Source: Micromonospora sp. KC723 (GTDB lineage: Bacteria > Actinomycetota > Actinomycetes > Mycobacteriales > Micromonosporaceae). Taken from it: a stretch of 64,000 nucleotides of DNA. The notes under the pieces were generated by a model. The model was not told where the DNA came from. It saw only the letters and a program-made list of their open reading frames with translations, and did no database searches. The stretch spans positions 1 through 64,000 of the forward strand of contig NZ_SMKD01000004.1 of the NCBI RefSeq assembly GCF_004348595.1, in the 5' to 3' direction. The position numbers and the translations under genes are program-made. This document shows, piece after piece, positions 1 to 64,000 of the stretch (the first letter of the stretch is position 1; every line of letters starts with the position of its first letter).

Positions 1-18
1 GATGTGTATAAGAGACAG
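1..18. other. Nextera/Tn5 mosaic-end adaptor left in the assembly
   Basis: Bases 1-18 read GATGTGTATAAGAGACAG, which is the transposase mosaic-end part of the Illumina Nextera adaptor minus its first A. It is a library artefact, not genome sequence, and shows that the window starts at a contig end. True genomic sequence starts at about base 19. Confidence 0.95.
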
Positions 19-31
19 GGGCCGATCGGTG

Positions 32-46
32 GGTAAAACGTTTACC
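32..46. promoter_or_regulatory. LacI-type operator candidate
   Basis: GGTAAAACGTTTACC is an inverted repeat (GGTAAA, 3-base spacer, TTTACC) with the CG-centred AAACGTTT core typical of LacI/GalR-family operators that control actinobacterial sugar-hydrolase genes. It lies at the contig edge, so the gene it controls may be lost to the left. The palindrome is seen directly; its role is inferred. Confidence 0.4.
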
Positions 47-885
47 GTGTCAGGACAAGTAACCACAGCGATCCATCACTGTCAATGACTCGCCATCCAC
101 CCCGAACACCGCGCCTGGCGCCTGGTCGGGCGTGAGGACGATGCCCTGCAGCCCAACCGATCCCCACAAACGCTTTAACCCCAGATCCCGCAGGACAGTG
201 AGGGCTCACCGGGTAACGGCCGGTGACGTTCGGTGAAGGTGTCCGTCAGGTGGCGCGCCGGCGCCTGGACGCGCAGGACGACCAGGGCAACCGCGGCGAT
301 CCGGCAGATGCTCCAGGGCGAGGATCCAACGGCCAGCGTCCGGAGCGGCGAGGGCCCGCACCGTCCCACCGTGGTTGTCATACAGGTGGGCTCCCGGTCG
401 ACCGGCCGAGCGCGTTGCCGACGGCCAGCTTCCGACCTCGGCCATCGCCGGGCCCTGAGCTGCCGACCTGCCTGCTTGGCCAGGCGTTCTGGCTCGGGGT
501 CGACGCCGGAAGGGCTCTCCCGCGGTCCCGGCACCACCAGATGAACCCATTGACAATCGTCGTTTGACACTTTGCTTGTCGTGGATAGACTATGTGACAC
601 GTCTCGGCCTGCGGGAGCCGGCTGAGGAGCAGGCACGGCGACCCGACGCCGGTGCCGGGCTGCGCGACGAAGACGGCAATTCGTCGCGTTTGCAGCTCGC
701 ATGTGGTGTGGCCCAGGCGGCGGAACTGGCGCGGTTGATGCCGCGGCGCGCCCGTCGCATGCCCGCCCCTCTTGTGAAGACTCACCGACGTCGCTGAACA
801 CGACCGCTCGCGGGCACCGCTACCGCGCGGAAGTCCGCAGGTCACCTGCATGTACTACACAAACCAACGCTAGGAGTGCAGACGC
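47..885. other. 839-bp gap with no supported gene
   Basis: No recognisable gene is seen here. On the minus strand, 205 down to 50 holds a 51-codon open stretch with GC-ending codons that stops at 50 and reads like the C-terminus of an unknown protein, but it has no convincing start. A sigma70-like promoter candidate lies at 564-591. The other open frames are arginine-rich GC artefacts. Confidence 0.4.
564..591 (+). promoter_or_regulatory. Sigma70-like promoter candidate
   Basis: TTGACA (564-569) and TAGACT (586-591) are separated by 16 bases, close to the vegetative actinobacterial consensus. The surrounding 60 bases are more AT-rich than average for the window. The first plausible downstream start is the short secreted-looking ORF at 886, so a long leader or a lost gene must be assumed. 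Confidence 0.3.
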
Positions 886-1020
886 ATGTCGCGGAATCCT
901 TCCCGGTGGAGGCGTCGCGTCTCGCCGCTCGCTGCTGCGACCGCACCAGTCCCGGGGCGTGTGCGGGCTTCCGGGCCGACGGCAGTGGAGCCGGATGACC
1001 CCACCTCGGCCGCGTCCTGA
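886..1020 (+). CDS. 44-aa ORF with a signal-peptide-like N-terminus, possible remnant of a secreted protein
   Basis: An ATG at 886 follows AGGAG (872-876) at good spacing. The predicted peptide starts MSRNPSRWRRRVSPLAAATA, a basic n-region followed by a short hydrophobic run as in actinobacterial secretion signals. It then turns polar and stops after 44 codons without a recognisable cleavage site. I read it as the 5' end of a lost secreted-protein gene. It could also be an expressed small peptide. Confidence 0.3.
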   Translation: MSRNPSRWRRRVSPLAAATAPVPGRVRASGPTAVEPDDPTSAAS

Positions 1021-1106
1021 CCCCGCAGCCGACTGATCCACCCCTTGGGCGGCCGGGAGCGGCAGCCCTGACAGCCACTCGTAAACCCCTCGAACAAGGA
1101 GTCAGC

Positions 1107-2405
1107 ATGTCGATGCAACGACGCACCTTCCTGAGTTTGGGCGCAGTCGCAGCGGTGGGCGCGGGCACCTCTCTTCTCGGTGCCGGGCAAGCGTTCGCGG
1201 CCCCCGCGCCGACCACGCCGTTCGCCGTGGGCGTGCGCCGGTACGACTGGACGCGCGGGAGCCGGCGGCTGACCACCTACGTGTACTACCCGGCCACCGG
1301 CACTCCCGGCGGCAGTCCCGTCACCAACGCCCCCGTCGCCAACGGGGTCTTCCCCGTCTACAACTTCACTCACGGCTACGGCAGCAGCCCGCAGAACTCC
1401 CTGTTCTTCATCCGGCCGCTGGTCGCGGCGGGCTTCGTCGTCCCCGCCCCGCACTTCCAACACAACTTCAACGACGTCAACAACGGCAACACCTCCCGCG
1501 ACGTCTCGGAAGTCATCACCCAGACCCTCGCCCTCGACTCGAGCGGACCACTCGCCGGGCACATCGACACGAGCATCGGCGTCGGCGTGTCGGGACACTC
1601 CCTGGGTGGCATGACCACCCACGGCCTGCTGACCTCCTGGCCAGACAGCCGGATCATCTCCGCCAACCCCCAGTCGTGCGTGGACATGGGCACCCCCGCC
1701 AGCTCCGTCCGAGCCAAAGTCCTGTTCATCCACGGCGACCGGGACACGACCACGCAATACTCCTCGGCCCGGCAGGCGTACTCGGAGATGCCCGCGCCCA
1801 AGGCGTTCCTCACCTTCGTCGGGGGAAGCCACACCAGCTTCTGGAGCGACAACCGGTTCCCCAACACCGCCGTCGACTGGGCTCGATGGACCATGTACGG
1901 CGACACCTCCGCACGCGACCGCCTCCCCTCCGACGCGGCCGGCTCCAACACCAGATGGGGAGCCGACCTGGGCGGTTCACCCGGCGGCCCGGGCCACTAC
2001 CGCCTGGTTGCCCAGCACAGCGGCAAGCTGGCCGACATCGACGCGCGATCGACCACGGCCGGGGCCACACTCATCCAGTGGGCGGCCACCGGCGCGACAA
2101 ACCAGCAATTCGAGTTCGTCGACACCGGCGACGGCTACTACCGGATCAAGGCGCGGCACAGCGGCCTGGCCCTCCAGTCCATGGGCAACTCCACCGGCGC
2201 CGCCATCACCCAGCAGCCCGAAAGCAACGCCACGAGCCAGCAGTGGCGGGTCCAGAACCAAAGCGACGGCACGGTGAGCCTGATCAACCGCGCCAGCGGC
2301 CTGGCCATGGACGTATGGGAACGCTCAACCGCAGACGGAGCCCGCATCGCCCAGTGGACATACAACGGCAGCACCAACCAACGCTTCGCACGCCAACTCG
2401 TCTGA
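1107..2405 (+). CDS. Secreted lipase/cutinase-like alpha/beta-hydrolase with C-terminal ricin-type lectin domain
   Basis: A 432-aa exported esterase, start ATG preceded by AAGGAG. The N-terminus (QRRTFLSLG followed by an Ala-rich stretch ending AFAAPA) is a likely Tat signal peptide. Residues 37-285 form an alpha/beta-hydrolase of the dienelactone-hydrolase/PETase-like lipase group: nucleophile Ser165 in GHSLGG, acid in HGDRD (Asp211 or Asp213), His242 in GGSHTSF. Residues 293-432 are a RICIN/CBM13 beta-trefoil with repeated Gln-x-Trp/Phe motifs (NQQFEF, SQQWRV, NQRFAR). The lectin domain suggests binding to polysaccharide or cell-wall surfaces, so the substrate could be a plant ester such as cutin, a wall acetyl ester or a lipid. 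It is monocistronic, with a hairpin 13 bases after the stop. Substrate unknown; fold and secretion are secure. Confidence 0.85.
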   Translation: MSMQRRTFLSLGAVAAVGAGTSLLGAGQAFAAPAPTTPFAVGVRRYDWTRGSRRLTTYVYYPATGTPGGSPVTNAPVANGVFPVYNFTHGYGSSPQNSLFFIRPLVAAGFVVPAPHFQHNFNDVNNGNTSRDVSEVITQTLALDSSGPLAGHIDTSIGVGVSGHSLGGMTTHGLLTSWPDSRIISANPQSCVDMGTPASSVRAKVLFIHGDRDTTTQYSSARQAYSEMPAPKAFLTFVGGSHTSFWSDNRFPNTAVDWARWTMYGDTSARDRLPSDAAGSNTRWGADLGGSPGGPGHYRLVAQHSGKLADIDARSTTAGATLIQWAATGATNQQFEFVDTGDGYYRIKARHSGLALQSMGNSTGAAITQQPESNATSQQWRVQNQSDGTVSLINRASGLAMDVWERSTADGARIAQWTYNGSTNQRFARQLV

Positions 2406-2417
2406 CCACACCGGTGG

Positions 2418-2439
2418 GGGCGGCCGAGCGTGGCCGCCC
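2418..2439 (+). terminator. Hairpin terminator after the lipase gene
   Basis: GGGCGGCC, a 6-base loop and GGCCGCCC form an 8-bp GC stem starting 13 bases after the lipase stop codon. There is no T-run, which is usual for actinobacterial terminators. Confidence 0.5.
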
Positions 2440-2573
2440 AGGCCGCCGCGCGGATCGCGAAGGCCGTCAAGGCTAAGGCCCCGCCCGACGCGGCCCGTTC
2501 TTGACCTTGGCCTACGGTAAGCCCCAGCCTGGTGCGTGCCGGTCGCTGTGACCGGCACGAGGAGGATGTCGAC

Positions 2574-3412
2574 GTGGGGCTGCTGACCATCGGGGCGTTC
2601 GCCAAGGCGGCGAGCCTGACGCCGAAAGCGTTGCGCCTGTACGACCAGGTCGGGCTCCTGCAGCCGGCCGTGGTCGATCCCGAGTCCGGATATCGAATCT
2701 CAATCTTGCCGTCCGCTACGCCGCCGGCTGCGACACCGGCACCGTACGCGACAGCAACGAGGACACCGCGTACGCCAGCGATCGCTTGCTGGCCGTCGCC
2801 GACGGCATGCGGGGACCCGGCGGCGCAGCAGCCAGCGCGGCTGCCGTCGACGCCCTCAAGCCGTTGGAACTTGCCGACGTACCGGCCGCCGACCTGCTGA
2901 CGATGCTGGCCGGTGCGGTCACCGACGCCGACCGCACCGTGCGTGGGCTGGCGAGCGACGATCACCAGCCGGTCACCACGCTGACCGCGCTGCTGCGCAG
3001 CGGCTCCCCACTAGCCCTGGTGCACATCGGTGACACTCGGGCATACCTGCTGCGCGGCGGTGAACTGTTCCTGCTCACCCAGGACCATACCTGGGTGCAG
3101 ACCCAGGTGGATCAAGGCAAGCTCGACCGGGACCAGGCTGCAGCGCATCCCGAGCGCGCTTTGCTGGTGCGCGCCCTCGGCGGCGGGCACCAGGTAGAGG
3201 CCGACCTTGCGCTACGCACCGCCCTGCCCGGTGACCGGTACCTGCTGTGCTCCGACGGGTTGTCCGCCGTCGTCGACCGGGCCGCCCTGCAGTCGGCGCT
3301 GAGTGCAGCAACCGATCCGGAGCACACCGTGCAGCACCTGATCGGTCTGGCTCAGGACGAAGGGGCGCCGGACAACATCGCCTGCGTCATCGCCGATATC
3401 CGCGTGGTGTAG
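2574..3412 (+). pseudogene. MerR-HTH / PP2C phosphatase fusion with internal deletion and frameshift
   Basis: A GTG start with AGGAGG (2560-2565) opens a MerR DNA-binding head ([19 protein letters not shown], then YDQVGLL and SGYR). After SGYR (about 2690) the frame enters nonsense, while another frame from about 2705 encodes an almost complete PP2C phosphatase: RDSNEDT, LAVADGM, HIGDTRAYLLRGGELF, QDHT, LCSDGLS and DNIACVI. Such MerR-linker-PP2C regulators are known from actinobacteria and have a long segment between the two domains. Here that segment (wing, dimer helix, linker) is missing and the junction is out of frame. A MerR-like promoter candidate starts at 2501 (TTGACC). From ATG 2786 a truncated PP2C could still be made, but it would lack the first metal-binding motif. 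Confidence 0.75.
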
Positions 3413-3607
3413 ACCCCACAGTCCTGGGTGCTGCCTGCGCCACAGCATCCTGCGCAGGGAGCACCCGCACGTCTCTGGGCGTTGATCCAGCCGTTGCCGA
3501 CCACGATGCCACTGGCGTCGCCCACGGAAACGGGTTTTTCTACCCTGGCGGTCCACGTCGTGCCCGGGATGAAATAGCGGTCGTCCGGCAGGATGGAGGA
3601 TGGCCAG

Positions 3608-4225
3608 ATGATCACAATTGGCATTGTCGAGGACGACCCGGGTTACCAGATCGGCCTCAAGGCGATTGTCGGCACGCAGGCCGACTTCCAGTTGGTAACG
3701 GCGGCGCGGTCTGTCGAGGAATTCACGGCACAGCGGGCGTCCGACCTGGACGTCGTGGTCCTCGACCTCGGCCTCCGCGGGGGCGGGCTGGAGGGCGCGG
3801 ATGCCGTACGCGAGGTGGTGGCCGCAAGGCTCAGGGTTCTGGTCGTCTCGATGGTGAGCCAGGAGGTACCGGTCATCGAGGCCATCGGCGCTGGTGCGCA
3901 CGGCTATCTCACCAAGGAGTCCGAGCCCGACGAGATCGTACGGGCAGTGCGTACCGTCGCCGGTGGCGGAACCCATATCTCGCCTACGGTCGCCGGATAT
4001 CTGTTGCGCGACAGGAGCCGGTTGACCGATCGGGAGATCGAGGTGTTGGCGCTGCTCGCCGACGGCGAACGAGCCGCGGACATCGCTCGCCAGCTCTTCA
4101 TTTCGGAGAGCACGGTCAACGGCCACCTGGAGAACATCCGCAACAAGTCCGGCTACCGAAACAAGGCGGACCTCACCCGGCTGGCCTTCGAAAAGGGGAT
4201 CCTGCCGCGCCGACGCCGCCGGTAG
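3608..4225 (+). CDS. NarL/FixJ-type response regulator
   Basis: A 205-aa two-component response regulator. Start ATG 3608 is chosen over 3593 because GGAGGA (3595-3600) fits it and the protein then begins MITIGIVEDDPGY. The receiver domain (1-120) shows the acidic pair EDD, the phospho-acceptor Asp in VVVLDLGLRG, the Ser in VVSMVS and the Lys in YLTKES. A LuxR-type HTH (about 140-200) shows LTDREIEVLALLADGERAADIA and STVNGHLENI. It leads an operon with acyltransferase 4251, hydrolase 4948 and the double histidine kinase 5639, its likely partner. Gaps of 25 bases and then overlaps imply co-expression. Confidence 0.93.
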   Translation: MITIGIVEDDPGYQIGLKAIVGTQADFQLVTAARSVEEFTAQRASDLDVVVLDLGLRGGGLEGADAVREVVAARLRVLVVSMVSQEVPVIEAIGAGAHGYLTKESEPDEIVRAVRTVAGGGTHISPTVAGYLLRDRSRLTDREIEVLALLADGERAADIARQLFISESTVNGHLENIRNKSGYRNKADLTRLAFEKGILPRRRRR

Positions 4226-4250
4226 CCGCGCCACGATGAGGAGAGTCGTC

Positions 4251-4955
4251 ATGCGTACGGGATTCTTCAGGCTGTGCTGCCTTCTCGCGTCGGTACTGCT
4301 GCGCCTCCTGGCGAACGTCGAACTGCCGGACGTGGATGTCCGGAACAGGCGTGGCAGGGGGGTCCTCATCGTCGCGAACCATCGGAGCGTCGTCGACATC
4401 CTGGTGGGCCTCACCCTCTTCGGGCGCTGGCGAGTCACGCCCCGGATGCTGGTCAAGGCGGGCTACTTCGCGGTGCCCGGAGTCGGATTGCTCCTGAAGT
4501 CGATGGGAGCGATTCCGGCGAGCCGGGACACCGCCCGCGAGGCCATGCGCGCCGCGTCGCGAACGTTGGCCGAGGGCGGAAGCGTCGCGCTCGCACCCGA
4601 AGGTCGGATCCCCAGCGCCACGGACCGCACGGAGGGCGTCGGCGAGCTACGCACCGGCGTGGGACGGCTCGCCTCCGAGTTCGGCACCCCGATCGTCGCC
4701 ATCGGTATCGCGAACACGGACGAGGTGTGGCCACTGGGTGTCCGCCGGCCGAGGGTCAGGGTGCGCCGAGCATCCCGACCTACGGTGCGGGTCGCGGCCG
4801 CCCGGTTCGACGTGGACGCGGGAGCTGACCTCGCCCTGGTGATGACCCGCCTGCGTGCGGTGCTGTCGCAGGTTGTCCATCGGGCCGAGACGCCGCCGGC
4901 GGCGGCCGACCGGCAGCCCGCCGGCCAACGAGCCGACGGGAGCCGTCATGGCTAG
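4251..4955 (+). CDS. PlsC-like 1-acylglycerol-3-phosphate acyltransferase family protein
   Basis: A 234-aa membrane-associated acyltransferase. ATG 4251 is preferred over ATG 4236 because GAGGAG overlaps the latter and spaces properly to 4251. The N-terminus carries a hydrophobic anchor (FFRLCCLLASVLLRLL). The acyltransferase block I is NHRSVVD (HX4D) and a block III-like APEGR follows. The family transfers acyl chains from acyl-CoA or acyl-ACP to lysophosphatidate or related acceptors at the inner membrane face. Its 3' end overlaps the next gene by 8 bases. Being locked between a response regulator and its presumed kinase suggests lipid remodelling tied to signalling rather than bulk phospholipid synthesis. 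The acceptor substrate is unknown. Confidence 0.85.
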   Translation: MRTGFFRLCCLLASVLLRLLANVELPDVDVRNRRGRGVLIVANHRSVVDILVGLTLFGRWRVTPRMLVKAGYFAVPGVGLLLKSMGAIPASRDTAREAMRAASRTLAEGGSVALAPEGRIPSATDRTEGVGELRTGVGRLASEFGTPIVAIGIANTDEVWPLGVRRPRVRVRRASRPTVRVAAARFDVDAGADLALVMTRLRAVLSQVVHRAETPPAAADRQPAGQRADGSRHG

Positions 4956-5661
4956 GTACCTCCTGGTGCACGGGTGCGGCCGAAGCGGTCGCGGCCCTGG
5001 CGACGACGAAACGGCGCTGCGTACGATCAACGTGGGTCTGCGCGGGGCCGGGTCAACCACGATTCCGCCGGGTGACTTCGCCGGGGTGCGCGTGGCCGAC
5101 GTGTTCACCGCGCCGTCGCAAGCACGCTGGGCGCAGGCGTTGCCGTACCAGGTCCTCCGACAGGCGTACCACTTCGTCACCGACGCGTCGCGGCGCGTTC
5201 GGGCGACCGAGGCGGTGGCCGGCGCGATCACCCGGGACACCCGGATCCTGATCGCGCACTCGTTGGGCTCGGTCGCCGCGTACGACGCCCTGTGCCTGCT
5301 GCCGCGGCACCACGTCACCCACTTCCTGACGCTCGGCTCGCCGCTGGCGATGCCGCACCTCGTGCGTGGCCGCGTGACCGCCTTCACCGCGTTCGGCAGG
5401 TACGCGTGGCCCCGATCCCTCGCCCGGTGGATCAACTTCTTCGACGCTCGGGATCCGATCGCACGGTGGGCTCTACGCCGGCGTTTCGGCGACGGGACCC
5501 GGATCGAGGACCGCCGGATCCGGCTCGTCGTGGGCGGCCCGCACCGGCTGTTGGCCTACCTCGCCTCCCAGGAGGTGATCTCCTCGCTGGCCGAGGCATC
5601 GCGCTCGACCCAGACCGCGACCACCTCAGGGGGGCACAATGACGTCCGCACACCTGGCTGA
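4948..5661 (+). CDS. Small alpha/beta-hydrolase (lipase/LCAT-like)
   Basis: A 237-aa intracellular hydrolase that starts at ATG 4948 inside the acyltransferase stop region and ends 23 bases inside the kinase gene, so translation is coupled on both sides. The fold signatures are LLVHGCG near the N-terminus, nucleophile Ser in IAHSLGSVAAYDAL, LTLGSPLAMP, a likely acid in FFDARDPIA and a late His in GGPHRLLAYL. This matches the LCAT/PGAP1-like serine-hydrolase pattern acting on lipids or acyl esters. Pairing with PlsC suggests a deacylation/reacylation couple. No signal peptide. Function inferred from fold and neighbours. Confidence 0.75.
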   Translation: MARYLLVHGCGRSGRGPGDDETALRTINVGLRGAGSTTIPPGDFAGVRVADVFTAPSQARWAQALPYQVLRQAYHFVTDASRRVRATEAVAGAITRDTRILIAHSLGSVAAYDALCLLPRHHVTHFLTLGSPLAMPHLVRGRVTAFTAFGRYAWPRSLARWINFFDARDPIARWALRRRFGDGTRIEDRRIRLVVGGPHRLLAYLASQEVISSLAEASRSTQTATTSGGHNDVRTPG

Positions 5662-8149
5662 CCTTCGTCTCGTCCGGATCGCTCGGGGGTTGTGGAACGC
5701 CGCCGCGAACCTCCTCCGCAAGCATCTGCCCGCACACCTGGAGAGGATCGGCCTGCGGGACCCCGCAGGTGACGAACTCCACCAGCGGTTCGCGGTGCGT
5801 AGTGCCGACTGGGTGGTGGTCGCCTGCTTCGTGCATCGGATCGTGGCAACGCCGCTCGTGCTGATCGGTGGGCTGTCGACGATCGGTCCGACGGCCGACC
5901 GGTACGGCCCGGTCGTGGTCGGCCTGATGGTGTGGAACGTGTTCCTCACGGTCGGGGTGCTCCGGCAGCGGATTCGGCCGTTCCTGGCCGGTCGGGCCTT
6001 CGCGGTCGTCGACCTCGCCCTGGCCGCCGGGGTCAACCTGTGGGGGGCCGCCGTCCTGCCGCAGGGCGAACTTCTCCACCCCTACAAGGACGTCTACTGG
6101 ATCTACGCGATGGGCACGGTGGCCGGCTGGACCGCCCTCAAGGGCGTCCGGGCCGGACTGTGGCTGGCCGCGGCCGGCGGGATCCTCCTGCTGGGCATGG
6201 TGGGCCTCAATGGGGCGAGCCTCTCCGGAGCAGGGTGGGGCCATCTCCTGTCCCGGTTCGGTTGGCTCCTGTCCGCGGTGCCGTTGCCGCTCATCGTGCT
6301 GCGGCTCGGCAGACAGGGTGCCGGGCTGGGCAATACCGAGGGCCGCCGGGCGGGTCGCGCGTTGGAGCGCATCCGCGCCCTCCGGACGATGCACGACACG
6401 GTGCTACAGACCCTGGCGCAGATCGCGCAACGAGCGGTCGCCGTCGACCTGCCGGCCGGCGAGCGGGCCCGACACATCCACCGGCTCGCCGCCGAGCAAC
6501 TCGCGGGCCTCGATCGCGCTATCCGCGCCGACGACCGGGACCGTACGGGGCTCGTCGACGGGCTCCAGGGTCTCGTGCGGCGGTTCGGCGAGGGGAATCT
6601 CCGGGTGGACCTGCTCGCCGACGAGCTTGCCGCCGACCCGCCCCCGGCTGTCACGGCCGGACTGCTGGCGGCGGTTCAGGAGGCGCTGACGAACGTCCGC
6701 AAGCACGCCCGGACCGACCGCGCGATCGTGCGTGCGGCGACCACGGGCCGGGGGTACGAGGTGGTGATCCGCGACTACGGTCGGGGCTTCGACCCGGAGG
6801 CGCACCGCTCGGGCGTCGGCATCTCCGAGTCGGTCTACAGACGGATGGCGGAGATCGGGGGCAGGGCGTCGATCTGGTCCGAGCCCGACCGTGGAACCCG
6901 GGTGCGGCTGGCGGTCGACTTCGGGGCGGCGAGCCGGGCCCGTCGTTTCGGTATCGCACCCCACGCGGCCATCACCCTCGGTCCCACGACGTCGACCAGC
7001 GTGGACGCGCTGACGAACCAGGCGTTGGCCTGGTTCATCGTCGCGGCTCTCGCGTACCGGGTGGCGCTCAGCCCGCTCCAGGTCGGTACCCTGTTCGCGA
7101 ACCTGGACCCTCGGCGCGCCTGGCTGTTCTTCGCCGCGATCGTCGGCGTCTTCGCGTTCGACCTCGCGCTGCTCATTGTGCTCCTGATGGGGCGGTTCGG
7201 CAGGCTGTTCCGGTCGCGTGCCCTCCTCGTCGTCGACGTCGGCCTGACCGCGGGGCTCAACATCTGGTCGGCATTCCTGCTGCCGGCCGGAACCTTGCTC
7301 GCGCCCGGGCATGAGGTGCTGTGGGGGTACATGCTCGGCGCGGTCGCGTTCTGGACCGGGCTACGTGGAGTCCGCACCGGACTCGCCGTCGTCGTAGGTG
7401 GAATCCCGCTTCAACTCGCCATGGCCGCGGCCAACCAGACCGCGCTCAGCCCGGGGTTGTGGCCACAACTGGTGGCCCGGCAGGGGTGGTTGGCCGCCAC
7501 CGTCGTGATCGCCTGGCTGTTGACCCGGCTCGCCCGACGCGGCGCCCAACGGGCCGTCGACGAGGGCATCAAGACCGGCCTCGCGATCGAACGCACCTGG
7601 GCACTACGCGATCTCTACGCCGAGGTGGCCCGGTCGCTGACCGCGATCACCGCGAGGACCTGCCAACCCGTCACGCACGAGGATCTGATGGACATCCGCG
7701 GTACGGCGCTGGACCAGGTCAACCGGTTGCGTGAGGTCATCGACCAGGAGCGCGGCGGCGGCCCGAGGTTTCGGCTCGCCGCGGAACTGAGCCGGCTGGC
7801 CGGTACCTTCCGAAGCCACGGCCTGCGGGTCGAGCTGGTGACCTCTCAGCTGACCTCCGACCCGCCACCCGAGGTGAGGGAGGCGATCGTCGCGGCGGTG
7901 GCGGAGGCACTGCGCGGGGTCGCTGGGCACGCCGCGGTGGCGCACGCGGTGGTGCGGGCCAGTAACGCCGACGACGGTTTCGAGATCAGTGTCCGTGACC
8001 ATGGCCTCGGCTCGCCGGCTCAAATGCAGGCGAGCGGAGCGCTGATCAACGATCGGTTGGCAACGGTCGGTGGGCTGGCGGAGATCCGCTGCGAGCGGGG
8101 CAACGGCACCCGGATCCGGCTTCGTTGGCGGCCCTCCGGAATGCCCTGA
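5639..8149 (+). CDS. Tandem double sensor histidine kinase; second module degenerate
   Basis: An 836-aa integral membrane protein made of two homologous NarX/DesK-type modules. Module 1 (about 50-430): several membrane helices (roughly 55-225), H-box RTMHDTVLQ with phospho-acceptor His252, N-box QEALTNVRKHA with Asn352, and G-box RDYGRGF. Module 2 (about 455-836) repeats the same helices (480-630) and ATPase fold, but its H-box is RDLYAEVAR (His to Tyr660), its N-box AEALRGVAGHA has Gly760 for Asn, and only RDHGLG of the G-box survives. Module 2 therefore looks like a pseudokinase fused to an active kinase, a covalent heterodimer. It is the last gene of the coupled operon starting at 3608. 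No separate sensor domain is visible, so sensing is probably within the membrane. Confidence 0.88.
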   Translation: MTSAHLADLRLVRIARGLWNAAANLLRKHLPAHLERIGLRDPAGDELHQRFAVRSADWVVVACFVHRIVATPLVLIGGLSTIGPTADRYGPVVVGLMVWNVFLTVGVLRQRIRPFLAGRAFAVVDLALAAGVNLWGAAVLPQGELLHPYKDVYWIYAMGTVAGWTALKGVRAGLWLAAAGGILLLGMVGLNGASLSGAGWGHLLSRFGWLLSAVPLPLIVLRLGRQGAGLGNTEGRRAGRALERIRALRTMHDTVLQTLAQIAQRAVAVDLPAGERARHIHRLAAEQLAGLDRAIRADDRDRTGLVDGLQGLVRRFGEGNLRVDLLADELAADPPPAVTAGLLAAVQEALTNVRKHARTDRAIVRAATTGRGYEVVIRDYGRGFDPEAHRSGVGISESVYRRMAEIGGRASIWSEPDRGTRVRLAVDFGAASRARRFGIAPHAAITLGPTTSTSVDALTNQALAWFIVAALAYRVALSPLQVGTLFANLDPRRAWLFFAAIVGVFAFDLALLIVLLMGRFGRLFRSRALLVVDVGLTAGLNIWSAFLLPAGTLLAPGHEVLWGYMLGAVAFWTGLRGVRTGLAVVVGGIPLQLAMAAANQTALSPGLWPQLVARQGWLAATVVIAWLLTRLARRGAQRAVDEGIKTGLAIERTWALRDLYAEVARSLTAITARTCQPVTHEDLMDIRGTALDQVNRLREVIDQERGGGPRFRLAAELSRLAGTFRSHGLRVELVTSQLTSDPPPEVREAIVAAVAEALRGVAGHAAVAHAVVRASNADDGFEISVRDHGLGSPAQMQASGALINDRLATVGGLAEIRCERGNGTRIRLRWRPSGMP

Positions 8150-8202
8150 TCCGGTGGCCGGGGCGAGCGTATTGTCCCGCGCCCCGGCCATCGGGTCGCC
8201 GG

Positions 8203-8361
8203 TCAGATGGCGAGGACGTGCAGCAGCCACGCGGTGGCGGCGAACCCGCCGCCGACGAAGACCACGAACAGGACGCACATCCGCAGCGTCCGGCCCGTGC
8301 TCTCACTGCCCTCCCGCACCGTCCTCATTGTTTCGACAATTGCCCGGGAAACGAGGTTCAC
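8203..8361 (-). CDS. 52-aa single-pass membrane protein
   Basis: A small gene convergent with the double kinase. GTG start (8361) follows an AAGGGG-like ribosome site. The peptide has a charged N-terminal half (VETMRTVREGSESTGRTLR) and one strong membrane helix (MCVLFVVFVGGGFAATAWLL), ending HVLAI. Almost every codon ends in G or C as in the neighbours, which supports real coding. No family recognised. It could be a small membrane partner of the neighbouring system, or unrelated. Confidence 0.6.
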   Translation of the reverse strand: MNLVSRAIVETMRTVREGSESTGRTLRMCVLFVVFVGGGFAATAWLLHVLAI

Positions 8362-8829
8362 ATCCCACCCCTTCATCGACTGGTGTCTCTCAGGATGGCA
8401 AAGCGGTCGGCCGGGACGGCAGATCGAGATTGCGGGTATTGGACCCGGTAGAACGTTCCGCGTACTTCACTCCGCTTCTGTGCGACCTCCTTGTCAGACC
8501 CGGAGCGGGGCTGGTCGGCGAAAGGGTGGGTTGCGGCAGGTCGACTGTGTCGAAGGTGGGTGCTCCGAGGTGCGCAGCGAGGCACCAGCCAGGCTGCTGG
8601 GTGTGTCAGTACGTGCTCGGCACCGCGGTCGGCGCGGCCGCGGAAGCCGCCTGGCGGGCCAGGATGCGCCGCTCCGGCGCGGACGCGAGACCATCCTGGA
8701 CGGCCTGGCCGCGCAGCTCGATTGAGCAGCGCTCGAGTCAGCGGTATGGCGTGTGCTCACCGTGTTGCTGCTGGGGCAATTGCTGTTCGCGCCAGGGCAG
8801 TACAGGCCGGCGTTCGTCGCGGGTGGCTG
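8362..8829. other. 470-bp gap without a clear gene
   Basis: No gene is recognised. Open frames here are arginine/proline-rich GC artefacts. A short plus-strand stretch ending at 8725 (RETILDGLAAQLD) has gene-like codons and may be the tail of a lost gene. Confidence 0.35.
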
Positions 8830-9170
8830 GTTTCGCGCGGGCACCAGTACCGCTCGGCGAACCACCACCGGCGACGGCGGGACACTCGATGTCGTACTTC
8901 TGCACCGACCATCGTGTCCGTCTTGCGTCCCTGTAGCACCCGCTGCGGCGAAGCGCGCAGGCTCGCCACCCCGGTCGCGGCCGGGTCGTCAGGGTTGACT
9001 GGGAAGACCTCGAAGATGCCCCGACCAAGAATCTCGTCGTGCACCGTCGTGGTGGCGCGCAGGTAGGCGTCGCTGGCGGCCGCGATCCGCATCCCCGGAT
9101 CGAGCACCAGGCACAGCCCGGGCGCGGACTCGAACAGCGCCCGGAAGTCGACCGCGGCCGGATCGTGCCG
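8830..9170 (-). pseudogene. PAS-domain sensor remnant, frameshifted
   Basis: Minus-strand frames carry a PAS domain in order: VDFRALFESAPGLCLVLDPG, AASDAYLRATTTVHDEILGR, GIFEVFPVNPDDPAATGV, then after one frame change VQKYDIECPAVAGG and after a second change FAERYWCP. Intact relatives read straight through these blocks and continue into GAF/SpoIIE-phosphatase or kinase domains. Here nothing follows and no start is seen. It sits divergently next to the MEDS-STAS and MEDS-ATPase genes, so it may be the dead phosphatase or sensor arm of that partner-switching unit. Confidence 0.7.
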
Positions 9171-9329
9171 GCGCCCGCCGCGTCCGGACACCGTCGACCT
9201 TCGGGCGGCCCACAACGCCCGGCCGCCCGAAGAGTGTCGGCAGCCTGCGGCGGGATGGTGTGAACGCACGATGTTGGCGTCGTAGCGTGCACAATGGGAA
9301 CGACGACACGCGAGGTGATCTAGGCGAGG

Positions 9330-10205
9330 GTGCGGACGGTGGAGCGGCTCCAACTCGGTGATCACGTCTGCGCCCTCGTCGACGGTGTCGATGGCGGGCT
9401 CGAGGTGATCGCGCAAACCGTCGCGGCCGGCCTTGCCGCCGGCGACCGGGTGATGGTGTTCACGGAGTTGGTGCCGCCGGTGCAGGTGCTGGCCGGTCTG
9501 GAGGCCCGCGACGTCCTCCCCGGCCGCGAGGGTCGGGCCGGGCAGGTGCAGGTGTTGTCGGCTCGGGAGGCGTACCTGCCGGCGGGCCGATTTGAGCCGG
9601 CCCGTCTCATGGCATCGCTGCTGGGTTACGTCGAGCGGGCGACGCTTGACGGCTATCCGGGATTGCGCCTGGTCGGTGACATGGCTTGGGCGCTGAGCGG
9701 TCCGCCCGGTGTCGACCAGTTGGCGGGCTACGAGGCGCAGGTCAACCACCTCTACATGGATGGAAGGGCGCTCGGTGTCTGCGTCTACGACCGGCGTGCC
9801 TTCGACGGTGACCTGCTGCAGCGGATCTCGTACGCGCACCCCGCGACATGCGCGACGGCGGTGGGGACTGGCTGGGCCCCGCTGCTGCGTATCCGCCGTA
9901 CCGGCGATCCGTACGGGCTGCGGCTCATCGGTGAGGCGGACCTCAGCAGCGGCCAAGCGGTGGCCGCGGCGGTCGAGGCGCTGGTGGACCAGCAACCCGA
10001 CCCGGCCGCGCCCATCCACATCGATCTGGCGGACCTGCGGTTCGCCGATGCGGCGACCGCCGCGCTGCTGACGCGGCTCGCGCTACGCGCGCCTGCCGGC
10101 GTGCACCTGTTCGGATGCCACGGCCCGGTGGCAAGGGTCCTGGACTGCCTGGGAGTCACCAGGCTGCCGGCGGTACGCTTGACCGCGCCGCCGGGACGGA
10201 GCTGA
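9330..10205 (+). CDS. MEDS-domain / STAS-domain regulator
   Basis: A 291-aa cytoplasmic protein with GTG start. Residues 1-175 match the MEDS (methanogen/methylotroph DcmR-type sensory) fold: LGDHVCALVDG, VAAGLAAGDRVMVFTELV, LRLVGDMAWAL and AYEAQVN-like signals. Residues 190-285 form a STAS domain (YGLRLIGEADLSSGQAV, IHIDLADLRFADAATAALL) as in anti-anti-sigma factors. The phosphorylatable Ser of classic SpoIIAA is replaced in this segment (FADAAT), so switching may not depend on phosphorylation. The next gene starts 4 bases later and joins a MEDS to an anti-sigma-type ATPase, so the two probably form one partner-switching pair sensing a small ligand. Confidence 0.85.
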   Translation: MRTVERLQLGDHVCALVDGVDGGLEVIAQTVAAGLAAGDRVMVFTELVPPVQVLAGLEARDVLPGREGRAGQVQVLSAREAYLPAGRFEPARLMASLLGYVERATLDGYPGLRLVGDMAWALSGPPGVDQLAGYEAQVNHLYMDGRALGVCVYDRRAFDGDLLQRISYAHPATCATAVGTGWAPLLRIRRTGDPYGLRLIGEADLSSGQAVAAAVEALVDQQPDPAAPIHIDLADLRFADAATAALLTRLALRAPAGVHLFGCHGPVARVLDCLGVTRLPAVRLTAPPGRS

Positions 10206-10209
10206 TCGC

Positions 10210-11145
10210 ATGAGTACGACGACCGCGGAACCGTTCACCCATCCGGCGCTGCTGTACCGCGACGACGACGAATACCTGGCCGGTACCGTGCCATTCATCC
10301 GCGAGGGCCTGGCCGTCGGGGAACCGGTCGCGGTGGCCGTGCCCGCCGGCAACCTTGCACTGATCCGGGATGCTCTCGGCGCGGACGCCGAGCGGGTCCT
10401 GCTGCGCGACATGATGGTGGCCGGCCGCAATCCGGGCCGGATCATCCCCACCGTTCTGCTGGCCTTCGCCAACGCCCACCCGGGGCGGCGGGTGCGGTTG
10501 ATCGGTGAGCCGATCTGGGCGGGTCGCAGCGCCACCGAATATCCGGCATGCGCCCAGCACGAGGCGCTGATCAACGCCGCGTTCGCCGGCCGGCCGGCCA
10601 CGATCCTGTGCCCCTACAACACCCGGTTGCTCGACCCGGCGTGGATCGAGGACGCCTACAAGACCCACCCCGTCATGGTCGACGCCGACGGTGGCTTCGA
10701 CAGCGTCCACTACGACGAGCCCGCCGTGGTCGCCGCGGCCTTCAACCTGCCGCTGCCCGACCCGCCACCGCATGCCGCCACTCTCACGATCGACGTGTTC
10801 GCCCTACCGGCCGTGCGGCGTATGGCGGCCGAGTACGCCGAGCGGGCCGGTCTGCCAGCAGAGCGGATCGCCGACCTGGTCCTGGCCGTGAACGAGCTGA
10901 CGACCAACACCGTCCGGCACGGCGGCGGAACCGGGAAACTCGCGCTCTGGGCCGACGATGACCAGGTGGTCTGCCAGCTCGCGGACAAGGGGTGCCTCAG
11001 CGATCCCCTCGCGGGACGCATCCCCGTGCCGGCCGACGCGCTCGGCGGCGGCCGAGGCCTGCTGCTGGTCAACCAGCTGTGCGATCTCGTCCGGGTCTAC
11101 ACGACCTCGGCCGGCACCACCATCCGCGCCTACCTGCACCGCTGA
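10210..11145 (+). CDS. MEDS-domain / RsbW-like ATPase (anti-sigma-factor kinase family)
   Basis: A 311-aa protein directly downstream of the MEDS-STAS gene (4-base gap), in the same operon. Residues 10-185 are a MEDS sensory domain (HPALLYRDDDEYLAGTVPFI, RRVRLIGEPIWAGRS, CPYNTRLLDP). Residues 195-311 are a HATPase_c_2 domain with N-box AVNELTTNTVRHGGG and a G-rich lid (ALGGGRGLLLVNQLCD). Proteins of this build are usually labelled sensor histidine kinase or anti-sigma regulatory factor. They have no H-box and more likely bind a sigma or STAS partner. A hairpin at 11212 probably ends transcription. Confidence 0.87.
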   Translation: MSTTTAEPFTHPALLYRDDDEYLAGTVPFIREGLAVGEPVAVAVPAGNLALIRDALGADAERVLLRDMMVAGRNPGRIIPTVLLAFANAHPGRRVRLIGEPIWAGRSATEYPACAQHEALINAAFAGRPATILCPYNTRLLDPAWIEDAYKTHPVMVDADGGFDSVHYDEPAVVAAAFNLPLPDPPPHAATLTIDVFALPAVRRMAAEYAERAGLPAERIADLVLAVNELTTNTVRHGGGTGKLALWADDDQVVCQLADKGCLSDPLAGRIPVPADALGGGRGLLLVNQLCDLVRVYTTSAGTTIRAYLHR

Positions 11146-11211
11146 ATGGACGACGGTACGCAACGGCAGGGACCGGTCTCCGATCATGCTGCGCCGATGC
11201 GACGTTCGGGA

Positions 11212-11234
11212 CCGTGGTGGTGCATCCACCACGG
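11212..11234 (+). terminator. Hairpin after the MEDS operon
   Basis: CCGTGGTGG, loop TGCAT, CCACCACGG: a perfect 9-bp stem 67 bases downstream of the MEDS-ATPase stop. A further 7-bp hairpin (CACCGCC/GGCGGTG) lies at 11241-11257. Confidence 0.45.
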
Positions 11235-11322
11235 CTGCCACACCGCCTGAGGCGGTGGCCGGAAGGCGACGCCCAACCGTGACCGCGTGCTCTAAGCGTT
11301 CTCACCAGACGGCATAGCCCAT

Positions 11323-11357
11323 GCGGGTGGGCGGCTGTCCTCCGGCCGCCCACCCGC
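11323..11357. terminator. Strong bidirectional hairpin between convergent genes
   Basis: A perfect 13-bp GC stem (GCGGGTGGGCGGC with its complement, 9-base loop) lies 12 bases past the stop of the minus-strand oxidoreductase. It is in the right place to end that gene and to catch read-through from the MEDS operon. Confidence 0.65.
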
Positions 11358-11368
11358 GGTGCCCCGAC

Positions 11369-12748
11369 TCAGCGGGTAGCCAGCTCCTTGACCCGCGCGG
11401 CGGGCTCTACGTGGACGGGGTGCGGCGTGGTACGCCGGCCGGACCAGAGCACCCGGGCGACGATCCCCGGCGCGAAGAGCCCCGGCGGTGGCGTCATCAG
11501 GTTGGCGACGCTCAGGAAGCGCCGCCCCACGACCGGGTGCCGTGCCGCGGCGACGTGCAGCCGGGTGACGTACCCATTGAGAAAGCGGGTCCGGCGGCTG
11601 CGGGGCCCGACGACCGTCGGGTGGCGCAGATCGGCGCCGACGGCCATGTCCCACGGCACGTCGACCACCTTCGCGGCGCCGGCGAAGAAGCGGCGGGGCA
11701 GTTCGCGCCGGCCCTGCCGGAGGCAGTCGCGCAGCACCACCGCCTCCGCCGCGGCCACCGTCATGCCCTGCCCGTACGCCGGGTTGAAGCTGCACAGCGC
11801 GTCGGCGACGGCGATGAAGCCCTCCGGCAGGCGGGTGAGGTGCTCGTAGCGGCGGCGCACGCTGGTGGGCAGCCGCATCCGCTTGGGCGGGCCGAGCGGC
11901 TCCGCCCGGCTCAGCAACGCGTGCAGCTCCGGGGCGGGCAGCCGCGCGGTGAAGGCGAGGTAGCCCTCGGGGTCGGTGGGCGGGGCCTGGTCCGGGCCGA
12001 CGCCGAGCAGTGTGACCATCCACCGGTCGCCCTCCGCCGAGATGGCCACCCCACCGTGCGGGGCGTCCGGCGAGGGGCTGCTGATGAAGGCGGCGAAGTC
12101 GGCCTCGCCCGCCGTGCGGCGGTAGTCGCGGGAGACGTACACCGTGCGCGGATCCACCCGGTCCTCGACGGGCGGCTGGTAGCCGAGCTCGGCGAGCCAG
12201 GTGGGGCCGCGGTTGCCCCGGCCGGTCGCGTCCACCACCAGGTCGGCGTCGTGGCGTTCCTCCCGGCCGCCCCGGGGCAGGACCCGCGCGCCGACGATCG
12301 CGCCGCCGTCGGCGAGCAGCCCCAACGCCTCGCACCTGTCCCGGATCTCCACGTTGGGCAGTGCCCGGACCCGGTCCCGGACGTACGCCTCCAGGGCGCG
12401 CCGGCTGACGCAGAGCCCCTCCAGTCCAGAGGCGGCCCGGGGAATCCGGTGCCCGTCGTTGACCCAGATGCAGTCCCGCTGGACGTCGATGGCAACCGCC
12501 CCCTGGGTGGTCAGGTCGACGGTCAGGCCGGGGAAGAACTCCTCCAGGATCTGACGGCCCCGGGCTAGCAGCCCGTGCGAGTGCCCGCTCTGCGGCACAG
12601 CCTTGCGGTCGACGGCCTCCGCCGGCAGCTCGTCCCGGTCGAAGACGGTCACCTTCGCGTACGACTCGCTCAGCACCCGCGCGGCGAGCAGGCCGCCGAT
12701 GCTGCCGCCGAGGATGATCGCCTGCCCGGTCTGATTGGTGGTGGCCAC
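11369..12748 (-). CDS. FAD-dependent oxidoreductase (aromatic-hydroxylase/epoxidase-like)
   Basis: A 459-aa flavoprotein, GTG start with GGAG upstream. The N-terminal Rossmann motif is AIILGGSIGGLLAARVL, the middle motif for FAD/NADPH is DADLVVDATGRGNRG, and the C-terminal FAD motif is ADALCSFNPAYGQGMTVAAA, the usual order in PHBH/squalene-epoxidase-type monooxygenases. An early Q-S-G-H-S-H-G segment resembles related actinobacterial oxidoreductases. Substrate is not predictable. It stands alone, with a hairpin terminator at 11323 and a 6-bp inverted repeat at 12762 just upstream of the start, suggesting local repression. Confidence 0.85.
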   Translation of the reverse strand: MATTNQTGQAIILGGSIGGLLAARVLSESYAKVTVFDRDELPAEAVDRKAVPQSGHSHGLLARGRQILEEFFPGLTVDLTTQGAVAIDVQRDCIWVNDGHRIPRAASGLEGLCVSRRALEAYVRDRVRALPNVEIRDRCEALGLLADGGAIVGARVLPRGGREERHDADLVVDATGRGNRGPTWLAELGYQPPVEDRVDPRTVYVSRDYRRTAGEADFAAFISSPSPDAPHGGVAISAEGDRWMVTLLGVGPDQAPPTDPEGYLAFTARLPAPELHALLSRAEPLGPPKRMRLPTSVRRRYEHLTRLPEGFIAVADALCSFNPAYGQGMTVAAAEAVVLRDCLRQGRRELPRRFFAGAAKVVDVPWDMAVGADLRHPTVVGPRSRRTRFLNGYVTRLHVAAARHPVVGRRFLSVANLMTPPPGLFAPGIVARVLWSGRRTTPHPVHVEPAARVKELATR

Positions 12749-12761
12749 GACTGACTCCGTT

Positions 12762-12785
12762 TCACTGAATGGATGTCTACAGTGA
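12762..12785. promoter_or_regulatory. Inverted repeat in the oxidoreductase leader
   Basis: TCACTG and CAGTGA are separated by 12 bases, just upstream of the GTG start at 12748. The spacing suits a TetR-like dimer operator. The repeat is seen directly; the function is a guess. Confidence 0.25.
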
Positions 12786-13332
12786 GCGACAAGGCGTGGC
12801 CATGGGCAAAGCGAATTGGTGGACGGCTAGCTGACAGTTGAGCTCCCGTCGGCGGCTCCGCCACTTCCCGATCTGCGGAGCGACCGACTTCCGGTCGCCA
12901 CAATCCCTGTTCAAGGCGTATCTGTCAGCTCTGTCGATTGGTGTCGTGAGCGATATCTCAGTCGTCTACCTGTCATTGTTTGCCGGCTCTCGGCTCACCG
13001 AAAGGATGACGGGGCGAGCCAACCGGTCAGGCACCACGGAAGGAGTGGAAGGCGACGACCGGCGGAGCGACGGCCCGTCTGCGGCCCCGTACGTTCCCCG
13101 GAACGTCACCGTCCGGAGGAACGCCGGCGGTTCCGCGCTCAGCCCGGATCGACGAGATCGTGCCGCCCCGTTATGGACCCGTACAACCTGAACGTTCCCC
13201 TCCCCCGCGTTTCCTGACCGACACCAACGTCGCCACCCACTCACTGATCGCGCCGCGGACTGAGTGGGCCCGTCAACGAACGGCCCTGTCTCACGGCGAC
13301 AGATCAGTGCTGCTTGATCATGAAGACGCGGA
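12786..13332. other. 547-bp gap, probable promoter region only
   Basis: No gene recognised. The 12890-12990 part is noticeably AT-richer than the window average and probably carries the oxidoreductase promoter. A loose 7-bp inverted repeat (CCACTCA ... TGAGTGG) lies around 13240-13270. Confidence 0.4.
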
Positions 13333-13938
13333 TTACGGCGAGTTCGGAGGCTTGGCCTTCTGCGGGTAGATCGTCTCGTGGCGGGCCAGCATGGCGACGA
13401 ACTCGCCGATCTTCCGCTCGCGGGTCTGCGCCCGTTTGACGGCATTGACGCGGTGGATGAGGGCGAACCGGTTGGTCTTGGTGAGTACGTCGAACATGGC
13501 CTGGGCGGCGGGGTCGGCGGCGATGGCGGCAAGGAGGTCGGCCGGTACCTCGGCTTCCGACGACGGGGCGTAGGCCGCCGCCCACCGCCCGTCCGCCTTC
13601 GCGGCTTCCACCGCGGCGCGGCCTGGGGGCAGCATTCGCCCCTGCGCCTCCAGCCGGGCCACGTGGGCGACGTTGCGTTGTGACCAGGAACTACGGGGTC
13701 TACGAGGAGTGAACCGGATCCAGGAGCTCTCCTGATCCCGTTTACGCGCCTGCCCGTCGATCCAGCCGAAACACAGGGCCTCGTCGACCGCCTGCTGCCA
13801 GGTCAAGGTGGTGACTGTGCCACCCTTCCTGGTCAGGGCCAGCCAGACACCGGGCGACGTGGCGTGGTTGGCCGACAACCACACGCGCAGCGCGTCGGCG
13901 TCCGCGACGATCAACTCATCCAGTTCGACGCTCGCCAT
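13333..13938 (-). CDS. YdeI/OmdA-family protein
   Basis: A 201-aa cytoplasmic protein. Family signatures include the N-terminal VWLSANHATSPGVWLALTRK, then VDEALCFGWIDGQARK, WIRFTPRRPRSSWSQRN and a C-terminal helical tail, all typical of the YdeI/OmpD-associated family. The biochemical role is not settled; some members affect resistance to cationic peptides. Normal length and codon use, monocistronic, with the unusually strong palindrome at 13991 just upstream. Confidence 0.85.
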   Translation of the reverse strand: MASVELDELIVADADALRVWLSANHATSPGVWLALTRKGGTVTTLTWQQAVDEALCFGWIDGQARKRDQESSWIRFTPRRPRSSWSQRNVAHVARLEAQGRMLPPGRAAVEAAKADGRWAAAYAPSSEAEVPADLLAAIAADPAAQAMFDVLTKTNRFALIHRVNAVKRAQTRERKIGEFVAMLARHETIYPQKAKPPNSP

Positions 13939-13990
13939 GACGGGCAGGCTAACCGATGCGACGTGGCCGCGGCCTCTGCCTGTCAGCCAA

Positions 13991-14036
13991 CCCGAGTCGC
14001 CGGGCTGCCGGCGTGCCGGCAGCCCGGCGACTCGGG
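13991..14036. repeat. Perfect 22-bp inverted repeat with 2-base loop
   Basis: Arms 13991-14012 and 14015-14036 are exact reverse complements (CCCGAGTCGCCGGG at the outer end, CTGCCGGC at the inner end) around a GT loop. It is far longer than normal terminator stems in this window. It lies 53 bases upstream of the YdeI-family gene and before a TetR remnant, so no intact gene ends here. Options are a terminator of a deleted gene, an insulator, or a mobile-element end. Confidence 0.8.
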
Positions 14037-14053
14037 GCAGGACCTAGACGCTC

Positions 14054-14470
14054 AGAACGCCCATCAACGCGCAACGTTGTGTCGCATTCTGGCGTGGGCT
14101 GCCCGGCACGACCCACGGAAGCGGACCACGGCGAATCGCGGAGATCCTCGACGCAACCCTGCCCCCCACTCGCCGAACGGGGTACGGGCGACTCACGATC
14201 GAGGGCGTCGCCGAGCGCGCCGGCGTGAAGAAGGCCACCTACCGCTGGTGGCCGTCCAAAGCCGCACTGCTCGGCGCGGCTCTGAAGCGCCGCGACGCGG
14301 GGCATCCGGGAGTGCTGCGCACCTTCGAGGAGAACCGGGCGGGCGCCCGCGACGACGTACCCGAAACTGCGCCAGGGACGCGGCAGCCCGTCCCCGTACC
14401 GGCCGCGCCACCCATGGTGGTCAACCGCAGCGCCGAGGTGTCGATGCCGTGGTCACCGAAGAGCAGGTAA
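14054..14470 (+). pseudogene. TetR-family regulator remnant
   Basis: An open frame without a start codon encodes a TetR DNA-binding head: RIAEILDATL, GYGRLTIEGVAERAGVKKAT, YRWWPSKAALLGAALKRR. The normal VYRWW has lost one residue, and the loop LLAERGYG is corrupted to PTRRTGYG. After about residue 85 of the frame the sequence no longer resembles the ligand-binding domain, and the frame stops at 14470. There is no upstream start, as a TAG lies at 14045. A dead regulator. Confidence 0.7.
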
Positions 14471-14560
14471 GGCATCGCGCACGCCCAGGCTTGGCAGAGG
14501 AGCCATTCACAGTCCTCTTGGCGCACCGCGCCGCCGTCGTCGCATCGCCGCTATAGCCGT

Positions 14561-17227
14561 TCAGGTCAGGTCAAGGCGGGGCAGTTCCCGGCGGGAGCGG
14601 ATGCCAAGCTTGCGGAAGGCGCGGTAGAGGTGGTGCTCGACGGTCCGCGGGCTGAGGAAGAGCTGGGCGGCGATCTCCCGGCTGGTGCTGCCGTCGGCAG
14701 CCAGCCGAATCACCTGGTGCTCCTGTGAGGTGAGCCGGTCCAGTGGGTTGGCGGCGGTCGGCTCAGCCGGGGCGAGCGTCTCCCCGGTCGCCTTGAGCTC
14801 GGTGCGCACCCGCTGCAGCCAGGGTGTGGCATTGAGATGTTCGAATGTCTTCAGGGCGGCGCGCAGGGATGCCCGAGCGTCGCTGCGTCGTCGGGCGCGC
14901 CGCAGCCACTCCCCGTAGAGCAGTTGGGTGCGCGCCTGTTCGAAAGGCCGACCCGCGTTCTCGTGCGCGCTGAGGGCGCGCAGGTAGTCGTCCTCGTCGT
15001 CGGACAGTAGAGCGCGGACGCGAGCGGCGAGCGCCTGTGCCCACGGCTGCTGACCGGCCTGAGCCCACGCCTCCAGTCGGCGCAGCGCCTCCTCGGCCCG
15101 GGCCGGCTCGCCCATCCGTACGGCAGCCTCGGCTTGGTCGGCGCCTGCGGCGATCAGGGCGGAGGCGTGCCGCAGCGGCCCCCGTGTGGCCGCCTCCAAC
15201 CGGTTCAGCGCCCTCTCGTATCGACCCAGCCCCACATCGAGCAGGCTGAGTGAGATAAGGCCGCTCATGCCGGCGGTGTCGGGTTCGCCGCCCGCGAGGC
15301 GTACGCAGCGCTCCTCGTCACCCTCGATGGCGGCGACTCCGGCCAGGACCGAGTTCAGCTGCGACACCCGTTGCAGCAGGCCCGTGTCACGAGCGATCCG
15401 TATGGCCTCGGCCACGGATGCCTCGGCATCCCGGTGCCGTCCGGCCAGTATCTGCACACCGGCCAGGTCCTGCAGCACCTGCGGCAGCGAACCCACGAGC
15501 CCGTGACGGCGGCAGCGCAATGCCTGGGCCTCGGCCAGTTCGCGGGCCTTCGCGTCGTCACCGAGGATCATGGCGCAGAAGGTGGCCCAGGTCATGGTGA
15601 TATCCACGGGCGGCGCTGTCGTCCCGTGGAGCCTGTCGCGCACGGAACGGGAAGCGCTCGTCATGAGCTCCGTCAGCAACGGCAGCCCTCGCGCGTAGTC
15701 CTCGTCCACGAGATGCGCCATCCCCAGCACCATCGGGTCGGGCCGACCCAACGCGCGTAGCCGTGCGGCCGCGTCCCGGATGGCGTCCCGGTCACCGCTG
15801 AACCACGCGTACCCGGCACTGGTGCGCAGCATGGTCAGGGCCGCGTCCTCGTCGGCGTGTGCGGATCGTTCGACCAGCATTCGGGCCGCGAGCCGGCGCT
15901 CGCCCAACTCGAACTCCACGGTGGCGCGCACACGCGCCAGTCTGGCCAGCGATTCGGGATCGTCCACCAGTTGCTCGGCCTGGTCGGCCAGTTGTGCCGC
16001 CTGCGCGGCGTGCCCGGCGGAGAGCGCGAGTGAGGCCGCCTCGCCCAGCCGGGCCGCCCGGTCCGACAGGCCGGGGGTGAGGTTCGCGGCCTGCTCGTAC
16101 AGGCTGGCGGCAGCGGCGTACGCGGTGCGGGCTCGGGCGCGTTCGGCGGCACGGACGATCTCCGCGGCGACGCCTTCGTCGACGGAGGTGGTGGCGACGG
16201 CGAGATGGCGGGCGCGGCAGTCCTCGTCGGCCGCCGAGTCCGCGAGCGCTCGGTGCACGGCGATCCGTCGCGCGAGCGGCGCCCCCTGGTAGGCGGCGGT
16301 GCTGATCAGGGGATGCCGGAAGGTGATGACGTTCGCGGTGACTTGGACGAGCCCAGCCTTCTCGGCCTCCGTCAGGTCCTCCAGGCCCACACCCAGCGCG
16401 GTGGCGGCGCCCAGCAGCGTCGGCAGGTGGCCGCGCGCCTCGGCGGCGACCGCCAGCATCATCAGGCGTGTCCTTTCCGGCAGCCGCCCGATCCGCGACC
16501 GGAAGGACGCGAGCACCTGGTCGGTCACCGGCATGGGCCCGGCAATGGTGTGGTAGTTGCGCCGCGCCGCGGCGAACTCGATCAGTGCGAGCGGGTTGCC
16601 CGCCGACTCCTGGATCACCTGCTCACGCAGAGCGGGCGTGAGCCCCCGACCCTCCAGCAACCGCACGGCGTCCTCAGGCGGCAGCCGTGACGGCCGCAGT
16701 TCCGGCAGGCCTGCCGGGGGGAAGCCCTCCTCCCGCGTGGCGAACAGCATCGCCACCCCTTCGGCCGCCAGCCGGCGTGCGGCGAACAGCAGCGCGTCGG
16801 CGCTCGCCCGGTCCAGCCACTGCGCATCGTCCACCAGGCACAACAGAGGACCGTCCTCGGCCACCTCCGCCATCAGCGTCAGCACGGCCAACCCCGACAG
16901 GAACCTGTCGCCTCCGCCCTCACCTTGGGCGCCAAGCAACGCGCGCAGCGTCTGGGCCTGCGGCCCGGGCAACGCGTTGAGCCGGTCCCGTACCGGCCAG
17001 ACCAACTGGACCAGCCCGGCGAACGCCAGGTCGGCCTCCACCTCGACGCCGGTGACCCGCAGCGTCGTAAGACCGGCGCCGTCGGCGTACTCGCCGGCCC
17101 ACGCCAGCAGCGCCGACTTGCCGATCCCTGGCTCACCGCGCACGACGAGGCTGCCGCTCCGGCCGGTGCGCGCCGCGTCGACCAGGTCTCTGATCGCCGC
17201 CTGCTCGCCCGCCCTGCCGTACAGCAC
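14561..17227 (-). CDS. LAL-type (LuxR-family, ATP-binding) transcriptional activator
   Basis: An 888-aa regulator. GTG 17227 is chosen (protein begins MLYGRAGEQ, with GGGGAG 5 bases upstream); the frame stays open to 17338. The N-terminal STAND-type AAA ATPase has Walker A GEPGIGKS (about 31-38) and Walker B LLCLVDDAQWLD. A long helical/TPR middle follows, and a C-terminal LuxR HTH: LTSQEHQVIRLAADGSTSREIA, SPRTVEHHLYRAFRKLGI. LAL proteins activate sugar or secondary-metabolite genes on binding an inducer. It is divergent from the OYE/MFS pair 130 bases away, the most likely target. Confidence 0.93.
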   Translation of the reverse strand: MLYGRAGEQAAIRDLVDAARTGRSGSLVVRGEPGIGKSALLAWAGEYADGAGLTTLRVTGVEVEADLAFAGLVQLVWPVRDRLNALPGPQAQTLRALLGAQGEGGGDRFLSGLAVLTLMAEVAEDGPLLCLVDDAQWLDRASADALLFAARRLAAEGVAMLFATREEGFPPAGLPELRPSRLPPEDAVRLLEGRGLTPALREQVIQESAGNPLALIEFAAARRNYHTIAGPMPVTDQVLASFRSRIGRLPERTRLMMLAVAAEARGHLPTLLGAATALGVGLEDLTEAEKAGLVQVTANVITFRHPLISTAAYQGAPLARRIAVHRALADSAADEDCRARHLAVATTSVDEGVAAEIVRAAERARARTAYAAAASLYEQAANLTPGLSDRAARLGEAASLALSAGHAAQAAQLADQAEQLVDDPESLARLARVRATVEFELGERRLAARMLVERSAHADEDAALTMLRTSAGYAWFSGDRDAIRDAAARLRALGRPDPMVLGMAHLVDEDYARGLPLLTELMTSASRSVRDRLHGTTAPPVDITMTWATFCAMILGDDAKARELAEAQALRCRRHGLVGSLPQVLQDLAGVQILAGRHRDAEASVAEAIRIARDTGLLQRVSQLNSVLAGVAAIEGDEERCVRLAGGEPDTAGMSGLISLSLLDVGLGRYERALNRLEAATRGPLRHASALIAAGADQAEAAVRMGEPARAEEALRRLEAWAQAGQQPWAQALAARVRALLSDDEDDYLRALSAHENAGRPFEQARTQLLYGEWLRRARRRSDARASLRAALKTFEHLNATPWLQRVRTELKATGETLAPAEPTAANPLDRLTSQEHQVIRLAADGSTSREIAAQLFLSPRTVEHHLYRAFRKLGIRSRRELPRLDLT

Positions 17228-17355
17228 CTGCGCTCCCCTGTCTGTAGGTACGTACGGCCCACCCTCCGTACGCGAATACGGAAACTCTACCGATTCGCCC
17301 CGTAACCCCCTGTCCGTAGCGTCGGGCCAGCACAACACCCGTACCTGCTAGGGAG

Positions 17356-18450
17356 ATGGACGTGAACGACGAGCTCCTCCACCCCGTGACTGTGGGCGAG
17401 CTGACCCTGCCCAACCGTCTCGTCATGGCACCGATGACCCGCAGTCGAGCCCGCGGCGGTCTGGTCCATGATCTGACGGCCGAGTACTACGGCCAGCGCG
17501 CCGGCGCGGGTCTGATTGTCACCGAAGGAACACAACCGTGCGTGCTCGGCCAGGGTTACATCGACACTCCCGGTCTGCACACGCCCGAACAGGCGGCGGC
17601 CTGGCGGCGGGTCACCGACGAGGTGCATCGGCGCGGCGGCCGGGTCTTCGTCCAGCTCATGCACTCCGGACGAATCGGTCATCCCATCCTCTACCCCGGT
17701 GGTGAGCTGCCGATGGCGCCGTCGCCGATCCCCTCTGGCGAACGGCTGTACACCCCCGACGGGCTGCTGGACCACCCCACACCACGCGAGATGACCATGC
17801 TGGACATCGCCCGCGCCGTCGAGGACTTCGTGACGGCGGCCCGATACGCTATGGACGCCGGGTTCGACGGAGTCGAGCTGCACGGCGCCAGCGGATACCT
17901 GATCCACCAGTTCCTGTCGGACAACACGAACCGCCGCGCCGACGCCTACGGGGGGTCGGTGGCCAGGCGCATCAGGTTCGCCGTGGAGGTAGCCCAGGCA
18001 GTCGGTGATGCGATCGGCGCCGCGCGCACCGGGCTGCGAATCTCGCCGGGCATCACCTACAACGGCATGGACGAAGGCGACTCCGAGACCCTCTACACCG
18101 AACTGGCCCGCGCACTCGCCCCACTGGGCCTGGCGTACCTGCACGTCTCGGAGAACGACACCCGCGCCATCACCAAACTGGTGCGCGCCGCGTGGCCCGG
18201 CACGCTGATCCTCAACCCGCACCCCAGGGGCGACGACGCGGCGGCGAGCCCCGAGGAGGGTGTCGACGCGGTGCGCTCCGGACTCGCGGACGCGATCGCC
18301 TACGGGCGGCTGTGGCTGGCCAATCCCGACCTGCCCGCCCGGATCGCGGCGGGCGGCCCGTACGCCGAGGCCGACCCCGCCACCTTCTACGGCGGCGACC
18401 ACCGGGGCTACACCGACTACCCGGCCCTGACGGAACGAGTGCCCCGATGA
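17356..18450 (+). CDS. Old-yellow-enzyme family alkene reductase
   Basis: A 364-aa FMN-dependent NAD(P)H:flavin oxidoreductase. Visible signatures: LPNRLVMAPMTRSRA near the N-terminus, FVQLMHSGRIGHP, FDGVELHGASGYLIHQFL with the substrate-binding His, then DNTNRR and DAYGGS, and the C-terminal AIAYGRLWLANPDL phosphate-binding loop. The family reduces activated C=C bonds of enones, nitro-alkenes and nitro-esters. Its stop overlaps the MFS start by ATGA, so it is co-translated with an exporter and divergent from a LAL activator, which suggests electrophile detoxification or a tailoring/export step. Confidence 0.93.
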   Translation: MDVNDELLHPVTVGELTLPNRLVMAPMTRSRARGGLVHDLTAEYYGQRAGAGLIVTEGTQPCVLGQGYIDTPGLHTPEQAAAWRRVTDEVHRRGGRVFVQLMHSGRIGHPILYPGGELPMAPSPIPSGERLYTPDGLLDHPTPREMTMLDIARAVEDFVTAARYAMDAGFDGVELHGASGYLIHQFLSDNTNRRADAYGGSVARRIRFAVEVAQAVGDAIGAARTGLRISPGITYNGMDEGDSETLYTELARALAPLGLAYLHVSENDTRAITKLVRAAWPGTLILNPHPRGDDAAASPEEGVDAVRSGLADAIAYGRLWLANPDLPARIAAGGPYAEADPATFYGGDHRGYTDYPALTERVPR

Positions 18451-19784
18451 CCCGAGATTGCGCCTCCCACCCCGCCAGCCGCCCGGACGTCTTCGCGGGA
18501 GCCGGATCTGCCCGGGACAGGGCGCTCGCGCGAGGCGCGGGTTCCGACCCGGCCGGTGCCGGCGGGCGGATGAGCACGGTGCGTTCCGCTAAGGAGCATG
18601 TCGCCCGGACGCGCGAGCAGGGCGGCCGGGTGCCTGCGGCATGGCTGGCGGTGCTGGCCGGGCCGCTGTCCTTCGGCATCGCCGGGCCCGCCCTGGTCCT
18701 CGCCGACGTCGCCCGCGACCTCGGCCTCACGCCCGCGGCGGTGACGTGGATCGTCACCGCGTTCGGCTGGGCCGTCGCGGTCGGCACCCCGCTGATGGCC
18801 AGCCTACAGAGCCGCCGCGGCAGCCGCACGGCCCTGGCCGCCTGCGCCGCACTAGTGCTGCTCGGCGGAATCCTGACCCTGGTCGCACCGGTGCTGCCGG
18901 TCCTCGTGACCGGCGGCGCCCTCCAGGGGCTCGGTGCGGCCGGGCTCACCACCATCGCAATGAGTCTCGCCCGCTCGGCTCGTACGATGGGACTGGTCAC
19001 GGCATCGCTGGCGACGGTCGGCTCCGTCGCGCCCCTGGTGGGCGACGTGGTCACGGGGCTGCTGGGGTGGCGTGCCGCGCTGGTGCTACCCGTGCTCAGC
19101 CTGCTCGCCGTGCCCTCCGTGCTGCGCCGCCGACCCGTCACGGTGCTGTCCGCCCCCCGGTTCGACCTGCCCGGCGCGGCGCTGCTGACCGCGCTGGTGA
19201 CGGCCCTGGTGTTCGTGCCGCATGCCTGGCAGGTCGCCACTCCCGCCACGGTGGCCGCCGGTTTGGCGTGCGCCCGGTGGCTGCAGCACCGGCCGGACGG
19301 GTTTGTGCCGGCGGCGGTGGTTCGGTCGCCGGTGTTCCTGCTGGCGGCGGGGACGGCGTTCCTGCTGGCGGTGGTCAACTTCGGAACGATGTACGCTCTG
19401 CCGCCGTTGCTGGCCGAGCGGGCCGGCTGGACGGGCCAGCAGGTCGGCCTGGCCATCACCTGGCCGCTGTTGTTCGGCGGGATCGCGTCCTACGTCGTGA
19501 TCGCGGTGACGGCAAGGACACCGTTCGAGTTTCTCGTCGTGCTCTTTCCCCTGTTGGCCGGGGCGGGAATCGTGCTGGCCAGCCTGACCGCCGCACCGTT
19601 CGCGCTGCTCGGCGCTCAGGCCCTCACCTCGGTCGCTGCGGCCTCCGGCCAGGGAGCACTCGCCGCACGCGCCGGGACGGCCGTGCCGGAGGACTCACGA
19701 GCCGCCGCGATGGGTCAGTTCAACCTGGCCTATCTGCTCGGTGCCGCCCTCGGGCCGGCGATCGCCGCACTGCTCCTTGCCTGA
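18447..19784 (+). CDS. MFS transporter
   Basis: A 445-aa permease whose ATG overlaps the reductase TGA (ATGA). About 55 polar residues precede the first helix, so the true start may be internal (for example the Met in GGRMSTVRS). Twelve or more hydrophobic segments follow, with motif A-like LMASLQSRRGSR between helices 2 and 3 and motif C-like GSVAPLVGDVVTGLLGWRA in helix 5. This is the drug:H+ antiporter pattern. Probably exports the substrate or product of the linked reductase. A small hairpin at 19809 follows. Confidence 0.87.
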   Translation: MTRDCASHPASRPDVFAGAGSARDRALARGAGSDPAGAGGRMSTVRSAKEHVARTREQGGRVPAAWLAVLAGPLSFGIAGPALVLADVARDLGLTPAAVTWIVTAFGWAVAVGTPLMASLQSRRGSRTALAACAALVLLGGILTLVAPVLPVLVTGGALQGLGAAGLTTIAMSLARSARTMGLVTASLATVGSVAPLVGDVVTGLLGWRAALVLPVLSLLAVPSVLRRRPVTVLSAPRFDLPGAALLTALVTALVFVPHAWQVATPATVAAGLACARWLQHRPDGFVPAAVVRSPVFLLAAGTAFLLAVVNFGTMYALPPLLAERAGWTGQQVGLAITWPLLFGGIASYVVIAVTARTPFEFLVVLFPLLAGAGIVLASLTAAPFALLGAQALTSVAAASGQGALAARAGTAVPEDSRAAAMGQFNLAYLLGAALGPAIAALLLA

Positions 19785-19808
19785 GGAACAAGACCTCGAG
19801 TCGCTGCG

Positions 19809-19828
19809 GCTCGTCCGACTGGACGAGC
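19809..19828 (+). terminator. Hairpin after the OYE/MFS operon
   Basis: GCTCGTCC, loop GACT, GGACGAGC: an 8-bp stem with a tetraloop, 25 bases after the MFS stop. Confidence 0.45.
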
Positions 19829-20210
19829 GGACGTGCCTGCCGACGCCTTGGGGATGTCGTAGTCGACGACCTCACGAGGTCCGGCGCGGCCAGGCCTGGG
19901 CAGCCGGTTCACACGGCAGCGACCGAGGACGCCGCGACCCGGCGGTTTCTCGACTTCACCGCGGCGTGGTCCCACACATCGTCACGGACGGCGTCGACGC
20001 CCGGTCCCGCGGCTCCGACCGGCGAACCAGGTCCCGCCGGCCCAACTCCGCCTGCCACACCCGCGCCCAGCAGGCTCCTTGTCGAGGCGCAGCGACTGGC
20101 CCAACGACGACAGGACCCCTTCCGACGCCACACGCCGCTGCGGCGGGTTCGCGTTGCGCGAGGACAGTCACCAGGGCCGCGAGGGACGTCCCTGGCGGTC
20201 CCCTCCATGG
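19829..20210. other. 380-bp gap, nothing recognised
   Basis: No recognisable gene or structure. The sequence separates two convergent units (the MFS gene on plus, the secreted protein on minus). Confidence 0.4.
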
Positions 20211-20765
20211 TCAGCTCAACGTGAAGGTCGCGTCGTCCACGTCGAAGGCCGTGACGCCGTTGCCGGCAGTCTCGCTGGCGATGAAGCTGACCGTCGCGGT
20301 GCGCTCGGTCGCCGCCGTCCCGGTCGACATCGCGTACTGCCGCCACTGCGACCCGCCGTCGAAGGCCAGCGAGAACCTCGTCTTCGGGGGTATCCCGGTG
20401 ACCGCCAGCCCGACGTTCAGGTAATCGCCGCGGCTGGTCTCCGTGGTGGTGGTCCGGACCCAGAAGCGGACCGTCAGGTCACAGTCGGCCGGCACCGTGA
20501 CGGTGGTGCGCAGCAGGTCGGTCCGCGTCACGTCCAGCCCGGCGAAGGCGGCGTACGCGCTTCCGGTGTGCGCGGGTCGGGTCGCGTCGCCGAGCACGAC
20601 GATGCGGGGGCCGGCGGCCCAGCCGGTGACGCCGCGCTCGAACCCCGGGTTTGCGTGAATCTGCCCCACGCAGGGCGCGTCGGCCTTCGGCCGGCCGTAG
20701 GGCAGGCTGCCCGTAACCAGGAGCAGCAGGGCCGCAGCCGAGGCGGTGGTGACGAAGGCCTTCAT
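20211..20765 (-). CDS. Small secreted protein with a carbohydrate-binding-like jelly-roll
   Basis: A 184-aa exported protein with a plain Sec signal (MKAFVTTASAAALLLLVTG). The mature part begins with the jelly-roll signature NPGFERGVTGWAAG, followed by HTGSAYAAFAG, an all-beta sheet region (DCDLTVRFWVRTTTTET) and a closing FDVDDATFTL strand. This layout is that of CBM-like or CenC-like domains appended to secreted hydrolases and peptidases, but here it stands alone. The long gap to the GH42 gene argues against an operon. Ligand unknown. Confidence 0.7.
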   Translation of the reverse strand: MKAFVTTASAAALLLLVTGSLPYGRPKADAPCVGQIHANPGFERGVTGWAAGPRIVVLGDATRPAHTGSAYAAFAGLDVTRTDLLRTTVTVPADCDLTVRFWVRTTTTETSRGDYLNVGLAVTGIPPKTRFSLAFDGGSQWRQYAMSTGTAATERTATVSFIASETAGNGVTAFDVDDATFTLS

Positions 20766-20888
20766 CAGTCCTCCCGTGGCGAGGCATTCGGGTTCCTCGA
20801 TGCCTATCGACCATGCGCGATCGACGTCGACGGGTCAAGCCCTTCCCGGCGTCAGCTCTGCACGGTCCGCGCGGCGGCCCGGGCCGGG

Positions 20889-22907
20889 TCAGTCCTCGCG
20901 GATCACCGCGACGCCACCGGCCGGCAACGCTACCTGGCCGTCGTGCCTGGTACCGGTCAGCAGGTCCATTCCGGTAGCACTCGCGTGCCCCTCGGTGTCG
21001 CCGTGGTTGAGCAGGAACAGGTACGAGCGGGTGCCGGACGAACGACGGACCGCCTCGATCCCGGGAGCGACGACGGTGACCGGACCGACCCCGGTCTCGT
21101 CGAGCAGCCGGCCGACCAGCTCGGTTAGGCCGCGCTCGTCAAGGTCGGTCGCCAGATACCAGCCGGCGCCACCGCCCGACGTCGTGCGCCGGGTCACCGC
21201 GGGCACGCCGGCCAGATCGCCGTCGGCGTACCGCGCCACCACCTCGGCGCCGGTGACGCGCAGCAGCTCCGTCCAGCGCCCGGCCCGCCAGCCGGTGTCG
21301 AGGCCGACCGTCGCACCCTCCGGCAACGGCTGGAACTCCTCACCGCGGACGCCGAGCAGGTCCCGGAACGCGCCAGGATAGCCGCCGGTGCGTACCGTGT
21401 TGTGCTCGTCGACGATCCCGGAGAACCAGGTGACCAGCACCGTCCCGCCGGCCTCGGCGTACCCGGCGATCCGCTGGGCGTCGGCGTCGGCGACCAGGAA
21501 CAGCCCGGGGACGACGACCAACGCGTACCCGGTCAGGTCCGCCCAGGCCGGCAACACGTCAACGGTGACCGCCCGGTCGAACAGCGCGCTGTGGATGGCG
21601 CGTGCCGTTGCCGCGTACGAATGGTCCCGTACCGGTTTGAGCCCGCTGCGCAACGCCCATCCTGCCTCGTTGTCGTGCAGCAGCGCGACCCGAACCCCCG
21701 ACACCGTGGTGCCCCTGATCTCGGCCAGCCGCCGCAGATGCTCGCCGAGGCGGGTGATGTCACGGAACACCTGCGAGTCCGAACCGGCGTGCGGCACCAT
21801 CGCCGAGTGGAACTGCTCCGTGCCGGACTTCGACGCCCGCCACTGGAAGTACAGCACGCTGTCGGAGCCCCGCGCGAGGTGTGCCATCGCATGCCGGATC
21901 AACTCCCCCGGCCGCTTGGCCAGGTTGATCGGATGCCAACTCGCCGCAGACGTGGCATGTTCCATCAGCATCCATGGACCGCCGTCGCTGATGCCCCGCA
22001 TCCGGTCGCCGCTGAAGGCGATGTCCTGGTGTCGCAGGGGGTCGGGGCCGTACGTGTAATGGTCGTTGGCGACGATGTCCATCTCCGGCGCCCAGCGGGC
22101 GTAGTCCACGACGTCCGGTCCGAAACCGACCATGAAGTTGGTGGTGACCGGTAGTCCGGGAGTGAGTCGCCGCAGCACCGCCGCCTCGGCACGGTACTGG
22201 CCGAGCAGCGCCTCGGAGGAGAACCGCTCGAAGTCCAACAGGTGGCCGGGGTTGTGTGCGGTGCGTCCGCCGGGGGTGACGATCTCCTCGAAGGAGGAGT
22301 AGCTGTTGCCCCAGAACGTCATTCCCCAGACCCGGTTGACGTTCTCGATCGTGCCGTAGCGATCGGCCACCCAGTGCCGGAAGGCGTCGGCCGACACCGG
22401 GCAGTAGCACCGGGCGTTGCCGCCGCCGAGTTCGTTGCCGACGTGCCACATGGCGACCGCCGGATGACCGGCGACATGTCGGGCCAGTTCCTCCACGATC
22501 CGCAGTGAGTACTCACGGTAGACCGGAGACGACGGGCACCAGCCCAGCCGGCCGCCCGGCGCGAGCGGATGCCCGAGTTCGTCCCACGGCAGGATCTCGG
22601 GGTGCAGCCGGTGCAACCACATCGGCACGGCGGCGGTCGGCGTGGCCAGGTCAACCCGGATACCGTTGGCGTGCAACAGGTCGAGCATCCGGTCGAGCCA
22701 GCCGAAGTCGAACTGCCCATCCCTCGGCTCGCACCGGCACCACGCGAAGACTCCGAGCGTGACCAGGTTGACCTGGGCCTCGCGCATCAGCGCCATGTCC
22801 TCGACCCATACGTCCTCCGGCCACTGCTCTGGGTTGTAGTCGCCGCCGAAGGAAAGCCCGGTGGTGGGCCAGGACCCCCGTGCCGACGCCTGTCGCGCCT
22901 CTACCAT
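20889..22907 (-). CDS. GH42 beta-galactosidase
   Basis: A 672-aa intracellular glycosidase from the ATG at 22907 (MVEARQASARGS). The frame is open to 23012 and ATG 22955 is possible; 22907 is chosen because the family starts just before YNPEQWPEDVW. The TIM barrel has GGDYNPEQW, the acid/base Glu159 in WHVGNELGGG and the nucleophile Glu316 in LMEHATSA. Cysteines in the ARCYCP area fit the GH42 zinc cluster. A glutamine-amidotransferase-like middle domain (LVVVPGLFLVADADAQRI) and a beta C-terminus (RSYLFLLNHGD) complete the family layout. It hydrolyses beta-galactosides or beta-linked galacto/arabino-oligosaccharides taken up by the cell. No transporter is adjacent, although an ABC ATPase fragment lies upstream. 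Confidence 0.92.
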   Translation of the reverse strand: MVEARQASARGSWPTTGLSFGGDYNPEQWPEDVWVEDMALMREAQVNLVTLGVFAWCRCEPRDGQFDFGWLDRMLDLLHANGIRVDLATPTAAVPMWLHRLHPEILPWDELGHPLAPGGRLGWCPSSPVYREYSLRIVEELARHVAGHPAVAMWHVGNELGGGNARCYCPVSADAFRHWVADRYGTIENVNRVWGMTFWGNSYSSFEEIVTPGGRTAHNPGHLLDFERFSSEALLGQYRAEAAVLRRLTPGLPVTTNFMVGFGPDVVDYARWAPEMDIVANDHYTYGPDPLRHQDIAFSGDRMRGISDGGPWMLMEHATSAASWHPINLAKRPGELIRHAMAHLARGSDSVLYFQWRASKSGTEQFHSAMVPHAGSDSQVFRDITRLGEHLRRLAEIRGTTVSGVRVALLHDNEAGWALRSGLKPVRDHSYAATARAIHSALFDRAVTVDVLPAWADLTGYALVVVPGLFLVADADAQRIAGYAEAGGTVLVTWFSGIVDEHNTVRTGGYPGAFRDLLGVRGEEFQPLPEGATVGLDTGWRAGRWTELLRVTGAEVVARYADGDLAGVPAVTRRTTSGGGAGWYLATDLDERGLTELVGRLLDETGVGPVTVVAPGIEAVRRSSGTRSYLFLLNHGDTEGHASATGMDLLTGTRHDGQVALPAGGVAVIRED

Positions 22908-22908
22908 T

Positions 22909-22949
22909 CCCTGGTCCTGCCCTTCGGCTCCCTGGTCCCGCCCTTCGGC
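22909..22949 (-). repeat. 21-bp tandem duplication upstream of the GH42 start
   Basis: Two near-identical 20-base copies (22909-22928 and 22930-22949, one mismatch) with a 21-base period. If translated as part of the GH42 frame they give two AEG(R/Q)DQG heptads. The repeat lies between ATG 22955 and ATG 22907, so it is either leader DNA or a short repeat at the protein N-terminus. Confidence 0.8.
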
Positions 22950-23044
22950 ATTCATGGCGCCGAATACCGCGTCCCACCATAGCCTCATCCTGTCGGCGAC
23001 CGGACTTCGCATGCACGACCTGCCGCGCGAGCTGTACGCTCGGG

Positions 23045-23161
23045 CACCGGCCCACGGTGCTGCTCGGCACGCACGAGGTCGACGAGGCCGTCACGCTGGC
23101 CGACCGGGTGCCGCTGCTCAAGCTCCTAGGCAAGCAGCGCCTGCCGCTGTCGCGCGGATGA
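23045..23161 (+). pseudogene. Fragment of an SsuB/TauB-type ABC transporter ATPase
   Basis: The plus strand reads TVLLGTHEVDEAVTLADRVP and ends RLPLSRG. This is the H-loop (switch His) region and the conserved DEAxxLADRV segment of nitrate/sulfonate/taurine-type ABC ATPases. No Walker A, signature or Walker B is present. A C-terminal gene scrap. Confidence 0.65.
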
Positions 23162-23399
23162 GCGCTGATGACGTGCCCCCCGGTCCACAAAGTCCGCCGG
23201 TCAACCGCATCCGATCTGCCTGATCAGTCCTGACCTCCGGCGCTTGTCGGGCGTATGCGCACACCTCGGCGTCCCGGGTCGTCATCGGCCGCCGTTCGCA
23301 CGGCCCCGATGACATGCTCCCCCGCGTGACGACCGCGCCAACGGTGCATCGGGTGCGGGTGGTGAACCCACCCCGCGGGCGCGCCGACCGCGATCGCGA

Positions 23400-23630
23400 G
23401 CAGATCCTCGCCGCATTCCGCGCCGGCAAGGCACTACTGGCCGAGCAGAACCTCGTCATCCACGAAACCATCGCCCACCGTGGACACCGTCGCTGTCCGC
23501 GCCACCTGGACTGGCGTGCTGCCACGACGCGGGCGGCGCCCGCCTGAGCACACGTGGTCTTCCTCACCGACCGCGATGGCCAGATTGTCCGCTACGAAAC
23601 CTTCGACTGCTACGAAGGTTCCAGCGCGAC
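23400..23630 (+). pseudogene. SnoaL/NTF2-like protein remnant, two frameshifts
   Basis: Three frames together give one SnoaL-like fold: ILAAFRAGKALLAEQNLVIH and ETIA, then VDTVAVRATWTGVL, then HVVFLTDRDGQIVRYETFDC and YEGSS. The order and phrases match the ketosteroid-isomerase-like family (VAVRxxWxG, DGxIxRxExFDCYE). Frame changes fall at about 23475 and 23525. No intact reading frame exists. Confidence 0.65.
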
Positions 23631-23999
23631 GCTCGGCCACCATGGGAAGGTCGGTATTGGTGAGAGCGGCGAGACCTGGCTCGCGCTTTGAGCCACCGTT
23701 CGGCAGCGGCATGCCCAGATGCTCGCAAAGCGGGCCGAACTCGCTCTGGATGTAAAAGGTGCGGTTTAACGGCGACACTGGGCAACGTGCTCGCGTAGCA
23801 CCTTCAGGGCCGATCCGCGCGCCATTCCGCGATTCTGTCAGAAACCGTGACAGACCCACTGTCGACAATGTCGTCGTATTCCGCAGCCCACCGACACAGG
23901 CCCGCGGATGCCAGTGGCGGCCAGCCTGCTACACCGTGGAGATACCCGCGAAACGGGAGGCACCGGCCGTTGGTTTCTCCCGCGCGAACATTCGGTGGC

Positions 24000-24306
24000 T
24001 CGGCCCTGGACAGGGTGTGGCGCCACGGCTTCCACGCCCTCGCCGACGACGACCGCGACCTGCACCGCGAGGACGCCGAGTACGACCGGGGACAACTCCC
24101 GCGTGGTCTACGAGGCGCCCACCGAGGAGAAAGAGCGATACGGCGAGCGGCCTGGGGAGCTCGACCCCGGCGAGATCGAATTCATCGGCGACCGGCTGGT
24201 GGCCCCCCTTCCCTCCGCGTCCCTCCGACGCCGAGCCGGCGCGGCGCCGGTGGAGGCCGAGGTGGAGCACGGTCGAAGTGGCGTCCAGCAGAGTGGTGGT
24301 AGCTGA
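24000..24306 (+). pseudogene. Degenerate ORF of unknown family
   Basis: Two frames with strongly GC-ending codons join end to end: VWRHGFHALADDDRDLHRED and AEYDRG, then about 24090 onward DNSRVVYEAPTEEKERYGER, PGELDPGEIEFIGDRLVAPL. The acidic, hydrophilic composition and codon bias suggest a former gene. No family recognised and no start seen. The neighbouring 23640-24000 holds nothing I can name, and 24307-24650 is a more AT-rich leader that probably contains the promoter of the next cluster. Confidence 0.35.
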
Positions 24307-24652
24307 CAGCTGCGAGGCATTGACATCGATTGCACATCCCGGCAGGCTTTGCAAAACTGCTTGGAGGCAGGTGGTGAACCCGGTTGTTCGAGGTTGTTCC
24401 GAGTAGCTTCGGTCGATGTGTCCCCTCAGCGATGGTGGGAAATGCGTAGAGCCTCGTAGCAGTATCTGGACGTCGGCGGCCCCTTTCTCCTGCCGGGCGT
24501 TCTCGCTGTCCGGGAGCTGAGCTCTGCCGTTCGCGCGTCGCCGTCTCGACCCGTTTCTGAAGCCAGGGGGTTCGTGGTCGTGGCTGCCGTGCCGCGTCCG
24601 AAGCCAGATCTTGAGTCGGCCTGGTCGTCTTCTCTCGATGGATCGGAGATTT

Positions 24653-25819
24653 ATGCGCGTCGCCCTACTCACCACGACCCAGCATGGTCACCTGAACCCG
24701 TATGTTCCGGTGGTCAATGCGCTCCAGAATGCCGGCAGTGAGGTTGCGCTGCTGCTGCTGTCCGCGGACGGTGGCGCGCTCGACGAGCAGCGTCGCCAGG
24801 TCTTGGGCAAGGCGCAGGTCCAGGCGATCGGGCAGGTCGAGATGGCACCGTGGAGCGGCGATCCGGCGAAGATCGGCCCAATGCTCCGGTCGTCGCCGGT
24901 GGCAGACCAGACAGCTGACGCGCTCCGTGTGACGGCACCGGACTTCGTGCTCGTCGATTCGCTGCCGGTCACGGCGTCGGCCATGGTCGGTGCACAGGCG
25001 TCCGGCGTGCCGTACGGGATGATCTGGGCCAACCTGGGCGGAGTATGCCCGAGCGAGCACCGACGAGGTCGCTGGCCGTACGACGAACAGGTCGGCGGCT
25101 ATCTGACCAGGCACGGGGTGTTGTGGTCGACTCGGACTCATTCGGCGCGTTCGCCGATTCTCAATCTGATGCCGACGATTCCCGCTCTCGTCGGGGACGA
25201 CGCGGTCACCGACGACGGTGTGCAGCTGGTCGGGTTGCCGGGTGCGGCGGGGACCCGCGGCGACGAGGTCAGCTTCTCGGGCCTGGATCGGATCGACCCC
25301 GACCGCCCGGTGGTGTACGTCTCCTTCGGCACGATCTTCTACCGGCGGCCGAACCTGCTGCGCACGGTGATCACCGGGGCGGCGGCGACCGGCGCACAGG
25401 TGATCGCTGCGGTCGGAGATCTCGCCGAGGAGCTCGCGCTGCCCGACGAAGTGTTGACCGCCCCGTATCTGCCGCAACGTGAGGTGCTCGAGCGCGCCGA
25501 CGTGTTCATCACCCATGGCGGGTACAACTCCGTGGCGGAGTCGATCCGGGCGGCGACACCGATGCTGGTGATCCCGCTGGCTGTGGATCAGCCTGTCCAG
25601 GCGTACTTCGTGGGTAGCGCGGGCTTCGGGACGGCGTTGGAGCCTGCCGACGTCACCGAGCAGGCGGTCGCTGACGCTGTCGCCGACCTGCTCGATCCCG
25701 GCCGGGACTACCGGGCACGGCTACGCGCCGCGCAGCCGGAGTGCGGCGATTCCGCCGTGCGCACGGCCGAGCTGGTCATCAGCACGGTCGAGACGCTACA
25801 GCGAAAGGGGGAGCAGTGA
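24653..25819 (+). CDS. GT1-family (MGT-like) glycosyltransferase
   Basis: A 388-aa glycosyltransferase. ATG 24653 is chosen (GGAG 4 bases upstream; protein starts MRVALLTTTQHGHLNPYVPV). N-terminal acceptor domain, then the C-terminal nucleotide-sugar domain with VVYVSFGTIFYRRP, VLTAPYLPQREVLERADVFI, the donor motif THGGYNSVAESI, and IPLAVDQPVQAYFV. This GT-B family transfers sugars from UDP/TDP donors to small hydrophobic aglycones such as macrolides or phenolics. It opens a five- or six-gene cluster and overlaps the Rieske alpha gene by four bases (GTGA), so glycosylation is probably part of the same pathway or of self-protection. Confidence 0.9.
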   Translation: MRVALLTTTQHGHLNPYVPVVNALQNAGSEVALLLLSADGGALDEQRRQVLGKAQVQAIGQVEMAPWSGDPAKIGPMLRSSPVADQTADALRVTAPDFVLVDSLPVTASAMVGAQASGVPYGMIWANLGGVCPSEHRRGRWPYDEQVGGYLTRHGVLWSTRTHSARSPILNLMPTIPALVGDDAVTDDGVQLVGLPGAAGTRGDEVSFSGLDRIDPDRPVVYVSFGTIFYRRPNLLRTVITGAAATGAQVIAAVGDLAEELALPDEVLTAPYLPQREVLERADVFITHGGYNSVAESIRAATPMLVIPLAVDQPVQAYFVGSAGFGTALEPADVTEQAVADAVADLLDPGRDYRARLRAAQPECGDSAVRTAELVISTVETLQRKGEQ

Positions 25820-27135
25820 CGATCGAACTGCAGCGGCCGGTGGGTGACCTGATCGTCGTTGATGATCTTGAGCGTCTCTCGTTCCGGGTGGATCGCCGCG
25901 CCTACACCGACGACGACCTGGCCGCACAGGAGATGACCAGGATCTTCGATCGCTGCTGGTTGTACGTCGGCCACGAATCGGAGGTGCCCGGGCCGGGCTC
26001 CTACGTGGCACGCGACGTCGGCGGGCGCCCGGTGGTCATGGCGCGCGGGTCCGACGGGGTGATCCGGGTGTTCGCGAACAGCTGCACTCACCGCGGGGCG
26101 CTGATCTGCTCGCAGCCAGCCGGGCAGACCAGATCGTTCCGGTGCCCGTATCACGACTGGACATTCTCCAACCAGGGTGAACTGGTCGGGGTCCCGATCC
26201 CGGACGGGTACGGGCCAGGCTTCCGGAAGGCGGACTTCGGCCTGGCGCAGCACCGTAGTGACAGCTACCGCGGTTTCGTGTTCGCCACCTTCGATCCGGA
26301 GCAGCCGCGCACCTTGACCGAGTACCTGGCGGGCGCGACGGAGTACCTCGATCTGATCGACGACCAGTCCGAGGTCGGGATGGAGGTGATCCAGGGTGCG
26401 CAACTGCACGGCGCTCGGGCCAACTGGAAGCTCATGATGGAGAACAGCGTCGACATCTACCACTTCCGGGCCCTGCACAAGCGTTACGTCAGCTACATGG
26501 AGTCGCTGGGGTCGGTGCCACCACGCCGACGAGGCGGCTTCGGCCGCGCCCTCGGACTGGGGCACGGAGCCAACGAGCTGCCACCGGCGGCAGCCCGCCC
26601 GCTCGCCTACTGGACGCCGATGTTCGGCGCCGAGGTCCGGCCGCGGATCGAGGCGACGGCCGCAAAGTTCGTCGACCGGTTCGGCGCCGAACGCGCCGAA
26701 CGGATCACCGGCACCAATCGCGCGCTGTTAATCTTTCCCAACTTGATGATCATCGACGCGATCGCGATCACGATCCGCAAGATCGACCCGATCGGCGCCG
26801 ACCAGATGGCCATCACCTCGGTCGCCCTGGCCCCCAAGGACGAGGATCCGGACATCCGGGAACTCCGCAAGAGTCACTACCTGACGTTCCTCGGCCCCGC
26901 CGGCTTCGCCACTCCCGACGACATCGAGATCATCGAGTCGTGCCAGCGGGGTTATCTCAACCGCACGGTCCGCTACTCGGATCTGTCACGCGGTATGAAC
27001 AAGGAGGTCCCGGAGACGACCGACGAGCTTCCCGCCCGCGAGTTCTGGCGGCAGTGGGACCGGCTGATGCGCGGCGACGACGGTCACCTCGAGGTCGCTC
27101 ACCGGGCCGAGATGCAAGGGGCAGAACCACGATGA
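25816..27135 (+). CDS. Rieske non-heme iron oxygenase, alpha subunit
   Basis: A 439-aa large subunit of a ring-hydroxylating oxygenase, GTG start within the upstream stop (GTGA) and a strong GGGGGAG site. The Rieske [2Fe-2S] ligands are Cys90-x-His92 (SCTHRGA) and Cys110-x2-His113 (CPYHDW). The mononuclear iron site is in ENSVDIYHFRALHKRY (Asp213 bridge, His216, His221). The family adds O2 to aromatic rings or does monooxygenation using electrons from a ferredoxin and reductase, neither of which is encoded nearby, so house-keeping partners must serve. ATGA overlap with the beta subunit. Confidence 0.93.
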   Translation: MTIELQRPVGDLIVVDDLERLSFRVDRRAYTDDDLAAQEMTRIFDRCWLYVGHESEVPGPGSYVARDVGGRPVVMARGSDGVIRVFANSCTHRGALICSQPAGQTRSFRCPYHDWTFSNQGELVGVPIPDGYGPGFRKADFGLAQHRSDSYRGFVFATFDPEQPRTLTEYLAGATEYLDLIDDQSEVGMEVIQGAQLHGARANWKLMMENSVDIYHFRALHKRYVSYMESLGSVPPRRRGGFGRALGLGHGANELPPAAARPLAYWTPMFGAEVRPRIEATAAKFVDRFGAERAERITGTNRALLIFPNLMIIDAIAITIRKIDPIGADQMAITSVALAPKDEDPDIRELRKSHYLTFLGPAGFATPDDIEIIESCQRGYLNRTVRYSDLSRGMNKEVPETTDELPAREFWRQWDRLMRGDDGHLEVAHRAEMQGAEPR

Positions 27136-27644
27136 CCATCGAGCTGACCGTCGACGAGACGGCCCAGGTGCGGTTGTGGCACCGGGTGAGCCAGTTCCTT
27201 TTCCGCGAGGCGCGGCTGCTCGACGAGTGGCGCCTGCTCGAGTGGTACGACGAGATGCTGACCGACGACATCCGCTACTCGGTGCCGGCCACCGACGTCC
27301 GCGGCGAGACGGCCGGTGCGCTCGGGCTCATCGACGACGACGCTGCCCGGCTACGCCAGCGGATCGAACAACTCCTCAACGGGGAGGTGTGGTGCGAGAA
27401 CCCTCGGTCGCGGACGAATCGGATGATCAGCAACGTGGAGATCCTGACCGATCGGGGCACGCACCTCGACGTGGCGGCGAATGTCATCGTGTACCGGTTC
27501 GGACACGGGCGCTCTGACGCCTACGTCGGAAAGTGCCGGTTCGAGCTCGTCGTCGAGGGCGAGTCGTTCCGGGTCCGGAGACGGGTTGTGGTGCTCGACC
27601 ACGAGACGTTGTACGAACACGGAAAGCTCAGCATCATCCTGTGA
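27132..27644 (+). CDS. Rieske oxygenase beta subunit
   Basis: A 170-aa small subunit with an NTF2-like fold. The order ARLLDEWRLLEWYDEMLTDD, IRYSVPATDVR, RSRTNRMISNVEI and VYRFGHGRSDAYVGK, ending RRVVVLDHETLYEHGKLSII, is characteristic of aromatic-ring-hydroxylating dioxygenase beta subunits. It shapes and stabilises the alpha3beta3 hexamer and has no catalytic iron. Start ATG overlaps the alpha-subunit stop. Confidence 0.93.
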   Translation: MTIELTVDETAQVRLWHRVSQFLFREARLLDEWRLLEWYDEMLTDDIRYSVPATDVRGETAGALGLIDDDAARLRQRIEQLLNGEVWCENPRSRTNRMISNVEILTDRGTHLDVAANVIVYRFGHGRSDAYVGKCRFELVVEGESFRVRRRVVVLDHETLYEHGKLSIIL

Positions 27645-27651
27645 TCGGACA

Positions 27652-28782
27652 GTGACGGTGGCCGGCCCTGGCAGCGTCCCAACCGTTGCCGCCGCCCAGC
27701 CGACTCTCCCTCGCGAGGTCTACGTCCTGAGTGTCGTTGGTGGCTGCGTCATGCTGGGTCTGGGGCTGGTGCTCCCGGTGCTCCCGGTGTACACGGCGAC
27801 GTTCGGGGCCGGGCCCACCCAGATCGGAGTGCTCGTCGCCCTGTTCGCGTTCATGCGGCTGGCCACCAGTCCGTTCTGCGGCCGACTCGGGGTTCGTTTC
27901 GGGCAGCTGCTCGTGTTCCGCAGCCTCGGCGGCGTCGGCTCGGTGCTGTTCTCGGTGTCCGCACTGGCGACACTCCTGGCGATCGCGCCAGCCGACCAGC
28001 GGGGCCGGGCCAGCGCCGTGTTCGAAGCAGGCTTCCTGCTCGGCGGGATCTGCGGACCAGCACTGGGCGGGCTCCTCGCCCTCATCGCCCTGTCCGCGCC
28101 GTTCGTGGCGTACGCCGTGCTGTTGCTGGCCGCCGCGGTGCTGACGCTGGCGGTGCTCCGCACCGGCCGAACTGCCGGCGCAGAGCCGGGCCGTGGGGTG
28201 GTCCGGCTACCGGTGCTGCTGCGGAATCGACACTACTTGGTGGCTTGCCTCGCAGCGTTGGCGCAGGGATGGGTCTTGTTCGGGCTGCGCGGCGCACTGG
28301 TCCCCACGGTGGTTGTGGGGTGGCGACGTGACGTGACGTGGGTCGGGTGGGCGTTCACGATCTCCGCCGCCGTTCAGGCGCTGCTGATCATGCCGGCCGG
28401 CCGGGTTGTCGATCGGGCCGGCCGCCGGCCCGCCATGATCGCCGGCACCGGTGTGGCTGCGGCGGCGATCACAGCCTTGGTGTTCGTGGACAGGTACGCC
28501 TGGCTCGTCGTCCTGCTCAGCGTGTACGCGGCGGGATCAGCCCTGCTCAACGCCGCACCGGCCGCGCTGATCGGTGACGTCGTCGCCGGACGGGCCGGCA
28601 GTGGCGTCGCCGTCTTCTCGATGTGCGCCGATGTCGGCGCCGTAGTCGGACCGGTCGTCGTCGGGCTCATCGCCGAGCGGGTCAGTGTTCCGGCCGCCTT
28701 CGGCAGCGGCGCCGTGCTGCTGGTCGTCGCCTTCGCGGCGGCGTGGACGTTGACAACTGCTCGGCCAACACGAAGGAGTTGA
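27652..28782 (+). CDS. MFS transporter, apparently lacking transmembrane helix 3
   Basis: A 376-aa permease with GTG start 8 bases after the beta-subunit stop (GTG 27658 is an alternative). Helices 1 and 2 are normal (VYVLSVVGGCVMLGLGLVLP, LVALFAFMRLATSPFCGRL). After the motif A stretch CGRLGVRFG the sequence jumps directly to QLLVFRSLGGVGSVLFSV, the start of helix 4. Relatives have about 25 more residues, helix 3, between these points. The frame is kept. The rest, including motif-C-like GFLLGGICGPALGG and six C-terminal helices, is complete. Probable exporter of the cluster product, possibly inactive. Confidence 0.85.
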   Translation: MTVAGPGSVPTVAAAQPTLPREVYVLSVVGGCVMLGLGLVLPVLPVYTATFGAGPTQIGVLVALFAFMRLATSPFCGRLGVRFGQLLVFRSLGGVGSVLFSVSALATLLAIAPADQRGRASAVFEAGFLLGGICGPALGGLLALIALSAPFVAYAVLLLAAAVLTLAVLRTGRTAGAEPGRGVVRLPVLLRNRHYLVACLAALAQGWVLFGLRGALVPTVVVGWRRDVTWVGWAFTISAAVQALLIMPAGRVVDRAGRRPAMIAGTGVAAAAITALVFVDRYAWLVVLLSVYAAGSALLNAAPAALIGDVVAGRAGSGVAVFSMCADVGAVVGPVVVGLIAERVSVPAAFGSGAVLLVVAFAAAWTLTTARPTRRS

Positions 28783-28785
28783 TCG

Positions 28786-29178
28786 ATGAATCAGCCGTCT
28801 GCCCGGCATGAGCGGGGTGAGGCCATGTTCCAGCAGGTCTTCGGCCGCGAACCGCGCCCGGGTTCCTACCCCGAGTTCCTGCAGATCACCGTCGACCACT
28901 TGTTCGGTGAGATCTGGACCCGCCCGCACCTGAGCGTCGAGGAGCGCGAACTGGTCGCGCTGACCGCGGTCACGCTGGCGCGGACCGATTGGGAGTTGCG
29001 CGGCCACATCGGTGCCGCCCTGCATCTCGGGATGTCGCGAGAGAAGATCGTCGAAGTCATCATTCAGCTCGCCTACTACGGTGGCTGGCCGGTCGCCAAC
29101 AACGGACTGCGCGTCGCCCAGGAGGTCTTCGCCGAGTTGGACGGCACCACCGGGAGGGACGCGGACCATGACCAGTGA
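28786..29178 (+). CDS. Carboxymuconolactone-decarboxylase family protein
   Basis: A 130-aa all-helical CMD/AhpD-superfamily protein, with AAGGAG 10 bases before the ATG. Key phrases: TVDHLFGEIWTRPHLSVEER, ELVALTAVTLARTDWELRGH, LHLGMSREKIVEVIIQLAYY and GGWPVANNGLRVAQEVFAEL. There is no CxxC peroxidase pair, so it is on the PcaC-like rather than the AhpD side. PcaC decarboxylates a lactone in the protocatechuate pathway, while such proteins in biosynthetic clusters can act as cyclases or isomerases. It is followed by, and overlaps, a Cys-rich protein. Confidence 0.9.
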   Translation: MNQPSARHERGEAMFQQVFGREPRPGSYPEFLQITVDHLFGEIWTRPHLSVEERELVALTAVTLARTDWELRGHIGAALHLGMSREKIVEVIIQLAYYGGWPVANNGLRVAQEVFAELDGTTGRDADHDQ

Positions 29179-29704
29179 ACCGTCTCCCCTCGACCCGGCC
29201 GAGAAGGTCGACCTGTGGCGTCAGCGGTTCTTCGAGGCCCAGGCGGCCGCAGAGGAGTTCATCCTGGGAGTGCACGGCGAAGAAGGCCTGGCTGCGTGGA
29301 TCCAGGCAAACTCCCGCATCACCGCGGAGCTACTGCAAGCGCAGCGACCCGCCGGGGTGTCCGCCACCGATCACTTCATGACCCGACTGCAGCGTCAGCT
29401 GTTGCTGTACGACTCGGCAGTCACCTGTGAGCCCCAGCCCTCGGGCACCGTCCTGCGCAACGCCGACTGTGGGATCCTCCGGTACCGCAAACAGGCCGCC
29501 CGCGCCGGCGTCGTTCTGACGTTCTCGTCACCGTGCCCGTACTGCCAGGAACTCAACACCGCCATCGCCGCCCGCTACGTGGAACCGGACGTCACGGTGT
29601 CGTGCGAACAGGCAGGCGACGGGTGCACCTGGCGCGCGGAAACTCCTCACGCTCCAGGAGAGGACCCGGCCGGGTCACCGCACCGCGAACGAGCCGGTGA
29701 TTGA
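29168..29704 (+). CDS. Cys-rich protein of unknown function
   Basis: A 178-aa protein starting ATG 29168, inside the end of the CMD gene (11-base overlap), so translationally coupled. The N-terminal half is helical (EKVDLWRQRFFEAQAAAEEF, ITAELLQAQRPAG). The C-terminal half carries Cys residues in the pattern DCGIL, PCPYCQEL, VSCEQ and GDGCTWRAE, suggesting a zinc or iron-sulfur site. The GCxWR ending loosely recalls the L-2-amino-thiazoline-4-carboxylate-hydrolase/V4R-like C-terminus, but I would not assign it. Conserved position in an oxidative cluster suggests an electron-transfer or tailoring role. Confidence 0.8.
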   Translation: MTSEPSPLDPAEKVDLWRQRFFEAQAAAEEFILGVHGEEGLAAWIQANSRITAELLQAQRPAGVSATDHFMTRLQRQLLLYDSAVTCEPQPSGTVLRNADCGILRYRKQAARAGVVLTFSSPCPYCQELNTAIAARYVEPDVTVSCEQAGDGCTWRAETPHAPGEDPAGSPHRERAGD

Positions 29705-30303
29705 ACCAACGGCAGTGCCGTGGGGTCGTTGGCCGGCGACCGGCTGCCGTCGAGCGTCATGCCGAGTTGCCGGCCCACGGCCACACACAGGTCGAGCGCG
29801 GCGGTGCGGGTCAGATCCTGATGATCGTTCTGGGTGAAGCACGCCGACGCCACGTTCCTGTTCCGTAGGCGCAGGTACCACGGGAACAACGATCCCAGCG
29901 CAGGCTCGGTCAGCATCGTGCGCGAGTGCACGATCGTCCCCACCAGCAGGTTGCCGAACGGGCGTTGCCTGGCGTTCATGAAGCTCTTCAAGCGTTCCTG
30001 GAAGATCTTCAGCACCGCGGGCACGTTCCCCGCGTACACCGGCATGGCGAGCAGCATCGCCTGCGCACCCTCGGCCAGATCGACGACATGCTCGAAGTCG
30101 TCGTCGAGCGTGCACCGGCCCACCTCGGGATCAAGACACGTGTCCTCGCCCTCGCACATCGCGATGCGATGGTCGATCAACCGAATCCGCTGGATCTCCG
30201 CGTCACTGACCTCCCGGACGACGCCGGCAATCGCCGCCTCGAGCAACGCGTCGGTCAGCGACGGGAGACGCTTCTGCGTACAGGACAACGCAACGATCTT
30301 CAT
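29647..30303 (-). CDS. NADPH-dependent FMN reductase / iron-sulfur flavoprotein-like protein
   Basis: A 218-aa flavodoxin-fold protein. ATG 30303 is chosen (GGGAGG upstream; protein begins MKIVALSCTQKR). Flavin-binding features are ALSCTQKRLPSLTDALLE at the N-terminus and MLLAMPVYAGNVPAVLKIFQ. A Cys cluster (MCEGEDTCLDPEVGRCT, Cys50, Cys56, Cys64) resembles the iron-sulfur flavoprotein segment. It could hand electrons to the nearby Rieske oxygenase, which lacks its own reductase. The gene is convergent with the Cys-rich gene and the two 3' ends overlap by 58 bases. Confidence 0.8.
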   Translation of the reverse strand: MKIVALSCTQKRLPSLTDALLEAAIAGVVREVSDAEIQRIRLIDHRIAMCEGEDTCLDPEVGRCTLDDDFEHVVDLAEGAQAMLLAMPVYAGNVPAVLKIFQERLKSFMNARQRPFGNLLVGTIVHSRTMLTEPALGSLFPWYLRLRNRNVASACFTQNDHQDLTRTAALDLCVAVGRQLGMTLDGSRSPANDPTALPLVQSPARSRCGDPAGSSPGA

Positions 30304-30749
30304 CCGCAGGGCCTCCCCTGTCCGCTGAGCACCACCCAAGACCCGCCACCTGACGAAGCCCCCTGATCGATCACACACTGAGGCAGCCCCAACCTACCCA
30401 CAATGGAGCACCACCGGAACGGGTATCGGGAGTGTGTCGGTTTCCGTCTTGGACCTGTGGGCGCGCTCCAGGCTGTCAGTGGAGGTACGAGAAGTAGTCC
30501 GATCCGCTGTCGGCGTAGTCGTAGTCGTACAGGTATGCGTGGGAACGCGGAGAGGTGGGCCGGCAGGCGCGCACCGAGGTATGGGTCCGGCGGTTCACCA
30601 TCGACAGGCCGTCCCAGTCCGTCGGTTCGAAGAGCCAGCTGGCCGGCGAGCCGCTGCCGCCGAGCCCGCGGAATGTGGCCGGCGGGCTGGGTACGCGCGG
30701 ACGCCGGCACCTGCTCGGCGGTCAGGCCGGTGGGGTCGGCGTAGGTGAC

Positions 30750-30905
30750 GGCGGACGCGCAAGGGTGTCGCGTGACCCGCTCGTGGTGACGGGCATGGCG
30801 GTGGTGCAGTTCCTGCCCTGGCTGGTCGCAACCCTCCCGCCGGCGCGATGGCCGACCGGATGGACAGACGGCGGATCGTTATCGCCCTCGCTCCTACTCG
30901 CCTGA
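30750..30905 (+). pseudogene. MFS transporter fragment, frameshifted
   Basis: Plus-strand reading gives ARVSRDPLVVTGMAVVQFLP and WLVATLPP, then a +1 frame change to AMADRMDRRRIVIALA. This is helix 1-2 and motif A (GAxADRxDRR) of an MFS permease of the kind common in actinobacteria. About 150 bases survive; there is no start and no remainder. Confidence 0.65.
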
Positions 30906-31150
30906 CGGGCCACCACCCAAGCCCTCCGTGACGCCGAAACAACCCCGCACCCCGCCGAAGAGAACCAGCCACGGCACGAGTCTGTCCCATATCACCTTGG
31001 CCCTCGCCGCCAGCAGCGGGGAGCCAACGAGGATCAGTGAGCGCACCGCTCCGGGCGCTCCATGGCGACAAGTTGGCCGAGCAGCCCGGCCGCCAGGCCC
31101 ACCGCCAACCGCGACATTGACATGCATCACTGGGGGACCTAGTGTTTCAT

Positions 31151-31162
31151 CGAATCGTTTCG
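31151..31162. promoter_or_regulatory. Xylan-type LacI-family operator candidate
   Basis: CGAATCGTTTCG is a 12-base palindrome (one central mismatch pair) matching the CGAAA-N-TTTCG class known for BxlR-like xylan/xylobiose repressors of Streptomyces. It lies 300 bases upstream of the GH39-like gene. Function inferred from the motif and target class. Confidence 0.45.
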
Positions 31163-31242
31163 CTTGAGAAGCCTCGGGCGCACCTCGTCCAGGGCTGCTA
31201 GCTGCATACGCAGAGGTCGAATCGACTCGTGAGGAGTACGAC

Positions 31243-31374
31243 ATGAGCGTCGGTGATTCCGTCCCGGACCGGCGTGTCGCACCGCCTGTTCCGGTACGGG
31301 CTCGGCGGCGACCAGCGGTTTCGATTGCCCGCCCCGGTCTCACTCTGCGCAGGCACCAGCCCCCAAGCCGGTAG
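31243..31374 (+). CDS. 43-aa ORF of unknown function upstream of the GH39-like gene
   Basis: ATG 31243 follows GAGGAG at 8-base spacing, a better ribosome site than many real genes here. The peptide is proline/arginine-rich (starts MSVGDSVPDRRVAPP) with no membrane segment and no family. It may be a leader ORF between the operator at 31151 and the glycoside hydrolase, or chance. Bases 30304-31242 otherwise contain only the MFS fragment and a short minus-strand tail at 30476-30545 (encoding AYLYDYDYADSG before a stop), whose origin I cannot name. Confidence 0.25.
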   Translation: MSVGDSVPDRRVAPPVPVRARRRPAVSIARPGLTLRRHQPPSR

Positions 31375-31449
31375 GTGACGTGTTCGGTTCCCGAAACGGT
31401 TGTGCGGGCCCACCCACTTGTCACACCGCCGCCTCTCCCCGAGTCTTAG

Positions 31450-33252
<1,803 letters not shown>

Positions 33253-33399
33253 GCCGCCCGGGTGCCGCGCGTCGAGTCCCAGCGATCCACCCTCCGCCGG
33301 GTGGCCAGACCTGGCGGCCGCGACACCCGGGCCACCGACGGTTGCCAGACCGTCTACGCGAGCAGGTGCCCTCGACCACCCTCCCGCAACCGACCACCG

Positions 33400-33510
33400 A
33401 TCTGGACGCCAACCTGCGACCAGACCGGATGCCCGCGCCGCACGTTCACGGAGCAGGTGCCGCAGATCCCGGCCCGGGCCCGGCTGACCAGGCGGTTGCG
33501 GCAGCGCCGA
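33400..33510 (+). mobile_element. ISL3-family transposase remnant
   Basis: In the plus frame starting at 33262, TGCPRRTFTEQVPQIPARAR then LTRRLRQR matches the zinc-ribbon end and following helix of ISL3-type transposases (CPRxTFTEQVPQIPARxRxT). No other part of the transposase and no terminal repeats were found. Confidence 0.7.
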
Positions 33511-33799
33511 CGGCCGCGGGAAGCCGAACAGCGCCCTTCTTGTCTGCCATGACGTGGTCCTTTCCGGGACACGACCAACGTCCTGCCCAACGGACCACAC
33601 CCGGGTCAAACACGGAAACCTACGCACTCCCCCGGGGATCGCGTGACAGTGCACAGGCGGTCGTCCTTGACAGTCCACGGTGGAACTGTGCCAGTCCCTA
33701 CGCCGGGTACATCGCGGAAAGTCGAGCCGGTGGGAGACGCCGATCGCGCGGTGCGGTCTGCGAGGCGCCATCGGTTCGGTAGGAGCGGGCAGCTTTGAC

Positions 33800-34110
33800 A
33801 AACACCCGTCAGCTTTCCAACCCCTGACCGAGCCGGTGAGCACGTTGTCGTCCCAGGTGATCTCGCCGACGGTGAGCGGAAGTCTGTCGACGGTCCGGGC
33901 CCGGTGCGCCTTGGTTTGGTCGGGTCGCTCGCTCAGTTCCAGCCAGCAGAAAGCTGTCCCTCGGGCGGTGGGATGATCCAGATCTGCGTGCTGGGCGGGC
34001 TCGGCCTCGCACCGAGCCCGCCCTTGAACTCCACTCGATCCTGATCCCGAGCCGTGACACGCTCAACCGGTTCGGCGTCGTCGTTGCCCCAGAACGTCAG
34101 GAACACTCGA
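33800..34110 (-). pseudogene. Frameshifted ORF of unknown family
   Basis: Two minus-strand frames with gene-like codons join at about 33950: ARVFLTFWGNDDAEPVERVT, DQDRVEFKGGLGARP, QIWIIPPPEG, then TAFCWLELSERPDQTKAHRA, TVDRLPLTVGEITWDDNVLT. The first frame ends in a stop at about 33922. No family recognised. The rest of 33511-33800 shows nothing. Confidence 0.35.
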
Positions 34111-34134
34111 GCCGGACCTGCGTCACGCCACTAG

Positions 34135-35616
34135 CTAGCGCTGTAGTGTCAGCACGGCCGGCCGGTACGGCAGGAGGCCGTAGTCCATGCCGTCGGAGCG
34201 GGGATCGCGCCCCTGGTAGAGGAACTGTAGGTTGCACGGGTCGATGGTCTTGGTCTGGTCGGGGTTGGTGCGCACCAGATCGCCGTGGCTGATGTCGTTG
34301 GTCCAGGTGGCGCCACTGTTGGCCTTGCCGGCGAAGGGGTTGGTCAGGGTGTCGGCCTGCGGTGTCCACGTACCGTCGAGGCTGGTGGCCGTGAACGAGC
34401 GGAAGTAACGACCCTGCGAGCTCTGCGCCTCGACAATCATGAGGTACTGGTTCTGGCCCTGGACCTTGTAGACCTCGACCGCTTCGAACAGCCTTTCCGG
34501 CGTGTCGCTCATGATCTTCGTGTAGCTCGAGCCGAAACTGCCCGGGAAGTTCCCGAGGGGCATGCTGGACCGGTAGATGTTGCCGAGGTCGTCGGCGAAG
34601 AACATGTACATGTTCTTGTCGTCGGCGATGAGGGTCTGGTCGATGGGGGCCCCGGTGGGGAGGGTGCCCGTGAACAGCTCCTGATGCGCTCCCCAGCCGT
34701 TGGGGTTGGTGGGGTCGGTCGAGGTGCGGTAGGAGAAGGTGTATGGCCAACCCCACTGGTACGCGAGCACCCAAATGTTCTTCGGGGCGTGGTACAGAAG
34801 GGTGGGCGCGACGGCGTTGAAAGGCAGTTTGCTTTGGGTGGCCGACGCCATGTCGGACCAGTTCGTGAAGGGGCTGAACATCGTCGATTCCCAGGCCCCG
34901 TTGACCCGGGTGTCGTGCGTCGTCCCGTAAACCAGCTTCTTGCCGTTGTGGACGACGGCGGTGAAGTCCTTGAGCGAGACCCACCCCGACGCCGGTTCCG
35001 CCAGCGGGCCCGTCGACGTCCAGCGGTACGTGGAGGGTAGGGCGCAGGCGCCGCCGTCGACGCGGACGAGCTGCCACTGCTGGTTAGCGCCGTTCCAGTC
35101 GTCCCACTGCTGGATGTTGGCGCCGTCAGCGGTGGACAGACCCGCCACCTCGAGGGCCTTGCCACTGTTCCGGTTGACCAGCCGGACGTAGCCGCCGTCC
35201 GAGTCGACCAGCCGGAACTGCTGGTTGGTGCCGTTACTGTCGGTCCACTGCACGATCGCCCCACCGTTGGCGGTGGAGGAGCCGGACACGGCGGCAACCT
35301 TGCCGGAGTGCCGGGCCCTGAGTCGGTAGTAGCCGCCGCCGGAGTCCACGAACTGGAATTGCTGGTTGTTCGCGTTGGTGCGGTTCCACTGGATGAGCCG
35401 GGCGCCGTCGGCCGTGGACGCGCCGTTGACGTCGAGGGCCTTGCCACTGTTGCGATTCACCAGCACGTACCAGGCGGTGGTGTCCACCGTGGCGGCCGAC
35501 GCCGGCGTCGCAGCCACCGTGAGCAGCCCGCCCACGACGGCCACGACTGCCGCAGCGGCCAACCCCGACCGCCACCGACGACGCCACCTCACGGTGCGCG
35601 CAAACCCAACCGACAT
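34135..35616 (-). CDS. Secreted GH62 alpha-L-arabinofuranosidase with N-terminal CBM13
   Basis: A 493-aa exported enzyme with a long basic signal peptide ([20 protein letters not shown]) ending near ASAATV. Residues 45-188 form a ricin-type CBM13 with three NSGKAL/HSGKVA-type repeats and NQQFQF, NQQFRL and NQQWQL motifs. Residues 195-493 are the GH62 five-bladed propeller: [20 protein letters not shown] (general base Asp in [13 protein letters not shown]), [51 protein letters not shown] (general acid Glu) and [11 protein letters not shown]. It releases arabinose from arabinoxylan. A LacI-type operator candidate sits about 97 bases upstream. Confidence 0.94.
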
Positions 35617-35712
35617 AGCATCTGTCCTTTCGTCATCGGGACCGCCGACACGCAGCGAGCCGGGGAGTGGTTGGTGAGCCGACCCACTGGCGCAGGCATA
35701 TACGTCTACCTA

Positions 35713-35726
35713 TGTGAGCGCTAACA
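35713..35726. promoter_or_regulatory. LacI-family operator candidate upstream of the GH62 gene
   Basis: TGTGAGCGCTAACA is a 14-base palindrome around GCGC (one mismatched pair from TGTTAGCGCTAACA), the form often seen before actinobacterial arabinofuranosidase and xylanase genes. It lies about 97 bases upstream of the GH62 start in a locally AT-richer stretch. Confidence 0.55.
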
Positions 35727-36087
35727 TTGACGGCCAGGCACCGCCCGGCGCGCCAACCATCAATGCGGCACCCAGGCTAGGTGCGCAGTTCCCCCGCGGC
35801 ACCGGTCGCCCGGCACCCCGACATGCGGCTCGACGGGACCGCGCAGCGCTGCCGCATCAGGCCCAGACGAGCGATGACCGGCTGCCCGTGCGGCCGGTTA
35901 CACGTTAGTGTCCAACGAGTTGCGGCACATCCTCAGCGATCAGCGTGCGGCAAGTCAACACCCCGGATCTCGCGGCTGTGGCAGGTTGCGGAAATCATCA
36001 CCACGAGCGGCCAAAGTGTGGAAAGCCCTTTTGATGCCTCGATCGAAGAAGCTGAGATCCCGTCTGCGCCCGAGCGGATCTCAGGGC

Positions 36088-36470
36088 CTTCACCGCCGTC
36101 TGTCACCACGCCGCCCGCGCCATTGACGCCACCGTCATCGGCGTCACTCCCGCCGGCGTCACGCCGAACTCCACACGGTCGACATCGCCGACGCCCACGA
36201 CCACATCGCGGTGCTGCGGCACACCGCCCTGCCGTTCATCGCCTTCGCCCGCCCCCACGTCAACGGCGACGTCATGGTGACGTGCGTCGACCACCCCGAC
36301 CTCGCCGCCGCCCTCACCACCTTGACCGACACCCAGGCCCTCACCGCCGCGCAGCTGCAGACCTCCCTGTCACACGCCGACCTGAGCGACCTCAGCCCGC
36401 ACGAACACGACCAGATCAACTACTGGAAGCCGACCGTATCGGCCAACTGCTGTTCAACTTCTGGGACTGA
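36088..36470 (+). pseudogene. Gene of unknown function broken by two frameshifts
   Basis: Three frames combine into one plausible protein: AFTAVCHHAARAIDATVIGV and TPAG, then AELHTVDIADAHDHIAVLRH and TALPFIAFARPHVNGDVMVT up to PHEHDQINYWKP, then DRIGQLLFNFWD and stop. Breaks fall at about 36160 and 36435. The middle frame (GTG 36211) is clean coding for 75 residues. No known family. The region 35727-36087 before it contains a 9-bp hairpin (36052-36084) and nothing else. Confidence 0.5.
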
Positions 36471-36590
36471 ACACCACTAGCCTGAGAAGGAACGGCCAGA
36501 ATCGCGTAGCCGGACGTGTCACGGAACAGGTGACAGCTATCCGTCACGCATCAAGCGGAGCCTGACACGCCGGCAGGCCACCCGGGGCCG

Positions 36591-36988
36591 CTACTCGGTT
36601 ACGGCGAGGTAGTCGACCTGCGGTGACCCAGCCGCTGGGCGCACGTTGTAGCCCCATCGACGCAACGCCTGCATGGCAGTTTCAGCGCCGGCAGGTACGC
36701 CGAATGAACGTACAAAGTGCCGTTATCGAACCGGCACTCCTCAAACGCCCGCCCGCCCCAAGACCTCGACGACCGGCCCAATCGTGTCGTCCCCGCCCAG
36801 GTCGTGATCCAGCCACAGCTCGTCCAATCGCTGTGTCGCTCCAGCGCGTCGATGCCGACCCTGCTGGTGCCCGCCACCTGCGCCAACCGGCCATCAACGA
36901 ACGAGCGCAGGTCGTCGAGCAGCACGATTCCCGGCAGCTTTTCGGTGACCACGTCACCATCCTTCAACCATTCCTCCGTAATCGCCAC
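36591..36988 (-). pseudogene. cREC (cyclic-phosphate-processing receiver) domain protein, multiple frameshifts
   Basis: From GTG 36988 the minus strand reads MAITEEWLKDGD, LPGIVLLDDLRSFVDGR and a helix, then in another frame RLDELWLDHDLGGDDTIGPV and VEVLG, back to AFEECRFDNGTLYVHSAYLP, and finally MQALRRWGYNVRPA and PQVDYLAVTE-stop. The acidic pocket (LDDLRS, LDHDLGGDD), the YVHSA strand and the Lys/Arg-rich C-terminus fit the cREC receiver-like family described in nucleotide-signalling and RNA-repair contexts. At least three frame changes; clearly dead. Confidence 0.65.
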
Positions 36989-37540
36989 TCCTATTCAGAC
37001 CGCGTATGGCAGCGAACTGCGGCAGGGTCACGTGTCGGTACCCGCTACTGGCCTGACGGCGTCAGGGCGACCTTCGCGCTGAATCGCTGGACTCGACATC
37101 GGAAATGCCGAGCAGCCTTCCTGCCGCTGACGCGGGCCATGTCCCGTCGGTCTCGATCACACCGGCCACCATGTCGGTCCCCGAATCCCGCCGACCGGCC
37201 CGGCGTGGTTCTTTCCTGCTGTCCACAATGGCCCAGAATCGCACACCTCTACGTGTAGGGGCAGCCTGCAGCAATCCGCCGGATGCCGACATCCCAGGCA
37301 CCCGACCCGTGCCGGCCCTGATCACCGAGTTCATGAAGGTAAAAGGACACGACTTACCGACGGGAATGGCATCCCCACCTGACCGGCCCCGCACCCGACC
37401 GTTTCGGGCAGGTTGGTGGCGAGGCCCGGCACGTTCCACCGGTGCATGCCCCGACGGGCCCTGGCCCACAAGGGGCCAGCGACTCCCGCGCCGACCGGCA
37501 GCACTTGGGCCGCCGGAGCATCGCCGCGACCCATCGTGGG
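36989..37540. other. 550-bp gap without a recognisable gene
   Basis: Open frames are short and low-complexity. No family match seen. It lies between two dead genes and may be decayed beyond recognition. Confidence 0.4.
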
Positions 37541-37735
37541 GCGTTTGATCGCAGCCCGGCAGTGGCGGCCGGGGACGTGGAAATCCTGGTCGTGGCCGAC
37601 GCCGACTACGACGCACCCCGATCGTCGTTCCCCCTGCGTGACCTGGCCCCCGCAGGTCCTCGCCCGCATGCGCTCAGACCGGGTACTACGCCGGGCAGTG
37701 CCGTCCCGGCAGCCCGGGACGATCGGCAGACCGCA
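37541..37735 (+). mobile_element. IS701-type transposase remnant, frameshifted
   Basis: Fragments in two plus frames make up GRLIAARQWRPG, DVEILVVADADYDAPR, LRDL, then PPQVLARMRSDRVLRRAVPS and RQPGTIGRPHR. This is the conserved ADADYDAPRL..FLLRDLPV.VL.R.RSDRV segment of the IS701-like transposase group common in Streptomyces and Micromonospora. No termini were identified, and both ends of the protein are missing. Confidence 0.7.
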
Positions 37736-37879
37736 CCGAGCACCGAACAGAGCCTCACGCAGGCGATCTACACCCCAGCCCGCGAGGACGTGACCCTGCT
37801 CCTCTCGTGGCACCTCGGGCGTGACCTGCCCGGTTCGTTCGGGTCTGCGGATCAGCAAACTTCATTAAGCGTTTGGCAT

Positions 37880-37899
37880 TGCACAAGAGCTCTTGTGCA
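37880..37899. promoter_or_regulatory. 20-bp perfect palindromic operator for the ArsR-type regulator
   Basis: TGCACAAGAGCTCTTGTGCA is an exact 20-base palindrome ending 15 bases before the regulator's ATG, in an AT-rich patch. Position and symmetry are those of an autorepressor site that would also control the downstream MFS gene. Confidence 0.8.
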
Positions 37900-37914
37900 T
37901 GGAAGTCTGCTCGT

Positions 37915-38490
37915 ATGGATCAACCGCAGATTCGCAAGATCACTGATTCCGCCGTGCTGGCTGCGCTGGCACACCCGTTGCGGCGTCGCCTGATGGACGT
38001 GCTCAAGGTGGACGGCCCGTCAACGGTGAGTGCGCTCGCCGAGAGAACCGACCAAGCGGTGGCCAACATCAGCCATCACCTGAAGGTGCTTGCCGGGTGC
38101 GAGTTGGTGGTGGAGGTGCCGGAATTGGCCCGCGACCGGCGCGAGCGCTGGTGGCGGTTGGCCTCGCCCGGTGTGCGCTGGTCCAACGCCGACTTCGATG
38201 ATGATCCCGCGAGCCAGGCTGTGGCGAGCGCTGCGGTCTCCCTCGGTCTTGACCGGCAGGTGGGTTTGGTTCGGGCTTGGCATGCGAACCGCGAGTCGGA
38301 GAGGGAGGTATGGGGGGAGGCACCTTTCTCCACCGACAGGTGGCTTCGGTTGACTCCAGATGAGTTGGCCGAGTTTGAGCGGGACATCCTCGAGGTGCTC
38401 GCGCGCTGGGGTGATCGGGAGGTGCCCGACGACGGCCAGCGCCGTGATCCTGTCTTCTTCTTTGCCCATGCCGTGCCAGCTCAGCCATAA
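37915..38490 (+). CDS. ArsR-family (HTH_20) transcriptional regulator
   Basis: A 191-aa DNA-binding protein, ATG 37915. The winged helix is at the N-terminus: SAVLAALAHPLRRRLMDVLK, VSALAERTDQAVANISHHLK and VLAGCELVVEVPEL. The C-terminal part (about 90-191) is helical with a Trp-rich stretch (RERWWRLASPGVRW) and is probably the effector or dimer domain. This non-metal ArsR class typically represses an adjacent MFS gene. It lacks the Cys pairs of metal sensors. The palindrome just upstream and the MFS gene 54 bases downstream support a simple drug-efflux switch. Confidence 0.9.
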   Translation: MDQPQIRKITDSAVLAALAHPLRRRLMDVLKVDGPSTVSALAERTDQAVANISHHLKVLAGCELVVEVPELARDRRERWWRLASPGVRWSNADFDDDPASQAVASAAVSLGLDRQVGLVRAWHANRESEREVWGEAPFSTDRWLRLTPDELAEFERDILEVLARWGDREVPDDGQRRDPVFFFAHAVPAQP

Positions 38491-38543
38491 CCGGCACGGC
38501 CACCATCCCGCAGCGGACGGGCAGCGCCCGGGGACGGGGTGGT

Positions 38544-39764
38544 TTGCTCTGGCACCGAGACTTCCGTCTGCTGTGGATCGGCCAGGCGAGCAGCCAGCTC
38601 GGCAGCAGCGTGACCAGCGTGGCAATGCCGCTGCTCGCGGTCGCCACGCTGAACGCCACAGCGTTCGAAGCAGCGATGCTGTACGCCGCCAGCTGGCTGC
38701 CCTGGCTGATCATCGGACTACCGGCAGGCGCCTGGGTGGATCGGCTGCGACGGCGGCCCGTCATGGTCGCCTGCGACACCGCCTCGATGCTGCTGTTCTT
38801 CAGCGTTCCGGTAGCCGCCTGGCTCGACATGCTGACAATCGGGCACCTCATCGCTGTCGCGCTCGCTGCCGGCACCGCCGCGGTCTTCTTTCAGACCGCC
38901 TGCCAGGCATACCTGCCGTCACTGCTCGACAAGCAAGCGCTGCCGGAGGGCAACACGAAGCTGCACGGCACCGAGTCCGCGATGCAGATCGCGGGACCGG
39001 GTGTCGCGGGCCTGCTGGCGCAGCTCGCTGGCGCGGTGACAGCGGTGTTGCTCGACGCGCTGAGCTTCGCCGCCTCAGCGCTCTGCCTGTGGGCTATCCG
39101 CTTCCGTGAGCCGCGCCAACCTCGACCGGTGGCGGCCAATCTGTCTCGGGAGATCGCCGAGGGGATCCGGTTCGTGGCCCGCGACCCTTACCTGCGTGTG
39201 CTCACCGCGTTCGGCGCGGTAAGCAACATCGGTTTGATCGGCTACCAGTCGATCCTGGTCGTGTTCCTGGTCCGCGACGTTGGTCTCAGCGCCGGCATGG
39301 TTGGCGGCCTGCTCGCCGCGACCAGTTGCGGCGGGGTCCTCGGCGCGGCGGCCGCCACCCGGATCAGCCTTCGCTTCGGCACCGCCCGGGGAATGCTGCT
39401 CTGCAACGTCGGGGCGCTGCCATTCGGACTGCTCATCCCGCTGACCGATTCCGGACCGCGGCTAGGGCTCCTAGTCGCCGGAGGTCTGGTCATCGGCGTC
39501 GGTGTGGTGGCGGGCAACGTGATCAAGGGCGTGTTCCGGCAGCAGTACACGCCCCCTCACCTGCTCGGTCGGGTACTGGTGAGCATGCAGTTCCTCAACC
39601 TCGGTGCGATTCCACTCGGCGGGCTCATCGCCGGCACGCTCGGCTCCACGCTCGGCGTCCGACCAGCCATGTGGATCATGACCGCCGGACTGGCGCTGGC
39701 TGGGCTGATCCTTCTGATCGGTCCTATGAGGCATCAGCGGGATCTGCCGGAGCGGCCCGAGTAG
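38544..39764 (+). CDS. MFS efflux transporter
   Basis: A 406-aa permease. TTG 38544 is the only sensible start in frame (a GGGGACGGGG-like site precedes it; the protein begins LLWHRDFRLLWIGQASSQLG). Twelve helices are predicted. The motif A position reads GAWVDRLRRRPVM, and a charged loop (ANLSREIAEGIRFVARDPYL) lies mid-protein. This is the MFS_3/enterobactin-exporter-like group often paired with ArsR regulators for macrolide or other drug efflux. Probably co-transcribed with the regulator at 37915. Confidence 0.9.
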   Translation: MLWHRDFRLLWIGQASSQLGSSVTSVAMPLLAVATLNATAFEAAMLYAASWLPWLIIGLPAGAWVDRLRRRPVMVACDTASMLLFFSVPVAAWLDMLTIGHLIAVALAAGTAAVFFQTACQAYLPSLLDKQALPEGNTKLHGTESAMQIAGPGVAGLLAQLAGAVTAVLLDALSFAASALCLWAIRFREPRQPRPVAANLSREIAEGIRFVARDPYLRVLTAFGAVSNIGLIGYQSILVVFLVRDVGLSAGMVGGLLAATSCGGVLGAAAATRISLRFGTARGMLLCNVGALPFGLLIPLTDSGPRLGLLVAGGLVIGVGVVAGNVIKGVFRQQYTPPHLLGRVLVSMQFLNLGAIPLGGLIAGTLGSTLGVRPAMWIMTAGLALAGLILLIGPMRHQRDLPERPE

Positions 39765-39950
39765 GCCGCGTGCAGCGGCGACCGCTGCCGAGGTACGTGA
39801 GGTGCCTACCCAAGGTGTGGCGGTGTGGACGGTCGCTGTTTGGACGGCAGGGTAGCGACATGAGCGTCGAGTGACTGCGCGAGGCTGTCAGCAGGGCTTG
39901 ACGTTTGGCTGCGGTGCCTAGCAATCCGTCGGCTCAGGGCCAACGCCGGT

Positions 39951-40240
39951 CAGCCGCTTCTGCGTCGCACCGCCGACCGCGTCGAGTTGACCGAGTTCGG
40001 ACGGCGCGTGGGCATCAACGACGCAGCCGCCACTCTTCCCTCCGGCTCGATCGAGGAGACCCTCGGACTCGTCGGCTCCGAGCGGAGAGCCGCACTCGTC
40101 TCCGAGAGCACCGACGAGCACTACGCCAGACTCAACGTCGCGATCATCCCCCTCGCCGGCAACACACGGTGCGCCACCGCCCTCGCCTGGCGCCGAGCCG
40201 ACCGCCGGCCAACCATCACCCGCCACGCCGTCGACAACGC
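39951..40240 (+). pseudogene. LysR-family regulator remnant with large internal deletion
   Basis: One plus frame joins the end of a LysR HTH (QPLLRRTADRVELTEFGRRV) to what looks like the last third of an effector domain (IEETLGLVGSERRAALVSES, YARLNVAIIPLAG, ATALAWRRADRRPTITR). The recognition helix and most of the periplasmic-binding-like domain are missing, and there is no start codon. Bases 39765-39950 show nothing else. Confidence 0.6.
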
Positions 40241-41854
40241 TCATCCGGTCAGCTCTTCGCTCAGCTGGCCCAGTCCCAGCGAGCCAAGTTCCAGCGCCCG
40301 ACGGTGGAATGCTCGCCGGTCGCCGCGAAAGGATGAGCGACCTGCCAGCCACACCCGCTCACCTACCTTGTAGGTCAGCGCCTGCCCTGGCCTGCCCAGA
40401 TAACGCGCGAGCTCCACGGATGCGTACGGCCCCTGATGACAACGGTCCCGCAGCAGCTGCAGCGCGGCATCCGGCGTCCACGATGCGCCGCCACCGGACG
40501 GCACCGGCAGCCGTAGGTGCAGGCCGATGTCGAGCACGACCCGCGCCGCCCGCAGCAGCTGCATGAACAGGTATCCCAGGCGTGCACCCGGCTGCTCGTA
40601 GCGCCCGAGTTCGTCCATGAACCGCTCGGCGTACAGGGCCCAGCCCTCCTGGCAGCCGGAGAGTCCGCCGAGCAGGTTCAGCCGCTGCCCAAGACCGCCC
40701 TGGCAGGCCTCGTGGCCGATCTGGAGATGGTGGCCGGGAACACCCTCGTGGTACGCGGTGCTGTAGGCGAACCAGGTGGGGAAGCTCGCCTGGTCCTCGG
40801 GAAGGAACCACCAGACACGGCCGGGCCGCGTCAGATCCCGCGACGGGCCGGTGTAGCCGGTGCCGGCCGACATGGTCACCCGGGACTCGATACGCCGCAG
40901 TGGCGCAGGGATGTCGAAGTGCACACCGTGCAACTGCTCGCTGGTAGCCTCCAACAACTCCTGCAGCCAAGCACCGAACGCGGCCCGGCCATGCAGGGTG
41001 CCCGGCGCGTCGGGCCTGTCGAGCCGATCGAGCACCTCGGGCACGCTCCCGCCCAAGGCCTTCGCCTCCGCGACCAACTCCGCCTCGATCGCGGTGAACT
41101 CGTTCCAGCCCCAGTCGTAGAGTTCGCGCAGATCCGGCTCGACACCGAGGAAGGCCCGCACCCATAGTGCGTACCGATGCGGCCCGAAGGCCTCCTCACC
41201 GCGCGCCCGCGGTGCCAGGTCTGCGGTCAGCATCGCGGCCAGTCTCTGGTACGCCTCTCGCGCGCTCTGCGCCGCTGCCTGCAACGACGCTCGCTGCCGT
41301 CCATCGCCGTAGCGCTCCGCCAGGGCGATGTCGTCGTCGACCCAATTACGGCAGCGCCGCGTCACGAGCTCCACTTGTCGCCGCGTCGGCAGGTGACCAC
41401 GCTCGGCGGCGAGCAGGAGGCTGCGGGCGTACCCGTCCAGGGCCGCGGGGATCACGGCCTGGCGCGCGCCGACACGGGCCCACCCATCCTCGTAGGCTGC
41501 GCCCTCGGCGTCACGGCCGGGGACCGCGGCCTCGACGGACTGGCGGACGAGCTGGAGCGGGCCGGTGGCCGCCGCATGCAGTTCGCGCAGGTCCTCCCCG
41601 GCGTCGTGGAACGCGATGCGGGCGCGCAGCCGTTCGGCGAGGTGAGCGTGCAGCGGGCTCATCGCGGGCAGCACCCCGTACGCGGTCCCGAGCTCGCGCA
41701 GGGCGCGGGCGGCGAGATCGGCGCGGGCCTGGTGGCCGTCCGGACTGTAGTCGGTGAGCCCGTCGACCTCCTGTTCGCCGACCTCGGCCACTGCCGCGCA
41801 AGGGTCGAGGCGAGCCACGTCGCGCAGAAGCCGGTTGGCGAAGTCATCGATCAC
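40241..41854 (-). CDS. DUF885-family putative zinc peptidase
   Basis: A 537-aa intracellular protein. The family hallmark is STAYHEGVPGHHLQIGHE (around residue 375; His-Glu-x5-His-His metal site), followed by LSGCQEGWALYAERFMDEL, which supplies the third metal ligand. Length and helical N-terminus are typical of DUF885 (M3/M32-like helical metallopeptidases of uncertain substrate). Start ATG at 41854; a monocistronic gene facing the LysR remnant. No signal peptide. Confidence 0.9.
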   Translation of the reverse strand: MIDDFANRLLRDVARLDPCAAVAEVGEQEVDGLTDYSPDGHQARADLAARALRELGTAYGVLPAMSPLHAHLAERLRARIAFHDAGEDLRELHAAATGPLQLVRQSVEAAVPGRDAEGAAYEDGWARVGARQAVIPAALDGYARSLLLAAERGHLPTRRQVELVTRRCRNWVDDDIALAERYGDGRQRASLQAAAQSAREAYQRLAAMLTADLAPRARGEEAFGPHRYALWVRAFLGVEPDLRELYDWGWNEFTAIEAELVAEAKALGGSVPEVLDRLDRPDAPGTLHGRAAFGAWLQELLEATSEQLHGVHFDIPAPLRRIESRVTMSAGTGYTGPSRDLTRPGRVWWFLPEDQASFPTWFAYSTAYHEGVPGHHLQIGHEACQGGLGQRLNLLGGLSGCQEGWALYAERFMDELGRYEQPGARLGYLFMQLLRAARVVLDIGLHLRLPVPSGGGASWTPDAALQLLRDRCHQGPYASVELARYLGRPGQALTYKVGERVWLAGRSSFRGDRRAFHRRALELGSLGLGQLSEELTG

Positions 41855-42091
41855 GGAGGCGATGCTAAGGCCCTGTCCCGCTTAGCGCGCATAGGCCTGC
41901 GCCGATGCAGATGCAAGGCAGCTGGCAACTTCCGCCCGTCGGCCGGTCCGTTTGTTCCCGGTCCGGGCGTAGCACACACCTCGATGCATCGCCCGCTGTC
42001 GACCGAGCGACGATCCGCGCACCTGATCTCAGGGCTCACTGTGTCCCAGGGACGTGGCGGGCCGTTCACGTGCGAGTGATCTACTGGACGG

Positions 42092-42775
42092 GTGAGCGAC
42101 CTGGGAGATCTCATTGTTCGCTGGCAACACGGCCGGGGCGTGGCTCGCGGGCTGCCCGTCGCCGAAGACGTCGGTGACGGGTTGCGGGTGCGGTGCATGC
42201 AACCCGGCCGCGATGTCGAGTATGTCGCGTTCGAGGCGGGCGATGACTACGCGTCGCTCACCAGACTGGCTGGGCTGGTCGCTGGCGAGGACACCGTCAC
42301 ATGGCTGACCGTACCCACCACTGACCCGGCGGGGGCGGCCGCGGCTCTGACGGCCGCCGGCCTGATCTTGCTCAAACGCTCGGAGCTGCTGATGACAGCC
42401 GATCTTCGCGGGCACCCGCAGCACGTGCCCGCTCCTCCGTACCGGCTTGTGACCAGGATCGACTCGCAGCAAGGCGACAGCGTGGTCACGGCCACCGCAC
42501 AGCACGAGTCGGGAGAGGTCGGTGCACGCGGGACGATGGGGCTGACCGGAACGATTGCGACAGCCGACCGGATCGAAACGATGCCGGCTCATCGCCGCAA
42601 GGGCCTAGCCAGCGCGATGATGAGCGCGCTAGCCCGTACCGCGATCGAAGAAGGCGCCGAACACGGCATTCTCATCGCCAGCGAAGACGGTCAACGCCTG
42701 TACACGAGGCTCGGCTGGCAGCCGGTGGCCGAGGTACTGATCGCAACGACACCCGGCAACACGTACCCGTCCTGA
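42092..42775 (+). CDS. GNAT-family N-acetyltransferase
   Basis: A 227-aa protein with GTG start (VSDLGDLIVRWQHGRGVARG). The acetyl-CoA-binding core is in the C-terminal half: GTMGLTGTIATADRIETMPA, HRRKGLASAMMSALARTAIE (pyrophosphate loop R/Q-x-x-G-x-A), EHGILIASEDGQRLYTRLGW. The N-terminal 110 residues look like a second, degenerate GNAT fold (a two-lobed protein). Acceptor unknown. Stands alone ahead of a two-component system. Confidence 0.9.
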   Translation: MSDLGDLIVRWQHGRGVARGLPVAEDVGDGLRVRCMQPGRDVEYVAFEAGDDYASLTRLAGLVAGEDTVTWLTVPTTDPAGAAAALTAAGLILLKRSELLMTADLRGHPQHVPAPPYRLVTRIDSQQGDSVVTATAQHESGEVGARGTMGLTGTIATADRIETMPAHRRKGLASAMMSALARTAIEEGAEHGILIASEDGQRLYTRLGWQPVAEVLIATTPGNTYPS

Positions 42776-42878
42776 CGCGCCCATGGCCTCGGCCGACGCA
42801 GTTGGGTCGCGCCGGCAGGGCGGCACTGATCCTGCCGCGGTTGCGCTGATTCTGCCAGGGGCGTCGTACGCTGGCCGG

Positions 42879-44429
42879 ATGTTTGGATCATCCCCTCGCC
42901 ATCGGGCAGCTGTGGTGGATGTCCTGCTGTGGTTGGCGTTGGTCGCGGCGGTTGTCGCGGACTCGGCGCCGCGGTGGAGCCAGGTCGCGGCCGGCGTGGC
43001 GTGGTCGGGTCTCGTGGTCGTCACCGGCCGGCGGTGGCCGGGTTGGGCGCTCCTGGTCGGTGCCGCGGCGAATCTGGTCCAGCTTTGGGAACCGTCCGAG
43101 TCAGAGGTGTGGCCGGTGCTGGTGTCCGCTGTGGCGGGGCTGTCGGCGGGCCGGCGGGTGAGCGCCACGGTTCCGGCCGCGGCGGTCTTCTCGGTCGTCG
43201 CGATGGCGGGGTTGGCGATCGCGGCGGCGATGGACGAGGTCTGGGGCTGGCTCAACGTCGCGGTGACGTTGTTGTTCTTCGGCGTGTTGCCGTGGTTGGC
43301 TGGGCGGTACCGCCAACTGCGCGCGCTGCTGGCGGCGGCCGGCTGGCAGCGCGCCGAGCAGCTTGAGCGGGAGCGGTCGCTGGTGGCTCGGGAGGCCCGG
43401 TTACGTGAGCGGACGCGGATCGCCCGGGACATGCACGACTCGCTCGGTCACGAGCTGAGTCTGATCGCGATGCGCGCGGGCGCGCTGGAGCTGGATCGCG
43501 GCCTGGCCGAGCCGTACCGGAGCGTGCTCGGTGAGCTGCGGGCGGCTTCGGTCGAGGCCACCGAACGACTCCGGGAGATCGTCGGCGTGCTGCGTGACGA
43601 GAGTAACCCGGCACCGGTCGAGCCTCGGGGAGGAACCGTCGCGGAGCTCGTCGCGCGTTCGCGGGCGTCCGGGGCGCGGGTCGAGCTCGTCACCACCGGC
43701 GTGGCCGGCGCCGTGCCGGCGGCTGTGGACCGGACGGCGCACCGGGTGGTGCGGGAGGCGCTGACCAACGCTGTGAAGCATGCGCCCGGAGCGGCGGTCA
43801 CGGTGCGGTTGACGTACGGCGCAGCGGCCTTGACCGTCACGGTTACCAATGGCCGTCCGAGTGTCGGTGCGCCGCCGGCCGCAGTCGGCGGCGGGCAGGG
43901 CCTGCCGGGACTGCGGGAGCGGGCTCGGCTGGTCGGTGGGGCACTGCGTGCCGGCGCCCGGGACGGCGGTTACGAGGTCGTCGCGGAACTGCCGTACGCC
44001 GGCCTCCCGACCGGCCGTGGCGCCGACGAGAGCGAAGACTCGGACTCCACGCGGCACCTGTCGCAGGTGCGCAGGGCTGCCCGTCGCGGCATGGCGGCCG
44101 CGGTCGCCGTGCCCGGCTCGATCGGGACGGTGGTGCTGATGTTGATGTTCGGTATACGCGGGTACGAGGTCAAGCACTCCTTCCTCGCACCTGCCGCCTA
44201 CGACGCGCTGCGCGTTGGCCAGCAGCGGCCGGACATCGCCGCCCAACTGCCGCCGCAGCAGGTGGATGGGCGGCCCGACGTGCCGGAGCCACCCGTGCCG
44301 GCGGGCGCCCGGTGCGAGTACTACCGGGTGACGCGGGACCTGTTCGCTGGACCGATCGACGTGTACCGGCTGTGTTTCGTTGACGGCCGGCTGGTTGACA
44401 AGACGGTGGTCGCCGGGACGGTGCGATGA
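42879..44429 (+). CDS. NarL-family sensor histidine kinase with an extra C-terminal membrane/extracytoplasmic domain
   Basis: A 516-aa kinase. ATG 42879 is preferred (frame open from 42783). Four or five N-terminal helices precede RERTRIARDMHDSLGHELSL (H-box) and a HATPase with N-box VVREALTNAVKHAPG and lid GGGQGLPGLRERARL. Unusually, the catalytic domain is followed by a sixth membrane helix (AVAVPGSIGTVVLMLMFGI) and about 85 extracytoplasmic residues with two Cys (ARCEYYRVT, YRLCFVDGRL), resembling a small SmpA/OmlA-like fold (YDALRVGQQRPDIAAQLP). ATGA overlap with the regulator gene. Confidence 0.9.
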   Translation: MFGSSPRHRAAVVDVLLWLALVAAVVADSAPRWSQVAAGVAWSGLVVVTGRRWPGWALLVGAAANLVQLWEPSESEVWPVLVSAVAGLSAGRRVSATVPAAAVFSVVAMAGLAIAAAMDEVWGWLNVAVTLLFFGVLPWLAGRYRQLRALLAAAGWQRAEQLERERSLVAREARLRERTRIARDMHDSLGHELSLIAMRAGALELDRGLAEPYRSVLGELRAASVEATERLREIVGVLRDESNPAPVEPRGGTVAELVARSRASGARVELVTTGVAGAVPAAVDRTAHRVVREALTNAVKHAPGAAVTVRLTYGAAALTVTVTNGRPSVGAPPAAVGGGQGLPGLRERARLVGGALRAGARDGGYEVVAELPYAGLPTGRGADESEDSDSTRHLSQVRRAARRGMAAAVAVPGSIGTVVLMLMFGIRGYEVKHSFLAPAAYDALRVGQQRPDIAAQLPPQQVDGRPDVPEPPVPAGARCEYYRVTRDLFAGPIDVYRLCFVDGRLVDKTVVAGTVR

Positions 44430-45088
44430 TCACGGTGCTGATCGCCGATGACGAGCCGATGATCCGCGCCGGAGCGCGGGCAATCCTGGCGTCCGACGAC
44501 GGGATTGAGGTCGTCGCCGAGGCCGGCGACGGTCGCACGGCCATCGAGTTGGCCCGCCGGCACCGGCCCGACGTCTTACTGCTGGACATCCGGATGACCG
44601 GGATGGACGGGCTCGCCGCCGCGGAGGAGCTGCGCCGCGTTGTGCCGGAGACGGCGGTGGCCATGCTCACCACGTTCGACGAGGAGGACTACGTGGCACG
44701 GGCGCTCGCAGCAGGGGCCAGTGGTTTTCTGCTGAAGGCGGCCGATCCCCGGGACCTGGTCGCGGGCGTCCGCGCGGTCGCGGCCGGTGCGGCGTACCTG
44801 TCGCCGAAGGTGGCGCGGCGGATCCTCACCGAGGTCAGCGCGGGATCGTTGACCCGTGGCACCGCCCGTGCCCGGGTGGCCGGCCTGACCCAGCGCGAGC
44901 GTGAGGTGCTCGCGCTGCTCGGTGCCGGCCTTTCCAACCTAGAGATCTCGCGGCGGCTCTTTCTCGTCGAGGGAACCGTGAAGAGCTACGTCAGCACGAT
45001 CCTGTCCCGGCTGCAGGTGAGAAACCGGGTGCAGGCGGCCATCGTCGCCTACGAGGCCGGCCTGGTCGACAACGATTTCGGAAGCTGA
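44426..45088 (+). CDS. NarL-type response regulator
   Basis: A 220-aa cognate regulator of the kinase at 42879 (ATGA overlap). The receiver has ADDEPMIRAG, phospho-acceptor Asp in VLLLDIRMTGMDG, Thr in AMLTTFDEED and Lys in GFLLKAADPRDL. The LuxR HTH is LTQREREVLALLGAGLSNLE, FLVEGTVKSYVSTILSRLQV. Its last 150 bases are also the antisense 3' end of the DedA gene. Confidence 0.93.
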   Translation: MITVLIADDEPMIRAGARAILASDDGIEVVAEAGDGRTAIELARRHRPDVLLLDIRMTGMDGLAAAEELRRVVPETAVAMLTTFDEEDYVARALAAGASGFLLKAADPRDLVAGVRAVAAGAAYLSPKVARRILTEVSAGSLTRGTARARVAGLTQREREVLALLGAGLSNLEISRRLFLVEGTVKSYVSTILSRLQVRNRVQAAIVAYEAGLVDNDFGS

Positions 45089-45679
45089 GTACGACATCCC
45101 GCCCCGGTGCAGCCACCGGCCGGCCTCCACCAGCACCGTGACGCCGGCCGCGAGCCCCAGCCCGAAGAGCAGGCCCTTGATCTTGTCGTGCTCGAACGCG
45201 GTTCCACCGAGGTACCCGACCAGCGCGGAGTACAGACCCCACGATCCGGCGGCGAGCGCGGCGAACAGCGCGAAGCTCCGTCGGGGGTACGCCACCGCGC
45301 CGGTGGTCATCGTCGCCGCGGTCCGCCCACCGGGAATGTAACGGGCAACGACGAGCAGCAGCCCACCGCGTACGGCGAGGGCGTTCGCCGCCCAGTCGAA
45401 GGCGGCCCGGCGGCGACCCCCCGGCCGGAGCCGGTGCACCATGCCCGCGCCAGCCCGGCGGCCGATCTGGTAGGAGATGTGGTCGCCGACGAACGCGCCG
45501 AGCGCGGCCACCACGATGACCGCGACCAGGTCGGGTGCGCCGTTGGCGGCGAACACCCCGGCGGTGATCACCATCGTCTCCGCCGGCACGACCGGAAAGA
45601 ATCCATCGAGCGCGGCGATGGCGAACAACGCGAGATAGACCCATGGCGAGGTGATCGCCGACTCGAGGATTTCGATCAT
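44939..45679 (-). CDS. DedA-family membrane protein
   Basis: A 246-aa protein from ATG 45679 (MIEILESAITSPWVYLALFA). DedA/SNARE-associated signatures: DGFFPVVPAETMVITAGVFA, GAFVGDHISYQIGRRAG, VVARYIPGGRTAATMTTGAV and YPRRSFALFAALAAGSWGLY. DedA proteins are linked to undecaprenyl-phosphate or phospholipid flipping and membrane homeostasis. After the usual end of the family (GRWLHRGG) the frame runs on for some 50 residues that are antisense to the response-regulator gene, so the native stop has probably been lost. Confidence 0.88.
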   Translation of the reverse strand: MIEILESAITSPWVYLALFAIAALDGFFPVVPAETMVITAGVFAANGAPDLVAVIVVAALGAFVGDHISYQIGRRAGAGMVHRLRPGGRRRAAFDWAANALAVRGGLLLVVARYIPGGRTAATMTTGAVAYPRRSFALFAALAAGSWGLYSALVGYLGGTAFEHDKIKGLLFGLGLAAGVTVLVEAGRWLHRGGMSYSASEIVVDQAGLVGDDGRLHPVSHLQPGQDRADVALHGSLDEKEPPRDL

Positions 45680-45813
45680 GCGCTGGACGCTACAAAGCTC
45701 GGCGGGCCGTCCGCAGTGCACCAAAGATACCCATCGGCCCTGAGAATCCTCAGGGCCGACTCGATGACGTTCGCCAGATCCGGCCGTGCGGCGATGCGGG
45801 TGAGGCTTGCGGC

Positions 45814-47091
45814 ATGCGCACACATTCCCGACGGTGGCTGCAGGGCGGCGCAGCGGTTGTGGTCTCGGCCGCGATCGCGTCAGCGATGCCGGTGGCGATC
45901 GGACAGACCGCCCCGGCATCGACGCCGTCATCGAGCACACCACTGCGACTCAGCCTGCCCGCGCCCACCGGCCCGTACCCGGTCGGCGCCACCGAACTCC
46001 ACCTCGTCGACCGTGACCGGACCGACCCGTGGGTGAGCGGCCGGCCACGCGAACTCATGGCCACCGTGTGGTACCCGGCCCGGCCGGCGGGCCGCGAACC
46101 ACTGGCTCCATACCTGCCGCCCCTCGCGGCGAAGCTGTACGACGAGGACCTCGCCGCGACGCTCGGCATCGACGCCGGGCAGGTCAGCTGGGCGGGCCTG
46201 GCCACCCATGCCCGCAAGGGCGCGCCGGCGCTCGCCACCCACAGTGGTTTTCCGGTCGTCGTGTACTCACCCGGCGCCGAACGGTTCCGTGCCGAGGGAA
46301 CGATCCTCGTCGAAGAACTGGCCAGCCGTGGATACGTGGTGGTGACGGTCGACCACACCTACGAGACGCTCGGTGTGGAGTTCCCCGGTGGACGTCTGGA
46401 GACCCAACGCCTACCCGACCTGGCACCCACGGAGGTGGGTCGCACGATGATCCGCACCCGCGTGCGGGACACCCGGTTCCTCCTCGACCAACTCGCTGTC
46501 CTCGCCGCTGGTGGTAACCCCGACGCGGGCAGGCGGCGGCTTCCACGTGGCCTCGGCGCGGCGCTCGACCTGTCCCGCGCCGGCATGTTCGGGCACTCCG
46601 GCGGAGGCTTCACCGCAGCCGAGGCAATGCTCGTCGACCGGCGGCTGGACGTTGGAGCCGATCTGGACGGCAGCATGGCGTACGGCAGCGGCAACAGCGA
46701 TTTCGGCGACGTGGTCACCCGCGGGTTGGACCGGCCCTTCTTGCTGTTGGGTGCCGGCCTCAGCGGCGGCAAGCCACACACCCACCTCGAAGCCGTGGAG
46801 TGGCGGACGTTCTGGGCAAACTCGACCGGTTGGAAACTCGACCTGTACGTCCCGGACGGCGAGCACTTCAGCTTCACCGACCACCAGGCGCTGCTGCCCC
46901 AACTCGACGCGGTGTTCACGCTGCGCGAAGGCGTGGTGGCCGGCTCGATCGGCACCGTTGACCCGAGCCGGATCATCACCTCACAACGCGCCTACGTCGC
47001 CGCGTTCTTCGACCAGCACCTGCGCCAGCGAGCCCAGCCACTGCTCGACGGCCCATCACCGAAACACCCGGACATCACCTTCATCCGCTGA
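45814..47091 (+). CDS. Secreted PAF-acetylhydrolase-like lipase
   Basis: A 425-aa exported alpha/beta-hydrolase. Signal peptide with basic start (MRTHSRRWLQGG) and hydrophobic core to about residue 30. The family order of plasma-type PAF-AH/PF03403 is present: GATELHLVDRDRTDPWV, RELMATVWYPARPAG, GFPVVVYSPGAERFR, ELASRGYVVVTVDHTYETLG, nucleophile elbow LSRAGMFGHSGGGFTAAEAM, then DLDGSMAYG and a late DGEHFSFTDHQ with the catalytic His. Likely hydrolyses short-chain or oxidised phospholipid esters, or polyesters. Monocistronic. 47432-47690 downstream holds nothing recognisable. Confidence 0.87.
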   Translation: MRTHSRRWLQGGAAVVVSAAIASAMPVAIGQTAPASTPSSSTPLRLSLPAPTGPYPVGATELHLVDRDRTDPWVSGRPRELMATVWYPARPAGREPLAPYLPPLAAKLYDEDLAATLGIDAGQVSWAGLATHARKGAPALATHSGFPVVVYSPGAERFRAEGTILVEELASRGYVVVTVDHTYETLGVEFPGGRLETQRLPDLAPTEVGRTMIRTRVRDTRFLLDQLAVLAAGGNPDAGRRRLPRGLGAALDLSRAGMFGHSGGGFTAAEAMLVDRRLDVGADLDGSMAYGSGNSDFGDVVTRGLDRPFLLLGAGLSGGKPHTHLEAVEWRTFWANSTGWKLDLYVPDGEHFSFTDHQALLPQLDAVFTLREGVVAGSIGTVDPSRIITSQRAYVAAFFDQHLRQRAQPLLDGPSPKHPDITFIR

Positions 47092-47203
47092 TCTCGGTCA
47101 CAGCCTCTGCCAGAGGATTGTCGACGGCCTGTTGCCGCCGGGGCCGCCGCTCAAGTTCGGCGGCCCCGGCTACCCGTCCACGTGCGCGTGACCTTCCGCC
47201 ACC

Positions 47204-47431
47204 GAGCACCACCTCACGGTCACCGACGTCAGCCTCCCGTTCGCCTCCTTCCGACGCACCTACCGGTTCCCGGCCGACGGCGAGGTCGTCACGTCGGACT
47301 CGACCCCGCGCTTTCGCACCCACGACGAAGTCGCATCGAGCCTGGCCACCAGCGGCTACCCCATCCGCGACGGGCGCGAGGCACCGGAGCACCCGGGCCG
47401 CGAGTTCGCATTCATCGCCCGGCATCGATGA
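47204..47431 (+). pseudogene. C-terminal fragment of a class I SAM-dependent methyltransferase
   Basis: A 75-codon open stretch without start: HHLTVTDVSLPFASFRRTYR, DGEVVTSDSTPRFRTHDEVA, GYPIRDGREAPEHPGREFAF, then IARHR and stop. This is the C-terminal sheet of ubiquinone/menaquinone-type methyltransferases (RSTYRF..DG..LTSDSTLRFR, ..EAPDRPGREFVF). The SAM-binding N-terminal part is absent. Confidence 0.65.
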
Positions 47432-47690
47432 ACTGTCGGCAACAATCAGAACGTCACGGGCATCGACACTCCGGCCGCCCGATTCCGCGGGTACGTCACG
47501 GAACCTGACGGTCACTCGGCGGCAGATGCGGATGTCGTGCGGGCCGGTCCAGTAACCGTGGATAGCTGTTCTGCTGGTCATCGGACCGGTCCCTCGTCGC
47601 CAGGCATGGCCCCAGGACCGGTGGTGCTCGCGAGGCGGTCGCTGGTCAGCAGGACAGCAGATCTTCGTGGCGGCGCCTACGATGCCCGAC

Positions 47691-48509
47691 ATGGCAAGGA
47701 CGATCGATTTCGCGGTGGCCGGTCCACTGACGACGATCGACACCATCCATGAGCCTGCGCTGGCGACTCTCCCGCGCGAGGCCGTGGAGATCTGCCGCCT
47801 TGTTCACGATCTCGTCGTCCAGCCGACTGACGCGAAGGGCCTGGGCGTGCCCGACGACCGGTTCGCCGAGAACCAGCTCCGCCCCGCCAACGGTGTGATC
47901 GGTGCCCTGCTCGCCCTCGACGCGGCCCCGCTGACCGTCACACGCGACCCCGCGCGGCGGGTCATCGGCACGTGCCGGCACTTCGCCGTGCTCAGCTGTG
48001 CCTTGCTGCGTTACCGCGGGATAGCGGCCCGAGCCCGCTGCGGGTTCGCCACGTACTTCCAACCTGGCCAGGGCAGAGACCACTGGATCACCGAGTACCG
48101 CCGGGACGGCCGCTGGGTGCGGATCGACGCCGAGATTCTGGGCGGCTCCCTCGTTGGGAAACCCGAAGACCTCGCCGCCGACGAGTTCCTCACCGGAGGT
48201 GAGGCGTGGGCGGCCTTCCGGCAGGGGCACATCGATGCGGCGACCTTCGGCGTGTACGGCACCGAGAACTGGGGGCCGGCCGAGATCCGGGGAAACGCGA
48301 TCAGGGATCTCGCCGCGCTGAACAAGGTCGAGATGCTGCCGTGGGACGAGTGGGGACGGATGGCGGCCTCCTACCAGGGCGACACCGGCCCCGAGTACGA
48401 CGAACTCATCGACACGATCGCCGCAGTCTGCGCCACCGATGATCCCGACGCCATCACGACCCTCTACGCCTCGGAGGGCCTCACGGTGCCCACCGCTCTC
48501 CTGCGGTAA
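47691..48509 (+). CDS. Transglutaminase-like superfamily protein
   Basis: A 272-aa cytoplasmic protein. ATG 47691 is chosen (MARTIDFAVAGPLTTIDT); GTG 47667 and ATG 47682 are in frame, and none has a clear ribosome site. The Cys-His-Asp core is visible: Cys95 in RRVIGTCRHFAVLSCALLRY, His131 in GRDHWITEYRRDGRW and Asp146 in VRIDAEILGG. A helical region (FRQGHIDAATFGVYGTENWG) covers the rest. Bacterial members can be proteases, amidases or cross-linkers; the reaction here is unknown. Stands alone. Confidence 0.85.
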   Translation: MARTIDFAVAGPLTTIDTIHEPALATLPREAVEICRLVHDLVVQPTDAKGLGVPDDRFAENQLRPANGVIGALLALDAAPLTVTRDPARRVIGTCRHFAVLSCALLRYRGIAARARCGFATYFQPGQGRDHWITEYRRDGRWVRIDAEILGGSLVGKPEDLAADEFLTGGEAWAAFRQGHIDAATFGVYGTENWGPAEIRGNAIRDLAALNKVEMLPWDEWGRMAASYQGDTGPEYDELIDTIAAVCATDDPDAITTLYASEGLTVPTALLR

Positions 48510-48674
48510 CACCCGTTGACGGCTTCCCCCTGACACCGCCACCACGGCCCCGGTCGTCGGCGCGACCGCACGTCGAGCGGCTCCGGCGTGCTGACCGAGC
48601 AGTTGGGCGAGCTCGGCCGGGGCGGCAGACCCTGGCCCAGCCCGCCGCGGTGGTTCGTGCGGAACGTGTAGGCG

Positions 48675-50396
48675 CTACGCCTGCGGGGTCCGATAGGGCC
48701 AGGAGCCGCTGGCGCGGGCCCGGTCCACCAGCTCCGGTGCCCGGGCGGCGGCCTCGGCGGCGAGCTGTCCTGCGTGTCCGGCCATCGCTTCCGGGTACGT
48801 CCGCAGGGCGACCAGCAGCGGCCCGGCTGCGGCGAGACGATCGACGGCGACCTGCCAGTCCTGCCGGTCGACGGCGAGGTCAGCGGCGAGCAGCAGCGTG
48901 TTCGCGTACTCCCGGACCGCGCGCTCGTCGTCCCGTCCGGCCAGCTCATGACGGACGGCGCAGGCGCGTTCGGCCAGGGGCATCGCGGCCTCCGGGCGTT
49001 CGCGCAGCGCGGCGGCGAGGTTGTGCAGGGCCGTGCCGAGGATTCGACGCAGCCGTGGGTCGGTCGCGTCCGCGCAGCGGTCGACCGCCTCGGACAGCAG
49101 CATGATCTGGTCCTCGGGGCGTCCGGCGGCGTCGGCGACCGAGGCGGCGTCGACCATGTGGGTGGCCGCGTCGGCCAGCGCCTCCCGTTCGATGGCGGTC
49201 GCGCGTACCAGGCCCTCGTGCCGCCGGACGGCGACGACCACGGACAGCCAGGCGAGGTCCCAGGCGTCGTCGGAGTGGCCGAGCCGATGCCGGAGCATCG
49301 CCCGCTCGTAGAGGGCTGCGGACCAGAGGCGCCGGACGTCCTGCCGGACCGGGTCCGACGTCGCCCCGTCGTACAGACTCAGCTCGTCGGCGAGCTCGGC
49401 GAGGACGCGGTCGGCCTCGGCGATCCGGTCCGCAGCGGCCAGAGTGATTCCGCGATCGAGCCGGGCGGCGCAGCCGGCGATCACCGACGGGTCGGCGGGC
49501 GGGCGGCCGCCGGGTGCCGGGCCGGCCAACCGCGACTCCGCCGCCAGCCGCGCCGCGAACCCGCCGGTGTTCACGCCGGCCGGCGCGGGCTCGGCCAGCA
49601 GATCCAGGTAGGAGCCGCGTATCCGCCATGCACCCGAGCCTGGCACCACCACCGGGATTTCCGGCGCGGCCCGGTGCAGCTCCGCCAGCGACGCCATGAT
49701 CCGCTCCAGTCGCTCCTGCGCTCGCGGGCCCTGGAACATCTGCGCCAGCGAGTACTGTTCGGTCAGCGCCACCCGCATCAGGTCCGGCCGCCCCAGCACC
49801 CCGGCTACCCGCGCGAAGATCCCGAGGGCGTCCGTCAGGTCGATCACGGAGGCCGCCTCCCCGGTGTCGAGGGCGAGCCCGCGCTGCAGGTCGACCATCT
49901 CGGCGGCGAGCGGTCCCAGGCCGGTGGGGTCCGCTTCGAGTCGCATGGTGACCAGCGCAGTCAGTGCCGCGGCCCGAGCGCGGCGGGCGTCGAGGGCGTA
50001 GGCGGACCGGGGCGCGACCGCCCGCCACACCCGCTCGACGACATCGCGCCCGCGATCGGCGAGCCCGGTGGCGGCCAGGATCTGGCCCGCCTGCGCGGTG
50101 CGGAACACGGCGTCGGCATACCGGGCCGGATCGTCGAGCAGATCGCCGGCGAGCGCGATGACCTCCTCGGCCTGCTCCCGGACCTCGGTGACGTCGCCGC
50201 CGTCGGCGAACCGTTCGAGCGCGAGGTTGAGGGTGGCGCGGCCGAGGGCATGCAGCAGACGCCCCGGATCGCCGAGACCACGGGCGGCGGCAACGGCCCG
50301 ATCGACGGCCGCCCGGGTATCCGGGCCGAGACCGGCCCGCGCGGTGATCTCGTCGGCGGCGCTGAGCAGGCGGTCGACCTCGGCGGGTGTGCTCAC
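48675..50396 (-). CDS. Large alpha-helical repeat (TPR-like) protein, function unknown
   Basis: A 573-aa protein from GTG 50396 (VSTPAEVDRLLSAADEITAR); the frame is open to 50681 but upstream residues are basic and low-complexity. The whole length is helical, with TPR/SEL-like spacing (RLLHALGRATLNLALERFAD, LHNLAAALRERPEAAMPLAE, EYANTLLLAADLAVDRQDWQ). No enzyme motif, signal peptide or membrane segment. Such proteins occur as scaffolds or as the sensory part of STAND systems without their ATPase. Bases 50397-50741 upstream show no other gene. Confidence 0.7.
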   Translation of the reverse strand: MSTPAEVDRLLSAADEITARAGLGPDTRAAVDRAVAAARGLGDPGRLLHALGRATLNLALERFADGGDVTEVREQAEEVIALAGDLLDDPARYADAVFRTAQAGQILAATGLADRGRDVVERVWRAVAPRSAYALDARRARAAALTALVTMRLEADPTGLGPLAAEMVDLQRGLALDTGEAASVIDLTDALGIFARVAGVLGRPDLMRVALTEQYSLAQMFQGPRAQERLERIMASLAELHRAAPEIPVVVPGSGAWRIRGSYLDLLAEPAPAGVNTGGFAARLAAESRLAGPAPGGRPPADPSVIAGCAARLDRGITLAAADRIAEADRVLAELADELSLYDGATSDPVRQDVRRLWSAALYERAMLRHRLGHSDDAWDLAWLSVVVAVRRHEGLVRATAIEREALADAATHMVDAASVADAAGRPEDQIMLLSEAVDRCADATDPRLRRILGTALHNLAAALRERPEAAMPLAERACAVRHELAGRDDERAVREYANTLLLAADLAVDRQDWQVAVDRLAAAGPLLVALRTYPEAMAGHAGQLAAEAAARAPELVDRARASGSWPYRTPQA

Positions 50397-50741
50397 CCGA
50401 CTGGGGTCACACTGTCGGCGGCGACAGATGCCGGTTTTGGGCCGATCTCGGGGCTCGAGGCGGCGTCCACCTCGGCGAGGCGGGCTCCGTGCGACAGCCG
50501 CGAGCCAGCAGGTAGCGATTCGCTTGCATCCAACAGTGATGTGGCACCTCGTGCGGGCATGTTTCACTTCTACCAGGAGCCCGAGGAAAGATAAAGAAAG
50601 GTCGATGCCGCCCTGCTCGCGGATGCCATGGAGTTCTGGGAAGACGCCGATGCAGCGCCATTCGGCGCGTTTGCACATCATTTGGGTACAACGCGTTCGC
50701 GAGCGGGTCAGGCGCTCAATCCCAGAAACACCTCCGGCGTG

Positions 50742-51131
50742 TCACACGACGGCGACGGCGTCGATCTCGACGACAAAACCGGGATTCAAGCTGGCCACGA
50801 CATGGACCGTGATGACCGGCGGCGGGTCGGCGGGGTTCCACACCTGCCGGAAGGCGGCCACACCCTCGTCGAACGAGTGACATTCCACCACGGCGAATGG
50901 TCCAGTGCACGATGTTCGCCAGGCTCGCCCCCTCGCTCTCCACAATGGTCGCGAGGTTGCGGAACACCTGCCAACCTGCTCCCCGGCGGCGGAACCGACA
51001 ACCTTGCCGTTCGCGTCGACGCCGTCCTGTCCGCCGATGTAGATCGTCTTCGTCGGCTTTTCGACCACGACGGCCTGGCTGAAGGTCGCGTTGCGGTGCA
51101 GTCCCTCCGGGTTGATGTGCCGTACACCCAT
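50742..51131 (-). pseudogene. RidA/YjgF-family protein with two frameshifts
   Basis: From ATG 51131: MGVRHINPEGLHRNATFSQA, VVVEKPTKTIYIGGQDGVDA, GKVVGSAAGEQ, then in a second frame VFRNLATIVESEGASLANIV and HWT, then back to FAVVECHSFDEGVAAFRQVW, PPVITVHVVASLNPGFVVEI and DAVAVV. The two breaks (about 50970 and 50895) compensate, so the full ORF stays open but about 25 residues of the trimer-forming helix are scrambled. The invariant Arg region of active Rid enamine deaminases is also not evident (PPPVITV in place of xxRxxV). Probably inactive. Confidence 0.75.
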
Positions 51132-51244
51132 GTGCTGCCTTCCTCGCTGGATGAACCAGTCAAAACGTGCCTCTTGGGACACTGGTCATGGTGGCTACAT
51201 GAGAGGGATGCCGGACGGGTGTTGCTCGACCCGAAGGAGGGTGG

Positions 51245-51606
51245 TTCTGGTTCGACATCGGCGCTGTCTGCCTGGACTTCGCCCACACGGGCGGGGAGGG
51301 CCGGTACGCGTGTTCGAGACCCTCCACAAACCTGCCGACCCAGGCTTATGGCCGTCCCAGCCGCCGCTGAGCGCGGTCATGACGGCCCCCGTGACGACCA
51401 GAGCTGACCACGGCCAAGGCCCTCCGCCAGGCGATCTGGGACGCGCACGGCCAGGCGGCGCGCGCCGCCCCTCCCCGCCGGGGCGGTCGCGACCATCAAC
51501 CGGGCTCCGGCCGTGGCGCCACTGGTCCCCGAGCTCTCCGCCGACGGCACGACCGCGGGGTGGGCGCCGCCGGTGCGGGCAAAGCCTCTGCCCCAGATCA
51601 CCCCGA
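51245..51606 (+). pseudogene. CGNR zinc-finger / ABATE-domain regulator remnant
   Basis: Plus-strand blocks in three frames follow the ABATE domain: FDIGAVCLDFAHTGGEG, VFETLHKPADPGLWPSQPPL, LTTAKALRQAIWDAHGQAAR, then AVATINRAPAVAPLVPELSA, DGTTAGWAPPVRAKPLPQIT. The C-terminal CGNR zinc finger itself is missing, and the ABC permease gene begins to converge at 51652. At least three frame changes. Confidence 0.65.
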
Positions 51607-51651
51607 CAAACTGTCTCCACCAACGGAACCGTCAACAGGGGCCCGTCCTTC

Positions 51652-54135
51652 TCAATCCGCTCCCAGGGATTCCACGATCGGGCGGGCGAGGGCGTGGCGG
51701 GCCGGCAGAACGGACGCGGCCATTGCGGCCAGCGCCGCGACCACGAGGACCAACCCGAGCCGCCCCCACGGCAGCACCAGCGTGAACTCGCCGCTGAGGC
51801 GGGCGACCACCGCCATCGCAGCCGCGCTGACGCCGATGCCGAGACCCACCCCAAGCGCTGCGCCGACCAGCGCCACCAGCACCGCCTCGACGGCGAGCAT
51901 CGCCCGCATCCGGCCCCGGGTCAGCCCGACCGCGCGCAGCACGGCGTTCTCCCGGGTGCGCTCCACCACCGACAGGCTGAGCGTGTTGGCGACCCCGACC
52001 AGAGCGATGACCACGGCCAGGCCGAGCAGGGCGACGACGAACGCCAGCAGCAGGTCGACCGTGCCGGTGAGGGAGCTCTTGTACGCCGCCTGGTCCATAA
52101 GGTTCACCGTCGGGTACCGGGCCACCACCGACTCGACGGCCTCCCGGGCCCGCTGCAGGGGCACCCCGGCGGCCGGGTCGACCTCGGCGAGGAAGCCGCG
52201 CTCGGTCGGGAAGAGGCGGGCGAAGTCGGCGTCGGCCACGTCGACCACGTGCCCGGCCGGGACCGTGCTGCCGACCAGCGCGGGCCCGTCGTCGGCGACG
52301 ACGGCGGCCACCGTGAACGGCCGCCCTGCCAGGGTGACGCTGTCGCCGACCGCCCAACCCCGCGCCCGGGCCAGCTCGCGGTGCACCAGCACCCGGCCCG
52401 GCCCCAACCGGTCGGCGTCGCCGGCGTCCACAGCGGTCAGGGTGCGCCCGACCAGCGCCGGGTGGGCGGCCCGCAGTTCGATCCCGTCGCTGATCCGGCT
52501 GCGCCGCTCGTGCACGACGCCCAGCTCGCCGCGGGCGGCCAACTCGTCGACGAGCGGCCGGGGCAGGTGCCCGCCCACGCCGACGACCAGGAAGTCGACG
52601 CCGATCCGCTTGTCCACGGCCCGCTCGATGCCGGCCTTGACGCTGCCCGCTCCGACCACGAACGCGGACACCAGGCCGATGCCGATGACCAGGGCGGTGG
52701 CGGTCGAGGCGATCCGGCGCGGGTTGCGCACGGCGTTGGCCACGGCCAGGCCGGCGGTCGCCCCGAACAGCCGGCGCGCCGGCGCGCCGAGCATCCGCAC
52801 CAGCCCCGGCACCAGCACCGGCCCGAACAGCACGATGCCGAAGAACGCCAGCACCCCGCCGGCCGCGACCAGTGGCACCTGACCGACGGCCCCGGCCGAC
52901 GCCAGCGCCGCCACCCCGGCGGCGAGCACCAGCCCGCCCACGGCCAGCCGGACCCGGCCGGCCCGGCGGGTGGGCTGCACCGCCGCGTCGGCGAGCGCGG
53001 CCACCGGCGCGACCCCGGTGCCCCGCCAGGCGGGCACGGCCGCGGAGCCCACGGTGAGCGCGGTGCCCAGCAGCAGGCAGAACAGCACGGTCGGCGCGGT
53101 GACCGCGATCCCGCCGCCGGACATCGGCACGTCGAACGCGGAAAGCAGGGCGTCCAGGCCGACGGCGAGGCCGGCGCCGGCCGCCACGCCGAGCGCCGAG
53201 GCGGCCAGCCCGGTCAACGCCGCCTCCAGCAGGGTCGCCCGCAACACCTGCCCCCGGGTCGCGCCGACCAGCCGCAGCAGCGCCGTGCGCCGGGTGCGCT
53301 GGGCGAGCACGATGGCGAAGGTGTTGGCGATGACGAACCCGGCCACCACCACAGCCACCGCCGCGAAGGTGAGCAGGAGCAGGTTGAACTGTCTCAGGTC
53401 GCGGACCGCCGCGTCGACGGCGGCGTCGAGGATCGCCTGCCGCCCCTTCACCGTCACGTCGCCGCCGACCACGGCCGCCACCCGCCTGGCCAGCTCCGCC
53501 GCCCGCACGCCCGGCGCGGCGGCCACCATGATCCGGCCGTAGCCCTCCTGCTGCGACACGGCCAGGGCGTCGGGCCCGGCCAGGCCGATGAACGCCCCAC
53601 CGACATCCCGGGAGGTGCCAGCCACGTCGACCGTGCCGACCAGGGTGTACGGGCGGGCCTGCGCGCCGCTGCCACCCACGTTCACCGGCCCGCCGAGGAC
53701 GAACCCCTCCTCGGCGACGGTCGGCGCGTCCAGGACTACCTCGCCGGGGCGCTGCGGCAGCCGCCCGGCCACCACGTCGTACGACTGTAGGGTGGCCTCG
53801 GTGGGGATCGCGGCGAGGACGGCGTACCCGAGGACGGGCCGGCCGTCGGAGCCGACGACCCCGGCGGTGCCGGTCAGCTCCCCGGCCGCCGCGCTCACCC
53901 CGTCCACCGCGCGCACCCGCTCCACAAGGGCGGGCGGAATCGGGCCCCGCCCGGCGTACACGGCGAGGTCGGTGTGCCGGTCGAAGACGCCGGCCCGGTC
54001 GTACGCGCCGCGCTTCATCCCGTCGGTGAGGGTCAGGGTGCCGGCGACGAACGCGACGCCGAGCACCACGGCCAACGCGGACAGCAGTAGCCGCAGCGCG
54101 TCGGCGCGCATGGTACGCAGGGTCAGGCGGATCAT
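51652..54135 (-). CDS. FtsX/MacB-type ABC transporter permease
   Basis: An 827-aa two-module permease: helix 1 ([20 protein letters not shown]), a large extracytoplasmic MacB periplasmic-core-like domain (about 45-250), an FtsX block of three helices ([20 protein letters not shown] region to about 370), two central helices, a second extracytoplasmic domain (about 500-700), and a second FtsX block near the C-terminus ([40 protein letters not shown]). Couples to the ATPase 54132 (4-base ATGA overlap). This family exports lipids, lipoproteins or antimicrobial peptides by mechanotransmission. Control by the two-component system upstream suggests a cell-envelope stress or antibiotic resistance module. 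Confidence 0.92.
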
Positions 54136-54920
54136 CGCCGGACCACCGTTCCCGCCCCGGCCGGGGCCGGGTCGAGGTGGGCGAGCGCGTCGAGGACGGC
54201 CTCGGCGGTCGGCGCGGCCAACTCGCGGACCAGCCGGCCGTCGACGAGGAAGACCACCCGGTCGGCGTGGCTCGCGGCGAACGGGTCGTGGGTCACCATC
54301 ACCACGGTCTGTCCGAGGGTGTCGACGGCCTCGCGCAGCAGCCGCAGCACCTCCGCGCCCGAGCGGGAGTCAAGATTGCCGGTGGGTTCGTCGGCGAAGA
54401 TCACCCACGGTCTGGTGATCAGGGCGCGGGCGACGGCGACCCGCTGCTGCTGGCCGCCGGAGAGCTCGGCGGGCCGGTGCCGCAGCCGGTCGGCCAGCCC
54501 GACGGCGGCGACCACCTGCCGCAACCAGCCCGGGTCGGGCCGGCGCCCGGCGATGGCCAGGGGCAACACGATGTTCTCCTCGGCCGTCAGCGCGGGCAGC
54601 AGGTTGAACTTCTGGAAGACGAAGCCGACGCGGTCGCGGCGCAGCAGGGTGAGCCGCCGGTCGTCGAGCCCGCCGACGTCGGCGTCGCCGATGCGCACCG
54701 CGCCGGCGGTGGGCCGGTCCAGGCCGGCGAGGCAGTGCATGAGAGTGGACTTGCCGGAGCCGGACGGGCCCATGATGGCGGTGAACCGGCCGGCGGCGAA
54801 GTCGAGGTCGACGCCGTCGAGGGCGACGACGCGGGACTGGCCGGCGCCGTACTCCTTGCGCAGGGTGCGGGCGGTGACCGCGACGCCGGCGGAGGGAAAC
54901 GCGGGAGGTGGTACGGACAC
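54132..54920 (-). CDS. ABC transporter ATP-binding protein (MacB/LolD family)
   Basis: A 262-aa ATPase. Walker [20 protein letters not shown]-loop [17 protein letters not shown], signature [15 protein letters not shown], Walker [14 protein letters not shown] and H-loop VVMVTHDP are all intact. The DEPTGNLDS form is diagnostic of the LolD/MacB/BceA group. ATGA overlap with the permease; 147 bases downstream of the response-regulator stop, so it may have its own promoter there. Confidence 0.95.
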
Positions 54921-55067
54921 GTCGGTGCTCCCCCTGAAGGCGGTGGCTGGTACGCCCTCGACGCTATGGGCGGCGTCGACGCGCCGCGTCCGCCCGCGCG
55001 CTCGGTCCCCGTGCTCCCGCAGGTGTCCCGGCGGCGCCTGGCCGTACGACCCGGGTCGTACCCGCCG

Positions 55068-55733
55068 TCAGCCCCCGGGGGTGACCAGGCCGCTCTCGTA
55101 CGCCAGGACCACGGCCTGCACCCGGTCGCGCAGTCGCAGCTTGGCCAGGATCCGCCCGACGTGCGTCTTCACGGTCGCCTCGGCGACGTGCACCCGGGCG
55201 GCGATCTCCGCGTTGGACAGGCCCTGCGCCACCAGCAGGAGGATCTCGCGCTCCCGCTCGGTGAGCTGTGCCAGCCGGGGGTCGGCGGCTGGGCCGGGGC
55301 CGAGCTGGCCGGCGAACCGGTCGAGCAGCCGGCGGGTGATCGACGGGGCCACCACGGAGTCACCCTCGGCGACCACCCGGATCGCGGCGAGCAGTTCCTC
55401 CGGTGGCACGTTCTTCAGCAGGAAGCCGCTCGCGCCGGCCTGGAGGGCGGCGAACGCGTCGGCCTCGGTGTCGAATGTGGTGAGCACCAGCACCCGGGGC
55501 CGCCCGCCGGGCCGGTCGGCGCAGATCCGCCGGGTGGCCTCCACCCCGTCCATGGTCGGCATCCGGATGTCCATCACCACCACGTCGGCCTCGACGCGGT
55601 CGAGCAGCCGCAGCGCGTCGGCACCGTCGATGGCCTCGCCGACCACGGTCAGGTCAGGCTGGGAGCCCAGCACCATCCGGAACCCCGCGCGCACCAGCGC
55701 CTGGTCGTCCACGATCACCACGCGGACCGTCAT
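55068..55733 (-). CDS. NarL/DesR-type response regulator
   Basis: A 221-aa protein from ATG 55733, which overlaps the kinase stop (ATGA). Receiver: [18 protein letters not shown], Asp in [14 protein letters not shown], Thr in [10 protein letters not shown], Lys in [59 protein letters not shown]. Probably activates the ABC exporter genes just downstream. Confidence 0.95.
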
Positions 55734-56950
55734 GCCATCACCTCCGTCGCCGGTGACGGTAGCGGCAGTCGCGCCTCGACCTGCCACCCCCCGGCCGTCC
55801 TCGGGCCGACGGTGAGGCTGCCGTCGTACACCGTCACCCGCTCGCGCATGCCGATCAGGCCGTGGCCGCTGGACGGCGCGGGGCGGACCACCGGCCGGCC
55901 GTGCCCGTCGTCGGCGGCCCGGACCACGACGGCGTCGGCGGTGTGGGCGAGACTCAGCGCGACGGTCGCGCCGACCCCGGCGTGCTTGAGGGCGTTCGTC
56001 AGCGCCTCCTGCACCACCCGGTACACGGTCAGCTCCAGCCCCGGCGGCAGGGCCGGCGGCTCGCCGGTGACCGTCGCGTCGATGCGCAGCCCGGCGGCGC
56101 GGAACCGGTCCAGCAGCTCGGGCAGCTCCACCAGCGCGGGCCGCCGGTGCGCCGGCTCAGCCGACAGCCCCGCGGGCCCCGCCCCGTCCAGCCCGGCCGC
56201 CGGTTCGGGGGCGCTCGTCTCCCGCAGCACCCCCACCAGTCGGCGCATCTCCTCCAGCGCCTGCCGGCCGGTGTCGGCGACCACCCGCACCGCCTCCCGA
56301 GCGATCTGCGGATCCCGGTCGAACAGGTAACGGGCCCCGTCGGCCTGCACGATCATCACGGCCATGCTGTGCGCCACCACGTCGTGCAGTTCACGGGCGA
56401 TGCGAGTGCGTTCCTCGGCCACCGCCGCGCGGGACTCGGCCTCCCGCTCCCGTTCCAGGGTCGCGGCGCGTTCCTCCAGGCTGAACACGTAGAGCCGGCG
56501 GGTGCGCACGTTCAGCCCCATCAGCCAGACCGCGCCGGTGACCAGCGCGAACCAGATCGCCGAGGCCCACCAGGCCACGGCGTTCTCGACCTGGAGCGCG
56601 GCCAGCACCACTCCGACGGCGGCGACGACACCGGCGACGATGCCGTCGCGCAGCCGGTCGGCGTACTTCACCACGCTGTACAGGGCGATCAGCACGGCCA
56701 CGTCGAAAGCCAACGGTCCCCAGCCGGCGGCCACCTGGACTCCGGCGAGCACGGCGACCACCGCCGTCACCGCCGAGGGGTGGGTGCGCCGGAACAGCAG
56801 AGTCGCGGCCATCGCCGCACCGACGCCGGTGGCCCACCAGCCGCCGGGCGGTTTGAGTGCCCCGGACAGGCCGACCAGCACCACGAAGCCGGAGACCGCC
56901 ACGTCGAAGGCCACGCTGCGCAGCGGCCGGCCGAACAGGATCTGCCTCAC
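55730..56950 (-). CDS. DesK/NarL-family sensor histidine kinase
   Basis: A 406-aa kinase with four to six N-terminal helices (about 10-150), a coiled stretch ([20 protein letters not shown]), H-box [21 protein letters not shown]-box [16 protein letters not shown] and G-box/lid [11 protein letters not shown]. Short loops suggest membrane-internal sensing, as in envelope-stress kinases. First gene of a four-gene minus-strand set: kinase, regulator, ATPase, permease. Confidence 0.95.
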
Positions 56951-57232
56951 GGCCCCCCAGCGTACGGGGCGGCGGCGATCGCGCGGGCGTGGCGGCGGTC
57001 AGATGTACAGGAGTCGCGTCCACCGTCGTTTGATACCTCCCGGCGCCTGATTCTCATATTCACGTTCCGCCGCATCCGGGAATTGCTACCTCCCCGGCAA
57101 ATGCGGACGCCCCTTGAGCAATCGACAGTCTCGGCTGTTTCATTTACGGCGGCCTCTGCCATACAGTGGTCGAGCCGGGTCACCGGAACAATTCTCCGCC
57201 ATTCGACCCACCATCCGTCGAAAGGAATCAGC

Positions 57233-58264
57233 ATGGAAATCGCGCTGACACGTCCACGCCCGCGGCGTACGGCCCGTCTGCTGTTCGGCGCCCTGATGAC
57301 CGCCGCGCTGGCGTTCTCCGTTGGCGGCACCGCCACAGCGGCGATCGACAAGGGCGGCATGACCGTGAACGCCCGCACCGACGTCTACATCAAGGACATC
57401 CCGTCGGACACGGGGTACGAACCGCACGGTGCCATCTACTCGTCGTTCTTCAACAGCCCGGACATCAAGATCTGCCCCACCGCGATCGAGTGCGCCTCGC
57501 ACACGAACCCGGTCGTCGGGTCGACGAGCTACATTTTCGTGAACCTGCGGAACAATGGCCCGTACGGTTCCGGAATCAGCAACGGGACGCTGAGGGCGTA
57601 CTACACCACCTCCGGTGGCGGCGCGAACTGGCCGATCCACTGGACGCCGATCGGCTCGAAGAGCCTGCCGGTCGCGCCCGGGGTCACCACGACGTCGATC
57701 GCGTGGCCGAACGTGCCCTCCCTCGGGCACTTCTGCCTGCTGCTGCGCTGGGAGTCGGCGACCGACCCGATGCTGTTCGAGGGCACCTCGACCTCCATCA
57801 ACACGCAGTACAACAACAACATCGCCTGGAAGAACGCCGACACCGTCTCGGCGGTCGGCGGCGTGGTCAGCGACCGGCCGTTCGCTCTGGCGAACGCCCT
57901 GGCCGAGCCGGCCCCGTTCGATCTCGCGTTCCGGCCGCTCGGCGAGCCGGTCCCGGGGGCCAAGATCGTCGCCGACCTCGGGCCGGAACTGTTCGAGCGC
58001 TGGCGGGCCGCCGGTGGGCAGGGTGAGGGCATCCAGGTGGTCGGCAGGACCTCCGTGCAGGTCATCGACCCGTACAGGGCGCAGATCAAGGGCCTGCTGA
58101 TCAAGCCGGAGGAGCGGCCCGTGGTGAAGCTGAGCTTCGCCACCGGCGAGACGCTGCAGAAGGCGTACACCCTCCGGGTCGTCCAGGTCGGCCCGGCACG
58201 CAAGCTCGGGGAGAGCTACGACGTCGGCGGGGTGGATTACACCTTCGTGCCGGGTCGGGGCTGA
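57233..58264 (+). CDS. Secreted protein of unknown function
   Basis: A 343-aa exported protein, AAAGGA 7 bases before the ATG. Signal peptide MEIALTRPRPRRTARLLFGA to about residue 40 (ATAAIDKGG). The mature part is beta-rich: DVYIKDIPSDTGYEPHGAIY, SPDIKICPTAIECASHTNPV, SYIFVNLRNNGPYGSGISNG, FCLLLRWESATDPMLFEGTS, and a C-terminal sheet ending SYDVGGVDYTFVPG. The DI(K/R)(I/V)C ... YIFV.LRN.GP pattern recalls adhesin-like or CARDB-like Ig folds. No catalytic motif. A long AT-richer leader (56951-57232) contains its promoter; a 14-bp hairpin lies at 58328. Confidence 0.75.
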   Translation: MEIALTRPRPRRTARLLFGALMTAALAFSVGGTATAAIDKGGMTVNARTDVYIKDIPSDTGYEPHGAIYSSFFNSPDIKICPTAIECASHTNPVVGSTSYIFVNLRNNGPYGSGISNGTLRAYYTTSGGGANWPIHWTPIGSKSLPVAPGVTTTSIAWPNVPSLGHFCLLLRWESATDPMLFEGTSTSINTQYNNNIAWKNADTVSAVGGVVSDRPFALANALAEPAPFDLAFRPLGEPVPGAKIVADLGPELFERWRAAGGQGEGIQVVGRTSVQVIDPYRAQIKGLLIKPEERPVVKLSFATGETLQKAYTLRVVQVGPARKLGESYDVGGVDYTFVPGRG

Positions 58265-58327
58265 TCGAGGGGGACGGTGGGCCGGATGCCGGGATCACCC
58301 CGGTCGCCGGCCCACCGGCACGACGCG

Positions 58328-58364
58328 CTGACCGCCGCCGCCACGGGATCGCGGCGGCGGTCAG
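58328..58364. terminator. Strong hairpin after the secreted-protein gene
   Basis: CTGACCGCCGCCGC and GCGGCGGCGGTCAG form a perfect 14-bp stem with a 9-base loop, 64 bases after the stop at 58264. It probably ends that transcript. 58365-58740 beyond it has only gene debris on the minus strand. Confidence 0.65.
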
Positions 58365-58747
58365 CCGCGCCCGGGGTGGGGAGCCGGGGCGTAGAACACC
58401 GACCAGCGGGTGTGGCCCTGCCGGACGTCGTTGGAGGGTCCAGCGGCTCCGCCTCCCGCAGCGCGGCGCTGCCGCAGGCCGCCACGATCGCGGTCACCAT
58501 GGCGCTGCTCCGGGCCGACCACCGACGGCGGGGGCGTCGCGGGCAGAGGCTACGCCGACTTGCCCTCGATCGCCTCGGGGTGAGGGCGGGACGGCCGCCG
58601 GATGGGCCTGTCAGCGTGCCGGTAGGCACGGGTGCTTCCGCCCCGCCTCGCGTCATCGATGCCCTCACGGTCGCTCCGTCCGGCCGAATCGTACGCGCTG
58701 GCGACCGCCTCCCAGAAGCATCGACCGATGGAGAACCGTACACCTAC

Positions 58748-58828
58748 GCGATGTTCGGGCAGCTTCTCGTCATCGCGGACAGTGCGGCAGCAGCGGTTGA
58801 TCCAGGCGACGTTCGTGCTGCCATCCAA
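58748..58828 (-). mobile_element. IS5-type transposase C-terminal remnant
   Basis: The minus strand reads STNVAWINRCCRTVRDDEKL and PEHR. This resembles the (T/F)AWINRxRRTVRDYERLPEH C-terminal signature of IS5/IS4-type DDE transposases in actinobacteria, with several substitutions. The catalytic region is not found. Confidence 0.45.
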
Positions 58829-58948
58829 CGTCTGGGGAGGGGCTGGAAGCCGACTTGCCGGGACGCCGCACGGATTTGATCGGGAGGTGTGGTCGTCGCC
58901 CGGCGCGGTGCTGGGCGCCAGCCGTGCTCCGGGCGGACGCTGAGCGTG

Positions 58949-61162
58949 TTACCGACTGGTGGCGAGGCGGTGGTCGAGGGCGGTGTGGCGGCGGCCGGCG
59001 CTGACGGTGCGTACGGCGGCGTTGAGGGCGCGGCGGGAGCCGACGAGGACGACGAGTTGTTTGGCGCGGGTGACGGCGGTGTAGAGCAGGTTGCGTTGCA
59101 GCATCATCCAGGCGCTGGTGGTCAGGGGGATGACGACGGCGGGGTATTCGGAGCCTTGGGAGCGGTGGATGGTCATGGCGTAGGCGTGGGCGAGTTCGTC
59201 GAGTTCGTCGAAGTCGTAGTCGATGGTCTCGTCCTCGTCGGTGCGTACCGTCAGGGTCTGCTCTTCGGTCGAGAGGTGGGTGACGATGCCGAGGGTTCCG
59301 TTGAAGACGCCTGCCTGGCCCTTGTCGTAGTTGTTGCGGATCTGGGTGACCTTGTCGCCGACGCGGAACACCCGCCCGCCCATCCGCCGCTCGGGCTGCC
59401 CCTCGCGATGTGGGGTGAGCTTCTGCTGCAGCAGGCCGTTGAGGGCGCCGGCGCCGGCGGGACCGCGGTGCATGGGAGTGAGGACCTGCACGTCCCGACG
59501 GGGGTCGAGGCCGAAGCGGGCGGGGATGCGAGTACAGGCGACGTCGACGGTGAGGGCGGCGCTGGCGTCGGTGTCGTCACAGGCGAACAGGAAGAAGTCC
59601 GGCAGGCCCTGCAGGACGGGTGGCCGGCCGGCGTTGATGCGGTGGGCGTTGGTGACCACGCCGGACTAGGTGGCTTGGCGGAAGATCTGGGTCAGCCGTA
59701 CCCGGGGGATGGTGGGGGCGGTGAGCAGGTCCCGCAGGACCTCGCCGGCGCCGACGGAGGGAAGTTGGTCGACGTCGCCGACGAGGAGCAGGTGCGCGCC
59801 GGGTGGGACGGCTTTGACGAGCTTGTTGGCGAGGATGAGGTCGAGCATGGAGGCCTCGTCGACGACGAGCAGGTCGACGTCGAGGGGGTTGTCCCGGTCG
59901 TAGGAGGCGTCCCCGCCGGGGCGTAGCTGCAGCAGCCGGTGCACGGTGGCGGCGGGGTGACCGGTGAGCTCGGACAGGCGTTTGGCGGCACGTCCGGTCG
60001 GGGCGACGAGGGTGACCTTGGCTTTCTTGGCGGCGGCGAGTTCGACGATGGAGCGGACGGTGAAACTCTTGCCGCAGCCCGGTCCGCCGGTGAGCACCGC
60101 GACCTTCGAGGTCAACGCGAGTCGGACGGCCTGTTCCTGCTCGGGGGCGAGGTCGTTGCCGGTGCGCGCCCTCAACCAGGTGAGGGCCTTGGTCCAGTCG
60201 ACGCCCGCGAAGTGGGGTAGCCGGTCGGCGCGGCCGTTCAGCAGCCGCGTCAGCGAGGAGGCGAGGGACTGCTCGGCGCGGTGCATCGGCACCAGGTACA
60301 CCGCCTGCACCGGCTCTCCGCCGCTGCCCGGGAGGGTTTCGCGCACGACGCCCTCGTCGGCGACCAGGTCGTCCAGGCAACGGCTGACGAGGTCGGCGGG
60401 CACGTCGAGGATCTTCGTGGCGTCGGCGACCAGCTCCGGCTCGGGTAAATAGCAGTGGCCGTTGTCGGTGGCCTCGGAGAGCGTGTACTGCAGGCCGGCC
60501 ATGACCCGCTGCGGGCTGTCGTGCGGGATCCCCACCGACCGGGCGACAGTGTCGGCGGTCTTGAACCCGATACCCCACACGTCGGCGGCCAGCCGGTACG
60601 GCTCCTTCGTCACCACATCGGTGGACGCGTCGCCGTACTGCTTGTAGATCCGTACCGCCAGGGACGTCGAGACGCCGACGCCCTGCAGGAAGACCATCAC
60701 CTCCTTGATGGCCTTCTGTTCCTCCCACGCCGCCGTGATCTTCGCGGTGCGTTTCGGTCCCAAACCGGGCACCTCGACCAGCCGTGCCGGCTCTTCCTCG
60801 ATGATTCTCAGGGTGTCCAGGCCGAAGTGCGCGACGATCCGTTCGGCGAACACCGGCCCGATGCCCTTGACCAGTCCTGAACCGAGGTAGCGCTGGATGC
60901 CCTGGATCGTCGCCGGCAACACGGTGGTGTAGGAGTCGACCTCGAACTGCCGGCCGTACTTCGGATGCGACGACCACCGGCCGCGCAGCCGCAGGCTCTC
61001 CCCCGGCTGCGCGCCCAACAACGCACCCACCACCGTCAGCAGGTCGTTGCTGCGGTCGGTGGCGACGCGGGCGACGGTGTAGCCGGTCTCCTCGTTGACA
61101 TAGGTCAGCCGCTCGAGCACCGCGTCCAGGGTGGCCTGCGACAGACGGGACGAAGCGGTCAC
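58949..61162 (-). pseudogene. recD2: recD2-type ATP-dependent DNA helicase split by an in-frame amber codon
   Basis: From GTG 61162 (VTASSRLSQATLDAVLERLT) the frame encodes RecD2: N-terminal OB/helix-hairpin-helix region (TYVNEETGYTVARVA, LVKGIGPVFAERIV, VPGLGPKRTAKI), Walker A LTGGPGCGKSFTV (359-366), VAPTGRAAKRLSE, Walker B LLVVDEASMLDL, GDVDQLPSVG, and IFRQAT at 498. Codon 499 is TAG (59666-59668). The same frame then continues SGVVTNAHRINAGRP, TPMHRGPAGAGALN, FRVGDKVTQIRNNYDKG and HAYAMTIHRSQGSEYPAVVI to a stop at 58949. Relatives have Gln at this place, so CAG to TAG explains the break. A GTG nine bases further on (59659) could restart translation of the second half, but helicase motifs V and VI would be on a separate chain. 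Confidence 0.88.
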
Positions 61163-61390
61163 GCAGCCATCCTGCCGTATTCCGGGGCCGGACAAGCAGC
61201 CGTGTCCTGGCCCGGCCCCAACGCCAAAGGCTTCCTTCCGTCGCGCCTGGCCGGTCCAATGGGTTGCCTGCCGCAGTGGTCCTCGCCGAGTGAGCCGCAA
61301 GTGGCCCATTTCGTGGCACCGGCCGATCGCAGCATGGACAGGTGCCACCCGCGGCTCCACACGCGCGGCACCTGTCGAGAGGAGAGCATC

Positions 61391-62305
61391 ATGCGCCGAT
61401 CGCTTCCGGTGCTTCTGTCCGCCGTACTGTCCACCTTGGCCGTAGTGGGTCTGCACTCATCCGCCGCGATGGCCAGGCCCGCCGCGGCCCAGGCGTCCCC
61501 CGGGCAAACCGCCGCGGCCACGTCCGGGACGGTGGCGCACACGTGGTTCACCGGCACGCTGGCCGCCGGCGCAACGAGGAACGCTGTCTGGCGGAACGTC
61601 CTGACCGACCACGCCTACCACGTCAGCCTCTCACCGGTCGGTGCGGGCACCTCCAACGCCTGCCGTTTCCAGGTCACCCGCGTCTGGAACGAGCAGCGTC
61701 CGGAGGGAAACAAAGACTTCTGGTACACCATCCAGAACATCGGCTCCATCGCCTGCGCGGCGAACGTCATTGTGTACCGGATCCCTGGCGAGATCGTCAG
61801 GTCGACCGGCGGCATCGCGCCCGGCGCGACGAAGCAGTTCGCGGAGATCGCCATTGACGACTGGAAGATCTACCGGCTGGGCCTGTTGCCCTCCGGGTCC
61901 ACGAGTAGCGACCCGTGCAAGCTCGAAGTCACTCGCGTCCGGTACACGCACCGCTTCCAGGGCGATGTCGCGACGGTCTTCGACCTGGCCTACGAGGTGA
62001 AGAATGTCGGCAGCATCACCTGCCAGGGTGACGTCGTGCTCGGCTCGACTCCGATCGAACACTCCTGGTCGATCGGCGCACTCGCCCCCAACTGGCAGCG
62101 TACCGAACACTGGAACAACGCTCCCGCGGCGACCGCGTTCGTGCCGGGGGTGCAGCCGAGCCTCGGCTGCGAGCTGGAGCTGACGGGTTCCCACGACGTC
62201 CAGGTGATCAACAGCAACGGCACCGTCGAACGGGAGGTCCACCTCACCGCCAAGAACGTCGACACGAAGACGTGCGACGGGAACTACACCCTCGCGTCCA
62301 TCTGA
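61391..62305 (+). CDS. Secreted protein with three Cys-paired beta repeats, function unknown
   Basis: A 304-aa exported protein; AGGAGAG 5-10 bases before ATG 61391. Signal peptide MRRSLPVLLSAVLSTLAVVG to about residue 35. The mature part has three similar modules, each starting and ending in Cys: CRFQVTRVWNEQRPEGNKDF to IGSIACAANVIV; CKLEVTRVRYTHRFQGDVAT to VGSITCQGDVVL; CELELTGSHDVQVINSNGTV to VDTKTCDGNYTL. Each has the shape Cys-(beta)-x~30-N(V/I)-(G/D)-x-(I/K)-x-C, probably one disulfide-locked Ig-like sandwich per unit. No enzyme motif and no known family. Divergent from recD2 across about 230 bases. Confidence 0.78.
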   Translation: MRRSLPVLLSAVLSTLAVVGLHSSAAMARPAAAQASPGQTAAATSGTVAHTWFTGTLAAGATRNAVWRNVLTDHAYHVSLSPVGAGTSNACRFQVTRVWNEQRPEGNKDFWYTIQNIGSIACAANVIVYRIPGEIVRSTGGIAPGATKQFAEIAIDDWKIYRLGLLPSGSTSSDPCKLEVTRVRYTHRFQGDVATVFDLAYEVKNVGSITCQGDVVLGSTPIEHSWSIGALAPNWQRTEHWNNAPAATAFVPGVQPSLGCELELTGSHDVQVINSNGTVEREVHLTAKNVDTKTCDGNYTLASI

Positions 62306-62539
62306 ACACGACCCGTTACGGTGGCCCGGCGACCTCGCCGGGCCACCGCCCGTGGCACGCCGACGTCCGACAACCGACCCGACCATCGGGACTGTCCTCA
62401 CACGATGTGGGCGGCAGCGCGGTCGCTAGGTTCCGCCAGGGCTACCGCCCACTGCTGGCCAAGCACACCACGTGGAAACCCGCCCGGCCGGCACGCGGCC
62501 CCGCGCCCCGAGGGCCGAGGGGCGGGGCGTCCCGACGGT

Positions 62540-64000
62540 TCACCGGACTACCTCGCGCGCAACGGCGACGTGAGATCGGATCTTGACGAGGCCGGATTGC
62601 ACGCCGTCCACAGGCGCGGCCTCGACCGTCACGTCGCCGGTCACGACGAACCGGGCGGTCGCCACAGCGTCGGCGAGGCATTCGGCGAGGATCTGGTGCA
62701 CCGGCCCGAGCCGGTGGCCGATCGCGACCAGGTCGGCCGGGCAGTACTCGATCGTGTATGCGTTGGGCGCGACTGACCGTCCGGAAGGCAACGTCGTGAC
62801 CCGCGTGCACATGTGGTCCAGCAGAGCGGTGAACAGGTTGACCGGTGGGTTGGCCGGCGCCGTGTCGTCCTCCGCCGGGCCGGTGGCGGTCCCCAGCGCT
62901 TCCGCCAGCCGATCTGCGCAGCGGACCACGACAGCGAGCATGCTGTCCGGATCGGCCGTGGTCGGAGGCGAGTCGGCCGGTCGGGGCATACGGCGGGCCC
63001 GGTCGAGGCTACGGTAGGCCGCCCGGTACCGACCCAGCCGCGCCAGGCAGTGCGCCGCCTCGCCCAACGCACGCGCGGCCTCGGGGTATGCGCCCTCCGC
63101 GGCGAAGGTCACCCCGGCCTCCTGTAGCTCCCCGGCCGCCTCGTCGTCGCGATCCAGGTCGATGAGGGCAAGGCCGGCATTGGCACGGGCGTTGGCGGCG
63201 TTGTGCCGCTGGCCGACGGCCTCGGAGAGGTCAGCCGCCCGCCGGAGGTGGGGCAGCGCGGCCTCCGGGGCGCCACTTCGGCGTTCGGTCTCGCCAAGCG
63301 CCACCAGGCAGTTGGCCTCGCTGATGACATTGGGTTCGGCGCGGTGGATCTCCAGCGCCTGCCGCAGCCGTCGGCGGGCGCGGTCGAACGACCGCTCGCC
63401 GACGTCCAACCAGGACAGCTCGACGAGCGCGTGGCCCTCGCCGGTGCGGTCCCCCGCACGCCGGCAGCGCAGAAGGCACTGGGTCAGGTACGCGCGGGCC
63501 CGCAGTGCATCGCCCCGGACACGGGCGGTGGATCCCAACTCGAGCAGTGTGTTGCGCGCCTGCTGATCATCCCGCGCGGCATGGAAGCAGTCGAGTGCAC
63601 GACGCAGCTGACGGTCGGCGGCCTGCTCCGCGCCCATATGCCGGTGCACGATGCCCAACTCCAACGCGGCGTCGCCCTCATCTGCGGGCGCGCCGCGGCG
63701 GTGCGCGGCGTCCGCGTCCTCGGCGAACAGATCCAGCAGCGAGGGCAGCACGGCTCGGCTGCGCAGCGCGTGCACGCTGTGCCGCCGCAGCTGCCGCAGG
63801 TACGCCCACCGACCGTGCCGCATCGCGTGCCGCCAGCACGCCTGCAGGTTGAGTTGCTCCTCGTCGACCCACCGGACCGCCGTCGCGACGTCCGCGAATT
63901 CCGGCGGACGGCAGGCGCGCGCCGGGGTCAGCCGTGGCACGCGCAGCATCGGGAACATCACGGCAGTCGCTCGGTTGGCGCCGATCAGATAGTGGTCCAG
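62540..64000 (-). CDS. AfsR-type STAND regulator, C-terminal TPR part with a DUF3662 (FhaA-like) domain; 5' end outside the window
   Basis: The frame is open from the window edge (LDHYLIGANRATAVMFPMLR) to the stop at 62540; 486 residues seen. The first part is the post-NB-ARC linker of AfsR/SARP proteins (VRWVDEEQLNLQACWRHAMR). A long run of TPRs follows (DEGDAALELGIVHRHMGAEQ, TGEGHALVELSWLDVGERSF, ERRSGAPEAALPHLRRAADL). The last 110 residues match the FhaA N-terminal domain DUF3662: LFTALLDHMCTRVTTLPSGR, VAPNAYTIEYCPADLVAIGH, LADAVATARFVVTGDVTVEA, GLVKIRSHVAV. Joining an AfsR-like core to DUF3662 is unusual. 62306-62539 downstream has no gene. Confidence 0.8.
   Translation of the reverse strand: MDHYLIGANRATAVMFPMLRVPRLTPARACRPPEFADVATAVRWVDEEQLNLQACWRHAMRHGRWAYLRQLRRHSVHALRSRAVLPSLLDLFAEDADAAHRRGAPADEGDAALELGIVHRHMGAEQAADRQLRRALDCFHAARDDQQARNTLLELGSTARVRGDALRARAYLTQCLLRCRRAGDRTGEGHALVELSWLDVGERSFDRARRRLRQALEIHRAEPNVISEANCLVALGETERRSGAPEAALPHLRRAADLSEAVGQRHNAANARANAGLALIDLDRDDEAAGELQEAGVTFAAEGAYPEAARALGEAAHCLARLGRYRAAYRSLDRARRMPRPADSPPTTADPDSMLAVVVRCADRLAEALGTATGPAEDDTAPANPPVNLFTALLDHMCTRVTTLPSGRSVAPNAYTIEYCPADLVAIGHRLGPVHQILAECLADAVATARFVVTGDVTVEAAPVDGVQSGLVKIRSHVAVAREVVR

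Follow-up and report, generated by a model that had tools for sequence, protein, structure and literature searches.

Regulation by pseudokinases is a major theme in eukaryotes. Among bacterial histidine kinases, we found few in the literature, namely DivL, FasC and a laboratory-evolved ChrS. DivL of Caulobacter carries a tyrosine in place of the phospho-acceptor histidine and, according to the available text on this protein, has a regulatory role without kinase activity while keeping its N and G boxes; the same text gives no indication of a fusion to a live kinase. FasB and FasC of group A Streptococcus are two membrane kinases, FasC being a proposed pseudokinase, and the accessible portion of the report describes them as separate proteins that form a heterodimer. 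KdpD has been named a "tandem serine histidine kinase", with two kinase activities per chain. As far as the available part of the review goes, the additional activity is that of a serine kinase linked to a Walker motif, a different arrangement from the duplication of a histidine-kinase module, and the likeness to the protein described here is one of name.

In this study, we analyzed a window of 64,000 nucleotides from the soil bacterium Micromonospora sp. KC723 (contig NZ_SMKD01000004.1), in which a single gene codes for a histidine-kinase module followed by a degenerate copy. Among the open-licence PMC papers listed in our searches, none was seen to describe a kinase-pseudokinase fusion of this type.

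Results

Domain organization and catalytic residues

A sequence-only reading of the window had pointed to two membrane-kinase modules in one chain, seen as an internal duplication. The observation of two related modules is borne out. The gene is a single ORF with a membrane part in each half (Table 1), and residues 1-440 and 441-836 share 36% identity over 373 residues (BLASTP, E=1e-50), values that exclude chance as the source of the duplication. Hydropathy reveals five membrane-like peaks per half, and the full-length model places one more helix in each membrane part. An extra hydropathy peak at residues 750-768 falls within the half 2 N-box helix and was not counted as a membrane helix. GC3 is 0.88 in half 1 and 0.87 in half 2, and codon-position GC is coding-like up to the end of the ORF.

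Table 1. Features of the kinase-pseudokinase locus (window coordinates; residue ranges of domains are approximate)
Feature	Position	Strand	Evidence
NarL-type response regulator, likely partner	3593..4225	+	Pfam Response_reg + GerE
Acyltransferase (PlsC-like), next cluster gene	4236..4955	+	Pfam Acyltransferase 3.4e-19
Small hydrolase-like protein	4948..5661	+	weak PGAP1 / serine hydrolase matches only
Two-module histidine kinase / predicted pseudokinase, 836 aa	5639..8149	+	one ORF, two aligned halves
Half 1 membrane part, aa 59-221	5813..6301	+	hydropathy; helices in model
Half 1 DHp + ATPase, aa 225-427, catalytic boxes intact	6311..6919	+	Pfam, alignments
His252 codon, predicted phospho-acceptor	6392..6394	+	alignments to related kinases
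Asn352 codon, N-box	6692..6694	+	alignments to related kinases
Inter-module linker, aa 433-455	6935..7003	+	between aligned halves; low pLDDT
Half 2 membrane part, aa 462-629	7022..7525	+	hydropathy
Half 2 DHp + ATPase-like domain, aa 632-831, degenerate	7532..8131	+	Pfam, alignment, model, Foldseek
Tyr660 codon, at His position of half 2	7616..7618	+	profile alignment
Gly760 codon, at N-box Asn position of half 2	7916..7918	+	profile alignment

Half 1 contains an HDxxxQ H-box (HDTVLQTL) with the predicted phospho-acceptor histidine, His252 in LRTMHDTVLQTL, and its N-box and G-boxes are also kept. His252 and Asn352 are invariant when the protein is aligned with eight relatives. When the two halves are aligned through a profile of related kinases, Tyr660 falls opposite His252 and Gly760 opposite Asn352, in agreement with the earlier reading. 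For half 2, the statement of that reading on a surviving GxG lid holds for G1 (DHGLG) and GNGT and fails for G2, as the stretch corresponding to SGVGISES of half 1 is lost, leaving a four-residue gap in the profile alignment. HATPase_c scores 41.5 bits in half 1, above the Pfam cut-off of 26.4. Half 2 stays below threshold, with 15.8 bits for HATPase_c when searched alone (cut-off 26.4) and 17.7 bits for HATPase_c_2. The replacement of His by Tyr660 and of Asn by Gly760, the absence of G2 and the predicted ATPase-like fold make the proposed pseudokinase nature of half 2 well supported at the sequence level.

Whether half 2 has a HATPase fold at all, a doubt raised with the sequence-only reading, was addressed by structure prediction. 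Half 2 was modelled as such, from an alignment that held live kinases. Its ATPase domain shows pLDDT values of 87-96 by ten-residue blocks, with a fold that the alignment of live kinases could bias. DesK ranks first in a Foldseek search with the half 2 model, and the ATPase domain superimposes on DesK (3ehg; TM 0.81 by target, 2.4 Å) and VraS (4gt8; TM 0.80 by target, 2.2 Å). Half 2 is therefore predicted to keep a DesK/VraS-type fold. The full-length AlphaFold model has a pTM of 0.46, at which the intramolecular arrangement of the halves is unusable; pLDDT is below 50 at residues 434-467, around the inter-module linker, and in most of the second membrane part.

The protein resembles kinases of the DesK/NarX/VraS type (HPK7) in the boxes of half 1, the fold predicted for half 2 and the presence of a NarL-type regulator in the cluster. 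Moreover, VraS, DevS and DesK are the PDB entries matched by a profile built from the relatives of half 1. Unlike this type, it has two modules per chain, and neither half matches Pfam HisKA_3 (PF07730), a domain that is also sub-threshold in the relative L006 (17.0 bits, cut-off 24). The best NCBIfam match is the MacS family (NF047322), in two stretches, the better one in half 1. The score of 107.8 bits is short of the 300 bits required for membership of this family, whose profile spans a single module (367 positions).

Gene cluster and candidate partner regulator

The kinase gene lies in a tight cluster, the preceding hydrolase-like frame overlapping it by 23 bases. For this frame, the ATG at 4948 was chosen as the start; the ORF list has a GTG at 4855. 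The kinases L006 and L042, the two best single-module relatives among the matches listed (four first-look candidates scored per genome), are each followed immediately by a regulator, and these share 45% and 41% identity, respectively, with the NarL-type regulator of the cluster. A regulator of this kind lies beside two of the ten related kinases with flanks available, again L006 and L042. None similar was seen beside the other eight, including L007 and L011, for which the flanking sequence extends over several kb; some flanks span only about 1.5 kb. The regulator is a likely partner of the window kinase.

Relatives and live/dead kinase pairs

In most genomes, our searches scored a subset of the first-look candidates (2, 3, 4, 6, 11 or up to 21 per genome). 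With 11 candidates scored per genome, the fused protein was absent from the matches listed in the 159 other genomes of the genus, which comprised single-module kinases (at most 36%) and short partial matches. The fused gene was thus seen in 1 of 160 genomes among the matches listed. A pattern scan of named genomes for orthologs of the whole protein gave 24 matches and no relative. A homologue with an intact second half, which the earlier reading had named as evidence against a pseudokinase, was found neither among the matches listed in the 159 genomes nor in the named-genome scan. In a profile search with three single-module relatives, 80 loci were kept from at least 342 relatives, and the module scan revealed a single two-module ORF among them, in M. 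globbae (L163). At another of these loci, L191, two ordinary kinases lie next to each other.

Among 148 fetched loci, we recorded 24 distinct two-module ORFs, the window protein and 23 others, a count that is no frequency estimate since the loci were selected partly for long open frames. Some calls are weak: L040 has a second module of 7.6 bits (E 0.4), and the first modules of L127, L128 and L131 were matched piecewise. L132 and L133 were dropped, one module having been split into two matches. Several actinobacterial pairs (L035, L053, L136 and others) share with the window protein the order of a live module followed by a degenerate one, fused or in adjacent genes; the window protein differs from them in lying outside their clade (AU p=0.0017). 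In M. globbae, an 807-aa frame fuses an ATPase-only half to a His-only half, and genome G486 carries such a pair as two adjacent genes (among the matches listed).

A live/dead form consisting of two genes occurs in Micromonospora, the histidine being present in 30/30 live and 0/30 dead partners aligned. Although this dead partner is common in Micromonospora, a search that scored up to 21 first-look candidates per genome did not find it in the genome from which the window comes. Median dN/dS across the 30 pairs is 0.50 for the dead and 0.43 for the live partner, the dead one being somewhat less constrained. Among parallel fused proteins, compared in 11 pairs, dN/dS ranges from 0.17 to 0.50 for the dead half and from 0.15 to 0.66 for the live module, the membrane part being included in the dead region and excluded from the live one. 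The pairs compared share sequences and are not independent. In separate live/dead pairs, purifying selection thus acts on the dead part to much the same degree as on the live part. The occurrence of similar live-plus-dead pairs of separate origin in related bacteria suggests that the dead copy has a job.

Discussion

We favor, with a probability of about 0.55, the reading that the window protein is a single-chain sensor composed of a DesK-like kinase and a pseudokinase, the two halves forming a built-in heterodimer in which half 2 gates half 1. Half 1, apparently a working kinase, would autophosphorylate His252 and pass the phosphate to the response regulator encoded in the cluster. Half 2, with its membrane part and kinase-like fold kept and no histidine at the usual place, probably does not use ATP; it would function as an additional sensor and also restrain or gate half 1. 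In the most likely arrangement, the DHp helices of halves 1 and 2 would pack together, and this putative built-in heterodimer is plausible. DivL and the FasB-FasC pair provide precedents for the reading. Half 1 would then have to phosphorylate in cis, because in trans the live ATPase faces Tyr660 and the dead ATPase faces His252. Hence, if DesK-like kinases act in trans, the within-chain pair would be inactive.

A dimer of chains, with half 1 on half 1 and half 2 on half 2, is a less probable arrangement that would function under either cis or trans phosphorylation. It would be an ordinary homodimer, with half 2 as an attached scaffold or second sensor, and homodimers are typical for sensor kinases according to the available text of PMC12675982. 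The two-gene live/dead pairs of Micromonospora would permit either pairing, but fusion should increase the local concentration of the halves for each other. Two-hybrid data on FasB and FasC, in the accessible portion of the report, indicate a heterodimer and no homodimer signal, which also argues against a dimer of chains. FasBC is closer to the M. globbae and G486 pairs than to the window protein, since FasC supplies the histidine. Two-hybrid tests in C. glutamicum detected no significant heterodimer signal for the truncated ChrS pseudokinase, and this result counts against the heterodimer reading.

It is unlikely that half 2 is mainly a regulator docking site or a phosphatase with no role as a dimer partner. 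The model for such a role is DivL, which binds DivK-P and, in the available text of PMC4211667, uses its DHp docking face for binding its regulator with a tyrosine at the histidine position; however, half 2 does not share the N and G boxes of DivL, having Gly760 and a lost G2, and DivL itself is described there as being without phosphatase activity. Slightly less likely still is that half 2 is a functionless, decaying remnant of the duplication. The single occurrence of the fused gene among the matches listed in 160 genomes of the genus and the loss of His, Asn and G2 would fit decay, but the frame is open to its end with coding-like codon positions despite the divergence of the halves, the fold of half 2 is predicted intact, and dead partners are conserved elsewhere.

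As a natural half-live, half-dead chain, the kinase-pseudokinase fusion opens several questions to testing: if a dimer can do with one active site, if phosphorylation occurs in cis or in trans, and how signaling makes use of asymmetry. The complementary protein of M. globbae, together with its relative in two genes, poses the same question, with the opposite answer expected.

Origin of the fused kinases

AU tests were performed on a tree of 43 rows, from which 34 of the 77 rows of a wider tree were omitted (including L040, L127, L031, L029 and L017), several of the omitted rows having long branches. Joining half 1 to the 17-row paired clade was rejected (p=0.0017), as was joining both halves to it (p=0.0024) or the window protein to M. 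globbae (p=0.002). A single common descent of all fused kinases is rejected by these tests, and the window fusion looks separate because the protein falls outside the paired clade. The two halves appear as sisters with a support of 67/87; grouping half 1 with L006 (p=0.16) or half 2 with L042 (p=0.12) was not rejected, and both an internal duplication and a fusion of two near paralogues are possible.

Tentatively, and at somewhat less than even odds, fixed single-chain kinase heterodimers may have arisen repeatedly in Actinobacteria, with three or more separate origins in the trees and two chemical solutions. On this joint reading, which is equally tentative in each of its parts, the window protein and the large fused clade would represent one solution, a full kinase tied to a pseudokinase and acting in cis if the halves pair. 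The other would be that of M. globbae, whose ATPase-only and His-only modules would act in trans as a natural single-chain split kinase, the two-gene form of which may survive in G486. The trees count changes only, and many losses may stand in place of several gains of fusion.

In the 77-row tree, half 2 groups with the clade of half 1. Long branches meet there between half 1 and half 2, between the first modules of M. globbae and G486, and between their second modules, and such joins may be false. The paired clade of this tree also takes in L031, with no dead partner seen in its short locus, as well as L026 and L054, which have degenerate neighbours of just 14.6 and 13.0 bits.

Results

The sequence-only reading had seen two membrane-kinase modules in one chain, the second a pseudokinase. 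We found that residues 1-440 (half 1) and 441-836 (half 2) of the product are 36% identical over 373 residues (E=1e-50, pairwise alignment), which bears out the duplication. In an alignment to a related-kinase profile, half 1 carries the H-box LRTMHDTVLQTL with His252, the N-box QEALTNVRKHAR with Asn352 and intact G boxes, and both residues are invariant in an alignment of the protein with eight relatives. At the same places of this profile alignment, half 2 reads LRDLYAEVARSL, with Tyr660 for the His, and AEALRGVAGHAA, with Gly760 for the Asn, exactly as had been numbered. Survival of the GxG lid in half 2, also claimed, holds for G1 (DHGLG) and GNGT but not for G2, which is gone with a four-residue gap. 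Pfam HATPase_c places half 1 above its cut-off (41.5 bits vs 26.4) and half 2 under it (15.8 bits vs 26.4). Altogether, Tyr660, Gly760 and the loss of G2 support the assignment of half 2 as a pseudokinase.

An AlphaFold2 model of half 2 has a mean pLDDT of 76.6, with 87-96 in the ATPase part by ten-residue blocks; its input alignment comprised half 1 and 30 relatives, and the live kinases among them may have drawn the model toward a live-kinase fold. A Foldseek search of this model against the PDB ranks DesK first and also lists DivL (4q20). The ATPase part superposes on DesK 3ehg (TM 0.81, 2.4 A) and on VraS 4gt8 (TM 0.80 by target, 2.2 A), so that structure prediction, within the limits of that alignment, returns a HATPase fold for half 2. 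The full-chain model is poor (pTM 0.46; pLDDT below 50 across most of residues 434-605). Hydropathy gives five peaks per half and an eleventh at 750-768, within the N-box helix of half 2, and the full-chain model adds one helix to each membrane part. Six membrane helices per half would fit these data, which would put both kinase parts on the cytoplasmic side.

Genes of the two-module kinase locus and of the complementary kinases
Feature	Position	Strand	Remarks
NarL-type response regulator	3593-4225	+	upstream of kinase; Pfam family match
Acyltransferase	4236-4955	+	upstream of kinase; Pfam family match
Small hydrolase-like protein	4948-5661	+	no clear Pfam or NCBIfam match; frame overlaps kinase gene
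Two-module kinase	5639-8149	+	single open frame, 836 aa
M. globbae two-module kinase	L030:256-2676	-	same ORF in L046, L079 and L163
G486 adjacent kinase genes (locus L116)	2615-3829 and 3775-4983, stop to stop	+	colinear with the M. globbae chain

Provided that the start codons are assigned correctly, the regulator, acyltransferase, hydrolase-like and kinase genes follow one another at a spacing of 10 bases and overlaps of 8 and 23. The two best relatives of the kinase among the matches listed, L006 and L042, come from one genome (G128), and the regulators directly behind them are 45% and 41% identical, respectively, to that of the window. No such regulator was found beside the other eight of the ten related kinases with flanks examined, some only about 1.5 kb long and those of L007 and L011 several kb. 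The position of the NarL-type regulator and the L006 and L042 cases make it the likely partner of the kinase. Downstream, two adjoining genes (9330-10205 and 10210-11145, both +, 4 bases between) encode MEDS-domain proteins, one with a STAS and the other with a HATPase_c_2 domain, perhaps a pair of the sensor and anti-sigma kind.

A search of 160 Micromonospora genomes with half 2 found the protein, among the matches listed, in its own genome only; the next-best match listed was a single-module kinase (36%). Searches of 201 and 394 genomes with the full protein, non-exhaustive at 4 and 2 candidates scored per genome, listed no two-module ortholog. The closest relative listed was L006 (41%), with one module and both His and Asn. 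The nearest NCBIfam model is MacS, at 107.8 bits against a cut-off of 300, and the protein is accordingly not assigned to that family.

Live/dead pairing recurs elsewhere. A DHp-ATPase profile, run over 148 fetched loci (some covering the same place, two being 10-base fillers), returned 24 distinct single-ORF two-module proteins, the window protein included. In 22 of the other 23, His and the N-box Asn are present in the first module, and the second lacks the His and has either no N-box Asn or no alignable N-box, some matches being weak (second module of L040, 7.6 bits; first modules of L127, L128 and L131 in pieces). Micromonospora also has a two-gene form, in which adjacent live and dead genes have overlapping open frames (L136, L137, L138). 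The dead partner was detected in 44 of 49 Micromonospora genomes, in a few partially and in G006 only at 31% identity; the same search did not find it in the window's own genome. It also matches second halves of fused proteins in G145 and G132 (lowest E 6e-12). At the 30 best dead-partner loci (L244-L273) a live gene always lies in front, and the His is kept in 30/30 live and 0/30 dead partners (S 19, G 10, T 1). Median dN/dS is 0.43 for live and 0.50 for dead genes over 435 Micromonospora pairs, and 11 pairs of fused proteins give 0.17-0.50 for the dead half and 0.15-0.66 for the live module, the pairs not being mutually independent. Both medians and every value from the 11 fused pairs lie well below 1, so dead partners elsewhere are kept by selection.

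The sole exception among the 23 is L030, from Micromonospora globbae (WPS1-2 in L163; 807 aa). In its first module Ser replaces the His and the N and G boxes are intact; its second has HDRVLQTL and lacks the N-box Asn and any recognisable G1 or G2. On sequence, the chain would have an ATPase-only first half and a His-only second half. In G486, ORF1 has Arg for His and intact ATPase boxes (aligning to L030 residues 16-390, E=2e-38), and ORF2 has the His and lost ATPase boxes (residues 426-743, E=1e-26); these were the two best matches listed from a search of 296 genomes that scored three candidates per genome. Among the matches listed from 151 relatives there was no further copy of the chain. 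In both organisms, judging from these motifs, only one module could produce the phosphate and only the other could take it up. FasB and FasC of group A Streptococcus, two separate membrane kinases reported to heterodimerize, offer a parallel in that FasC, a proposed pseudokinase, supplies the His. The M. globbae chain would mirror the window protein and require action in trans.

Common descent of these fusions was rejected. In a 43-row tree, other actinobacterial live/dead kinases, fused or in adjacent genes, form a 17-row clade (support 97/94) that excludes the window protein. Constraining half 1 to join this clade lowers the log-likelihood by 45.9 units (AU p=0.0017), and a grouping of the window protein with the M. 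globbae chain is likewise rejected (AU p=0.002). The window fusion hence appears to be of separate origin. In two further trees both halves group with single-module kinases (L006, L042, L007, L011 and others; SH-aLRT 85 in the larger tree, where the branches of the halves are long). The halves are likely, if not proved, to be each other's closest relatives: their sister grouping has support of 67/87, and a grouping of half 1 with L006 survives the tree test (p=0.16).

Discussion

We propose that half 1 would phosphorylate His252 and then the NarL-type regulator, and that half 2 would pair with half 1 and gate it. A fixed heterodimer of the two halves is the best reading, albeit unproved. Pairing within the chain would oblige half 1 to act in cis, because in trans the live ATPase would face Tyr660 and His252 would face the dead ATPase. 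Action in trans would instead require half 1 of one chain to pair with half 1 of another. Ashenberg and others reportedly concluded in 2013 that the choice between cis and trans lies with the helix-bundle loops. Live/dead pairing reached by several routes, together with a complementary single-chain case, is of wider interest than the window gene alone.

Rv0600c and Rv0601c of M. tuberculosis form a split kinase. The two are described as cooperating with TcrA (PMC9274095). We found no description of fused kinase-pseudokinase chains in the open-licence literature searched. Like half 2, DivL has Tyr at the His place; it is reported to function without kinase activity and to retain its N and G boxes (PMC4211667), whereas half 2 lacks the N-box Asn and G2. 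The C. glutamicum ChrS pseudokinase is described as the product of a frameshift during laboratory evolution; native ChrS and HrrS heterodimerize, and truncated ChrS gave no significant signal (PMC9491836). A review describes heterodimers of RetS and GacS (PMC12189002). KdpD, termed a tandem serine-histidine kinase in another review (PMC12471899), is a different thing from the window protein.
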